DNA of 64,000 nt from Physcomitrium patens (lineage: Eukaryota; Streptophyta; Bryopsida; Funariales; Funariaceae): NCBI RefSeq assembly GCF_000002425.4, contig NC_037263.1, forward strand, positions 4,433,199-4,497,198, in the 5' to 3' direction. The notes beneath the pieces are model-generated. The model saw only the letters and a list, made by a program, of their open reading frames with translations, did no database searches and was not told where the DNA came from. Below are positions 1-64,000 of the stretch, piece after piece (position 1 is the stretch's first letter; each line of letters begins with the position of its first letter). Both the position numbers and the translations under genes were made by a program.

Positions 1-960
1 GAGGAAAGAGGAAAGAAACATCCTTCTTTAAAACCACATTGTGATGGTCCATCTTGATTGTCTTGTTTCAAGAAATATTTTTTCTTGCGTTGCTGATTGC
101 AGTTTACTCTCAAGATATAATGGTTTCTATTAGGATAGTAGTTTTCTTATCCTCTACTTTATCTTGTTTGGTTTGGATTTTTGATGAGTGGTTTGTTAGG
201 ATGTTAGTATTTGTAACAACCATTGGCTTTTTGTTCTCAGTAATATTGGCTTCAATCCAGTATTTTCTTTTTTCTTTTTGTTCTATACATCCATGTTTCT
301 CAATTTGGAATTTTGGTGAGTTTTTTTTGGCGTAGATTGATGAGGGAATCTCTACTTAGTGTGTTCAACAGTTGAAACATTCGTTGTGGTCTTTGTTTCT
401 TTTATTTAGTTCTGCTCCGATCAATAAAACAATTCTAAATGAGACAACACGACAGACGGCAACCCGCTGGGGCTAAGCCAAACCAGGGTAGGGCTGATTG
501 GAAGCAGCTCCTATCACTTGCTCCCCATGGTGGATGTTCGCATCCACTCCCTCCATCCATCGGAAGCGCTCGTTCCATGATTCGGCAAAAGTTGCATCTC
601 GACTTTCCGGCGTCGAGCTGGTCCAGCCTCTGCACTCCAGACACAGTCGCGCACAGTCTGGGTTGCAGCATCTACCACATGCAACGCCAACGATCTCAGG
701 GTTTGGTCGCGACTTCCCCCCCCCTCCGCTTCCACTCGCTGTGCTGCTCCTCGACCTCTGCACTCATCTCTAGATGTTTTACCTTGCTGACCTAACTCGG
801 TGGCGAGTCGGTATTCGACTCTCCTGCCTCTGCACGTTTGCAACAGCTTGTGGGTCCTGGACAACCTGAGTTTACGGAGTTTGATGAAGTATGTGTTAAA
901 CTGTGGAATGTGAAATGTCAACTTCTCATGTCAATATCCCATATTGGTAAATTGGTGAAT
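1..960. other. Unassigned 5' flank with a GC-richer block
   Basis: Bases 1-435 are AT-rich with no supportable gene. About 440-860 is GC-richer and open in several frames on both strands, but no frame gives a recognisable domain and none has coherent splice signals. It could be an old gene or promoter fragment. I see nothing to annotate with confidence. Confidence 0.4.
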
Positions 961-962
961 GC

Positions 963-1211
963 ATGACTGTGAAGGGTAGTTTTGGCTACTTGGATCCCGA
1001 GTACTTTCGCAGGCAACAGGTGACGCAGAAGTCAGACGTGTATTCCTTTGGTATAGTCCTCATGGAAATGCTGTGTGCAATCAACCCTGAACTCCCACAT
1101 GAGCTGATTAATTTGGGTGAGTGGACGATGAAGTATAAGGAAGCGGGCAAGCTGGATCAGATCGTTGATGGGAAGATCCGTCTCCAAATTAGCCCCGATA
1201 CCCTGAATTAG
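963..1211 (+). pseudogene. CrRLK1L (FERONIA-like) kinase fragment, activation segment to alpha-G region
   Basis: The frame reads through [18 protein letters not shown] and then [19 protein letters not shown], the P+1 loop and subdomain IX signature of the CrRLK1L receptor kinases. It continues with the family's LGEW and LDQIVD segments and stops at 1209-1211. No glycine loop, lysine, HRD or DFG part exists upstream, and the extreme C-lobe is missing. The usual ARPALNP stretch after the LC motif is shortened. With no ectodomain and no start context it is best read as a decayed fragment. Its start coincides with the point in the kinase fold where the truncated kinase at 8398-8604 ends, although the subfamilies differ. 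Confidence 0.75.
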
Positions 1212-1624
1212 TAGATGTTCATGATTGTTTTACAATATGGGAGTCGGTACGCTGAAGGGTGGATGGGAGCTGTGACAGGTTTTTTCGGAAGGTAGGTAGT
1301 CAAACACCATTTTCTAGTACCAATTCCTCTTTTTTCTAGTGCCATAAAATTCGAAAGAATGTGACAATTGCTGGGAGATACTTTGCAGGGTTTAAGTTTG
1401 TCTTTTTAATCACTAAGTCTGGGAGTGGATGTGTTCTTTGGTGTCCAGGAGTAGCTAAATTATCGCGAGATGCTTCCAGAGTTTAACCGGGGATTCCAGC
1501 AAGGATTTTTGGTGAAGGTGACGAGTTACTTTATGTGAACTGAGGGAAGAAACATAGCTTTCACTGCATTTCTTCTGGTCCTGGCCAAAAGTGTTCGACA
1601 GCCCGCTTAGAGCCTGCCCATGCG
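1212..1624 (+). promoter_or_regulatory. Presumed promoter and 5' UTR of the HSP70-UND locus
   Basis: This is the noncoding interval before the ATG at 1625. I find no convincing TATA box or clustered GAAnnTTC heat-shock element, so there is no direct sign of heat-shock control despite the HSP70 module. The promoter role is inferred from position only. Confidence 0.3.
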
Positions 1625-3373
1625 ATGGCTGAATCGAAGCGTATAAGAGCAGCTATCGGCATAGATTTAGGAACCTCTAACAGTCGTGTTGGGATCTGGC
1701 TGGATGAGGAACATCGTTTCGAAGTCATTTCCAATGACCATGGCAAACGGTCCACGCCCAGCTATGTCGCGTTCACCGAAACAGAGCGTCTCATTGGAGA
1801 TGCTGCCAAGGATCAAGTGTCGAAAAACCCTGCACATACAGTGTTTGGTAAGTTTCTGGTCACTGGTTGGTTGTGATCATTACTCTAGACATGAGCCAAA
1901 ACTCAGAGTAACTGAAATTCGTTTTCAGCTGTAATCTTGAAATAGGTGCATTGAACAACACATGTTTTGAGGTTGAAGCCTTTGATTTCGTCCGAAGTTT
2001 GAACGAAAATGAATCATATTTCAATCAAAATGTAACCGCAATTGTGTGCTGCAGATGCTAAGAGGTTAGTTGAGAGAAAATTCAGCGAATTAGGCATGAG
2101 TTCTGATGAAATGCGCATCCAGTGGCCATATAGAGTGGCTTGTGGTCTGGATGACAAGCCCATGATACATGTTGAGTACAAGGGAAAAGAGAAGGTTTTT
2201 TCTGCAGACGAAGTGTACTCCATGGTCTTGGGGAAGATGAAAGATCTGGTAGAGGTGTATTTGGGGTCTGTTGTGGATAGAGCTTCTGTCAGCGTTCCAT
2301 ATTGCTTCAACTCTGCACAGAGACAAGCTATCCGGTATGCCTGTAGCGTAGCTGGTTTAGAAACCGTGACTCTTGTCAGTGAATCAATTTGTGCCGCTCT
2401 TGCTTACACGTTGGAAAACGGTCTCCAATCAGTTGGTGAGAAGAAGATAGTGGTTTTCGATCTTGGAGGTGGTTCGTTGGACGTCACTTTGGTCAACATC
2501 GAAGAGGGGGTTATTGAAGTTAAGGCAACAAGCGGAGACGGCCAATTGGGAGGAGAGGATTTTGACTTGAGGCTGATTTATCATTTTATTCATGAAATCG
2601 AGCAAAAGCACGAGAGAGACATCACAAGTCATCCACGTGTTGTGAGGAGATTGAAAAATGAAGCAAAGCGGGTCAAAATAGCTCTTTCCTCCGAGATGGA
2701 GACCACCATTCAGATCGATTCTTTGCTTGAAGATTTTGATTTCCACTCTAGTATCTCACGTGCCTGCTTCGAGGAGATGAATATGGATCTCTTCAAAAAA
2801 TGCATTAAGTGTGTAGAAGATTGTCTACAATATGCGCAAGTGGACAAAGCCGATGTTAATGAGGTTCTGTTGATTGGTGGCTCCAGCCATATTCCGAAAT
2901 TGCGATCAATGTTGGCTGAATTCTTTAATGACGAAACAAAATTGAACAAGTTCACCAATCCTGATGAAGGTGTTGTTATTGGGGCTGCTGCTCGATGTGG
3001 AATTTCCTATTGTTTTAGAGCATTTTCGGACTATCTTGTGGTCGATGTCACTCCATTTTCCTTGGGGTTGGAGACAGTCGGAAGTGTGATGCATGTGATG
3101 CATCCTCGAAATACCAGCATTCCCAAGAGCAGTGAGCAACTTTTTACAACAGTTCATGATGACCAGGACAGCATATGCATCCAAGTTTATGAAGGTGAAA
3201 GTACTCGAACACGTTACAACATATTGATTGCCACATTTGAGTTGTCTGGGATCCTCCCTGCCCCATATGGTGTACCTCAGATCCTCGTGCGTTTTGACAT
3301 CGATGCATGTGGTATCTTAACGGCTACAGTAAAAGATAAGACAACCGGTGGACAAAAGGTGGAGCTTTGTATC
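1625..3373 (+). other. HSP70 module: complete ATPase and SBD-beta, no lid
   Basis: Exon 1 carries the phosphate-1 motif GIDLGTSNS (residues 12-20). The family usually has GIDLGTTYS, so the second Thr is Ser and the adenine-side Tyr is Asn. Exon 2 resumes at the D of TVF-DAKRL, a normal HSP70 join. Phosphate-2 is FDLGGGSLD (about 209-217) and the adenosine motif is LIGGSSHIP (about 347-355). The interdomain linker and first SBD strand read [11 protein letters not shown] (about 405-415). SBD-beta continues through QVYEGE, FELSGI and FDIDACGIL to KDKTTGGQK, about where the beta domain ends in a 640-residue HSP70. The alpha-helical lid and the EEVD tail are absent. If the splice donor at 3374 (GTAAGA) is unused, the protein would end at the stop at 3392-3394. 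Divergence suggests a specialised, not housekeeping, HSP70. Confidence 0.9.
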
Positions 3374-6300
3374 GTAAGATTTACAGACATGTAAAAGCCC
3401 TGTCTTATTGATGTAAAGATCTACGTAAACCTATCTAAACATTACTCTTGCTAATTGTTGTTAAATATTTTGCTACAGGTGTTTTTTTGTTTTATTTTTG
3501 GACTTTGAATGGCAACTAAGTGAAAACAAGGTGCAGTTAATACGATTTTACTCAAGTGCAAAGCCGCTGTTTTTGCTTGTGGTTCTGTGTATAATTCCAC
3601 ATGCAGGAGGAGGTTGATATTGCCAACAGTGAGGTGAATCACGACAATGAGCACTGTCGAAGGCTTCCAATCCAGGTTTGAAATATCAACATCAAAGATC
3701 CATCTTGTAGGTCTTCACTGCATTGAGTTTGTTGATGATATGTCTTCTAATTCTTCTTTTTCTTCTAGGTGTATCATCCCCCCCAGGAGATCAGGTCAGA
3801 GGAGCTGTCTAAACACCTACAAGCGGGCGAGTTAAGTATCACCGCAAAGGATAGTTCGCATGAAGCTTCTGAATCCCCGCAATCAGATGAATCAAGAATC
3901 ACCACGAAGAGCTTGTCACAGGAATTTACTGAACAAGTTCAGACAAATGAATCAAGCGCCACCATAAAGAGCAGGTCACAGATTATTTCGGAATCATCAC
4001 GACCAGATGAACCAAGCAACATTCTGGAGAACAGTTCAGAGGGATTCACTAATGTAGCTCAAGCAGTTGATGAGTTTGGTGAGCCAGGTGAATATTTTCA
4101 AGAACTAGGACTGGATCTAGAACATCATAGCTTTGAGGAAAGTCAAGAAGAAAATTCAGAGGTACAACACCACTTGTAATTCGTCGCCATTTGCAGTGCC
4201 AAATGTCTTTGAACGTCTTTTATTGCATATTTGGTCAGCTTGTCATTGACGTAGCGTAGGTAATGCAGCCGATCTGTAGAAATTGTTGTTGGGCTTATTC
4301 GAAATATGTGCTTAAACAGAGTGCTCGTTCCGTCGACGAGAGAAGTGTAGGGGCCGCAGCTCCAGTTGAGGGTATTGTTAGTGCCAAGGAGAATAGGTCG
4401 CAAGAATTTTGTGTATCACATGCATATGGCTCAAGCAATATCGTAGAAGACAAGTCAATGAAATCGTTTGATCCACCGGAAGTATTTGAATCATGCATTG
4501 CTTTGGAGATCATGTCAGAAGAATTTTGTGATCCACCTCAAGTATATGGCTCAATCATTGCTGAGGAAAGATCACAAGGATTTTCTGAACTAAGAGATGC
4601 GCTTAAAACAGTCGACGCAGTTGAGGGCGTGTCACGGGAATTTCCTGAACTACCAGAATCATCTGGATTAAGCATCCCGATGGAGAGGACACAGGAATTT
4701 CCTGAGATGGCTGAATTACAAGGATCTAGCAACTCACTAGAATGTGAGCTTCAGGAAATTGCTGCACCACCACAAGAATCGGAATTGAGCCACACCAAGG
4801 AGAGCAGATCGCAAGTCTCTCTATTGGAGAAGATAATTGATACTGTCACTGTTGTAACTTCAATTAAAGATTTCAAAGCTCATAAAAAGGAGTGTTATAC
4901 TCTCATAAGACGTGTAAAGGCCCTTGCTCTACTCTTCGACGAATTCAAGGACAATGGATTGTCTCTGTCTGAAGAAGTCTTTGGATGCTTTAACTTTTTG
5001 GACACAGAATTAAACAAAGCCAAATCTTTGCTTCTCCTGTGCCATGACGGAAGTAAACTTTATCTGGTGAGTTTTTGTCTCACTTTTGAAGCTTAATTAA
5101 TGAAAACACTCAATCCCAAGGTTTTCTCAATTATCCATGTTTTTCCTTTTGGCTTAGACCCATCTTTGTGTCTTGCAAACTATTAAAGAAATTTGCTTTT
5201 CCTTTGTTTTCTAGTTCGCTGCAAAATTGTCTTTTAATTGGTAGTCATTTGCGGATTTTACGACATGGAAATACAGTCATATTCTTCTTCATGGACCTGG
5301 GTTTGCTAGTAATATAGTTAGCTGAACCTACTAACCACTTTGTTTTCCAGATCTTAGAGCTACAAAAAGTGGCAGATAAGTTCTTGGTGCTGAACACAGA
5401 AATGTCACTTGCTTTACAAATGTTGCCAGCATTGGACTCTCTTGATATTGCTAAAGAAGTCAAGGAGCAGGTTGATTCCGACAGCTAGTTAATTCAGTGC
5501 ATTCGAGCATTTATTTTTATTTATACATCTGAAATTTTATTAATTATCCTTATTTGCTGTAAAGAGGAGTGTGTTCTAGCATGTCGTAAGATGGCAAAGT
5601 TTCTACTAAAGTATCCGTAAACACCATTTTCATCTTTGAAATGTTCCAGGTTCAAATGGTACAAAATCAATTCAAAAGGTCAAAAGTGGTGGAAGATCCT
5701 TCTGATACGGAGTTGAATGTTGAATTAATTTCAGCTTTGGAAGGGTCACATGAACGCTCAAAAAATCAACTCGAAAGACTTGCTGGGTTATTCAAGTTTG
5801 ATACTGCAGGAATGCTGATGAAAGAAGCACAAGTCCTACATGATCTGAAAATGGAAACGGCACCGGCTCTGGATGATGTTTTTAGTAACGAGCGAGGATT
5901 GGAGCAAATCTTAGAACTGCTTAATGATTTGAAGATTCTCTTTCCACAAGAAAACCAAGAGCATGATGTCTCTGAAGTGGAAAACTTAAAAGAACAGAGT
6001 ATTGTTGCAGATAATACCATCACGCAACCTACATCTGCAGCTGGGACAGGAGAAGGAGCGAAAAACTTCCTAATTGGTTCCAAATTTCCTAATTCTCTGG
6101 AACAAAGCAACCTTGTCCTTAGTGTTTCCTCTCAGGTTATTGGAGCGCTTATATTTCTAATTCTTTGTGTGTATATCTATTTACTCCTGTGAATGTCGCA
6201 AGTTAACATATACATGTATTTCTTCAAATATTCCTTAGTTCCTGAATTTCTATTATAGGATTATAATTGAAAAGATCCCATACTAAGAATATTTCTAGCA

Positions 6301-7054
6301 CATATCTTATTTTGGGACCAACTGAACATTCGCAGTTCTTTTTTTCTTTATATATTCCCCTAGAATTGTTAAAAACTCATCTTCCAGCATTCTTTCCGAA
6401 GTTTTGAGGAATTAATTGTTCATTATCTTAAATAGTTCAATGCTTCATTTCCACCCTGGTCCTATGCAATCTTGTATGTTTTTTCTTTCAGAAGAGGATT
6501 GGGAAGCTTTATGCTTGTAGATTTCGTTTTCAAATGTTCAATATATCTCACTTTAGGTGCTCACTTTGCTCTGCTTCCTTCTTCAGGGTATGGAGACCAG
6601 ATCGCATGATCACTTCAAACCACCACAGTCATATGGAGTGGACAATACAAGTGAAAGTAAGTCACGGGAAATTTTAGAACCTCCAGTAGTATATGGATCA
6701 AGAAACATTGAATTGAACCTGCCAGATGAAGTTTCAGATTCATCACAAGCGATATTTGGATTAAATAAAGTCTTCAAGAGCAGGCCACAGGAATTTTCTG
6801 AACTCCCACATGCATATCCAGCAAGGACCGGTTCAAGAAGCGCTGCTCAGGAAGTTCCTCGACCACAATTATATGACGCAAGCAACTATATGGAAAGGAG
6901 TTTACAAGGTCTCCCTGAAAGATTACCAGCGCAAAGCTCAAGCGACGAATTAAAGAGCAATTCATTGACCCCTTTTTATAACAAACGACCTGACAGACTC
7001 AGCCAGACGCTTGGAAGCAAGCCACATGAGGCTTCGGAGTCACTAACATCATAG
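1625..7054 (+). CDS. HSP70 - repeat linker - UND chimeric protein (exons 1-8, ending at an in-frame TAG)
   Basis: The proposed exons are 1625-1847, 2055-3373, 3607-3675, 3769-4161, 4320-5066, 5351-5470, 5650-6135 and 6587-7054. Every junction uses GT..AG and keeps the frame (phase 1 after exon 1, phase 0 afterwards), giving about 1,274 aa before the TAG. Order of parts: HSP70 nucleotide-binding and substrate-binding beta domains (residues 1-514), a Ser/Glu/Pro-rich repeat linker (515-833), a PUB12/13/SPL11-type UND helical domain (about 834-1055), then more linker. The start ATG gives a normal cytosolic HSP70 N-terminus with no targeting peptide. The same frame runs on beyond the TAG into a kinase domain (7055-8604). 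Exons 1-2 and the UND exons are secure by homology. Joining HSP70 to the rest across 3374-3606, and joining exon 7 to 8, rests on splice signals and the shared linker repeat. Two or three adjacent genes remain possible. Confidence 0.6.
3607..4816 (+). other. Degenerate ~18-20-residue repeat linker, first block
   Basis: Exons 3, 4 and the first two thirds of exon 5 encode low-complexity, Ser/Glu/Pro-rich protein with a recurring unit. The core is roughly S-(R/K)-S-Q-E-F-(S/P/C)-E/D followed by PP-(Q/E)-(A/V)-YGSS-(N/S)-I. Examples are [63 protein letters not shown] and [16 protein letters not shown]. The same unit reappears in exon 8 after the UND domain, which is the main argument that the HSP70, UND and kinase parts belong to one gene. 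No transmembrane segment is seen. It is probably disordered; its function is unknown. Confidence 0.6.
4817..5943 (+). other. UND-like helical domain (U-box N-terminal type, PUB12/13/14/SPL11)
   Basis: Spread over exons 5, 6 and 7 (about residues 834-1055). The run from [20 protein letters not shown] through [21 protein letters not shown] and DGSKLYL, then VADKF, the [11 protein letters not shown] segment and QFKRSK, follows the order and spacing of the UND of plant U-box ligases of the PUB13/SPL11 type. In that family the same landmarks read RRIK..L..LFEE, SEE, AK.LL..C..GSK.YL, LDISDEVREQVELV and QFRRAK. It then continues with the D-x-E-L segment and the L..L...F....L..EA..LH.L helix. No U-box or ARM repeats follow. 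In known proteins the UND mediates exocyst, receptor-kinase and other partner contacts, so a scaffold role is likely by inference. Exon boundaries 5066, 5351, 5470 and 5650 are all phase 0. Confidence 0.8.
6136..6192 (+). other. Alternative hydrophobic C-terminus if intron 7 is retained
   Basis: If the donor at 6136 (CAG|GTTATT, a weak match) is not used, exon 7 reads on for 18 residues, [18 protein letters not shown], and stops at 6190-6192. That is a single hydrophobic stretch at the extreme C-terminus, as in tail-anchored membrane proteins. The product would be HSP70-linker-UND of about 1,137 aa with a membrane anchor and no kinase. It may be chance AT-rich intron translation. Confidence 0.35.
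6193..6586 (+). other. Rest of putative intron 7 (AT-rich, noncoding)
   Basis: Longest intron of the locus (6136-6586 in the spliced model), AT-rich, ending in a pyrimidine-rich tract and CAG at 6586. If the locus is really two genes, this would hold the 3' end of the first and the promoter of the second. I see no decisive signal either way. Confidence 0.4.
7052..7054 (+). other. In-frame TAG inside exon 8 of the HSP70-UND-kinase locus
   Basis: The frame before (6587-7051) and after (7055-7732) this TAG is the same, and both sides encode the same linker repeat: ASESLTS before, [18 protein letters not shown] after. A single C-to-T change from CAG would create it. No nearby GT/AG pair neatly removes it. 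It makes the kinase part either untranslated, a product of read-through or internal initiation, or a pseudogene portion. Confidence 0.85.
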
Positions 7055-8604
7055 GAATCGAGCATCGTCGTTGAAGGCAAATTCCAGGGACTGTCTGATC
7101 CACCACCATCACAGGGATCTCATAACGATTTAGAGGGCAGCGCACATGAATTCTCAGAGCCACTACAAGCATACAGGCCATACGAAGTTTCTGAAATATC
7201 ACCCACACATTATGGATCAGGCAGCGCCTCAGGGAGTATGCGGCGTGACTCTGCCGAATTGGTCCCGGCCTGTAAGTCGAGCAACGCCTCAGAGAGTGGG
7301 CATCACGAAGCTTATGAACGTTCAACATCTTATAGATCAAGTTCGACCTCAGACATAAGCTCTGAGGAATTCTCTGGGACGCTTCGAGGCGATGGATCAG
7401 AGCAAACCTCAGGAGACATGGAACTTAAGGGTCGTGGTTCGCCCAGGTTACATAGATCTGCGACGACTGCTGATAGTCCACAGGCGATACCAGTGAATGC
7501 TCGTAGTGCCTCGTGGCCACAAGTCAGGTCAATTGACTCAATTTTTGAAGATCCTGTTAAGAATTATCATTGGGATGAAGTTCTAGCTATGACGGATAAT
7601 TGGGAATCCAAGCGACTTGGAAAGGGTGGTTTTGGTGCTGTGTTCCTGGGGAAGTTGCAAGATGGAAGAGAGGTGGCGGTGAAAGTCCTTGATGCGTCTT
7701 CTCAGCAAGGAACAAATGAATTTCTTAATGAGGTATTTGGAAAGCATTGTCTCAGTTTTGGATTCAGATTTCTCTGTCCCTCATTGTTGTTTAAGCCTTG
7801 AGGTGTATTGTTCATTATCTGCTGGATCTCATTTGAGTTTGTAATTCGGTAACGTTGTAACAGGTAAATCTTCTCAAAAGAGTGAACCATGTGAATCTGG
7901 TGAGGCTCCTAGGCTTTTGCGATGAGAAGAGACAGGTTCTAATATACGAATTTGCTGAAGAAGGGAGCATATGGGACCATCTTCAAGGTTAGAAACTCTT
8001 CTCTTGGAAACAAATAGAGTCAAAGCCTTGTGGACCATCAGCTTCAGGGATAGACACAGAACATGTGTGAGCAGGAGCGTCGTTGCGGTTGAACTTGGGC
8101 GCATTGATTGATCTGTGGCATGCAATGAAATGCAGTGGGAGGAAAGCCCCTTGAATGGAAGCAGCGTCTCAACATTGCACTACACTCTGCTTGCGGTATG
8201 ATCGATATTGCTGCATCTGTTTGATACTGAGCTTGACACAAGACCCTGTGAGCGGGTGTCCAACAGTTTGGAATTGCTATAATATTCGCAGTTTGTCACT
8301 TTGCATGTGGAAATTAAGTGTGGACAAATCGTGTTGGGGCTGAGGTCTAAGCACGTGGACCTACCATACCGACTAAAACGATGCGTTTTTGTATCAGGGC
8401 TTGAATATTTGCACACCGGCTGCAGTTCTAGAATCATCCATAGGGACATCAAGAGTCAAAATATTCTTCTCACGAAGAGCATGGTTGCCAAGGTCGCTGA
8501 TTTTGGCCTGTCAAAGTTGGGCAGCGACCAAGACAATCTAATGAAAACGCATGTTACTACCATGGTGAGGGGAACTCTTGGGTATTTGGATCCAGAGTAT
8601 GTTT
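7055..8604 (+). pseudogene. Linker plus receptor-like Ser/Thr kinase module, truncated after the activation segment
   Basis: Exons are 7055-7732 (same frame as exon 8), 7864-7987, 8136-8195 and 8398 to about 8604, with phases 0, 1 and 1 matching at each join. After more linker repeat, the kinase starts near [13 protein letters not shown]. It has the glycine loop [12 protein letters not shown], the catalytic lysine in REVAVKVLD, a helix-C Glu in NEFLNE, the hinge LIYEFAEEGSIWDHL, the catalytic loop [12 protein letters not shown] and the metal motif VADFGLSKL. It ends at [13 protein letters not shown]. Kinase key residues are therefore intact, and the sequence resembles LRR-type plant RLK domains. 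Subdomains IX-XI are not found before the solo LTR at 9033. With no signal peptide or ectodomain it would be cytoplasmic. It is truncated, and separated by the TAG from any start, unless translation begins at the Met near 7223-7240. I call it a probable pseudogene portion. Confidence 0.7.
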
Positions 8605-9032
8605 TCTTCACTCAATGCGATGGGTTTTCAGGCTGAGTGAACTGGTTTGTGTAGATTAATCCACCACTACTCATGCTTGATTCTGCTCATTTCGATGATT
8701 TTAGTTGAGCTCCGCAAGTTTGCATTCTTTTCTGACGACTCCATTTGACATAATCAAGTTAGTCAAATTAGTCGTTGTCCAGGTGTCCAACCCACTGTGA
8801 GCAAATGATGGATTTTGAAAGATTTTTTTGATGAACTTGTACAAAAAGTGGGTTTAGAAATAACACAAGTCCATTGTTTAATAACATGCAGTTTTATGAA
8901 GATTTAATTAATTTTTTTTCTTCTTATTATTTGATTATAGTTGGAATTAAAGATTTATGTAGAAAGTGTATATGGTTCTTATATTTTTGAAACTTAATCT
9001 TTTACCCAATTCTTATGTTTTATTGTTCCTCA
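8605..9032. other. Noncoding flank where the kinase 3' exon should be
   Basis: AT-rich sequence with no kinase subdomain IX-XI in any frame. Either a long intron separates a lost last exon or the gene was broken here before or during retroelement arrival. Confidence 0.5.
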
Positions 9033-9576
9033 TGTCAAAGACACAAATTGGAAGAAGATACATAAACTTGTAGAATCTATGTCAAAAAGAAAGTGATAAA
9101 ATAGAAGAAAGTATGTATATTTAAGGAAGAACTAGAATGGTTATTACCAAAGATTAGAAAACATAAGACTCTTGAAATTAGATTAAAAGCAAGAAAGGAG
9201 TTGACAAGAGCAAGGAAGACCTCACTATTGCTTCTATATATATTATTTAATTAAGAACTATGTGGTGACATACTATAGAATTTCTAATACATGTCCAATT
9301 TGCAAGACACATGTTTAATTTACAAGGCAAGTTTCCTAGGTGTGCACCATATGTCCAATTTGTACTATAAGTGGTCAACATGTCGACACATGGCCTCCTT
9401 GTTGGCAAAGTTTTCAACTTACCAGTCACCAAAAGACATGTGTAAAAGCAAAGCATTATTTATGAATAATTTAGGAAGCTTTTCATAAGATATTATCATA
9501 TTTATCTACTTTGATTTATTTCTACTTATTCTTATTATTTAGATAATTATCAGGATAAATATGTATATCCATGACA
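9033..9576 (-). mobile_element. Solo LTR of the younger gypsy family, flanked by a CCTCA duplication
   Basis: The 544-bp segment starts TGTCAAAGACA and ends ATGACA. Along its length it aligns by eye with the LTRs at 13205-13756 and 19015-19566, for example AAGCAAGAAAGGAGTTGACA and the following CTATATATA block. The bases just before (9028-9032) and after (9577-9581) are both CCTCA, a perfect 5-bp target-site duplication. So it is a true solo LTR formed by LTR-LTR recombination, not a broken element. It is much more AT-shifted than the full-length copy, so it is older. Orientation is inferred from the full-length element. Confidence 0.88.
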
Positions 9577-9679
9577 CCTCATCTTCTATATATGAATTAT
9601 ATAAATATTAAACATGGTTAAAGTTGAGAGGCCATTTTTGATTTTATGGATTAATAAATTAAGATGTTATAGCAATAAA

Positions 9680-10141
9680 TGTCACAAACATACAATTGAA
9701 GAAGATTCTAGAAGATTCTAAAAGATTCTAAAAGATTCCAAAAGGTTTCAAAAGGTTCCACAATGTACTAGTGGATTCTAAGAAGGCTCTCACAGGTTCT
9801 AGGAGGTTCCAAAAGGTTCTGGAAGATTCTAATAGATTCTAAGAAAGTTCTAAAAGGTCATAGGAGGTTCTAGATGGTTCTAGGAGGCTTTAGATGATTT
9901 AAGAAGTTGCCGAAGAAGGATCTTAGGCTTGCTTTGTTCTCAAGCCTCATAAAAACTTCTTAAGAAGCTTCTTAGGACCTAGTACATATAGAAGTCGAGG
10001 CTAAGAGGATCTTTAGTTTCAACAACTCACTTCTTATAGTCTAGCTAGGACCTTCTTGCCTTGTATCTAATTATTGTTCTAATATCAAGATTAATTCCAT
10101 TCCTTGGTCTTGAAACTTTGTCTTATATATGGTCCCTAACA
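9680..10141 (+). repeat. 5' LTR of the older gypsy element
   Basis: 462 bp with TG..CA ends, paired with 20990-21426. Its first half is dominated by a 10-bp tandem array (see the entry at 9701-9890). The second half, around ATGATTTAAGAAGTTGCC and CTCAAGCCTCATAAAAACTT, is closely shared with the 3' LTR. Confidence 0.9.
9701..9890 (+). promoter_or_regulatory. 10-bp tandem array of heat-shock-element-like units in the 5' LTR
   Basis: The units follow a 10-bp register with consensus near RAAGRTTCTA. The first two give GAAGATTCTAGAAGATTC, a perfect run of alternating GAA and TTC boxes at the 5-bp spacing that defines plant heat-shock elements (nGAAnnTTCn). Later units decay to AAAGATTCCA, AAAGGTTTCA and similar. 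About 18 units are visible. Binding by heat-shock factors is inference from the motif. Confidence 0.7.
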
Positions 10142-10362
10142 GTTTATCGAGATTGCCATAAAACAATATTAGGAGCTTGATCTTTTTTGATAAAGAATGG
10201 ATTATCCTTCTCCTTAGAAGTACTATAGTATTCTAAAAGTTACAGATTATCCTCTTCTAGATTAATATTGTTCATTTTTTTCATATTCTTTTGATTTCTT
10301 TTCTTTGCATCATAGATCAAGTTTTTTTTTTCTTTTGAAGGTATGAATTTTTCTAATTTTCT
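10142..10362 (+). other. Leader between 5' LTR and gag of the older element
   Basis: AT-rich untranslated leader. No clear tRNA-complementary primer site right after the LTR was recognised. Confidence 0.5.
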
Positions 10363-11450
10363 ATGAAAAAAGGTGGAAAAGTTAATATGACAGATTCAAA
10401 AGTCATCAAGTTAGATTCTATTATTAATGCTCTTGAAGCATTGAAGATTACAACAAAGACTTTGTCAAAAGACAATGAAGAATTATATATGACCATATAT
10501 AATGGTCAAAGAGCCGGAGTGCCTCAACCACCACATCAAATCGCAATAGAGATTCCAAATTCTCAAACGACTATTTCTACTTCAAACATGGCAAGTGCAC
10601 CCACTCAAGGCAATGATCTGACAATAATAAGAACAAAAGAACTGAGGATTAGCCTTCCGAAAAAGTTCAATGGTACCCTCTCAAAATTTTGTGACTTTGT
10701 AAACCAAGTTTGATTAATCACCTTACTTCAAGCTCAATGATATTCCACTGAAGCATCTTGTGTTGATTTGGTTGGAACCCTACTCTCGGTTCAAGCTTTA
10801 TCTAAGTTTGCTCCATTATTTGAAAAAAAATCTCCTATATTGTACAATTTTGAAGCATTTTTGGTAGCATTTACAAAAGCATTTGGTGAACATGATAAGA
10901 TTCATTCTTCAACGACTAAAATTCAAAGCCTTTGACAATAAACGTGCTTTGTATCAACATATGCCTCAGATTTTTAACAATTAGTATGTAATATAAATTG
11001 GAGAGAAGATACATTGATGAGTCAATTTCATTGGAGATTAAGAGACAATGTCAAGGACTTATACTTGTCAATGTCAGATCGTCTAACATTCTATGAAGCC
11101 ATTAGTTAAGCTGTGAAGTACAATAACCATTTATTTCAACGATGATAAGATAAACGTTCTTCAATTATGCGACATATATACACCAATTATTTTGCAACTT
11201 CTTCACCACCCATCTCTAATGAGTAGTTGGAAGCAAAAGATATGCAGATTGATACAGTTTGCTTCAAACTTCTTTCTAAGTAAGAAAAAAAGTGTTGAAG
11301 GAAATTTGGCCTATGCTTATATTACAAAAAAATCTAATCATATAGTTAATAATTGTTTAGAGAAACACCAATGTACATATCAAATGAGGAATGTGGCCAC
11401 ATCATTCAAAGCATTGCAAGAAAACGAGGGCATCCAGCCATAGTAGGAAC
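10363..11450 (+). pseudogene. Decayed gag of the older gypsy element
   Basis: An open stretch at 10363-10713 ends with LRISLPKKFNGTLSKFCDFV, equivalent to the PEKFDGTRSKFRGFI start of the retrotransposon gag domain in the nested element. Downstream, stop-broken frames still show FEAFLVAFTKAFGEHDK, matching LEAFLAEFRSMYGEHDA of the relative. The capsid-like gag protein is not encoded intact. Confidence 0.8.
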
Positions 11451-13199
11451 CTTGTGGCTGGGTTCTTCACTATCACAAATCAAAAAGGTCATGTACTCTC
11501 TACCAGTCCTTCTTGTTGTTTTACTATACATATATGGTTAGGAGTTACAAAATTAGATTGTCATGTATTATTTAACTCGAGAACCTCTGCATGTTTTATT
11601 GACAAAGAATTTTTTAGATCACACAAAATCTATAGGTCAAAAAATCCAAAGCCATAAATGTAGAAGTAATAGATGGTCGATCTTTATCCTCTAAAGATGA
11701 CACTCATGAAACGATTCCATTAAAAATAACCTTTGACAACCATAGCAACTAAGTAAAATTCAACATCATTAGATCACCATCAAGTCCAATCATTTTAGGA
11801 CTCTCATGGCTTAAAAAATATAATCCATACATAGATTGGATATCACAAAAGTTAGAATTTCTTTTAGTAGATCATAGACCCCCCAGATCTATAAAAAAGC
11901 TTCTAAATCTTGATAAGCCAAAACTTAAATAATAATTATTTATTAGAGCTAAAACATTTGTGAAGATAGTCAAACAAGGTACTACGTTTGTTGTCTATGC
12001 AAATCCACAATCAAAACGTGTGGTTGCTACAACTACAATTCCAAAGGCGTGTAAGGATTTTGCAGATGTATTTGAAAAGAAAAATGTGGACAACATGGCA
12101 AAGCATTGCCCTTTCGATTGTGTGATTGACCTTGAAGAAGGTACTCAACCATTGTTTGGATCCATCTACAATTTATCCCAAAATGAACTTGCAACTTTAA
12201 AAGAGTACATTGAGAAAAATTTGGCTAAGAATTTTATTCAATATTCCAAGTCACGAGCTGGTGCTCCAATGTTATTTGTGAAGAAAAAAGATGGATTCTT
12301 ATGAATGTGTGTTGATTATTGCAATCTTAATAAAATCACAATAAAGAATCGATATCCATTGCTATTGATATCCAAACTTCTTAATCAACTTAGCCAATCA
12401 AAGATCTTTATAAAGATTGATTTATAAGGCACATATAATTTGGTAAGCATTAAAGAAGGAGATGAATGGAAGACAGTATTTTGTACCAGATATAGACATT
12501 TTGAATACAATATCATGCCTTTTGTACTTATCAATGATCCAAGCATATTCCAACACTTAATGAATGACATATTTCACTAGCACCTTGATGACTTTGTTGT
12601 GATGTATTTGGATGATATTTTGATCTTTTCCAAGAATCCAGAAGACCATAAAAAATATCTTTGTCTTATACTGGAAAAACTATGAAGTGCTAGGCTATAT
12701 GAAAAATTAGAGAAGTATATATTCCATGCAAGTGGAATTTTTTAGATATATTATTTCCAACAAAGGCCTTTTTATAGATCCAAAGAAGGTATAAGCAATC
12801 ATTGATTGAGCAAAGTCAAAAACTGTATGTGATGTCCAATACTTTCTTAGATTTGTAAACTCCTACATGATTTTTGTTAAGAATTATTCCAAGATTGTTG
12901 CTCCACTTACGCGGTTGACATGCAAGGACAAATTAGACTTAGGTCCCAAAGCAGAGAAAGCTTTTCAAAGCTTAAAAGATGCTTTCACAACAGCTCTAAT
13001 TTTGATACATTTAGATTTCAACAAGCCCTATTTTATGGAGACCGATGCCTCAGACTTTGTATTGGGAGCAGTCTTATCACAATATGGAGAAGATCGCAAA
13101 CTTCATCCAATTGTATTCCATTCTAAAAAAAATTCAACAGCAGAAATTAACTACAAAATCCACAATAAAGAGTTATTTGCTGTTGTAGATTCTTTCTAA
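11450..13199 (+). pseudogene. Decayed pol of the older element: protease, reverse transcriptase, RNase H start
   Basis: A degenerate protease (RTSACFIDKEF, around 11580) precedes reverse transcriptase, open at 11960-12304 with AGAPMLFVKKKDG and then broken by stops. The catalytic box survives as YLDDIL around 12608. RNase H begins in 12867-13199 (FMETDASDFVLGAVLSQ, HNKELFAVVDSF) and is cut exactly where the minus-strand element inserted. Several codons for Gln and Trp are now stops, so the pol is dead. Confidence 0.85.
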
Positions 13200-13204
13200 G
13201 AATG

Positions 13205-13756
13205 TGTCAAGGAAAAAGACTCGATGAGGGAAAATATACACCAAAAGGCTATCTCGATATAATAAGTCAAAATATAAACAAGTAGGTATATTAAAAGGAA
13301 ACTGGAATGGCTATTGCCACAAGACAAGAAACTAAAGACTCTTGAACCTGGACTAGAAGCAAGAAAGGAGTTGACAAGAGTGAAGAAGCCTTCACTCTTG
13401 TCTCTATATATACTATCTAACTAGAGGCTACGTGGCAACGTTCTATAGGACCTCCAATATGTGTTGACTTTATAGGACACATGCCTTGACTTACAAGGCA
13501 AGTTTTTCTACGTGTGGGTCAGATAGTTAGTTTGATCTTCAAGCTAATAACATGTGTGGCACATGGCCAACTTGTTGACCACGTTTCTAATCCAAAAAGT
13601 CAATTAAAGACACCTATGAAGTCAAAGCAGCGTCTAGGAAGTTTCTAGGAAGCTTCTATATTAAATATTATAGAATTAACTTACTTTTATCTACTTTTAC
13701 TTACTTCTACCTATTTCTATATGTAATTATTAGCTTACATGATTATAGCCGTGACA
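13205..13756 (-). repeat. 3' LTR of the younger element
   Basis: 552 bp, paired with 19015-19566. It holds GGAAGTTTCTAGGAAGCTTC near 13636-13655, two heat-shock-element-like palindromes, and a TATATATA box. A decayed homologue lies at 57077-57586 and a solo copy at 9033-9576. Confidence 0.93.
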
Positions 13757-14339
13757 TTACCCCGCCTTCTAGAGACGAGTTCCATGAGGAGCAGTCATCA
13801 TATGTTGAGGAAATCTATGATGCGACGAATTGTATTCGCCACATACTCTGATCTCTGTTCTCTTCGAAGATGATTGATAGGGCCTCTCAACCATCGGTAG
13901 TGTCCTATACCAGGGCGGGAAGACCACCCAGTTATTTGATCATTGCTGAGGCCTTCGTAACTTCCTTCGAATAGAATATTCGGAACACCATCAGGAGTTG
14001 TTCCTACCTCTAGCAAAATCACCAAACATCGAGAGTCCCTTCCCAAATCGTGATACCAAACGCGTTGTATCTCACCATCTGTTCGAGGAAGAACATGTCG
14101 TTCTTGAAGATCTTCATCTCGATTGCGTCGTCTTGAAGGTTGTGACAATCGTAATGTCTCGTCCGGCAGGTCAGCAAACGAAGGTTCTTAAGTTGAATCC
14201 GCTGGTTGTTGGCTCTCCATCCAATTAGCGTCACAAATACAAACAAGGATAGGAAATTGAATGTTATCTTGCCTCAATCTTGTCTCTTTTATAAGAAAGA
14301 TTTTCATCTTGGTTTTGATGGATGTTGTTGATAAAAAAC

Positions 14340-14801
14340 TTTGACTTTAGCTGATGCATTTCCCAGATTCCTGGATGGCTCTCATGTGCGTTCACTAATA
14401 TCATATCCGCGCCAATGAACAAGATATTCTAGCTTATTTCGGCGCCGCCTTGAGTCTAATATCTCTTCCACCTCAAATTCTTCATTATTATCTACTTCTA
14501 TAGGAGGCAGTGGCATTTGTCTTCTTCTTTGTATATCCACTGTCTTATATGGTTCAAGAAGAGACACGTGGAATACAGGATGGATCTTCATTGACTCCGA
14601 TAGATGTAACCGATATGCAACTGGGTTGATCTGTTCAGAAACAAAAAAGGGGCCAAGCCTATGATAGTCCAACTTGTCACAAGGTCGAGTAGTCTTGATA
14701 TTGCGACGAAGTAGCCATACCTTATCACCCACATTGAGTTGTGGTTGCTCCTTACGATATAGATCTGCGTTTATCTTTTGTCGTTCTTGAGCTTCCTTCA
14801 A
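14340..14801 (-). pseudogene. Integrase C-terminus and chromodomain of the younger element
   Basis: Same frame as the integrase stretch upstream, but separated from it by an in-frame TAA at 14802-14804. It shows LNVGDKVWLLRRNI and LGPFFVSEQI, the integrase C-terminal fold. It ends with a chromodomain, FEVEEILDSRRRRNKLEYLV then HWRGYDISERT. The next codon, normally Trp in ERTWEPS, is TGA, after which EPSRNLGNA continues in frame. The chromodomain would target integration to modified histones. It is truncated by two stops that look like G-to-A or C-to-T changes. Confidence 0.88.
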
Positions 14802-15716
14802 TTACGTCTTCATTATTGCATGTAACTCTGACAACCGATTTGCCATATCTTCTGCTGCAGGATCATCAACTTTTGAAAAATCAAAAGTATCAAGTCGTGG
14901 ATGATAGCCATAATTGGCAAAGAAAGGTGTTTGTTGCGTGGAAGAATGTACCGTATTATTATAAGCAAACTCTGCCAATGGCAGAAGGGTTGTCCAATCA
15001 TCTTGTTGGTAGTTGATAGTACACCTTAAATATTGCTCCAAGACTTGGTTTACGCGCTCTGTTTGTCCATCAGTTTGAGGATGGAAAGCCGAAGATAGCT
15101 TTATGTCCACTTTTAAAATCTTGAAAAGGGTCCTCCAAAATCTTGACACAAATTGAGTTCCCCTATCTGATATGATATCTTTAGGTAATCCATGATAGCG
15201 ATAGATATTATCAATGAAAAGCTTAGCTGTTTCTTCACCTGTGATAGATTTTGTACATGGCACAAAATGTGCCATCTTGGTGAAATGATCTACTATCACA
15301 AATATAGAATCATAAGATCTTGAGCTTGGAAGATCTGTGATGAAATCCATAGAAACAGAAGACCATGGTTGTTCTGGTATAGGTAATGGCTGAAGAAGTC
15401 CGTAAGGTCGATGACGAGGAATTTTTGATCTTGAACAAATATCACATGATTGTACAAAGTCTTTGACTGACTTCCACATTTGTGGCCACCAAAAATCTCT
15501 TGATATGAGTTCCAAAGTCTTATTATATCCAAAGTGCCCTGCTGCTGGAAAGTCATGACGTGCTTGAAGAACACGTAAACGTGCTTCTCCTTCTGGAACA
15601 TATAGGCGTCCTTCAAAATATAATAGATTATTCTTGAACTCAAACTTAGAAGGATCATGAGACTTGGAAGAATTATTCTCGATATCATAAACAAGAGGGT
15701 CTGAGGACATACTGGA
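14802..15716 (-). pseudogene. Integrase core of the younger element (open segment)
   Basis: The zinc-binding H2C2 part reads HDFPAAGHFGYNKTLELISR with CDICSRSK. The DDE catalytic core includes SMDFITDLP, IISDRGTQFVSRFW and HPQTDGQTERVNQVLEQYLR. All three acidic catalytic residues seem present. It is continuous with pol except for the TAG at 15717-15719. Confidence 0.9.
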
Positions 15717-17792
15717 CTAGATTTGCTTGAGAAAAGTTGAATCAACAGTCAATGTTGATTTCATTGCTCGGAGATGAAATTGCTTCGGTTTCAAGAAGAC
15801 CATTCTTTGTTGCTCAAAAGCTGCATCTCCTTCTTTTGGTGCAAAATAAGAACGTCTAGATAATTCATCGGACAAACCTTGTTGTTTTCCTGGCTGATAA
15901 GTGATAATGAACTCGAATCTTGACAAAGACATACTCCAACGAGCTTGACGACGATTCAACACGCGTGCTGACATGAAATACTCGAGGTTCTTGTGATCTG
16001 TATACACAGTGACTGGTCTAGAAGCGCCTTCTAGATAATGACGCCATTCTTGAAAGGAATCCACGATCGCAAGAAGTTCTTTATTGTGGATCTCATAATT
16101 GATCTCGGCTGCTGAGAATTTTCTTGAATGAAAAGCTATCGGATGAAGTTTGTCATCTGTTCCCATTTGTGATAAAACTGCACCCAAGGCAAAATCTGAT
16201 GCATCTGTTTCCATAAAAAATGCCTTGGAAAAATCAACACGATATAAGACTGGTGCAGAGACAAACGATGTCTTCAAGGCTTCAAATGTTGCTTCCGCTT
16301 CTTGATTCCATTGGAATTTATCTTTACTAGTCAAGCGTGTAAGTGGAGCTGCAACTCGTGAGAAATCTTTGATGAAGATCCGATAGTAATTGGCAAATCC
16401 CAAGAAACATTGGACATCTCTTACTGTCCTTGGAATCTTCCAATCCATGATTGTTTGGACTTTCTTAGAATCCATCATGAGACCATCATTTGAAATGATG
16501 TATCCTAAAAAGTCAACTTGAGTAGTGTGAAATACACACTTTTCCATCATGGCGTACAATCCTGCATCTCTAAGTTTTTGTAATACTTGACGAACATGTA
16601 TTTCATGTTCTTCGACGTTCTTAGAATAGATCAGGATATCGTCTAGATAGCAGACGACAAAATTGTCTAAGAATTCACGAAATACATCATTCATGAGATG
16701 TTGAAAAGCAGCTGGTGCATTTGTGAGTCCAAAGGGCATGACATTATATTCGAAATGTCCATACCTGGTTCGAAACGCAGTCTTCCATTCATCTCCTTCT
16801 TTGATCCGTACTAGATTATATGCTCCTCTTAGATCTATTTTTGTATAGATCTTAGCTTGATTCAACTGGTCAAGGAGTCCTGATATCAAAGGTAATAGAT
16901 ACCTGTTCTTGATTGTGATCTTGTTGAGTCCTCGATAATCAACACACATTCGTAAAGATCCGTCTTTTTTCTTTACGAATAGAATTGGAGCTCCTGCTGG
17001 AGATTTTGAATGGCGTATGAAATTCTTCGCTAAATTCTCGTCAATATATGTCTTGAGTTCAGCCATCTCATCTTGCGATAAACTGTAAATTGGTCCAAAT
17101 GGTGGCTGAGTTCCTTCCTTGAGGTCGATTGAACAATCATATGGACGATGCTCAAGAAGAATATCTGCATTCTTTTTCTCAAAAACGTCTTGATACTCCT
17201 GATATTGACTTGGAATGCCACTTGAAGTCTTTACGTTTTCAGAAATAGGTGCAGCATAAATAGCAAAAGTTGATCCTTCTTTTGCTGCATGTATAAATGC
17301 TTTTGCACCTATCAGTACGGGTTTTACTATACTAGACTTATAATTTTTTACTTGGTTGGTAGAACTATTAATAACGCTTTGGGAAAAGTCAAGTTTACGC
17401 GAATTCCAATCTATTCGAGGGTTATATTTTTCTAGCCAGGATAAACCTAAAATAACTGGATTGGACGGGGATTTAATGATGTTAAAAGCTATGTAGCTAT
17501 CATGACCATCTATTGTTACTTTTATAGGATGAGTTTCATGAGTGACATCTCCAGAAGACAAGGGACGACCATCTATGACTTCTACATGTACTGGTTTAGG
17601 TTTCTGTACAAAGGATATTTTACGACTTTTAACAAATTGTTCATCTAAAAAACATGCTGAGGCTCCCGAATCTAATAAAGCAGAGGCTTTGTAATTCTTA
17701 GGTCCTAAATATAAGTCTATTATAAAACAAGGAGAGGGTTCTGAGGAGAGGATAGGACCTTCATTAGGAATTGTACAAGGTTCCAGCTGCAC
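15717..17792 (-). CDS. Pol of the younger element: protease, reverse transcriptase, RNase H (691 aa)
   Basis: The aspartic protease active site is LLDSGASACFLDE (near residue 40). Reverse transcriptase follows with AGAPILFVKKKDGSLRMCVD, PFGLTNAPAAFQ and the catalytic VCYLDDILIY. RNase H follows with FMETDASDFALGAVLSQM and VYTDHKNLEYFMSARVLNRR. The reading ends at TAG 15717-15719 in a place where relatives continue into integrase; the next frame-matched stretch is integrase. So one Gln codon appears to have become a stop, and the element is probably non-autonomous now. Confidence 0.92.
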   Translation of the reverse strand: MQLEPCTIPNEGPILSSEPSPCFIIDLYLGPKNYKASALLDSGASACFLDEQFVKSRKISFVQKPKPVHVEVIDGRPLSSGDVTHETHPIKVTIDGHDSYIAFNIIKSPSNPVILGLSWLEKYNPRIDWNSRKLDFSQSVINSSTNQVKNYKSSIVKPVLIGAKAFIHAAKEGSTFAIYAAPISENVKTSSGIPSQYQEYQDVFEKKNADILLEHRPYDCSIDLKEGTQPPFGPIYSLSQDEMAELKTYIDENLAKNFIRHSKSPAGAPILFVKKKDGSLRMCVDYRGLNKITIKNRYLLPLISGLLDQLNQAKIYTKIDLRGAYNLVRIKEGDEWKTAFRTRYGHFEYNVMPFGLTNAPAAFQHLMNDVFREFLDNFVVCYLDDILIYSKNVEEHEIHVRQVLQKLRDAGLYAMMEKCVFHTTQVDFLGYIISNDGLMMDSKKVQTIMDWKIPRTVRDVQCFLGFANYYRIFIKDFSRVAAPLTRLTSKDKFQWNQEAEATFEALKTSFVSAPVLYRVDFSKAFFMETDASDFALGAVLSQMGTDDKLHPIAFHSRKFSAAEINYEIHNKELLAIVDSFQEWRHYLEGASRPVTVYTDHKNLEYFMSARVLNRRQARWSMSLSRFEFIITYQPGKQQGLSDELSRRSYFAPKEGDAAFEQQRMVFLKPKQFHLRAMKSTLTVDSTFLKQI

Positions 17793-17992
17793 GGTCCCTA
17801 TTGTAGCTGGACGAATCCGTTTTCTGACATGTTGTCTTCTTTGACCGTCGTACCCCTCATTTTATAGTTGCCTCATTTCTTTGGACAATGTTGAGCAGTG
17901 TGCTTAGGTTCTCCGCAATATAAACATAATCCTTCTTGACGACGACGAATCTTTTCTTGCTCAGTTAGGGGTTTAAAACATACCCCATCGAT
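17793..17992 (-). pseudogene. Gag C-terminus with CCHC zinc knuckle, isolated by stops
   Basis: In the same frame as gag, after the TAA at 17993-17995, the sequence reads CLYCGEPKHTAQHCPKK. This is a classic CX2CX4HX4C nucleic-acid-binding knuckle. A TGA follows before the protease region. It is a natural part of gag separated by one stop. Confidence 0.85.
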
Positions 17993-18841
17993 TTACATGT
18001 CTTCTACTTCCGAATGTACGTTTGGCAAAGATGTTGATGTTGCCATTGAGTAATAACGTTGAGGTTCCCGTGAATGATTCTCGGATCGAAATTCAAAAAG
18101 TCGATTATCACATTTTATCGCAAAATCGATTGCTTGACTCAAAGTTTGAGGATCAGGTAAGTTGAGCATCAATTTCTTTACTTCGTATTGCAATCCATAA
18201 AGAAATTGACTGATGAGTGCAGCATCATCCCACTTGATGTCAATTGCAAGTTGTCGAAATTGTGAAGCATATACTGTTACTGAGCAATTTCCTTGTAGCA
18301 AAATTCGGATCTTATTTGTTGCAACACGAGTTGCATCGTGTTCACCATACATAGATCGAAACTCCGCCAAAAAAGCTTCCAAATTGTCCAATATTAGATT
18401 TCGTTGTTCAAGAAAAGACGAAAACCACGATAATGCAGAACCAGAAAGTAGAGTGCTAATAAACCTGACTTGTGATCCTGGAGTTGGATAGCTTTGCGGT
18501 TGGAGTTCAATTGCCAATTGTACTTGATTGATGAACCCTCGAAACTTTGATCTCGTACCATCAAATTTCTCAGGTAAGGCAATTCTTGGTTCTCTAGTGC
18601 TTATAGGGTGTTGTACAATTGGAGAAGGAACGTGATTTGTTGTAGATGTTGAAGCAGCTCCGATCATCTCTATATCTCCACTTTCTGCTATTCTTGTTCT
18701 TTCATGTGTTGGTGAATTGAGTTGATGCATCGCAAGCATTAACTCCCTCATTTGCTCTTGCATTTGTGCCATTGCACTCTTCATTTCAACAAGCTCTGCC
18801 ATAATGACACTAAGAAGAAAAATTTGTTTGATATTGCTCAA
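17993..18841 (-). CDS. Gag capsid part of the younger element (282 aa)
   Basis: The retrotransposon gag domain begins at PEKFDGTRSKFRGFINQV and continues through GSALSWFSSFLEQR and FAEFRSMYGEHDA-like helices to YGLQYEVKKLMLNLPDP. The likely initiator is the internal Met before AELVEMKSAMAQMQ, where a coiled-coil-like N-terminus starts. It ends at a TAA just before the zinc knuckle, probably a premature stop. Confidence 0.88.
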   Translation of the reverse strand: MSNIKQIFLLSVIMAELVEMKSAMAQMQEQMRELMLAMHQLNSPTHERTRIAESGDIEMIGAASTSTTNHVPSPIVQHPISTREPRIALPEKFDGTRSKFRGFINQVQLAIELQPQSYPTPGSQVRFISTLLSGSALSWFSSFLEQRNLILDNLEAFLAEFRSMYGEHDATRVATNKIRILLQGNCSVTVYASQFRQLAIDIKWDDAALISQFLYGLQYEVKKLMLNLPDPQTLSQAIDFAIKCDNRLFEFRSENHSREPQRYYSMATSTSLPNVHSEVEDM

Positions 18842-19014
18842 GACAAAAGAAAAAAAAGACTTGATAACAAAGAAGATACTAAGAACAATATCAGTTTAGA
18901 AGTGGGTAATCCGCAAACTTCTAATACGCTTATGTCTTGTCAAGAGAAAGGGGTAATCCACTCTTACTCAAGAAAAAATAAAGCTATGATTTTGTAAGTG
19001 TACTCTTGTCAATC
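18842..19014 (-). other. Leader and presumed primer-binding region of the younger element
   Basis: Short untranslated leader between the 5' LTR (minus-strand end at 19015) and gag. On the minus strand it begins GATTGACAAGAGTACAC. I could not match this to a common initiator-tRNA primer site. Confidence 0.5.
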
Positions 19015-19566
19015 TGTCAAGGACAAAGACTCGATGAGGAAAAATATACACCAAAAGGCTATCTCGATATAATAAGTCAAAATATAAACAAGTAGGTATA
19101 TTAAAAGGAAACTGGAATGGCTATTGCCACAAGACAAGAAACTAAAGACTCTTGAACCTGGACTAGAAGCAAGAAAGGAGTTGACAAGAGTGAAGAAGCC
19201 TTCACTCTTGTCTCTATATATACTATCGAACTAGAGGCTACGTGGTGACGTTCTATAGGACCTCCAATATGTGTTGACTTTGTAGGACACATGCCTTGAC
19301 TTACAAGGCAAGTTTTTCTACGTGTGGGCCACATAGTTAGCTTGATCTTCAAGTTAATAACATGTGTGGCACATGGCCAACTTGTTGACCACGTTTCTAA
19401 TCCAAAAAGTCAATTAAAGACACCTATGAAGTCAAAACAATGTCTAGGAAGTTTCTAGGAAGCTTCTATATTAAATATTATAGAATTAACTTACTTTTAT
19501 CTACTTTTACTTACTTCTATTTATTTCTATATGTAATTATTAGCTTACATGATTATGGCCGTGACA
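19015..19566 (-). repeat. 5' LTR of the younger element
   Basis: 552 bp, nearly identical to 13205-13756. Most of the differences I see are C/T or G/A exchanges, such as GGCAACG against GGTGACG. Followed directly by GAATG, the duplicated target site. Confidence 0.93.
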
Positions 19567-19571
19567 GAATG

Positions 19572-20989
19572 GCACCACTTTCTTGAAGGCACCTTTCATC
19601 ATTTGACTATATATACAGATCACAAGAATCTTGAATACTTCATGCCAACCTAAGTTTTGAAATGTCGCCAAACACGTCAGAGTATATCTTTATCACAATT
19701 TGACTTTTGCATCACATATCAATCTGAGAGCCAACAAGAGTTATCAAATGCATTATCAAGACGTTCCTACCTTGAACCAAAAGAAGGCGAGGCAAAATAT
19801 GACCAACAACGGACAACCTTATTAAAACCTGAGCAATTTCATCTTTGAATAACCAATGTATCCATGCTTGTGGATTTATCATTTTTTGATCAGATTTGTA
19901 AAGCTTCAAACATAAATCCTCTTATTCTTAAAATCAAGCATCTTGCCAACAACCTTCCTTGAGAGTCTTTTTAATTCAAATATGAAGACAACATCTTGTT
20001 CTTTGAAGAATGTTTGTTCATTCCTAAAGGACCAACTCACCTGTGCATTCTTCAAACACGCCATGACTTCTTTACAATCATACATTTTGGATTCAATAAG
20101 ACCTTGGAACTTTTACCTACAGACTTTTGGTGGCCTAAAATGTAGAAGGACGTTAAGGAATTTGTACTATCATGTGATAGTTGTTCAAGGACAAAGAATC
20201 CTCGACATTGGCTATATGGACTTCTTCAATTCCTTCCTATTTTAAGACAACCATGGTCATCTATCTCTATAGATTTCATTACAAATCTCCCACCATCAAA
20301 CTTATTTAACACTATTTTTATAGTTCTTGATCGATTGACCAAGATGGCACATTATATATCTTGCAAGAAATCAATTATTGGTGAAGAAATGGCAAGATGA
20401 AGAATGGTAGCTTGATAAGATGGCTTCACTATGAAGATTCTTAGTTCTTAGCCTCATAAAGAAGGAGAGGAAGGAACCTCTAAAGAGGCAGTTGTTGTCA
20501 AATGTTTAGAACAGTATAAGTTAGTAGTTTGAGTTCATGTCTATAATTTGTTTATATTCTTTTGGTCTTGCCTACTTTATATGATATGGATAGTCAAGAG
20601 ATAGATGCCTTGTCAGTCATACCATCTCAACCAAATAGCTTGCAGAGATGACCCTAAAATGAAGAACTACATGAACAACAAAGACATCAAAGGATACCTA
20701 GTAATAGGTCACCATTACTTGTATTTGAGGTAGAACTTATCTATAAATGACATCTTGAAAGAGTGTTTGCAGGAAAATTCCATAATGAAGATACTAAAGT
20801 TCATGTTTGGTCACAAGTAAAAAGCTTGGGGCACTATTGATGGCTACAAGGGCTTATAAACCATTTACCTTGTAAAAAATAATTGGAATATATATCAAAT
20901 ACCATGCGACAGATCTTCAACTTCTTGCGTATATACTAACTTACTGCAACATTGCTTCTTGGAGACCTCGAAGCTAAAAGAGGAAGTAA
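19572..20989 (+). pseudogene. Remaining RNase H, partial integrase and 3' end of the older element
   Basis: Continues the RNase H interrupted at 13199: TIYTDHKNLEYFM appears at about 19600-19645, then SLSQFDFCITYQSESQQELS and LSRRSYLEPKEGE (19657-19848). Degenerate integrase (FWWPK, CDSC..TKNPRH, SISIDFITNLP) follows to about 20390 with several stops. The DDE core's second half and the chromodomain are not seen, so an internal deletion lies near 20400. The rest up to the LTR is noncoding. Confidence 0.82.
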
Positions 20990-21426
20990 TGTCACGAACA
21001 TATAACTGAAGAAGGTTCCAAAAGATTCTAGAAGATTCTAAAAGGTTTTAGAAGGTACCAATAGGTTTTAAGAAGGCTCTTGAAGGTTCTAAGAGATTCT
21101 AAAAGGTTCTACAAGGTTCTAGTAGATTTTAAGAAAGTTCTAAAAAAACATAGGAGGTCCTAGAAGGTTCTAGGAGGCTTTAGATGATTTAGGAAGTTGC
21201 CTAAGAAGGATATTAGGCTTACTTTATTCTCAAGCCTCATAAAAACTTCTCAAGAAGCTTCCTAGGACCTAATATATATAGGAGTCAAGACTGAGGGGAT
21301 CCTTAGCCTAGATAACTCACTTCTTGTGATCTAGTCAAGACCTTCTTGTCTTGTATCCAATTATTGTTCTAATATCGAGATTAATTCTATTCCTTGGTTT
21401 TGAATCCTTATATATGGTTCTTAACA
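20990..21426 (+). repeat. 3' LTR of the older gypsy element, with heat-shock-element-like array
   Basis: 437 bp, paired with 9680-10141. The 10-bp array starts at 21011 and includes TTCTAGAAGATTC, three perfect alternating boxes. That the array occurs in both LTRs shows it is part of the element. ATAAA follows at 21427-21431. Confidence 0.9.
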
Positions 21427-22152
21427 ATAAATATGATCTATTAACTAATATGTTTAAGTCTATAAATCAAATTTTATTGATATTTAATACTTATTTAATG
21501 ATATTTTTCTATATTTATTGAAACTATAAATAATATTATATTTTTTAACATTGGTATTTGGTAGTTGAGATTTGAATTTTACATATTACTTACTTAGTAA
21601 CAATATTAAATTTATTAAAAATTATATGAGATATAAATGATACATCTATCTATTTTGGTAGTATATATCAATAATTAATAATATTTTGAACTTTTTAAAG
21701 AACATATTTAGACACCTTAATAATGAATAATTCTTACATCTTACTTCAAAAAAATTAAAAAGAAAAATTAATTTTTATAGTGGTACTTTATTTGAAGGAA
21801 TTTAAAAACTTATTTGGATTGATTTAATTAAGTATCTTAAAAAAATTAAGCATCTTTATTGGCCTAATAACTATGTTATATTTTTCAAATAAAATAAATA
21901 ATCATTATTTCATGTATTAGTGCTTAAATCTGTAGTGTTATAAAATTTTGATTTTTATAAATATTTTTTTTTTAGACTTTAATTTTTTTATTTCATTTAT
22001 TTCTTGAATTTAATCGTCTCTATCAGATATATTACATAATACTATTGCAATTTTTTTAGTAATGCCTATGTATTAGAATAAATTATTTTAAGAAAAAAAC
22101 AAACCAAATAATTGTTATTTTTTTTGCTTCTTCAAAATAATTGTTTTTTATT

Positions 22153-22195
<43 letters not shown>

Positions 22196-23000
22196 AAATT
22201 ATTGCATCATTTTACATCTCAAATATTTTTTTGGATCCAAAATGTTCCAAAATCATTTCTTAATTTTTAATTTAAAAAAATATTGAATTATTATTATTTA
22301 TTACAAAATAAAATCTCAAAATCTTTAAAATGATTTAAAAGACTTGTGAAGAGAATTAGTGAATTATGTATCATATAAAACACAAACACAAATGTTATAA
22401 CTATGAATTCATAAGACTTGTATCAAGTCATGTGAACTATTTTTAATATACACTATGACTTCCAATATCATACAATTCAACCTTTCAAAACATTTGTTTT
22501 GCAAATTAATAATCCAAAGTCTATTCTTAAAAAAAAAAACCACAACAAAAATAACAACACATTGTGATATATCTCCCTTTCAACATACCTCCTTATAACT
22601 TGGTTTGTTTCCTTAGCAACACATTCTTTTCCTTGGAAGGGAAGTGATTGCTTGTGCCATGTTCTTGGCTTATCTCATTTTTTATTTCTTTCTCTTTTTG
22701 ACATGAGCATCTTCTACTCCATGCCAAGCCAAAGTTCTAACTTTCAAGTAATACTCTTCGAAATCCTCGTGATTGTTGTATATCTACACATCCATTTCGG
22801 TGTCCATCAGAGAGGCAACACTTCCTCAAAGTGATTTCTTTCTCAAAAGAAAGAATGCCACACACACTCTTGTGCGCACATACTCTAGAGCTTCAATGAA
22901 ACATTCATCGTGATGGCAAATATATCTCACAAATTTGCGTGATTCTACGGTGTTCTGAGAATAATTTCGTGAGAGGATAGATTAAACCTCTTCTCAAAGC
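21427..23000. other. AT-rich intergenic DNA with a (TA)n tract at 22155-22199
   Basis: Very AT-rich, without coding potential. The perfect TA run of about 45 bp is the only structured element I see. Confidence 0.7.
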
Positions 23001-25600
23001 CGTTGGGTAGGCCAAGAATTGGGGAGGTCTCTAGTTGAATGTCTCAATGTTAGACAGCAGTTCACCAGCCAAAGCCACATGCATGACCAGAGTGCGCTGC
23101 AGAATGCCGCAAGGCAACCAAAGTTGCAGTTCATCCATGGTGTTTATAACGTATGTTTTGGCAACTGATGGTAAGTTGTTTGTATGTGAAGGAAACTGCT
23201 GTTTAAGGCCACACAATTGATGAAAGAGGTTTGGGACAAGGAGAAGAAGATGTAGTTTCAAGCTTATACTTTGCAAACGCTTTAAAGTCTAATATGATCA
23301 AACGGTAGCCGCGAGTAAGTTTTGGATAAATTCCTGGCTTCTCAGCACAAGCACATCAAATTGATTACGCTTCTACTACGTATTGATTGCTCTTGCTCTA
23401 CTTGTCGATTGCTGGCAGTTATCGCACAGATATATCGCACAGTTTTGCCTGGTTCTAAATCCTACGTAAGGTATGCTCCATGCACACGCTAATCAAACAA
23501 ATAGTCTCGCTTATCAAATAAAAGCTCAGGAAAAATTCTAACAGCACTCCATCGGTACCGCAGTAGAGTATTGTTCTTCAAATTTGGCTTTTTTCACCTT
23601 CGGGGCGAAATCGTCCGTCGCGAATGCTCGCTTTAGCGCATTCCGGATAAAGCTTTTTGGAGAAAATCTGCCCCGGGATAGGGTGAGGGTGCCGCAAGAA
23701 GCCGAGGCCGTAGTCTCCTCCGCCCGGGATGGGGAGAGAGATTCTGACCTCCCTCTCAAGGACTGTGGGAGAAACTGTGAAAAAGTATCGGACCAATTTT
23801 GCTGCCAGGGGTCGCCATGGTGCACTTGGTTGTAGCCCGGAGCTTTCCTTTCAAGGAAACTGAACTCGTCTCTTCTAGCATTCGACGTCTTCCCCATGTG
23901 GGTGGGACAAGTCGAATCGATATCTCTTTGAAACGCCAGAAGAGCCGAAAATCTTTGAGAAGAACAGGAAGCCACCATCTCGGGCATTTTGCTTTTGTCT
24001 TTAACCCTTGGCAGTGCCCTCTCAAACTCTCCTTACAAACCGAAGTAGCACGGGGGGAACACTACACAATCTTGACAACGCTTCCTCCGAGACGTGAACC
24101 AAACCTTCAACCATTGACTCTCTTATACCAACACTCTCGAACATGTGTGGAATTGCTTCTCAGAAACGCAAGTAACTCGAAGCGCCGGCGCCCACCTAAC
24201 TTCCTTTCGTCCGCTCAACCAGAAAGATAACCTCGGCTGGAACAGACTACGATCGTGGCATATATCAGCCTCAAGCTCTGATTCAATCAACCCAGGCGAG
24301 AGCTTTGGTTACTCAGCAAACGTTGGGTGCGAACCTTGGAATTTGGGACAGGGCCTTTCTTAAGACCAGCTTCCATGCTCGGACCTCCAGGTTGTCTTTT
24401 GCCGTCAAGGAATACCGACTGCCACTGTAGGCCCCAAGTATCAAAAGGGCTGCACTGCACATGCAAGGCTGGCAAGTGGGGACATCCCAGAGGCCATGAG
24501 GAACACTGGGCGAATCGGCAGCCTTTCCTAGCACACCGACAACCAAAATACTTCTCATTGTAGATCTGCCAAGCAAGATCTAAGAAAAGCGGAATGAGCC
24601 GAGCGATCGTCGGGACTCCAGCAGCCCGATCGATGATATTCGATGAGACCCCACCAGGAGTTAACTTTATAGTGAAACCTAACCTAAATGGAATTATCGT
24701 GGAATTTAGTCCATCCAATACAACCTTCATGCTATAGCACTCCACTAGGAATGTGACACTTGGTCTCCGTCCTTGGACGCTAACTCCGAGTACCGGAGAC
24801 CAGGCTACCAATGAGTCTACAGTCAGCCTCTTTAATCAGTCCTTCGTCAGACGAAACGGTACGATCGATTCTCGCATCCTACGGTTATACACCGTTCAGT
24901 TACAGCATGCGTCAACGTCATTGACACCGTCAGCACATTCGCCGCAGCAAACCGAAAAAAGAAAACCTCGGACCTAAAGATTCATCCACTGGATATAGTC
25001 ACAGGAAAAACACCAGGAAAGATAGAAGAGGAGTGAAACTGCCGCGCGCGAGTAAATCGCGGCACTCACCAAAACAAAAACAAAAACAAAGAAGCAGGCG
25101 TGACGACGGAACGAGGCCACGCGCGAAGCAGCCTCACCCACAGCAGCAGAGTCTAGACCTGTAAAAAACTGACTGATAAGGGTGATGCACAAGTGGTGAC
25201 GCATTGGGTCCACGCAGATATCCACCCTGCTGCTGCTTTACTTGTGTGCAGTTTAATTGCATTCACTGCGCTGTGCTAGGTTGTGATAGGCTGTGCCAGG
25301 CTATGCTGTGCTATGCTATGCTATGCTATGGCTTTGATGGACAAGGAAAGAAGAGTAGCGATGGGCTGTGTCCGTGACAGTGAATGTGGAATGTTGCCAG
25401 GCCCCTGCAGTAGGAGCAGCTCACCTGCAAAGTCTTCGGCGACCACCTGAGCTCGACAATTCCGAGACCACCCGGATCTCTCAACTGCCTTCACTTGCTC
25501 TTGCCTGTTTCTTCAGAGTGTTTTTTTCTGTATTTGTTTTTGTATTTTGTTTTGCATTTTGTTGTGGAACGTAGATAGGGAGGTAGACTCCTTCGCTGTT
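23001..25600. other. Unexplained GC-richer island (about 23.0-25.6 kb)
   Basis: Composition changes sharply from the AT-rich flanks, and overlapping frames are open on both strands. Examples are minus 23538-23987 (149 codons) and minus 24287-24811 (174 codons). None gives a family I recognise and no exon chain emerges. A short TATGC-type tandem repeat lies at about 25293-25330. It could be a decayed gene, organelle-derived DNA or an unknown element. Confidence 0.4.
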
Positions 25601-26981
25601 CTGCCTCTGAAAAAAAACACATCTTACTTGTTTGGATTTTGAAAATTTTCAAGAACTTGGAGTAATGTGAGAGATGCAAACCTTTGAAAGGCAGAATTTT
25701 GTTGCAGTTGGTAATGCTAATCCATACTGTTGTCGAATTCGTCAAATGACTTTGTAGACTTGAGGGAGTACTTTTGTGTCCTCTGTAGAGTTGTATGCCA
25801 ACTAGCTTTGCAATGATTTATAAGAAAATTTAATGTAATTAATTGTACTTTGATGTCCATTTATAATTTTCCTTTATTAAGAATTTAAGCGTTGCATTGT
25901 TGCCATATGGTCTTGAAACATGTGCCTACAGTGAGGACCCATAATGTTTAATTTAGAGAAGTGTTTTACTAGATTTTGTTTTTTTTTGTTGAGATTGAAT
26001 ACACACCAAATGGTATTTCTTTAGCCATTTTTATTTAGTTAACGTAACATATATGTTTCTTATTTTCTTCTTGCTTTGCTACCAAGTAGAAATAAAATTG
26101 ACCTTTTCCATATAAGGATTTTTGCCATATATTTAAACAATTTGATTGTTCTTTTCTAAACCTTAAAACTTCTAGAACATTTAGCCAAAAGTATACATAT
26201 CTAGTTAAAATTAGGGTCCCATTTTCTTCACATTTTGAAGAGTTAAATTTGTTGTACTTGTTGAACTTTACAGCAAAAAAAGATATGCATATTAGATTAG
26301 CTAAGAATATATATATATATATATATATATAAGCATCTATCTAATTGAGAAGGCATTTAGTGCAATTCCTAAATCAACTAAATTTAATACTCAATTTTCC
26401 ATGCAACTACCCTAAAAAAAAAAATTTTGAGGATCATGGAATATTTGTGATGAAACCTATACATAATTTTTGCACCCTCAAATCCACATAAAATGATCTT
26501 CCTCACAACAAAGAAAGAAAAATCATACTCTAAACTGCACTAATGTGTACCCATATAAGAAGATCTTGCAATGATCTTTTGCATTGTCAAGTTCAGTTAA
26601 GTTGACTGGTTCTTGGTCTGGATTTTGTGCAGCATGGAGCGCAACACTCAATCCTTTTTGAGGATTTTTCTTCAATATTTTATATTTTTTATATATAAAT
26701 TTATTACCACCTTGCTGAATGTCAAAGTTTGTGGAGGGTGTTGTGACAATATCTGCATGAAATATGGTAAGTGATATCATTTCATTCTATAACAAACTAG
26801 ATGATTTCTAAACCCATTATCAAAATAAACATTACAGAATATATTGTGCATCCACACACACCCATATATATCTATATATATATATATCTTTGCCACATAG
26901 AAGTCCTTTCATTACATTCTAATATGATTTTGTAGTAATTCCAGTAAAGTAATGAGTTACACACATTACAATAATAGCATC

Positions 26982-27012
<31 letters not shown>

Positions 27013-28766
27013 TAATTTTAAACGACGTTTGTATGAAAATAGCATTATGGTCAAAAAGATTTTTCTTTTTCTTTTTTCTATTTAATTTTAATACTTTTTA
27101 AAAAAAAAGTGTGAATATCCATATCACATTGACTAAGGAGGCGTCATGCCCCTCTTTTCATTGACATGTCCACATTCTCCTCCGTATTAAAAATACATAC
27201 GTGTATAAATTTCAATGTACGATACGAAAACACCGACACATACGCCGCGAGGAAGGCATATGGAAACTGCGGACTTCTTTTTCTGTAGAATCCCCCACTT
27301 GAACTTGGTGAAAGGCCCTACTCACATGTATTTGTACGTATTCGTATATGGAAAACATGGTTGCGGCATTCTTTTCAGTTTCTAGAAGCTGCTTCGACTT
27401 TTGACTTTTTGGCAACTTTTGGGAACTTTTCAAACAATGATTTTTATTTACTAAAATTAGTGAATATGAAGTTATTCTAGTACATTCCTACGTATTTGCA
27501 TTGGAGAATGTTTTTTTTTTGGCCTTATCTCATTTTTAAAATTTTAATGTTGATAATGATTTACAATAGTTATAGTTAGATGAATTCCCACAAATCTTTT
27601 TTTATTTTATTTATGATTTAGATCAAGAGTTTTTTTTTTTCTTTTTTTCTTTTAACTTCTATATGTATACGGATCAATTCTATTTTAGTAAACAGTTACA
27701 TTGTATTTTAAAATAAGTTGGATTTTTGAAGTAGCTTAATATAAGCAATGTTTTCTGAAAAAGTATGAATATGAATTTGAAATTCAACCATTTAAAATGA
27801 AACTCGCTTTTTTGGATTGTTTAGTTTAGTGTTTTAAAATCATAAGTTAATTTATAAAAAACAATTTGATTATCCATTTTTACCATCATACATTTCAAAG
27901 TCTCATGATTTTATTGGAACAATAGGATGAAAAAAAATACAAAGGAAAATAAACGTTCCTGTACTGCCAATATTTTTTATAAAGTTGTGAAGCATCTTCA
28001 TCAAAATCACTCTTGTTTTCATTTAATTCCATTTGACTTGTAAAAAATCTGACCAACCAAAAAAAAAAAAAAAAAAAAAAAAAAGACAAATATTAATATA
28101 AAATTTTAAATATAAAATTTTAAATTCAATGCAATAGTTGTGTGGCATTGCAATAATTTTTATACTCTCCTACAACATTTGGAAACAAATGTGTGTTCTA
28201 AGAATTAAACATAGTAAATAACCATTATGGAAATTCTTCCAATACAAGTTAATAGTAGAACAATCATTCTTACATTATTATAATAGAATAAAAACAATTG
28301 ATTGCTCATTTTGTATTCTTTTAAAGAAAATGAATGATTTTCAATATAAAATACTTAAAGATTTAAAAATTGTATGTTAAATAATAAAATTGTTAAAACT
28401 CTAGAACCCAATTATAATGCATTAACAATAATTTAATAGGCTGTACTTAGTTTTTTTTTAAAATTTAAATTAAAATAATTTTATATTTTTAAAGTAAAAA
28501 ATTAATCTAAGTTTATTATAAAAAAATTATAATTTTTTTTAATAGCAGTTTTTTTTAAACACATCTTAAATGCATCGATTTTGTTATAATTTTCTTATTT
28601 ATAAAAAATATATTAAATTAAATATATAAATGTAAATATATTCTCTTATTCTCACTCAAAACAAATAATAACATAGTTTTTTGTAGAACGGATTTATTAA
28701 AAAATAAACAATTCTTAATGTTTTTTGATTCTTCAAGTTTATATGAATTTTCATTATATTTGTAAT

Positions 28767-28815
<49 letters not shown>

Positions 28816-28986
28816 TGGATCATAGATTTTGCAATGAATTAAATGTCAAGAATTTTTTTAGCAATGGTGACTTCAAAATTTTAAATAGGGGAATAAAATA
28901 AGTTAAAACATACCACAATTAAAATTTATAACACAAACACATATTTTTATTTAATTATTTTTACATTCAAAATTATATTTTATTAG

Positions 28987-29024
<38 letters not shown>

Positions 29025-29180
29025 TTCTAAGCTACATGGGTTTGATGTTTTAAAATATAAGCTACATTTTGATTTAATTCTTATAAGAAATTATCGTGGT
29101 TTTTATTTTTTTATATAATAATATTTTTACCTTTTAAGTATATCCATAGTCATTTGATTAGTGAAAAATATTATTGAAGC

Positions 29181-29225
<45 letters not shown>

Positions 29226-30960
29226 TATAAAATTTCCCTCCTGATTTTTTTATTTAAAATACACTTACAAATTTATAAGCTATTAATAGTTGATTTATAC
29301 TTCATACTCTATTTTCTATGTTCATTTTATACTTCAATATTTTGAATTTTTAGTGGTATTTTGAGATGCTTAAATAAAATCATGTATTTATTAGATATGT
29401 TGTAAGACTTTATGGTATTCAATTTTTTTTTACTTGTTACAATATATATATATATATATATATATATGTACCATCCTTATATCCTTTGTTTTTTATTTAG
29501 AAGAATTTTATGATAAGTTCTATATCTTGGTTGTTTATAAAGCTAATACTAATTTTTTTTAATTATGTATTTTTTAAAATATTTTTGAGCACATTGAATT
29601 CTGTTTTGTGATATTTAATAATTTAAAGATAATAAATAAAGGTATGACTTCTTAAAATTCTATTAAAAGTGTAGGTAAGAAATGGCCATTAATATAAAGT
29701 TTATACATTAGAAGTTTATGATTTATATATAAAGTTTAATATAAATATTATATATAAATTATAAATTTCTAATTATTAAAAGAAAAATAATTTTACTATT
29801 TTATATTTGATTTGAGAAGATTTTTTTTAAAAAAATATTTTTAATCCATAAACCACAAAATTAATTTATGAAGTAAATACATAATAATTAGATTTAATAT
29901 TAAACTTCTATATCTATTATAGATTTTATATAAAAATATTATTTTTATGATTATTAAAAAATTATTAATATAAAATATTTATTTTTCTTATTATTATTAT
30001 TACTATTTTTAAAATTTTAATTTAATGTACTTTCATTGGTCTATATATATATATATATATATATTTATATGTACACATATTTAAATTTATGATTTATACT
30101 TAATTAATTAATATATCTTCTTTAGATATTTGTGTAAAAGATTTTGCAACGTGGAGTTTTTTATACCAAAGTCATTAGATGCATGTTATTTAGTAAATAA
30201 ATAAAATCATAAAAAAACAAGAATGGTAGAGATGCATATGCATGTGATCTATTTACATTCCAAAACATGTGTTTTATATGCATTTTGTACTTTCAACAAA
30301 AATATTGTTTCTTTTCTAAAATAATTGAATGTCTTATTTCTATGCATGTCAAACAACTTACCATTATTTTCCAAGAGTTGTGTAAATTAGTTTTTTTAAA
30401 TTACATAAAAATAAAGCTTTGGATGTGGACAAAATGTCTATGTGGTAGAATAGATCCTTTGAACTTGTCAATTGAAAGATTAATGGTTATTATATTTTGA
30501 AGAGATGGCTCTAATTCCAAAGTATTCCTTCTATAATATAAACCTAATTTAAGTAGAGTTGGATACTAGTTTATTTTTATATTTATAGGAGTCTATTCAA
30601 TAATCCAAATTCAATAGCATTCTCTACACTTTCTTTACTTCTCAACTTGAATACATCAACACAACTAAATTTAGAAATATTCTACTTCTAAATAAAAATT
30701 ATAACAATTTTTTTTTCATATTCAATACAATTATAGCTATACAAGTTTTGTAGTTTGTAGTTGATGTTGCTATAATGGATAGACATAGTGGCATTCAACT
30801 TGTGAGTATATGTTTGAAAAAAACGATTTCTTAAACAAGTTAGTGGCTTTGAAAAAAGAAAATCATAAAAAAAACATGAAAAAAAACACAATGACCGCAC
30901 AAGTGTATGTTTAATAGTTTTTAAGTTATTGTTGAAGAGCCTTGTTTTTCTCGTTGAAGT
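25601..30960. other. AT-rich intergenic DNA with a cluster of TA microsatellites
   Basis: No gene seen. (TA)n tracts lie at 26307-26331, 28771-28811, 28988-29022, 29187-29221, 29441-29467 and 30042-30064. An (AAT)n tract lies at 26982-27010. A poly-A run of about 25 lies at 28059-28084. Apparent open frames here are short and compositionally biased. Confidence 0.75.
28771..30064. repeat. Five (TA)n microsatellites within 1.3 kb
   Basis: Perfect or near-perfect TA runs of about 23-41 bp at 28771, 28988, 29187, 29441 and 30042, separated by 150-600 bp of AT-rich DNA. Such tracts can unpair or form cruciforms. Confidence 0.85.
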
Positions 30961-31744
30961 GAAAGAAACGTGAACATTGGAAATTGGAAACATATGCAAA
31001 GATATGTGGACACGGACTCACATATGCCTCATCGGCAAGAATGGCACCGATTCCTTTGTTGCGGAGAAACAGCTTTACATTTGCTTCAGAAACATCGCAG
31101 TTGTTTCTGGACGCGATGCGGAGCAGCTCCCTGCGGCGATGAATCTACGGCGATGACTGTCCACGGAGCCTCCATGACCTTAGCAGCAATGCCTTCAGGG
31201 TGGTCCCGAAACCACGTCTCCGCTCCAGATCCGCGATCGATCTACCATCAGATCGCCTAGCATGCTGTGATACCACTGAAGCAGAATCGATGCAGGACCG
31301 GGATCCGGTCTGAATCGGTACCGATCTCTGTGGGTCTGTCCGCTCGGGGCAATAATGAACCGTTCATCGGTTCTGGTTCAGCCGATAGGACAACCGTGGA
31401 CGAAAGGGCGGTACCGATGGTGTCATTGGTCGCCAGGTCGCCAGGGAATGTAGCGATTATGGAACCCACTGACGGGGGGTCTATGATCAACTGCACGATC
31501 GTGGTGTCATGTATAGATCACATCCCCCTTCCGCTCCGTATGTGAGTCTGTTTGAGTGTGTTCGACCGACTCTCCAGTGGCCGTTTCTCTGATCTCCAGT
31601 CTCGATTCCTGTTGCACTTGCATTCACATTGCAACATATTCTAAGATACCTTACAGGTTCAACTCAAGAGTATATAAAAATTACTGCGTGTGTAAAAGGG
31701 AGAGGTATATATATTTTTTGACTGAAATGGAAGAGAAAGTGATC
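30961..31744. other. GC-richer block, unassigned
   Basis: A short compositional island beside the copia remnant. On the minus strand TGGTATCACAGCATGC at about 31260-31275 resembles the initiator-Met primer-binding site (TGGTATCAGAGC) of plant LTR elements, so this may be the leader and gag start of a minus-strand element. No gag domain was recognised. Confidence 0.3.
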
Positions 31745-33060
31745 TGTTAGAAATTTTTAACATGGTTCACATGGCGTCGTCGACCATCCGGAGGCAAAGT
31801 CCATGAATCAGACAACAAATCGTGCATGGCGATCAATTTTAGATCTCCTAGATGATCGGGAAATCATTCACTCCCCTGGAAAGACGAAGCACCTGATTGA
31901 ATCAAGTCATATGGCACTCACACCGAGAACCCGGATACCGGAAAAGACGACTCGCGTCCAGCTTCGACTTTGAGCTACATTGGATTTTTGTGCACTCCAA
32001 TACTAATGGAAGCCATAGCTGCTTGAAGTATTTTAAAACCATTGAAATTTTGCGCAGTTAGACAAGGCCGACATCCAAGAATATATATGTCTCGGTCAGT
32101 ATGTGAAGCTGAGGTGAAACATTTCTTTCATGCTAAGTTTAGAAGTTTCAAAACTTTGTTTGAAGGATAGTCCTATCTCAAAACTCCTTCACCTCAGGCT
32201 TTTTCTTAAATTTAGTGTCTTCATTGCTATCTATAAAACAACATTTAAGCTTCTTTTTGTGTGGAATTTGTAGTAATCTTCCCATTTCTCAATTTTGTTG
32301 ATGATAGAACCAGTTAAGAGGTTTTGTCAAGATGTCTGCTTGCTGATGTTCACTAGGAATAAAGTTCACTTCTATACTTCTATCTTGTATCTTCTCCCTT
32401 ATATAGTGATATTGTAATTCAATATGTTTCGTTCTTGCATGCATAACTGGATTATTTGCTAATTTGATACAATTCATGTTATTATAGATTTTTTTTGTTG
32501 GCTCCTTCCTTTGAATTTATAATTCTCTTAGCAATCTTTTAAGATTAACCACTTCTCTTGCAGCTTTAGATAAAACTCTATATTTTCTTTCTGATGTAAA
32601 TAATGCTATTGTTTCTTACAAATTATTATTCCAATGAATTGGAGAAAATTCCAATTTTTGTATATTACATGTAATTAATTTTTAAGAGTTGGGATCTTAA
32701 GCAAAATCTACATTAGTGAAAGTATGCAATTTCTCTTTATCATTTGCTCAAAAGAATATGGCATAATAATATTTACCTTTAAGATATCTTAGAATATGTT
32801 TTATTGTAGTGAGATGTGCTTCCTATGACTAATCCATGTATTGTAATCAACAATACACTATAAAGACAATATATCCTCATATTATTATTAAATGAATTAA
32901 GCTCTCAACCAACAATCTGTAGTAAATAACATCACATAATGGAGACTTCATGTCTTTCTTGAACTTGGTTCTTGTATTCATTAGTACAGATACATGATTT
33001 GAATTTTCCAATCCAGATTTTTATAATAGCTTTTTGATGTATCAAAGTCTAATGCATCCA
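31745..33060 (-). mobile_element. Ty1/copia remnant: RNase H end and probable 3' LTR
   Basis: On the minus strand 32477-32289 reads MNCIKLANNPVMHARTKHIE, then HYHYIREK-like residues and SEHQQADILTKPL. This is the conserved end of copia RNase H (NPVFHARTKHIE..ADIFTKPL). Upstream on the minus strand, stop-broken frames show SERKYRVLSKAAREVVNLKR, like the copia STEAEYRALTEAAKEVVWL motif. A likely 3' LTR follows to about 31745, where TGTTAGAAATTTTTAACA may mark an end. Boundaries are not firm; no target-site duplication was identified. Confidence 0.65.
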
Positions 33061-33875
33061 AATTCCTTCATTAGTAATTTCAAATAAATAAATAAAATTA
33101 TTTATGACATAATAGAAATTATTACGTAATATGATACTAAAAAATTTATTTCAATTAAATACAACAAAGTCATATTTTTTCTCATAAATATTATAAGAAA
33201 TACTAAAATTATAATCACATGTTTAATTTTTATAATTTTACACTTTCCATTTGTGCAAAGACTATTACATTAAGCATCACTCTGTCTTTTCGAATAGTTT
33301 CTTTTTATGTGGTGCACATACAAATAAATTTGATAAAACTAATAACAGTAGTAGTGTATCTATTTTTTAATTTTATTCTATGTTTAATGCTAGAACATGA
33401 AAAATGTGTGCATGTTTTTTTTGACAAGTTTGTATTCTTTGAGTCAAACAGTAGAACTGTTACTGACACACAACTAGATAGTCAAAAAAATTCCTATCTC
33501 GTCTTTTGCCATTTTGTGGCTTTATTTTTGAAGCTAATGACTCTGGTATTGGATTTCATTTCTGAAACCAAATCAGAAAACTTGTGACTTCAATTCCAAA
33601 CAAATACGTCTTTCAACGTTAAGGAAATTAGATACGAATTTCACTGATAGAAATATTTTCACGGAGGTTGTCATGATACATATAGTCCTTAGATTACTAC
33701 TAGATTTAAAATAAACTGCGTGAATCACTTCATACTTCATACAGCGTGGATGCCACGTATGCTACAAGAAAAATTTACAGTGTAATGGTAGTCACCCTGC
33801 TCAAAGGGTGTAGCTGGATGTGTTGGCGAATGCTCTACTCAGTTAATCATCTAATAAATCGGCCATCTACTTTAG
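33061..33875. other. 3' flank of the kinesin gene
   Basis: AT-rich DNA downstream of the kinesin stop on the minus strand. It presumably contains its 3' UTR near 33600-33875. I do not see a second gene. Confidence 0.5.
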
Positions 33876-36655
33876 TCACCTAGGAGTTGCACAAAATAAG
33901 TTTTGAGGCCCTGAAAAGGCAGCTTTGAATGGTGAATGAGCTGCACGGAGATCGCTGAGCCTTCTCTTTTCTCCGTTCATCTTAGACTGCACATTAAACA
34001 AGTTTCGAGGATCAGTGCAATTGAGGAGAATGTTGAAGAAAATGTTGGAGGCCCTCATAGGCGATTTTTTGCCGTACATATTCGGTCCAATCTCCTTTCC
34101 TTACAACGTCTTTACTTTCTTGTTGTCATGCTTACCTCTCTTGCGTGCCACAAGTGGACATTTGTTGCCAATTGTCCATGCTGCACTGTTGAATAATGTA
34201 CTCACATCACTAGAAACTATGGTTGCAATAAGATCTCAAGGGGTCATAGGGTGTGTCAATACCTTGAATTTAACGTCGGCTAGCTCTTGTTCTAAAGACT
34301 GAATGCGTTCCTTCATTTTTTCCAAGGCAGAATTAACGGATGAGTAATCAACCTCTTCGCCATTTGGAGTGAGACCGGCTGCCTGCAAAACATAGCATCC
34401 AAGATGAGAGCAATTCTTTAGAAAAAGTGAACTTGATTAGAGATATAAATCAAAGAAAAATTATGTACCTTCATTATGCTAGAGTACAACGTTATTATCT
34501 TTTGTGCCATTTGTATCTTAGCATCCTCCGCTTCCTGCGTCAAGAGCCAGTGTGCTTTGTTAGTGTAGCTCTTTTAACCCAATCACAGATTCTGCAAATC
34601 GGAACTTTCGTTTGATTTGAGTTTGCATTGTGTGAAACAGAAAAAAATTTCACGTCCTCTTCGGCACGAAGCTTCACCTGGAGTTTGCTCCTGAGACATT
34701 GCTCCTCGTCAACATTCAAAAAGGGAGTCTTTCCTTCGGCTGTACGATATTTAGCAAGCTCATCATTGACACGAGCAAACAAGATCTCTGTTCGCCTTAA
34801 TTTAGAACTTAAATCTTCAGTTTTGCGACGTAGAGTGGTGTTCTCTTCCTGTTGTTCAAGCGGCATTAGTTTCGAAGGAAATCACTTAAACAATACGCAG
34901 TGCCGAGTTCATTAGACATCCAGCTCTAGGGGAGGTAATATATACTCGATCGTACCTTAATTTTGGCGTGATGATGAATCCGTTGCTGGAGGTTCTGCTG
35001 GCCAGATAGCTTCTTAATATCTTTTTCCAGCTCTGTTACTCTTTGAGCATATCCAGTATTCTCCAACTGTGTACAAAACGTTTCCAGAAAGTTACAACAA
35101 CAAGATACTGAACCATACTCGGGAACATTGAATTCTGCAGTGCGCGCGTTCAGAGCTGAAAGATCTTCAAGACAAAGTCACAAGGTCTAGAACATCTACT
35201 ACCTTCAGCTTGTCATTTTCAGCCGAAAGTTCTTGATCACGCTGTCGCATTTTGTCAGCAGAAATTCTGGAGGCAACGATCTCTGCATGTCTTCTATTCA
35301 GATCCTCAAGCCAACTGCACACCAGAATCCAATTCATGAGTTCACATTCAGCGCTACTTCATCGACCTTGATGCTGTAAATAGGATTGCAAAAAAGTGCC
35401 ACATTGTATACGACACATAGATGGGTTTATAACCTTTCTCTCTCCTCAATAAGCTCGTTAAGCTGCACCTTCAGTTCTTCTATCTCTGAAACTTGGGCCA
35501 AATTTCTTTCCGACTTTTCAGGGGTCACGCTTCGGCGACGGGTATCTTCTGCCAGCCGCTGCGAATGTTGTTGAGATTCCTGGCAAGAGACATACAAGTG
35601 ATATTAGCAGGTGAAAGACTACTGAGGTTTCTCAACATACGAAGTCCACAGATCGGAACGTACAGTGAAATTAGAGATCTCCAACTTCACTCCAAGTAAC
35701 TCCCGAATGACGTCATGCGTCTGGCTCTCAGCCTCGGCAAGCCTCGCGTTCAACATAAATATCTGCAAATTGAGCGTACAACATTAGCTAGGCTGCCAGC
35801 AGAAGTTTCAAGAGCAGTTAGATTTTGACGGATAATACCATATAACAAAGATATAGAAATGGGATCACTATTCAAAGGCACGTCAAACATAAGGATGCTT
35901 ACTGAAACAAACTATGAAGACGAAGGGTTCTATCTTCGTTTTCCATCCTTCACCACCTTGATATCAAGCTGTATTAAGGTTCACTTCTAGCAGTGGAAAA
36001 TTCTGACGAGAAACGTATATGGGGGAGAAATCGTAGACTCTTGGATGACATGACTACTCGTGATTGACTCCTTCAAGAGGAGCTACTTACCTCTCTTTGC
36101 CGGGATGCAGCAAGGATCTCGAGCTCCTGAATGAGGCGCTCTTGGGCAGAGCGCTCAGCATTTAGCTCTGCTGTCCTTTGATGCACCATACCCTTCCCCA
36201 TGCAGCTAAATGGAGATCCGGAGCCTTTGAAAGGGGATTTTGACTTCTCCCTTGTTTGGGGAGTTGAGGGTGATCCGCAACTAAACCTTCGGTCTTCCAC
36301 TTTTACTTGTTCCACCATGGATGTTAGTTCTTTGAGCTGTTCGAACCAAAATCACAGGACAAACTCGTTAAATTTTTACGGGCGCATGCTTAATGGTAGA
36401 TTATATTCACGAACTTACAAAGTGGATTACAGTTTGAAATGCGTCTCATATAAGCACATCATCCACAAACCAAAATAGTATCATTACTACATAACATAGA
36501 TCTCACACCAAGATCTTTCATTGGCAGCAGGGGTGGTCAACTGTGATACTATAGTCCAAGTCATTGAAACAAGTCAGTACCTTATGATGGTATGCAGTGG
36601 CTTGTCCCTCAGCAGCTGCCATCAGGTTGGATATTCTTGCCTTGCATTGTTCAAG
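33876..36655 (-). other. C-terminal POK-conserved tail (exons 25-34)
   Basis: Contains the POK hallmark [18 protein letters not shown] in exon 30, [19 protein letters not shown] in exon 31, [14 protein letters not shown] in exon 32 and [11 protein letters not shown] in exon 33, closing with [13 protein letters not shown] and a short tail. In Arabidopsis the POK tail binds POK partners such as TAN1 and the PHGAP/RANGAP cortical-division-zone proteins. That binding is inference here. Confidence 0.88.
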
Positions 36656-39600
36656 CTACATACAAAAGAGGAGTAAAGTTAGCAGTGTTGTTCAGAGATT
36701 CGAATCCCTAAGTGCCTGTATACTGTGATAACGGCTCACAAGTATACTAATGTTTGAATCATTCGAGAGAAAATTGGGTGGTTAACATACCTCAGCATCT
36801 TTATCAGCATTTTGGGCCAGCTCCAGTTCCTTATTCAATGCCAACAAATCTGACCATAAAGAATCTCTCTCGATTTCAACCTCCTTCAAATTGTTTTCAG
36901 CTTCCTGAAGCATGCTATCTCGTTTGCTTTCAGAAAGAAGAAGCTCCTGCTCTAGAGCTTTCAAGGCGGCTTCCTTCACCTTCAACTCTGCTTCTAATGC
37001 GGCTGCTTTGGTCTTCAACTCCTCTATCTGATCCCTCATTACCATGTTTTCTACTTCAGCGTTTGCAGTCGCTATGTTCAATGCGTAGATTTCTTTTCTC
37101 ATCAAATCTAGTTCATGAACTTTTATGGCAAGTTCAGACTCTAACTCTGACACAGAATTCTGATGATTTCTCTCAATATCTCCTGTATGACCGTGGCATT
37201 CATCAAGCTTGGAGTGTAAATCCAAGAGATCGGCATCATTACCAGCTACAGAAGCCTGAAGTTTGGAAACTGCTACCTGCGCTGAGTTCAGCACCACCTG
37301 ACTGATTTCAAGATCAAATTCATTGACATCACAAACATCTGTCTGGTTCCACTTCAGCGCAGATACTTCTGCTAGAGACTGACGAATAGCTTGGAGGCTC
37401 AATTCTAGCAGTGATTCAGTAACCTCTCCATCATGATTTTGCTGGAGTTTCTCAGCAACCCGTGGCTTTTCGGTCAGAAAAGAATTTTTCATTTCTGCCT
37501 TCTCTACAGCATCTGCGTAACAGTCAATACTGAGTTTGATTTCGGCCCCGACGTCATCTTTTAGAGCAGCAAAACATGTGCGGAGTTCATCCATTATTTC
37601 GCTTTTCACTTGCTTTACATTATCCGCCAATGCTTCAATTTCTTTCTCGCAGTGGCTTTTAGTATTTTCAACCTGTTGTTTCGTAAGATCTAGTACTTCC
37701 AGGGTCTCCGCATAAAAATTCTTAACGGCAACTTCCTGAGATATAAGTAGCCTCTCGTATTCTAGTTTCCATCCTTCTGCATCACTCTTGGCTCTGTCCT
37801 TCGCGTGAACTAGTGCATCAACCATCATTTCAGCCTCTCTCAATGTTACACGGTTCACTTCAAAGTTCCTGGCCAAGGTTGCAGCTTCGCTTCCCTTTTG
37901 GTTCGCATCCAGTCTCGCGATGTCCCGCTCTGCTACCAGTGTTTCTTTTTCTCTTCTCCACTTGGACTCTAACATAATCGACCGTTCTTCTGTTTGATTC
38001 AACATCGTCATGAGCTTGGTAATCTCATCCTCATACACCTCCACTTCCCTTTGTCTTGAAAGTAACGCTTTCGAGTTTGAACGTTCCTCATGTTCTGGCA
38101 GATAACTTTCGTGAGCTTCTGACCTGGTTTTCTGCTTCAATGCTATGAGGTCACAGATAGCGGAAGATCCTTCCCTCTGCGCTGAGAGAAGAGCAGCATG
38201 AAGGCGATCATTTTCATCCCTTAAACCTTCGCACTCAGCCTCTTTGTCAGCCAGACGATTCTTCATTCCTTCAACCTCAGCGTTCAGATTGGCTATTTCC
38301 AAGCTCGACCTCTCTTCTGCGACATACATCTCTTGGACAAGCAAATCCAGGGAATTGGCTCTCTCTTCCGACCGGCGAATGTTTGGAGAGGTGACGTCCA
38401 GACATTTCTCCAACGACGCACATTTCGCAAGTAACTCTCCCCTCTCAGACATGCAACCGCTGCTATGTTGTTGGTGAGAATCATTAGCCTCTACTGCTTC
38501 CTGCAGTTCCAATTTGAGCTGCGCAAGGGCATCGTTAGTCTCCTGTAGGGCTTTTTCCTTCTCCTTTAATGAACTAGCAAGCTTCACTGATACATAAGTA
38601 GCTTCGTTCTTCTCAAGTTCCAAATTTCGGTTGGAATAGCGCAAGCTTTCAATCTCCGTTATCAGAGCTGCCATTTTATCTTCTTCGTACTCTAGGGTGT
38701 TGTGCCTGGTTCGCGACTCCTTAGACTCGAAAGTGTCATGCTTCATAACTTCGGCATGTTCCAGCTTGACACACATATCTACGAGATCGTCCTTTAATTG
38801 TTCCGTTTGTGCATCCCAGCTCGCTTTTGAAAGTCGGAGTTCTTCTAACTCCACCAAGAGGGCCGCCTCGCGGCATTTAGCGCATTCAACCTGAATCTGC
38901 AGACTAGACAAAGCGTTCTGAGAATCAGTATACTGCCGCTCAAGTTCACGCAGAGTACCCACAAGTGTGGCTTTCTCCACATCATATTTTTGGTTTGCGA
39001 CTTCAAGTGCTTCTTGTGCTTGGATAAGCTCCAGGTTCCGGACTTTTGCTTGATGTAGATTCATTTCAGCACGGGTTAAATCATCCCGCATAGCAAGCAA
39101 CTCTGCCTCGCATTCGGAAAGCCGGATTTGAGTTAAAACCTTCTCATCAGTGAGCAGCATACTAGCCTTTCCAGCATTCAGTGATTCTCGTGGTAACATG
39201 TGTGTGTTATCCGGAGCCAACAAGCTTAACTCAGTGACGTACTGATCTGTTTGAGCGGAATCAATCAACTTTTCTGAAGCCACATTCAAGCCCTTTCGCA
39301 GAGACATTAACTCGGCGTCTTTCTCTGTCATCATTGTCTCATACTTCCTGTTGAACAGAATGTTTTCATTCCGCATTTCATCCACCATTCTAAGCGCATC
39401 TGCCAGCTCCTCTCTGAGAACATTCAGATGTTCTTGTGCTGCTGTTTCTCTCTGTAACGCATTAACTAACTCATCTTCCATAGACATGAGCTCGTTGTGC
39501 ATCGTAGAAATTGCGAGAGTAGTCTCTGTCTCTGCTTCGGATCTCGAACAATCTATATCTCGTTGCTTAATTTTCTGAAGCTCTTGCTCAACCTGGAACG

Positions 39601-42600
39601 TTGCATTCAACTCTCGGGCCATATCAAGCTCCTTCCTGGCATTCTCAAGCTTGGTTTCCAGCACCGCCATTTCCTCTTCGTTGAGCATTAATCCCTCTTC
39701 CATTTCTCTTTGTACATCCCGAAGCTCTTGCTCCTTAGTCAGCTCCCAAGTCAGCTGACTAATTTTCCTTTTCAGCAAGCGTTGCTTTTCGTCTCTCCTT
39801 TTCAGCTTAATGAGAAGCTTTTCATGGTTTTTGTGAAGCTTCTCGATCTCGTTGATAGACAAAACTTGTTGATTCTCCAGGGCCTCAACGATCAAGTTCT
39901 GCTCGGAGAGTTTGCTGACTGCTTCATCGATCTGTCTACTATGTTCTGCTGTCATGTCATTTATCGTCTGCTCCAGCTGCTTCCGAAGTGTATGTTCCTC
40001 ATTCCTGGAAGCTTCTGAAGAGATAAGCTTCATCTGAAGGCACCTGGTTTCTTGTTGAGAACGAAGAAGTTCCTCGGGCTCATTCACTTGTCCCTCCAGA
40101 ATTGAGTTCATAGCAGATTGAGCCTCCTCAAGTTCAGCTCTTAGCTTGGACTCCTGAAATTGCACCACATTAAAACCCATAAGATCGACTTCTAGTCTCC
40201 TACACTTAAAAAGGACTTCACTGACAGTTTTCGAAGACATCAATTCAGTACCTTCTGCAACCATAGCACGGACATTGACTCATGTTCAGTGAGTCGTTGG
40301 CTAAGCTGAGTAGTGGCTTTCTCCATCTCCGTACAGCTGCGCCTCTCCAATGCGTGAGCATTATAAGGTGGTTCCTGTAAACGATATGATATGTTACTAC
40401 GTAATCGTTCACGCATAACTTCAAGGAGACAGAACCTTGCGCGGCTACAAGTGTGCTAAAAACTCTGCTAAAATGCCTTGCCTGCAGATTGTGGAAATTA
40501 TGAGCTTCTTTGAGACTTTTCTGTAGCTGTGCTTCAAGATGTTCATTCCTTTTGCGTTCTGAATCCGCTTTAGATTCCATCTGGAAGTCATACAATTCTC
40601 AAGTAGTAAGTACCATCTCTTATACTTTACCCAAACACACTTGGACATGGTCTAAAAATGAAAACTGACTTCATTACCTGCTCAAGTTGGGTTTTGAGCT
40701 CCATGATATCTTGTAGATGCTTTAGTTGTTGCGTCTCCAACAACTTGATTTTATCTTCGTTTTGGAATTGGTTTCGTGCACCCTCATTCCCTCTAAGCTG
40801 CTTGATAAGTGCTTGAAGTTCGTTCGCTTGACTGCGTGTTTAGATTAAAATCTGTTAGTGTCTGCTGAGTGCCACAGTCGTCTGATCAGTTGGTAGGACA
40901 TGCAAAAAAAAATATTGTAGGTCTCAATGTTTCCACCTTTCCATTGCAGCATTGGACTCTAGCACGGAATTCAATTCGCTTCGATAATGTTCCAACTCTA
41001 CTCGGTAATTATTCGCCTGCACACCAGGCCACTTAATAGCATCTGAGATCGTCCTGGAACTCTGGTGCTTGTAACCAGGCAGAGAGAATGAAACAGAGGT
41101 TGCAAGATAAGAAATGCGGTGATAAAAGCGACTCCTACATGAAAGAAAATGTAAATATAGGTTTACCTCAGTACGTAAAAGCTCAATCTCACGATCTTTG
41201 GCGGCAAGTTCGACTGCAGAAACGCGTTCCTGGCAACAGAAGGACATCACTTGGTAAGTAAAAAGTTGCTTAGGAAGTTGTTGGGGGACAGGATGACCTC
41301 AATGATTAAGTCACGTAAAAACCACAAACCCAGAAAAGAATGAAGAACCTTACGAGCGTGCGATTCGCAGGAGAGGTGAAGGGGATGAAAATTAAAATGC
41401 ATACCTGGGATGTTGAGAGTGAGCCACGTACTTGATCTTGGGCAATCTTCCCCTCTAGGACCTCTAATAACTGCTCATAAGATCAAGTTAGAGTTAGTAC
41501 TCAACTCACATGGTGATAGATCAAAGTAGATTAGTATGAGATTAAAAACACTAATCATTCTGTAGCTCCAGCTGTATCTGCACCTGCACGGATAATATCT
41601 CATACCTTGTCACGTAAATTTGAAATTTCTTGCGCCATGACTTGTTCTTTTCCTTCCTGGAATTCCTTAACACTGCAAACATGGTAACTTGAATTAATAT
41701 ACACGTGAAGTCTAGGTAGTATTCTAGAACTACAAAGACTTAAAGAAATCGTGCAACTGTCCACACAGCTATGCTGTACCTCTTTAACTGATCCAAGAGG
41801 CGAATGTTTTCCATGGCAAAACGCGAGAGCTCAGGATCGCAACCCATTTGACTTCTTAATAACTTAATTTCTTCGCACAGCATGTTCTTCTCCTCTGCAA
41901 GGTGAGTGTCGACATCCAGCAGACCTTGAGAGAGAGCCTCCAGTCGTCTGATTTTGTCTCCTCTTAATCTTAAAATCATCTTGCCACTTTGTGAGTCTTC
42001 TTTGTATTGCTGAACCTGTACACAACAATCCGATAGCAGTTCAGACTCTTAAACAGGAAGACATAGACTTTTCCATGCTTCAGGAAAAGTAAAAAACTTT
42101 TCACCAGTTCATCGGGAAGACTTTACCATACGATGGAGATGCTCAATCTCAGAAGCTCGAAATTTTGTGACCTCTTCAGCAGCTTTCTCCCTCCGCAGTG
42201 CTCCGGCCACAATTGATTCCATCGCTTTCAACTGACGAACCGCAATGCACTCAAATCAAACATGTTAGGAGAAGAGTGGCGGTTACTACGTTCGGAATTA
42301 CAGCTCAACGACAGTACGGGAGTTTTGATGCTGACACATAACAGGATTCTGCATTCATCGAAAAGCTTGCCGTCACACACTTAACCCAACAAACACACTT
42401 ACCTGTTGATTGGTACCCGTTGGGCTTCCAAGTGCTCTTGCAGCATCCCATGACCTATCAACTGGTAACAGGGCTGAAGGAATGCTCGAAATACTTTGCC
42501 GGCGGATCCGATCTAATTCCTCCTGTTGAAATAAAATTTCCATCAACTCGAATCCATTTTCACTTGGAACAATCAGTCAGTCAAGAATGTTGATGAGATA

Positions 42601-45600
42601 AGAACCGAACCTTCATAAGTTGTAATTGAAGTCGTAAAGCTTTTACATCTCCTGAAGCATCCTCATTAACAACAGCCTGTCCTCAATCAAGAAGGTCCAA
42701 GGTCAGCAAATGCAGTTCAGTAGGAATATGATACTTCAATTTTAACTCAAGGAACTTCGTAAAAGGGTTGCGACATTGCAGATAGGAGAAGGCTTACAGT
42801 ATTACGGATTAACTTGGCTCGTTGTGCAAACTTCAGTGTGCTCAAGGTTTCCATGGAATTACTGTCAAGGGGAACCCAAAAACAACCTTACACATATTAC
42901 AAATGAAACTCACCAAGTAATGCATTGTTTCATGAACATACTATTTACTTAAACTCCCAGGTAGTATCTGCGATAAATAAAATTCACCGACTTTAACAAG
43001 AGTGTACTAGGAGATTGCCTCGTACCAGCCAGAAGGGCTCACAGTCGCGATAATAGTTGTCTTCGAATTGCCTCCCAGAGAATCCTGCAATTAGATCTGG
43101 ATCTTCAGCTCCATGGTGTTGCCAAGCACAGTTTAAAAGCAGTGATATTACCTCCTACTGGGCTACAATGCTGGAAAAAAGATAGATTACTCCTGATAAA
43201 GCAGGGAATTGTTACCTGCAGCAGAAACGTAAGCTTGGAATCCCGATAGGGAACATGTCGCTGCTTCCCATTGGCGACGTCAACTAAGATCATGATGACG
43301 AGCCTGTAAATACCGGAGTTATTATGAGATCGTGGTCAGATCATTCTGTTTAAGTTAAAACAGCTGTCAGTGAAGGGAATATGGTGATCATACCCAAGTG
43401 TTGAGAGCGACTTGTTAATGTTAGCAGCTTCTTTCAAGCGTTCACCCTCTGCACCTGAAGACTTCTGCCTGAACAGTATGTCAATCACGTCTTAGACACA
43501 GTATTTCATCTCAAGATGTGCCAGTGTACTATAATTCAAAGTGTTGTCCAGCATGGACAGAGCGTACCTTTCAGACCCTGCTAAATCGATCAAGTTAAGC
43601 CGACCAAATCGGATATTAGTCATCGAATCACGCTCCCACTGCCCAGTGCACAAGGATATGTCATTAGTTTCGAATGTCTAGATCCCAAGCACCAGAATAT
43701 GTCCGCAGCTTCCTAGAAAGAAAAACATTCATGGTAGAAAGATCCCCACCTTTAAATATCTAAAATAGGAGAGGTAATGGTCTAAGAGACCTCATTTACC
43801 TTACTTTCAACAATACACGTAAACACGCTGTGAGAGCGACTGCTCTCTCTGTTCATGTTGGTCGCCGCAACTCTTCTATTCGAAGCACCCTGACAGTACA
43901 CCCAATTGAAAGTTTCAGATAGAGCACGAAAATCTAGGAGCTGCCTACACGCAATAGAAGTGAGATAATGTTTAATACATGTCAATATCACTACTTTCAA
44001 GACGCTAGCTTAAAGAGTGGAGTCTACAAGTTCACAAATCGTAAGAGCCGATTATCTAAGGTCATGGACGTCCACACCCGACCCTAATATATTGAAGTTT
44101 TCCAAATTACATTATACATTTGTATATATACCTGGATCAGAAGCCGGATGACATCTTGAACATTATGAACCTCGACCTCAGAGAGGTTCTCAACATAGAC
44201 CCCAGTCCTGTTGTCTTCTCGCATCTGTGGCGGGATAGGACAGCGCAAGTTAGAGCTCTCGGCAAAAGAAAAATATCAGATGGATTTCTTTTCGATATTC
44301 AAAATCATGTCAACTCTAATATAGAGTAAGAGCATCTTACATGAAGGTTGGTCGAGGTCGGCTCTAGCAAATCAGTAATTTGCTCATTATATATTTCAAG
44401 AAATGAACACCTACACATAAACATGAGATTCTCATCCTTGCGCATTTCCTCTTCCTGCAGCAACGCACGTTAGAAATTTCTATTAAAACCCATTTAGGTT
44501 GCAGACGCGGGTGGAAATCAGCAGATATGAAAATTCACAGTAATTGCTGCGTTAAGGAAATTTTAGAACCTGCTCTGTGGTTCTTCCATTCCACAAAACT
44601 CACCTTCCGAATCCTCTCAAACAGATACTCAAAAACACGGGGAGTCATTCCCCTGTTCTCACTCGGTAGCAGGTCAATATTCTCGATATCTCCTAACATT
44701 GTGTGCGTTTTCCCGCTTCCAGTCTGGACCAACAAGGTAGATGAAATCAATCCACAGCATAATGAATAAGCAGAACAATTAAAAAGTTGCACAACTAAAC
44801 GCGCGAGTAACTTGACATTTCATCCTGGGCTGAAGAGTTTCGAACGCATCTGAAAATAAATTCATTTTCACAAATTGCACTGCTTATCACAACAACCATA
44901 GTTTCCCAACTACCCATGATTGACCATACTGCGCTATGGGAGGGCAAAAACAAAAATAAAAATAAAAAGAACTCTCTCAAAACCTGATATTGGGGAAAAA
45001 AAAACCTCATACCTGGCCGTAGGCAAACATGCAGCTGTTGTAACCGGACATACAGTTCTCCACCATGGGCAAACCCGCAACTTTGAACATTTTCTCCTGA
45101 GGGCATAGCGTCCCGGTTTATGATGGTGACAAAGTAGTTTACATAAAAGTTAAGACGATTGAAACGCGACAGCAGGAAAACGATTCACGCTATCGAGATG
45201 CGAGGACCAGCAGTTTAAAACTTTGTCAGAAGGTCCATTGAATCCTGTGTATTAGAATCGGAATAACTAATAACCTGAGTGACGATGTCTCCAGCCACGT
45301 GGTCAAAGGTGAAGCGTGACTCTGGTTGACCAAGCCAAGTGATAGTCTGTGGACTGTCTTGTCTGAGACACCTCATGAATCCTTGGCTTGCCATTTCAGC
45401 TTTGTTGATTGGACGAGTTCTTATTAGTACCTGTATGACATGACCCAGAGTGTCCTTAAATTGGGCACGTAACTCATGAATTCGTCCCTTCAGAAAAGTA
45501 CTCGACCCTTCCACGAAGAAATCCATGATGCCAAAAGTAGGTTAATAAATTGAGTCCTGCTGCATTAGCAACATAGCTTGGGTTTCCACCACAGACTTTT

Positions 45601-46756
45601 CTGTAATCAACGTTACCTCAAGGTGACACAATTTTACTGTAAGAAACTCTACATCATACCAATAAGGGCCCTGCGAGATGCCTAAGAACCATGGAGGCAC
45701 GGAGATATTTACACGATCCTCCCTCGATTATCAGACGAGGTAACAGGAGCCTTAACACGACTAATCTAACTCAGCATGCAAACTCTGGCCAACGGAACTG
45801 CAGTCCGAAGGGGAAAGTTAACAATCGCAAAGAGTTTAAACTTGACATTCATGGATAGTTGGCAACTACAATGGACAAGCTTCGCAGCCTTGAACACAAC
45901 GCACCTGAACATTGTGATCGCCCCAGAAATGAGGGTCCTCCACGAGATCAAAATGCTGCCCTGAAACCTGGTGACTCAATTGCGGCATGGACAGCTGCCG
46001 ATTCAGGGTACTCGTTACACTCGCTCGATTGTGCGGGACCCCGGCGCTTAAAGACTGAACTGCTCCGCTCGCACCGTATTTCAAAGACCTGGCTGTCCTG
46101 GAACTGGAAGGTGTGCCATTGGCCAACTGACCAGAACTGCATCGAGAGGACGTCCCAACCTCTGTCTCACTCATACCTTTCCTACTACCACTCCGGAAGC
46201 TCTTGGGTGTCAGCTGCTCGGAGCTTGCTTTCGTGGAATTCTTACTGGAGGGTCCTTGTTGAATGATCTCGACAATGTTAGCCAAACGGCGTCTAGGGGT
46301 AAGACTTTCCTCTGTGATAGTATCAGACTGGCAATTTTCTTGGACTGGGCGAGCGACGATAGGGGACTTCTTTGAGGAACCTGCAAAGCTGCTCTTACTT
46401 CTCCCCGGCGACATTCCTGTGTGCTTGCCGGATGATCCTGTCACCGAAACCTCCATTGAGTCCACATTGTTTTCTGAGTCGGGGAACAGGTTCTGCCTCT
46501 TTTTCCGCTGCTTAGGAGTAGTTGCGTCTGTTTTTCTACTCAGAGTAGAATCCTCACAACTTAATTCATCAGATGTCAGCGGGTTACTGACAATCTCGGC
46601 AATGGGAGTAAGGGCCTTTCGAGTGGGCGTCATTTTGCCATTTCGAGTTGGCGTCACGATACCGACACTGGTATCATGTCCCTCAGCAGACTCCTGGGTA
46701 CTCTTGCGAAGTGAGTCACCCAGTAGAAGACGGGATGAGGACGTCCCTTTCGCCAT
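33876..46756 (-). CDS. POK: Phragmoplast-orienting kinesin, kinesin-12 class (POK1/POK2-like), 34 exons, 2,562 aa
   Basis: Plus-end-directed microtubule motor that, in Arabidopsis, marks the cortical division zone and guides phragmoplast expansion. Exons, high to low: 46756-45905, 45430-45275, 45096-45013, 44723-44604, 44454-44341, 44224-44132, 43889-43800, 43638-43568, 43468-43394, 43303-43216, 43084-43026, 42861-42798, 42676-42611, 42522-42403, 42231-42127, 42015-41780, 41672-41606, 41470-41405, 41229-41167, 41016-40937, 40831-40678, 40580-40482, 40374-40252, 40153-36791, 36655-36581, 36336-36091, 35762-35664, 35579-35434, 35314-35203, 35066-34956, 34848-34654, 34534-34469, 34382-34263, 33986-33876. 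Their 7,689 nt divide exactly by three and all phases agree. Parts: Ser-rich extension (1-284), motor (about 285-622), coiled coils, conserved POK tail. The ATG at 46756 is chosen because the next in-frame codon for extension, five codons upstream, is GTG. Size fits POK2. Confidence 0.95.
36791..40153 (-). other. Single 3.36-kb exon encoding the long coiled-coil tail
   Basis: 1,121 codons (about residues 1016-2136) without an intron, in a gene whose other exons are mostly 60-250 bp. The sequence is Glu/Lys/Leu-rich heptad-like throughout, for example [18 protein letters not shown] and [19 protein letters not shown]. Coiled coils of this kind dimerise the kinesin and separate motor from the cortical-anchoring tail. 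Confidence 0.93.
40476..40483 (-). other. GC-AG intron donor in the kinesin gene (after exon 22)
   Basis: The exon 22 end reads CTGCAG then GCAAGG on the minus strand. It is the only junction of the 33 that needs a GC donor, with the strong flanking match typical of GC-AG introns. Using it keeps phase 0 into exon 23, which starts [12 protein letters not shown]. Confidence 0.75.
42798..45430 (-). other. Kinesin motor domain of the POK-like protein
   Basis: Exons 2-12. The P-loop [10 protein letters not shown] (residues 363-372) spans the exon 3/4 junction. Switch I is [11 protein letters not shown] (484-494), switch II DLAGSER (521-527), and the alpha-4/L12 signature [11 protein letters not shown] follows, then [13 protein letters not shown]. 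Strand one begins VLIRTRP and the motor end reads [36 protein letters not shown] and [10 protein letters not shown] match the POK subgroup more than other kinesins. All nucleotide-binding residues are present, so the motor should be active. Confidence 0.96.
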
Positions 46757-46831
46757 GGCTATCTTCACAGCAGGTTCTCCTGATCATGAAATCACACTCC
46801 CTGGAAGAGAACGCCTTTTTCTTATTGCCAT
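46716..46831 (-). promoter_or_regulatory. Two upstream ORFs in the kinesin 5' leader
   Basis: uORF1 runs 46831-46784 (15 codons plus TGA). uORF2 runs 46787-46716 (23 codons plus TGA) and starts inside the ATGA overlap of the uORF1 stop. It reads across the main ATG at 46756 in another frame. This layout would lower or regulate main-ORF initiation if the leader includes both. Transcript extent is unknown, but a possible 5' UTR intron acceptor (TTTTCAG) lies near 46916. Confidence 0.55.
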
Positions 46832-49800
46832 GAAAGTCAGTAAGGAAGGAATTCGTTCTTGCTAGAACCCAGGGTAGTCATCTGAGGTTCTGAACGCGTA
46901 ATCTGCTCACAACCTGAAAAGTGTGAATTTAATTCGTGGGTCAGAAAAATATTCACGACCTCAGCATCATGAACCTGAAGACACATTGCGTGTAGAAACC
47001 TAGAGTGAGCTCACCATGGTATTTCTACCACATCTCCGCATTAAACATTCTCTTGAACAGAGCTACTGGGTGTTTCGATTTGGGAAGTCAACCAATGATG
47101 CAATGAGCGTGAATTTAATTAAATCCGTTCTGCTCGTATATCTAAGTCCGCCCTTACAATACGTTCACTGACGCCAATTAAGGTTCGAAAAATACAACGA
47201 TCGTAGGCAGACCTTTGAGAATTCAAAAATTCAAAAATTCACAAAGAATACGAAAAAAAAAAAAAAAAAAAAAAAAAATTCAAGGACCTTGAGGAGTCCA
47301 CAAAGTGTGACTAGACACTTCTCAGCCTGTCTGACGTCTCTCCCATGACATGAGCAAAATTACTGCTTACAAAAATATCATTCAGTCCTTTCGCACCCAT
47401 CTCGAATGCTGGTGCACGCAGAGCCAACATAACCTTCCAAGCCACACAGCAGTAAAGACAGGACTAAACACCTTCCCAGAAACTCTACGCCCACCTCACT
47501 GATCACAGTCAACAGCAAAAATCAGCTCTTCTCGTCTAACTAGAGTGAACGCTAATCTTCAACAGTACTCCACGATCAAGCGAACCTGCCATTAAAAATT
47601 CTGACCACACTCGACATCACCAACACACTCATCTCGTACGCATTACACTCAACGCACTCACTCCCATAGTAGACACTCCCTCGCTCACCTCAACTCCAAC
47701 GCGGGAGTCAAATGTCATCACACCCCCCACCCTTCCGCAATACCACGATCTAATCGGACACCTCAATCTGGCAACCATATCGCATTCAAACGCGAATTGT
47801 CCCGGGAAAGCTGATACCCTCCCGCCTCGTCGAGTCACGACACACAGCAATGTCAACCGTTTCCAGATCGCAAGACCGAGGAAGGAGACAATTCAAGGAT
47901 AAGAAAGGCAGCGAAGGCAGAGCAGGGCACGAGCAGCAGCGCAATCGAGTGCATCGCGGCGATGGAACACACGAAATCCCGTCGCAGTTGTTGCGCAGAG
48001 GGAAGAACCGTTGCGAGGCCCTCGCCCAAGGAGAGCCGTTGGGAGCGGGGACTTCAAACTTGTGTAGAGGGAGAGAGAGGAGCACGTGTTCTGGAATGGA
48101 ACTGGCGAGGGATTGGGCCCTATTGCTGTGCGTGTTTGAATTTCCCCTCCTCTTTATCGCGGGTGTCAGGTGGGATCGGCCCGTTATCTTCCGTAACCCC
48201 AGATTAATCGCTTTTGCCTTTTTTGCCCTCCCATCGAGACTTTGTGGTGACCTACTATTACAGGTCACCCATCTGCATTCCACGTTAAACGGTATAAACT
48301 GTGGGGAAAGTTAAGGGAAAAGTGAAAGGGTAATCCGGTATTGAATAAGGAATATGGAATGGTACATGGATACAGTGCTTGCACAATTATATTTTACTTC
48401 TTTTATTTCTGTATATTTGTAAGTATTTAAAGGAAAATAAGATAGTCTATTTTATTAAATCATTTTCATAGTAATATCACGTTAAGACATTATTCTTAAA
48501 ATTGGTATTTGGTCATGTAAAGCTGTCTTCTGTGTGCACAACCTTATGAACTTTCAAAGAGATGCTAATCGAGACTGAACGAAACTTTGGTTCACATACA
48601 ACTTTGGGTAGCATTCTTTAATTGAGAAGCTTCAGGAGATGGATACAAATTACGTTTGGTAAGAGAAATGATCAGTTTCGACAGTTTCTATTAAAAAGTT
48701 TGTGTATGTATTTGAAAAGACGAATATATAAAAACCGTACAGATAGAGTGACAAGATTTCACATTCTGATAAAAACAACTATGCCCATACTAATTGGATA
48801 GAATTTGTGTTAGTGTGATCAAATGAGGTGATTTAACTCAATTTACTTTGATGAAAACCCTACAGAACCAAAAAATTGACAACAATTCGAATTGAATAAC
48901 TGCATTGTTACTAGGTACATGTATAATTTTTATTTTACTGATGGTATGTACTTATAAATTCGTGTGCATGTGCATGCATGCAGCTGTTTAGGGCTTTTTT
49001 CAAAAAATGATCCATTCCCCACTCTTCAACATTAGAATTCCACTTTCCCATGCCTCGGTTTTGAAAACATACCATCCATACTATCCTTTAGTCCACGACG
49101 AGATTTGTGGGCAATCAACCCATCTTGGTATAAAACAGAAAAAACCATGGAGGCACAGGATGGATGTCACTCTACTACTTACCCAGTTTCAGTTGCATGA
49201 ACATAAAATAGATAAAAATAAAAATAAAATGAAACATACCCTCGAAAATCAAAGCATGAAGGTGAAGCTGACAGACAGACTAGGGCAGCTACCCATGCGA
49301 CACTCCCGATTAGAGAATGGAAAAAATAAATTAAGAAATGATGAAGGAAAAGACAAAAAGGGATTTTTCACCTCAATCGTTTGGGCTCTTGCTATTTCAG
49401 TGTGCAGGTCCGGAATCTGTCTCAGCTCATCTTGACTGAATTTGAAAGAAACGTGACAACTCAGAAGTGGTATTAACAGCATCTACAAAAGCCTCGAGTG
49501 AGAAAGAGAATACCTAGGAAAGGAAGATTTTTGTCAGGACGGTGCACTTGATCCCATCACCATTTAAGAGAATGTTACCTGCTTTGTACACCGTACTGTG
49601 TACAGTGCAGATGGAGGAAAGACACAGTTTGGGCCTTCCACAGGGAGATTAGAGACTCCGTGCAAAACAGCCTAGGAGGATTTACATGTGGCTAAAACCT
49701 GGACTTCAATATGCTACTCTCGATCAGATTTAAACAACACTGTCTATTCTTGTTCTTAACTTATCCATTCCACTCCTAACCTTCCAGTCCATAGATAAAA

Positions 49801-50030
49801 GAATAGTGTTCTCCTGGCATATCCCGCTGCTTCTGAATTTAAGCTACACTTGGTGATGTATCAACAAAGCGGATATCATACAACCAGGAGAGGAAACAAT
49901 TGATTGTTGTCATCTTTGCTCACTACAGCTGCTTACTAACCTCCAAATACTAACAAATCAAGTCGTTTGAGACACCCATAATTGAGAGCACACATTCATC
50001 TGCTCTACTTCCAACTCAGGATCCATGCTT
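46832..50030. other. Kinesin promoter/leader and intergenic DNA
   Basis: Contains a poly-A run of about 26 bases at 47252-47278 and a GC-richer block at about 47600-48310 that is open in several frames on both strands with no recognisable protein; it may be the promoter or first noncoding exon of the kinesin. 48320-49900 is AT-rich, with a short alternating GTGCATGTGCATGCATGC at about 48963-48980. 49600-50030 is probably the 3' UTR side of the E3 ligase gene. I do not support a gene here. Confidence 0.5.
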
Positions 50031-53000
50031 CTACGTACCCATCTCATTTGGCAGAGATCCAACTGAGGTTGAGATACTCGGCCCAACGGATTCAGGTGAG
50101 ACTCCATCAGGAGACATTGGTTCAGCGAGTCTGCCTGTTGACGGTGCACATGTAGACCGTGTGTTGTATGACCCACATTCTGGGCATTTCTGACCTATTA
50201 CGTGGTAATTGACATCACTAGTTGTTCCGCAGTCATTGCATAGAATCCAAACCTGCATATGATAAAGACGGCAGATTTTTAGAGATCTGAGAATATGGCA
50301 TGTGCATCCGATCTGTTACAAAACGCACGATTATTGAGGTGAAGGTCGTAAAAACCGTAGAAACCGTACTTTCTTATGACGATATTCTTCAGGCATTGGG
50401 GTCAAGAATACTTCTTCATCCAGCCGTTCCCAGTACATTGACATGTCTTGAGTGGATTTGGAGCAGATCGGACAACAAAACCTGTACAATACAACATAAC
50501 TTAATCCAGAACGTCCCAACCAAGCCTTTCCTTCATATTCCTCGTTAATTACTCCAAAAATTTACATTGAATGCAGAGTTTAAAATGCAGAAGACCCAAC
50601 CTCGTGCCAAAAAGGAAAACTTAACACTCACATGAGTGTCATTCTTTCATGTGCATGAAAAAGTCTCCCAAGGTACACTATTGGTCCTCCCATGACGCAA
50701 TGCAGGACAAAAGACGTTATCATATCAACTAACAACCAGTCCCCAAATTTTCAATCAGCGAAGAGGCAGCTTGAGAGCTCACTGAGAATGTCGATTCATC
50801 TGTCGGAGGCAAGCTTGGTGCATGGTGTGACCACAAGGCAACACAGCGATATCCATCACCGAGTCAAACAGGTACTGCGACACCATCCATAACATGGCAA
50901 GTACTGGAGATTAGAAAAATTTCATTACACCCGAGAGTGGTATAGTGAAAGTTAATATTTCATAACTTGGAAACCTGAAAAATCCACTTGTTTTACAAAA
51001 TTTTCAGTCCGTCCAGGTAACTTTCACTAGCACCACTCGAAAATATTGCTAAACCCATAAAGATGTCACTCAACTGTAACAAACAAATCTTCCGATCAAA
51101 CATCCACTTACCTCTATACATATGGGACAATTCTGGTGCATAGCATTCTCCACACAAGGATGTCCATCCTGAAGCGATTTTGAATAACAGGAGCCTGGAA
51201 TGTTGTAACACTCGAAATAAATCCATCAATGACTAGCTAAATGTTAACCATGGACATATTTAAAAAAAAAAAAAAAAAAAAAATACTCCAGGTTTCTTAG
51301 CAAGCTAATATCAAAAGATTTAGCGGCACAATCTGGCCGGTTTAAACAACACAATCCTATAACCTCAGCTTAAGAGATGGATGGAAAATCTAAAGATCCG
51401 AATTTAATGCATACAAGCGATAATTGCAGCACTTGAAGAGATATGCAAAGGAAATAGATACCGCAACGATCGCAGTGAAAATAGTTTTCTCGACCACCAA
51501 TTCTGCATATTCCACAAGCATCACAGTGATACTGCTTCTTCTCCGTCTGCATCAGTCACATCCACACACAACATTCGAGTCAACAGCAGTTTCACATTTG
51601 AGCTTCGTGCAAGCTGGAGGGTCGGTAAAGAAAACTTATATCAATCATAGAACATCGTCCAAACCTTATGAACGTCTGTGATCTCTTCAGATGAAACACT
51701 CCATACTGTATCACACAATGAACTTAAAAAGATAAGCTCACATCAGAACGATGTAGACCCTCACAATGAAATCTGAGGTTTGATTCAGTGGACGTACTAA
51801 CCTTATCGTCGAAGAACTTGCACTTGTCACAATAGTAGTCACCCATGCAAACCCCACAACGCTCACACACCTGCTTTACGTCTTGCTCGTAGTCACAAAG
51901 CGAACAAACGACCTGCACGGCAAGGGCACCAACCTTAGCCATTCAAAACTTTGCAGTTACCTGTAGAAGCCCACGATCCACTTTTCCAACTGCATTTCCC
52001 CTCTCGAACAATATACTTCACCAGATTCAGAGTAACTATGCTACCTTCTCACTCTGACCTCGTTGCACAGTAAAAATTTATAATATTCCTAAGACTTTAC
52101 GGTTCAGTGAGGAGCAGAGCCTTGAACCTTAACATGTATTAGGTACCTTCTCAACACGGTGCCTTGGAATTTCATGGCGCTCCGAATCATCAAGCTCGTT
52201 AGTGTTCTGCGCAAGGACCGAGAATCGATCATAAGGTTTTGAATTTTGATGTAAAGGGTGCTCGAAAACAACCCAACAAACCAAAGACAAAAGCAGTTAC
52301 GGTCTGCGTGCTTTATGTTACTCAGAAAAATGCCAGCTACAAAACTCTATTACTAAGACAGACTTCTCACAACTGTAACAAAGCAGATGCAAAAGTGCAC
52401 ATACAAGACAAAATATCAACCGAAATGCGCTTGAAAAGACAGCACATGATAACCAAGACGAATTTTAAGACCTTTGCTTCGTTGTGACAGTGACGACAAT
52501 CAAAAATCTCATTGCAGCACGGAGCCCGGATCCGACATCGTCTCCTGTAATGCTTGCAGCTGCAAAACAAGAGATGCAAATCTTAATAACTTCCAGTAAG
52601 TTGGTGAAGCCTCTTATTAAGATCTTTAGAAGTTGGCGAGGTCTCTTCTTTCACGCAAAGAAGACTGTCAGTAGTTTCAAATCATTCTTGAGTTCCGCTG
52701 CAGTCCGATGCTTTAAGCACTCGGTCTGATACCCTCTTACATTTAACTTACGCAGCAGCAACACGTAATGTCCACATGCCTTTCCATCCTTTCTCAGAAA
52801 AACTTCCATTATTCAAAACCTGCTACTACTCACCGGATAGTAGGTGATTACAATTCAATATTGATTACTGCACCTCAACACTCCAACCATGTATGTGCAC
52901 AGATAGTCGTAAAACCTAGAATAACTTAACCTGAGGCTCTTCACATATCCATCATGTTCACGAGAACAAGACCATCGATGACAACAAGAGTAGCAACGAG

Positions 53001-53301
53001 AAATTGCTGATACACTATAACTACTCAAAATGCTGCTGGAATAAAATCGCTCAGAGTAGATCCCCCTGTTGCTATGCGCAAACGTACGAAGTAGGCGGAA
53101 GGTCTGGAAAGAGATGATGGCAAGGTTGTATATACGTGTTTGAAAGACTTCCGTAAAAGTATTCACCAACCTGTTACAAACTCAAAATTCTACAAATGAC
53201 AGCGTAAACGAATTACAAGCACACGAAACAAAAGCGTACCCATGTTTGCCTTTGCCGACAGACAATCCATCTATTACTTCTTCATCTTCCATCAGTTCCA
53301 T
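50031..53301 (-). CDS. CHYR: CHY/CTCHY zinc-finger and RING E3 ubiquitin ligase (CHYR1/RZPF34/MIEL1 family), 9 exons, 304 aa
   Basis: PIRH2-like ubiquitin ligase; plant members act in stomatal, ABA and MYB-turnover pathways. Exons, high to low: 53301-53240, 52559-52472, 52206-52147, 51912-51802, 51546-51462, 51194-51112, 50874-50783, 50481-50370, 50252-50031. They total 915 nt, all in phase. The CHY finger starts [16 protein letters not shown] and continues [10 protein letters not shown]. The CTCHY part includes [34 protein letters not shown] and [14 protein letters not shown]. The RING is split across exons 6-8: CPIC (about 158-161), [13 protein letters not shown], then CCPICSKS (to about 203), a C3H2C3 pattern. 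The C-terminal zinc ribbon is [20 protein letters not shown] followed by [13 protein letters not shown]. The tail after it is Ser/Pro-rich. The start ATG at 53301 gives an acidic 20-residue N-terminus. All metal ligands look intact. Confidence 0.95.
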
Positions 53302-56300
53302 CCCTTCGTCTTCTTTTTTTCCTTCTTCTTCTTTTAATGTTGGCGCAGTTAACTAATCCTACAATAATACCTGCAAAAACGTGATCAATGTGAGAGAAAG
53401 CAATGAGGGACAATGAAGAAGACGGGTCGACGTCTAAATATTACTCATGAACTCAAACTGGATAAAAAAAAAGACTCTAATATCTATCAGGCAATGACTC
53501 GACCTGCCTGGGATGATTCGTAGGAGACGAACTAAACACACCTAAATTAAAACTCTTCATAAAGACCATACAGTCGGAGAAAGACAGTTCCTACTTAAAG
53601 ACAACGCTTCCTTCGATCAGCATTGCGCTGCAAATGCACCGCTTGCGGTGCAAAGAAAAATGGGTCGTACTCAGACTCAGGGAAACTAGAGGAATAACCT
53701 TCTTCATTAAAACAAGCCTCTCGGGAACCCAATTGCAGCAGGAGGTGTTGAAAGGCGTCTCACAACACAACAAGACTACTGCGCTAAACCTCAAAATCAA
53801 CCAGCACGCTCTCTACGTGGACAAACAACCTCCTCGGAAACAACTCCTTCAAGACCAACACATCAGCAGCGACTAACCCTATGTTCATACGATGATCAAA
53901 TCGCACGACGGGTCCCATCTAAAGAAGTATCGAATCTTCTACGCGGCACTAACATGCACATATCATAGTTGATGAAAGCCTGGGACTCTAACAGAGTTCA
54001 TACTTCTCGTCAGGCAATGTCTCCAGCGCGATACGGTTTGCAGAAAGCCTGTGAAATTTCAGAGGGCAGAAACATGCGAGTAGATAATGAGCGGCGGATT
54101 CGAGAGCAGCCCATTTACACGCCGACACTTGCGTGCTGCAAATCAACCAAATGTGTCCACGTTTTCACGCCAGCACGGACTAGAGGACGCACATCCACGC
54201 TAACTTTTTGGTAGGCGCCCAAGATCTGCTAGCTACCTCACAACTCGCAATCCTCTGGTTACCCACTTCGGAAGCAGACTAGGCTTGCATGTTCCGCATC
54301 CGGAAAGGCAAATCAGGAATTTCGGTCGAGATCTATTCCGAATCTGTGCAGCAAGCCTCCCCGGGCCCCTCCAAGCTCCCTCGGCTGCCCTGTCAAATTT
54401 AGCACACGCTGCGCTTCTCGGCTCATCTCCATGCGCTCGTCTGCATTGAAGAGCACGTAACCCTATTTATAATAACCCGTCTCCCAACTACGACCACCGT
54501 ATGCCATGATGAATTTCGAAAAAAATAAAATAAAAACCAAAATGCTGCATTCCTTCAATGACATGCAGGCACACCCTTTTGCTTCCAACAGGAGTATGGA
54601 GGCTGCACGAAGGGAAGCATTCCGGTACCTCCTTGGCGCTGGAGACATCCATCGAAACTCTTGCGACGATTCGTAAGCCCTAAACTTTGACGCCCTGTGG
54701 GGATGGAGACTCGTCTTGCAAGAGTTTTTGCGCTCCATTTCGTTTGGATAGTCTTGACAGCGTGGTTATTATATGGACATCAGAGCAATTGGTCCCCGAA
54801 AACAGATTGTGGTGCAGCCTGGTGGTGATGGCTCGGCCTCCGAGACCACGCCCGTCAATAAATACGAAACCGAGAAGGTTGGTGTGTGTGTGAGGGTCTG
54901 TAGTTGTGCTTATCGGCAAGCTTAATTAAATCGCGTCGTAAATTGAAGGACATGCCTCATAACTTATGCCGTACATTGATGGTATTCGCTTGCTTGAAAT
55001 AAGCTTTCGAAGCAGCTGCCCGTTCTAAGCCTCGTCATTCGCTACAGTAAATACTCAAGACTGCACTGACATCAATTTGCTGGCAGGTTTTTTCCGCAGC
55101 CGCCGCGGTGATGCATCAAATAATGCGCATTAGAAATTTTCGTTCCAAGAATTTCCCAGCATAAATCTTTGGGACCTTCAGAACCGAAACAGACTAAACT
55201 TATAAAAAAATTAGCAAAATTTCATGCGTTTCCTGTGGGCTGATGTCTGAAGATATTTTCAAACATTTTAAAGAGAAGCGACCAATGCTTTAGTATAGCT
55301 TGGAAGCTTTAGCCGGCCATGGAATGATAGGTCTTCCTAGAATCTGGGTGGTCCCTGCCCTCCACTGTAGGCGACTAATTAGCAATGTTGATTTACTTAT
55401 CTCATCCCAACAGCTTGAATGTAGGCAGCAAAACAGGTAGCCTTAGTACAGGTTCGGATCCCTGGGAAAGTTCGGTGGGAGAAGACGATCAACAAACCTA
55501 CGACTAAGCATGACTTGAAACTATCGTCCCTTCCATTCAGATTCATACTCCATCACTGCAGATTCCAGTTCTGGGGAATCTGAACTGAACGTCTTCGTCA
55601 AGCAGCACAAATCTCGAGGTGTGTATGTTCAGAAGCTCATCATTTCTAAATAATAATGAGAAACTTTGTCGCTGATCAACGAGCATCAAGTGGAGGATTG
55701 CCACTTCAAAGATGCAGTAGTCAGCTTCGGCAAATGCAAGTCTAAATTTCTTAATGACGAGACGTAATCTCAGACCCGCCTTCGCATGGGTCGTGGCCAA
55801 ACTGGACACGCTGCAATCTGGGTCACAAGGGAAAGCATTTCGGTGAGGCAGATTGCGCCATTCTGAAGTTGGATGCTCCTTAGGAAAAGAGGATTTTTGT
55901 AGAAATTTATGCACTTCACAAAATTGTGCACAACGCTAGGGTTGGTGTAATTACGAAAACATGTAAACTAAGAGGCAATGCTTGTCGCCAGTGGCATTTC
56001 GTTGGTTCCAACACAGCAATACAAAAGTCCGTGATAAGCTGGAGGTTGGAAAAGCAATCAGGTGACGAAGACAATCACTGAGAGAGTCGTTCTCTGCATA
56101 ATCCTCGATAAGATAGAGACTCTCAGGATGTCCATGGCGTGCTTCACCTGCGAATTACATATGCTAAATCCACAACATATTATAACCACAAATTGAATCT
56201 CAAACTCCAGATTAGTACGGGAGAAATTTGTGTCCGGTATGTCAAGTGAGGGAAATTGAAGGAATTAAAACGTGGATGAGTGACAGAATCTAGAGCTAGT

Positions 56301-57019
56301 CAAGCATGTAGATGTAGATTATCATTCGCTTGATGGTGACAAAGAAATATTCACTGCATTTGTTAGAGTACAAAATCTATATGATGGAAGATTGTTTTAC
56401 CAAAATGACACATTTTGTATTGTGATAAAGAAAATTTGTCCATGAAGAAACAATTAAATTCTTTTAAAACAACATTTCTTAATATTATTGACTTCCAAAT
56501 GACATAATATTTGATTGCATGCCTCAATTTATATCAAGATTTTGAAGAACACTCTATAATATATTACTAATTGATATCAAGCTATCTTAGATTTTTATCC
56601 TTAAATTGATGGACAAATAAAATATGTAAATTAAATATTAAAATAGTATCTGTGATGTACTATCAATTACTATTAAAAAAATTAGACAATTCTTTTACTA
56701 TTAGTAGATTTTTCATACAAATAAAGGATATTTAAAAACAATAATAAATCTAATAAAATCTTAGTAATTATAATTAAAGCTTAATTAATTTTTAAAGATC
56801 TTAATAAAAATATTCAACAAAATATTTTAAATAAATATTTAAAAAACTAAATAAATCTTAATAAAATTCTATAAAAACTTAAATAAATCCTAATAAAATC
56901 CTAACAAAATTTCTATAGTAATTTTAAAATCCAAATAATTATTAAATAAATTGATTGATTTCAACTAGCTTATTTTTTATATTTCAATCTTTGAACAAAA
57001 AACAAGCACACAAATTTTG

Positions 57020-57050
<31 letters not shown>

Positions 57051-57076
57051 ATACTCTAGGGTATTAATTAACTTTT
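53302..57076. other. E3 ligase promoter region and unassigned intergenic DNA
   Basis: Directly upstream of the ATG, the minus-strand leader is an AAGAAGAAGAAGG-type purine stretch. A possible 5' UTR intron acceptor (TTTTTGCAG) lies near 53372. Around 53600-55950 composition is GC-richer and short frames are open (for example minus 55543-55914, 123 codons), but no family is recognised. 56300-57060 is AT-rich and ends in a poly-A run (57019-57043). Confidence 0.45.
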
Positions 57077-57586
57077 TGTCAAGAACATGAATTTCAAAGA
57101 TCCAAAAGATCAATACACTCCTGAGCTACTCAAAAAGTCTAAATAATCATTAAAAGAAGGTATAATATTAAGCTAGATTTCCTATTGGTAAAGACAATAA
57201 AACTAAAGTCTTTTGAAATAAGATTAAAAATAAGAAAGGCATTGATAAGAATGAAGAAGGCTCCACTCTTGTCTCCATATATACTATCTAATTAGGAACT
57301 ATATAACAATGTTTAATAAGATCTCCAACATGTGTCTAACTTACAAGATAAGTTTTTTAATATATGTGCCACATAATTAGTTCATTCTATAAGATATTAA
57401 TACATGTAATATGTGGCTAATTTTTTGGCTAAGTTTCTAGCCTATCAATCAATTATAAATATATTTAAAGTCAAATACATGTCTATGCAGCTCTTAAAAA
57501 ACTTTGTTATAAGATAATATCAAATCTATCTCTATTTACTATCTATTTAACACTTTTTATCTAAGTAAATATGTATAACATTGACA
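57077..57586 (-). repeat. Decayed LTR of the 57-64 kb element
   Basis: About 510 bp, from TGTCAAGAAC to TTGACA, aligning with 13205-13756 (for example AAGAAAGGCATTGATAAGA against AAGAAAGGAGTTGACAAGA, and the CTATATATACTATCTAA block). Confidence 0.78.
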
Positions 57587-58599
57587 TTATCCTTCTATCT
57601 AAGAACAATTTTTATATGGAGTGACAATCATATGTTGAAGAAGTCTAAGATGGGGCAAATTATATTTGCTACATACTTTGATCTTTGTTCCCTTTGAAGG
57701 TGGTTGATAGGTCCTCTTAGCCATTGATAGTGTTTCATATCAAGGCAGAAAGATCACCTTGTTATTTGATCATTGTTGAAGCCTTTGTAACTCCCTTTAA
57801 ATATAACATTTAGAACAGTGTTGAGAATGGTTTCTACCTCCAATAATATCATGAAGCATCAATAGTATCTTTTAAGGTCGTGATATTTAACACATTATAT
57901 TTTACCATTTATTTGAGGAAGAATATGTTATTCTTGAAGAGATTCATCTCTATTGTATTGTTTTAAAGGTTGTCATAGTTGCAATGTTTCATCAAATAAC
58001 TCAAGAAATAATAGTTCTTAAATTGAATCTACTAATGGTTGGTTTTGTATTTCCTTAGCACCACAAATATATAGAAATTACAAATAAAGTTAGAAAGTAG
58101 AATGTAATCTTTGCTAAACTGTATTTCTTTTATAGTAAAGATTTTTTATTCTTCATCTTGATTTTGATAGATATCATTGATAAAAAATATCAACCTTCTT
58201 TGCTGTATTTAGAAAATTCTTGGTTAGCTCCCATGTCTATTCACTAATATCATATCTACACCAATGAACAAGATATTCTAACCTATTTTGGCGCAACCAT
58301 AAATCTAAGACTTCTTCAAGCTCCAATTCTTGATTATTGTCCACTTTTACATGAGGAGGTGGTATTTGTCATCTTATATGGCTTAAGAAGAGACATATAG
58401 AATACAAGATGGATCTTTCTAGACTCCAATAGGTGCAACCAATAAGCAACTAAATTGATTAGTTTACAAATAAGAAATGGTCTAAATCTACAATAATCCA
58501 ACTTGTTACAAGAGCAAATAGTCTTGATATTATGATGAAGTAACCATATCTTATTGCTAGCATAGAATTGAGGTTGTTGTGAGTCACAAAATTGATTCA

Positions 58600-60320
58600 T
58601 TATTGTATGTTAGTACAAAGAACACACTTACAATGCTTAAAATCACCAAATTAATGTAAGAGTTTTGAGATAAATAGCAAAAAATAGGATTTCAATGCAA
58701 GACTAGATCTCTTGTAGAGTTTTCATTGAGAAGGAATTTTAAAATATATATTTTCTTCTTAATTTAGCTAATATAGATTTAGAAAATTTTAATAGTAGTT
58801 TTATTATCATTGAAAGTTTAATTGGGCTAGGAGCTAAAAGTAACCTTGATCTAGTCCATTCAAAAAGAAAAAAAGAAATGGAAGAAAACAGCAGAAAAGA
58901 AAAGCAGAAAAAAGTAAAACAAAAAAGTAAAACAAAAAAACAAAAGAGATAAAAAGAAAAGAAAAGAAAGAAAAGCGAAAAGAAAATGAAGGGAAGGGAC
59001 TGGTCAAGTTTACTCGGCACAATCATGTAGTGCTGTTTCTCAACAAGATTGGTTGAAGTGGTTGAATCTGGCTCAAGACCTGCAAAAGGGTGAGGTTATT
59101 GAATGTTAAAAGCAGGTCAACGAAAGAGCCCTTACGTTGTAATTCTTTTCTTGCGAGTCGATGGCTGGAATAGTTCCTACAGAGAAGAAGGATGCGAATG
59201 TGATTTGAATGCTACAACCTTATCAAGCAGGCGAACCAATGTCTGATCGTGATTTCAGGATTACGAATGTGCAAGAATTGCAGGAATGGAAGTAGTCGGC
59301 TGTATTGATGAAACCAATGCTGGAGTCTAGCTAAATTTGAATGTTCAGCACTTAGTAGGGTGACCCGATTTGGGCAGCAAGAATCGTGTAGAGTCAATAT
59401 ATTATGTAAGTAGTGATTGCCAATTGCACGTAGCATCGATCAATGCATCCTAGTAGTGTTGTAAACCGTGCTGCACAGATCTAGATTGGCTATTCAGAGT
59501 AATTGTCTTTTTTTTTTCTAGAAGTTAGTCAGGTTGAGACGTAGATAAGGGCAGCAGTGCGGTGTTACCGAACCCTTCTTGATAGAAGGCTAAACATTAA
59601 TGCAAACAAAGGCGCCGACAGACTGCAACAGGGAAACAGTGCAGCAAGAGCATCCAGCACGGCAATAGCATCCCGTTAACTCGAATTCTCCTAACGAAGA
59701 GGTTACTTGGAGAGTCGAGCTATGATCGGCGTTGGAGCTAGTCGCCCATAGGCCTCATCAACACTCCTTGCAATAAGAATTCCAAGTTGGATTTTTTAGG
59801 CGGAGAAATTACAGTGAATTAACTTGGTCGAATGATATTAGGTTAGGGTTTAAAAAAATAAAGCTTGAACGAATTAATTTGTATGAATTTTTAAATTGAG
59901 GATGAATTTTAATCATGGATGAAGTATGTGGATGAAATATTATTTAAGGATGAAATTTTTTCAATGAATGAATTTTTATTAAATAGAAAATAGAATAAAA
60001 TAATAATAAAATAATAATAATAATAATACTAATAAGAAGTCTTTAGTTGCATAGAAATTTTAAGTGACTTATTATTATAATTGTAAGTTGGTAGTAGAGA
60101 TTTTATTTGATTACTTGGTGATTTAAGGAGTTTTAAGAGTGAATTAATTTGGATTGAATAATAGCTAAAAATTCTAAGTTTCACATAGTTAATTCATTTG
60201 TTCTGAACTAGAATAAACTTCCAACTAATAGAGGTTTACTAAAGCTCATAGTTATTCCTTGCAATAGGCATTTATATTTATCTTTTTGTTGTTTTTGAGT
60301 TTTTTTTATTTGAGCCTTTA
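58600..60320. other. Apparent insertion inside the decayed gypsy element
   Basis: The collinearity with 14390-14810 breaks near 58600 and resumes near 60320. A TTATTG(T)ATG-like phrase occurs at both edges, which may be a blurred target duplication. The insert includes a purine-only-like stretch (58860-58998) and GC-richer DNA (59000-59800). No coding region is recognised. Confidence 0.45.
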
Positions 60321-60419
60321 TTGTTGCATGTAGCTTTGACAAACGCTTCATTAAATCTATCACCGCAAGATTATGAACTTTTAAAAAGTCAAAAGCATAA
60401 AGACATTGTCGAAGTAGAG

Positions 60420-61640
60420 AGAATTTGCCTCAAGAAAGCACTGGGCTCCTAGTAGTTACTAATTGCTCAATCAAGTCTTGAGATAAGAAAGACCAATTTC
60501 ATATATAAAATTTATTTTTTTGAGCAATTATACCAAATACATAAGCCTCAAGTAACGAACAACACCCAAAATATGATAAAATTCTCTAAAACCTTGTATA
60601 ACCTTATGTCAAATTTTTTTCGAACTTCAACACCTCATATCTCTTAATCTGATTGTCCAAAAAAACTCAAATTTTACATGAGATACTAATGTATTTTTAT
60701 TAACTTTCACAATAAATTTCAACTGCAAATTCATTGCAGATCTTGAGATATCTTGAAAATCCTAACAGACACTTTAAATCCTTGACTTTATACATGTGCA
60801 TGCAACTTTCTTCATATCTCAAAAAATGTAAGCTCAAATGCCACGAAATTAATATGTATAGCTTTTAAACACAAAATATTATATTCTTCAAAAAAATTGA
60901 GTAAAAAATTCGTCCAAAAATTCAAGTTATTATAAATGGAACCGCTCACTTACTACCTTTGATTTGGAAGCATTGCCTTCAACTCCCTATAACTCCTTCT
61001 CATAAATTCTAAAAGTAATAATTCTTTTATAAAAGATGTAGGCCTTGAAATCATTATTCCAGCCGCACCTTCCGACCTTTAAAAATTTTTTTACAATTCC
61101 TCATATCCTCAAAAGAGTAACAATATGTCTTAAATTAATACCTTAACTTCAAATGGCTATATCTTCTTCATCCTAATTCCAAATCCTCTAATTTTTATAC
61201 ACAAATTGTAGCCCAAATCCTAAACTTTATAACCCTAATTTTTAATTCCCAAATGCCCTCTTTGAAGTTGCCAAAACCTTTATTAAGGTTGCAGGCAGCC
61301 TTCTCAAAGCCTATTGGATATTCGACTAATAGGGATGAAGTTCTCCATTTCTTGCCTTCATCCAACCATGCCTTGCTTTCATCCCTCCCAATTAGCCTCT
61401 TACTAGTTTAGATTTTCATTCTTAGGCTTCCATCTTCTCCCAAAGCTTCATACTAAACATTTAGGATTTTTTTTTAATGCCAAAATCAAAACAAGTAAAA
61501 AAAAAAACAAAGTAAAGTTTCTTATACCAACTCCTTTTAATTTAATCTACTAACCACTCTAACACACATCTAGATTTATTAAAATATAATATTTTTTAAT
61601 TAATTTTTACATATTATAAGAATTTATAATTTTAGAACAT
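60420..61640. other. Second apparent insertion or divergent stretch inside the decayed gypsy element
   Basis: Homology to the integrase region stops after about 60410 and resumes at about 61640 (GACAAAGAAAGGTGTTTGTTG). The intervening 1.2 kb is AT-rich and without recognisable protein. Its nature is unknown. Confidence 0.4.
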
Positions 61641-64000
61641 ATATAATAATCATAATTGACAAAGAAAGGTGTTTGTTGAATAGAAGAATGAATTATATTG
61701 TTGTAAGAATATTTTGTCCATGGAAAAGGAATTGTCCAATCATCTTGTTAGAAGTTAATGGTATACTTCAAATATTACTCTAAAACTTAAATCACATACT
61801 TTGTTTGTCTATTAATTTGAAGATAGAAAACCAAAGATAGTTTTACATCCATCTTTAAAATCTTAAAAAGACTTTTCTAAAATCTTAATACAAATTGAGT
61901 CCTTCTATCTAATATATTATCCTTTGACAATCTATGATAGCAATAAATGTTGTCAAAAAAAAACTTGGTTGTTTTTTTCATCTATAATAGATTTTTTACA
62001 TGATACAAAATATGTCATCTTGGTGAAATAATCTACTATTATAAATGTAGAGTCATAAGAACATGAAATCAAAAGATTTGTAATAATATACATAAAAAGA
62101 AAAGACCATGGTTATTCAAGAACATGAAAAGGCTAAAGAAGTTTGTAAGATTGATGAGAATGAATTTTTAATCTTAAAAAAATGTCACACGATTGTATAA
62201 AGTCTTTGATTTCCTTCTACATTTGACACCACTAAAAATATTAAGATATTAATTCAAAAATATTATATCCAAAATATCCAACTCTTAGAAAGTTGTAACA
62301 AGCTTGAATAGAAAGTAATTGTGCTTCACCATTTGGAATATATAAGAGACCCTCAAAACAAAATAGATTATTTTTTAACTTGAATTTCAAAGTATCATAA
62401 GATTTAGAAAAAATATTCTTAATATTATGAACAAAAGAATCAAAGGACATATTCAATTGAACTTATTTGAAAAAGTTTAAATCAATAATTAATGTTGATT
62501 TTATTTTTCACAAATAAAAATACTTTAACTTCAAGAAAATTATTCTTTATTGATTAAAAGTTGTATCTTCTACTTTTGATACAAAATAAGAATATTTAAA
62601 TAAGGCATCTGACAAACCTTATGAAAGATATACTTCAATAATTCAAAATGCAATCTTCTATTCATTTCTTTCTTTAATGTGTACTAAGTTTTATGTTCCT
62701 TGTAGATCTATTTTTGTATAGATCTTTGTTTGATTGAATTGAATAAGAAGTTTTGAATTTAAAAATAAAAGATACTTATTGTTGATGGTGATTTTATTGA
62801 GCCCTCAATAGTCTATTCACATCTTCAATGATTTATCTTTTTTCTTCACAAATAAGATAAAAGTTCTTATTGAGAATTTTCAATGGCATTTGAAGTTTTT
62901 AGTGAAGTTCTTATTAATTTATTTCTTAAGTGTTGTTAATCTATTTTGTAATAAGCTATAGATTGGTCTAAATGGCAATTGAGATCCTTCTTGAATAATC
63001 ATATAAGTAATATTTTAAGAAAATAACTATATACTTCTTTTCAAAAATATCTTCATAATCATTATACTGACTTGAAATATTGATTATAGACTTTCTACTA
63101 TTAGAAAATAAACATGATATATATAATAAAATATGATCTTTCTTTTATAATATGTATGAAAGTTTGTGTACTTATCAATAAAATTTTGGTTGTATTGGAC
63201 TTATGAATTTCTACTTAACTAACAAAATCTTTAATCAAACTATAGAAAAAATCAAAGTTAAGAGAAATCCAATCTATTGAAGGTTATACTTCTCTAGCCA
63301 CAATAATTCTAAAATGATTGGATTGGAAAAAAATCCAATTATATTAAATATAACTAAGCTATTATGATTATTAATTTTTATATCTAAAAGAACATTTTTA
63401 TAGATAACATCTTCAAAAGACAATAAACAACTATTTATTACTTCTACATGGACAAATTTGATATTCTTAATTAATAATATTTTTATTTTTTAACAAAGTC
63501 TTTGTCTATAAAACAAGTTAAGCCTCATGAATTTAAAAATACAAAGACTCTGTAATTTTTTGATCTTAAACAAACTTTTATTATAAAGTAAAGAAAAAAA
63601 TTTCATGAGAGAATAAGATCTTTATTGGACGTTGCATATGATTTCAACCACATAGTTTCTTTTGTAATTAAAAAAACTTATTTTTTGACACATCATCTTT
63701 TTTAGCAACCATGGTTTTTATTTTATAGTTGCAATGTTCTTAGATTCTCTACAATATAAGCAGAAACCTTCTCGACAACATGAAGATTTTTCTTACTCAA
63801 TAAGAAATATAAAATATATTGTATTGATTTGCATAGATTCTAATCTTAATGCATAAGTTTTGTGAATTTAGAAGCTATTGTCCTGACTTAATTTGTACCT
63901 CTCTAACCAAATCTTTGTTCTTAGCTTCTTTCAAAGAATCAATTATTACATGCAATGGCTTGAGCAATAAATTACTCCAATAAGTCTATCCTTGGTATCA

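Follow-up and report, generated by a model that had tools for sequence, protein, structure and literature searches.

Two Physcomitrium patens proteins that combine MCAfunc and kinase domains with an additional HSP70 domain have been listed as the 'Pp' type (PMC8049495, Table 2), which in the accessible portions of that paper is given one sentence and a table footnote and is absent from the Discussion. The HSP70-UND-kinase combination, which an initial annotation of the DNA studied here had considered unrecorded, is therefore already in print, as far as those portions describe it. Our moss fusions resemble the Pp type in having similar domain kinds in the same species, and no relative outside P. 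patens is given in the accessible text; the two published proteins are likely those of the contig-7 and window loci described below. The monocot 'Os' type from the same survey shares a UND-like helical domain joined to a kinase but, in contrast to the moss fusions, is reported there without HSP70. MCAfunc matches in our analysis scored 20.9 and 17.7 bits against a Pfam cut-off of 35, whereas that survey, by its accessible text, used its own profile (PMC8049495). Searching open-licence literature by title and abstract start found no paper on the function of HSP70-UND-kinase proteins among the matches listed.

The window analyzed here is a 64-kb stretch of P. patens contig 11 (NC_037263.1, 4433199-4497198), from a genome of 470 Mb. 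Three HSP70s recorded under P. patens agree with loci of this genome at 100%: P0155 over its full length, as two pieces, with L008, P0215 over its full length with L002, and residues 72-650 of P0145 with L005. At 1625-8596 on its plus strand lies a gene copy, called the window copy below, with a lid-less HSP70, a PUB10-type UND and an RLK/Pelle-class kinase in that order. Its parts and immediate surroundings are as follows:

1625..1847, plus strand: exon 1, start of the HSP70 nucleotide-binding domain (Pfam HSP70 profile 1-64, E 1e-20)
2055..3373, plus strand: exon 2, remaining HSP70 ATPase domain and substrate-binding beta domain (Pfam HSP70 profile 63-491, E 1e-128)
3607..3675, plus strand: exon 3, junction exon 3' of HSP70 (collinear with contig-7 exon 3)
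3769..4161, plus strand: exon 4a, repeat linker 1 (repeat family D1; a single undivided exon in contig 7)
4162..4319, plus strand: insertion, possible new intron, with a stop codon if read through (unmatched in the contig-7 and contig-3 loci)
4320..5066, plus strand: exon 4b, remainder of linker 1 followed by the first portion of UND (PUB10_N profile 1-71; 32.7 bits in the genome search)
5351..5470, plus strand: exon 5, second part of UND (PUB10_N profile 75-114)
5650..6135, plus strand: exon 6a, region 3' of UND, with a tail unlike contig 7 (alignment)
6136..6586, plus strand: insertion, possible new intron (6000-6600 unmatched in the contig-7 and contig-3 loci)
6587..7732, plus strand: exon 6b, repeat linker 2 and start of the kinase N-lobe, stop-interrupted (Pfam, splice model, alignment)
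7052..7054, plus strand: in-frame TAG in linker 2, the sole stop of the spliced model, at residue 1275
7864..7987, plus strand: kinase exon (collinear with contig-7 exon 7)
8136..8195, plus strand: kinase exon (LQVGGK..LEWK, against LQVGGKVLDWK in Ceratodon)
8398..8596, plus strand: kinase exon with HRD and DFG motifs, the last found (Pfam Pkinase E 9e-16; contig-7 similarity ends at 8602)
9098..9500, no strand assigned: LTR-like repeat downstream of the breakpoint (71-72% to 13269-13671 and 19079-19481)

Pfam was run on nine stretches of the window, which left out 3470-4259 and 7802-8282, and matched HSP70 in two, PUB10_N in two and kinase in three; of these last, only two belong to the locus, the other being an unrelated fragment at 951-1211. 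The domain order given by the initial annotation was confirmed on the plus strand, with HSP70 in two exons (E 1e-20 and 1e-128), UND as PUB10_N in two exons (E 6e-7 and 3e-5) and kinase matches at E 3e-4, which is below cut-off, and 9e-16. Singly, the PUB10_N exons scored 30.5 and 25 bits, each under the curated cut-off of 32.6, and in the genome search the first reached 32.7 against 32.6. The three splice junctions that had been proposed to link the domains (3373/3607, 5066/5351 and 6135/6587) are all GT-AG and in phase; 3373/3607 and 5066/5351 are also found in the contig-7 paralogue, and 6135/6587 is not. The shared repeat is also real, with nine copies of a 42-base unit flanking UND on both sides, and four of the eight spacings between them are 57-60 bases (~20 residues). 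What did not hold was the unbroken exon chain, as the spliced window model has one in-frame stop, the TAG at 7052-7054.

A search of the genome with the HSP70 profile gave 78 matches and revealed one further HSP70 on contig 7 and one on contig 3, both ending close to profile position 500. The contig-7 paralogue (L009, minus strand, in the region 17596540-17604100) was spliced by hand into 11 GT-AG exons encoding an uninterrupted 1702-aa HSP70-UND-kinase protein, in which HSP70, PUB10_N (814-925) and kinase (1414-1683) are all over the Pfam cut-off; the splice models of this gene and of the window copy rest on homology. Its ATG and first donor place match those of window exon 1. Pfam extends the contig-7 HSP70 match to residue 615, and alignment shows no lid. 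The identical HSP70-UND-kinase order was found in an 1890-aa protein of Ceratodon purpureus, P0001 (M758_1G176500), a gene model and the sole full orthologue found. Contig 7 and Ceratodon agree at 385/512 sites of HSP70, 112/216 of the UND region, 156/184 of the kinase as far as the activation loop and 89/120 of the C-lobe; their two linkers agree at only 80/274 and 153/359. PUB10_N scored 79.1 bits in contig 7 and 95.7 in Ceratodon, against the cut-off of 32.6.

Because the intact paralogue and the Ceratodon protein share this domain order, the HSP70, UND and kinase of the window are, as judged from sequence comparison, one gene by descent, as had been proposed. The search for an orthologue with the combined architecture succeeded in Ceratodon, so the objection that there is no such orthologue fails, and we are nearly certain that the HSP70-UND-kinase fusion family is real. 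The suggestion of a failed gene fusion is accordingly wrong for the family; it is partly right for the window copy, which is without a complete kinase.

HSP70 and kinase domains occurred together in at least five proteins among the best 120 of 1160 matches (E up to 0.001), and among the best 120 of 1160 only P0001 carried PUB10_N besides both. A UND search with the Ceratodon protein returned its own query alone (1 of 3449 candidates) and missed the contig-7 protein, and is therefore uninformative on other mosses. The protein database returned other P. patens proteins and not the contig-7 protein, the annotation of which may be split, of another length or absent from the database. Because the searches missed it, coverage by the protein database is partial, and mosses beyond these two lie outside the sample.

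The contig-3 relative (L010, 1446-5954) carries an HSP70 connected by a short linker to a complete kinase, with no UND seen in its frames; a genome search with PF25368 gave 13 matches, none on contig 3. There is a one-base frameshift within its HSP70. The 575-aa sequence P0121 starts right after the frameshift and is an exact substring of the contig-3 spliced model; it spans six intron sites and extends from the HSP70 part to the kinase part. Its entry (16 members, 27 contigs, longest 3269 bases, source 'lgn') was taken as assembled reads, and we infer that the contigs are RNA because the introns are missing. The putatively transcript-derived P0121 thus supports HSP70 being joined to kinase in a transcript of the contig-3 relative, and its start just past the frameshift fits the frameshift being real. 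The best solved-structure matches of the contig-3 kinase were SYMRK (237.7 bits) and FERONIA (228.6 bits). Among the 120 matches listed for the contig-3 protein, at least two, P0121 and P0131, combined HSP70 with kinase. P0131 from Quercus and P0040 from Anopheles, both with HSP70 and kinase, were judged likely to be gene-model merges and left aside; neither P0040, placed in the HSP70 tree, nor P0131, placed in the kinase tree, lies close to the moss clades.

Trees were built of HSP70 (27 rows) and of kinase (25 rows, limited to those returned by the searches). In the HSP70 tree the four moss fusions form a single clade (100/100); contig 3, on a long branch, falls outside a group of the remaining three (100/98), and within that group contig 7 and window pair at only 92/70. 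The kinase tree also places the four in a single clade (99/99) with the inner order unresolved, and its terminal branches measure 0.032 (contig 7) and 0.12 (window). The first intron lies between VF and D, the place where the P. patens HSP70 P0155 splits in L008 (71/72), which points to a cytosolic HSP70 ancestor. In the formation of the parent gene, a cytosolic HSP70 would have retained its first intron but not its lid, and a linker and an RLK/Pelle kinase would have been added to it; UND is present in the contig-7, window and Ceratodon genes and was unseen in the contig-3 relative. On this reading, an older moss gene encoding a soluble HSP70-UND-kinase protein has two copies in Physcomitrium, one of them being the window locus. 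On balance, we favor an older moss fusion with a window paralogue that is without a complete kinase and an intact form of sensor type.

Equivalents of the ATPase-domain residues that we take to be D10, T13 and K71 in HSP70 naming are kept in six of six aligned rows. The other four ATPase positions, scored by eye, are kept in window, contig 7 and Ceratodon except for a change of GGGT to GGGS, and the contig-3 HSP70 has further changes in its ATPase motifs. The substrate-binding beta domain is present in the window copy (Pfam match to profile position 491 of 599); the helical lid and EEVD end are lacking in all four moss fusions (contig 7, window, Ceratodon and contig 3) in an alignment with canonical P. 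patens HSP70. The idea of a ubiquitin-ligase scaffold was not borne out beyond the presence of UND, since neither contig 7 nor Ceratodon gave a U-box or ARM match at E 0.01. The description as receptor-like suits the kinase class; it does not suit the remainder, as the contig-7 and Ceratodon proteins have no membrane-like stretch by a simple hydropathy scan, the only method used (best 19-residue means 1.53 in contig 7, 1.24 in Ceratodon, 1.46 in window and 2.32 in P0029), and Pfam found no ectodomain in either. The hydrophobic read-through of 6136-6192 was considered as a new membrane anchor and put aside as weak, because a contig-7 intron read-through is equal (2.66 vs 2.62) and two of 27 read-throughs reach 2.6. 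On the other side, 17 of 5000 shuffles of 6136-6192 reached 2.5, its order being atypical for its bases.

A complete kinase domain with catalytic motifs, GKGGFG and VAVKV among them, is found in contig 7 and Ceratodon but not in the window copy. The DNA similarity of the window kinase stops at 8602 against contig 7 and at 8612 against contig 3, the kinase model ends past the activation loop, and tblastn across the 64 kb (E up to 1) did not find C-lobe exons of the window copy. The two insertions, 4162-4319 and 6136-6586, are unmatched in the contig-7 and contig-3 loci, where contig 7 has one exon at each; the comparison was at DNA level with contigs 7 and 3 and as protein only with Ceratodon. 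The first has GT-AG ends and keeps the frame. The kinase fragment at 951-1208 was tried as the lost C-lobe and rejected, being ~70% identical to kinases just upstream and 44% to contig 7. This fragment, presumably CrRLK1L-like, is one of several such kinase stretches, with more just upstream (L011, 325-3244).

The similarity break at 8602 lies ~500 bases ahead of the LTR-like repeat at 9098-9500, and because this repeat recurs around Gypsy-like frames, mobile-element damage is a plausible cause of the decay of the window copy. The Gypsy-like frames are on the minus strand at 14802-18895, between LTR-like repeats spanning 13269-19481. Farther along the window, a minus-strand open frame of 1165 aa (36782-40279) appears coiled-coil-like by eye.

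Between contig 7 and window, dN/dS values, which combine both lineages, were 0.19 in HSP70, 0.19 in UND and 0.07 in the shared kinase part by NG86, and 0.22, 0.37 and 0.12 by YN00; they speak against a wholly dead window copy. The low kinase dN/dS suggests that kinase loss was recent relative to the duplication. With Ceratodon as outgroup, unique changes in window versus contig 7 numbered 50 vs 54 in HSP70, 20 vs 18 in UND and 10 vs 3 in the kinase (chi2 3.77, borderline), and, in linker alignments that are unreliable, 25 vs 37 in linker 1 and 55 vs 18 in linker 2 (chi2 18.8). The linker-2 excess is mainly 5' of the stop (32 vs 5, compared with 23 vs 13 3' of it), where the alignment is poor, and therefore gives no date for the stop.

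Since its kinase is incomplete and a stop precedes the kinase, the most likely product of the window copy is an HSP70-UND protein, or none at all, and we consider it highly probable that it is without an active kinase. That HSP70, UND and kinase are instead separate neighboring genes would agree with no RNA read having been seen across the window locus (none were searchable), but order and splice sites match in the uninterrupted paralogue, protein order is the same in Ceratodon, and P0121 links HSP70 with kinase in the contig-3 relative; on the strength of the orthologue and paralogue we reject this explanation and give it almost no weight. The window copy could also be a dead pseudogene throughout, as the stop, the two insertions, the absent C-lobe and the faster linker 2 would lead one to expect. 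HSP70 and UND are open in the spliced model, however, with unique changes no higher than in the sister (50 vs 54 and 20 vs 18), and we regard complete loss of function as a genuine but minority prospect. Very improbable is a window copy that still encodes a full HSP70-UND-kinase protein, through an extra intron bypassing the TAG and a C-lobe that has been displaced. At 6657 a donor-like site matches 7 of 8 consensus bases and would allow introns past 7054 that are in frame as judged by length, and PMC8049495, in its accessible portions, counts two such P. patens proteins, so that an annotation of the window copy may include a kinase hit. An intron from 6657 past the stop could exist, yet would supply no C-lobe; the rest of the window is without C-lobe exons of the window copy, and similarity breaks at 8602, ~500 bases before the LTR-like repeat. 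The reading that we retain is that of an older moss fusion whose window paralogue is without a complete kinase.

HSP70 is joined to other signaling domains elsewhere in plants. At least 14 proteins with HSP70 and NB-ARC occurred among the best 120 of 1160 matches, all from Trifolium or Lotus and 12 also with TIR; the order was HSP70, NB-ARC, TIR in seven of seven that were checked (P0014, P0039, P0041, P0045, P0048, P0052 and P0063). This module order is unusual for plant immune receptors. In P0028, P0029 (Henckelia pumila, Gesneriaceae) and P0031, a kinase is followed by a lid-less HSP70, and a malectin-type domain is over cut-off in P0028 and P0031 and just under it in P0029. By eye, all three of these proteins have GGGN in place of the phosphate motif GGGT, and this replacement suggests that their ATPase may be weak or lost. 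In the HSP70 tree, P0028, P0029 and P0031 and four legume fusions form clades of their own.

A lid-less HSP70 can still bind peptides and hydrolyze ATP, UND is a helical adaptor, and RLK/Pelle kinases are often activated by being brought together. In the intact form, HSP70 would serve as sensor, UND and the repeats as adaptor and spacer, and the kinase as output. The lid-less HSP70 may engage a client or, alternatively, a pathogen protein directed against HSP70; ATP-driven HSP70 movement or UND-mediated clustering would then gather kinase domains, and the gathered domains would start a phosphorylation relay, for which the kinase-less copy may act as a brake. We put forward this client/effector sensor mechanism of the intact form tentatively.

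The HSP70 of the intact gene might alternatively be an integrated decoy, a bait for HSP70-targeting pathogen effectors with the kinase as alarm output. Fusions of HSP70 to receptor-type kinases (P0028, P0029 and P0031) and, in legumes, to NB-ARC-TIR would fit such a role, as would their placement in clades apart from the moss one (3 and 4 rows, respectively). We nevertheless find a decoy unlikely: a pathogen link in moss was neither looked for nor found, window, contig 7 and Ceratodon largely retain the ATP motifs of HSP70, and some of the other HSP70 fusions may be gene-model merges. More doubtful still is the broader proposal that plants repeatedly fused HSP70 to signaling modules that sense HSP70 attack or overload (kinase in mosses, receptor kinase in the Henckelia type, NB-ARC-TIR in legumes), with the window copy acting as a kinase-less HSP70-UND regulator of its sister. 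Because several other HSP70 fusions look like gene-model merges, this wider pattern is a lead only.

Within the favored reading, an older moss fusion with a sensor-type intact form, a chaperone ATPase and a kinase occur in one chain in two mosses of different lineages, which raises the question of whether HSP70 engagement can switch the kinase. Natural controls are provided by contig 7 at full length, contig 3 without UND and window without a complete kinase, and the model moss permits knock-out of the intact gene. To the published record this analysis adds the Ceratodon protein, the contig-3 relative without UND, the loss of the kinase from the window copy and the separate HSP70-signaling fusions in other plants.

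Compared with known systems, the contig-7 and Ceratodon proteins share PUB10_N with the PUB10/PUB13-type U-box E3 ligases but differ in having HSP70 and kinase, with U-box and ARM unmatched. The moss fusions are like the receptor kinases SYMRK and FERONIA in the kinase, as seen in the contig-3 relative, whereas contig 7 and Ceratodon are without a detected ectodomain or membrane-like stretch. P0028, P0029 and P0031 resemble the moss fusions in that HSP70 ends at profile position 495-499, yet their HSP70 is C-terminal to the kinase and belongs to a separate HSP70 clade. The legume HSP70-NB-ARC-TIR proteins likewise join HSP70 to a plant signaling module as the moss fusions do, but their partner is NB-ARC-TIR and their HSP70 clade is a separate one.
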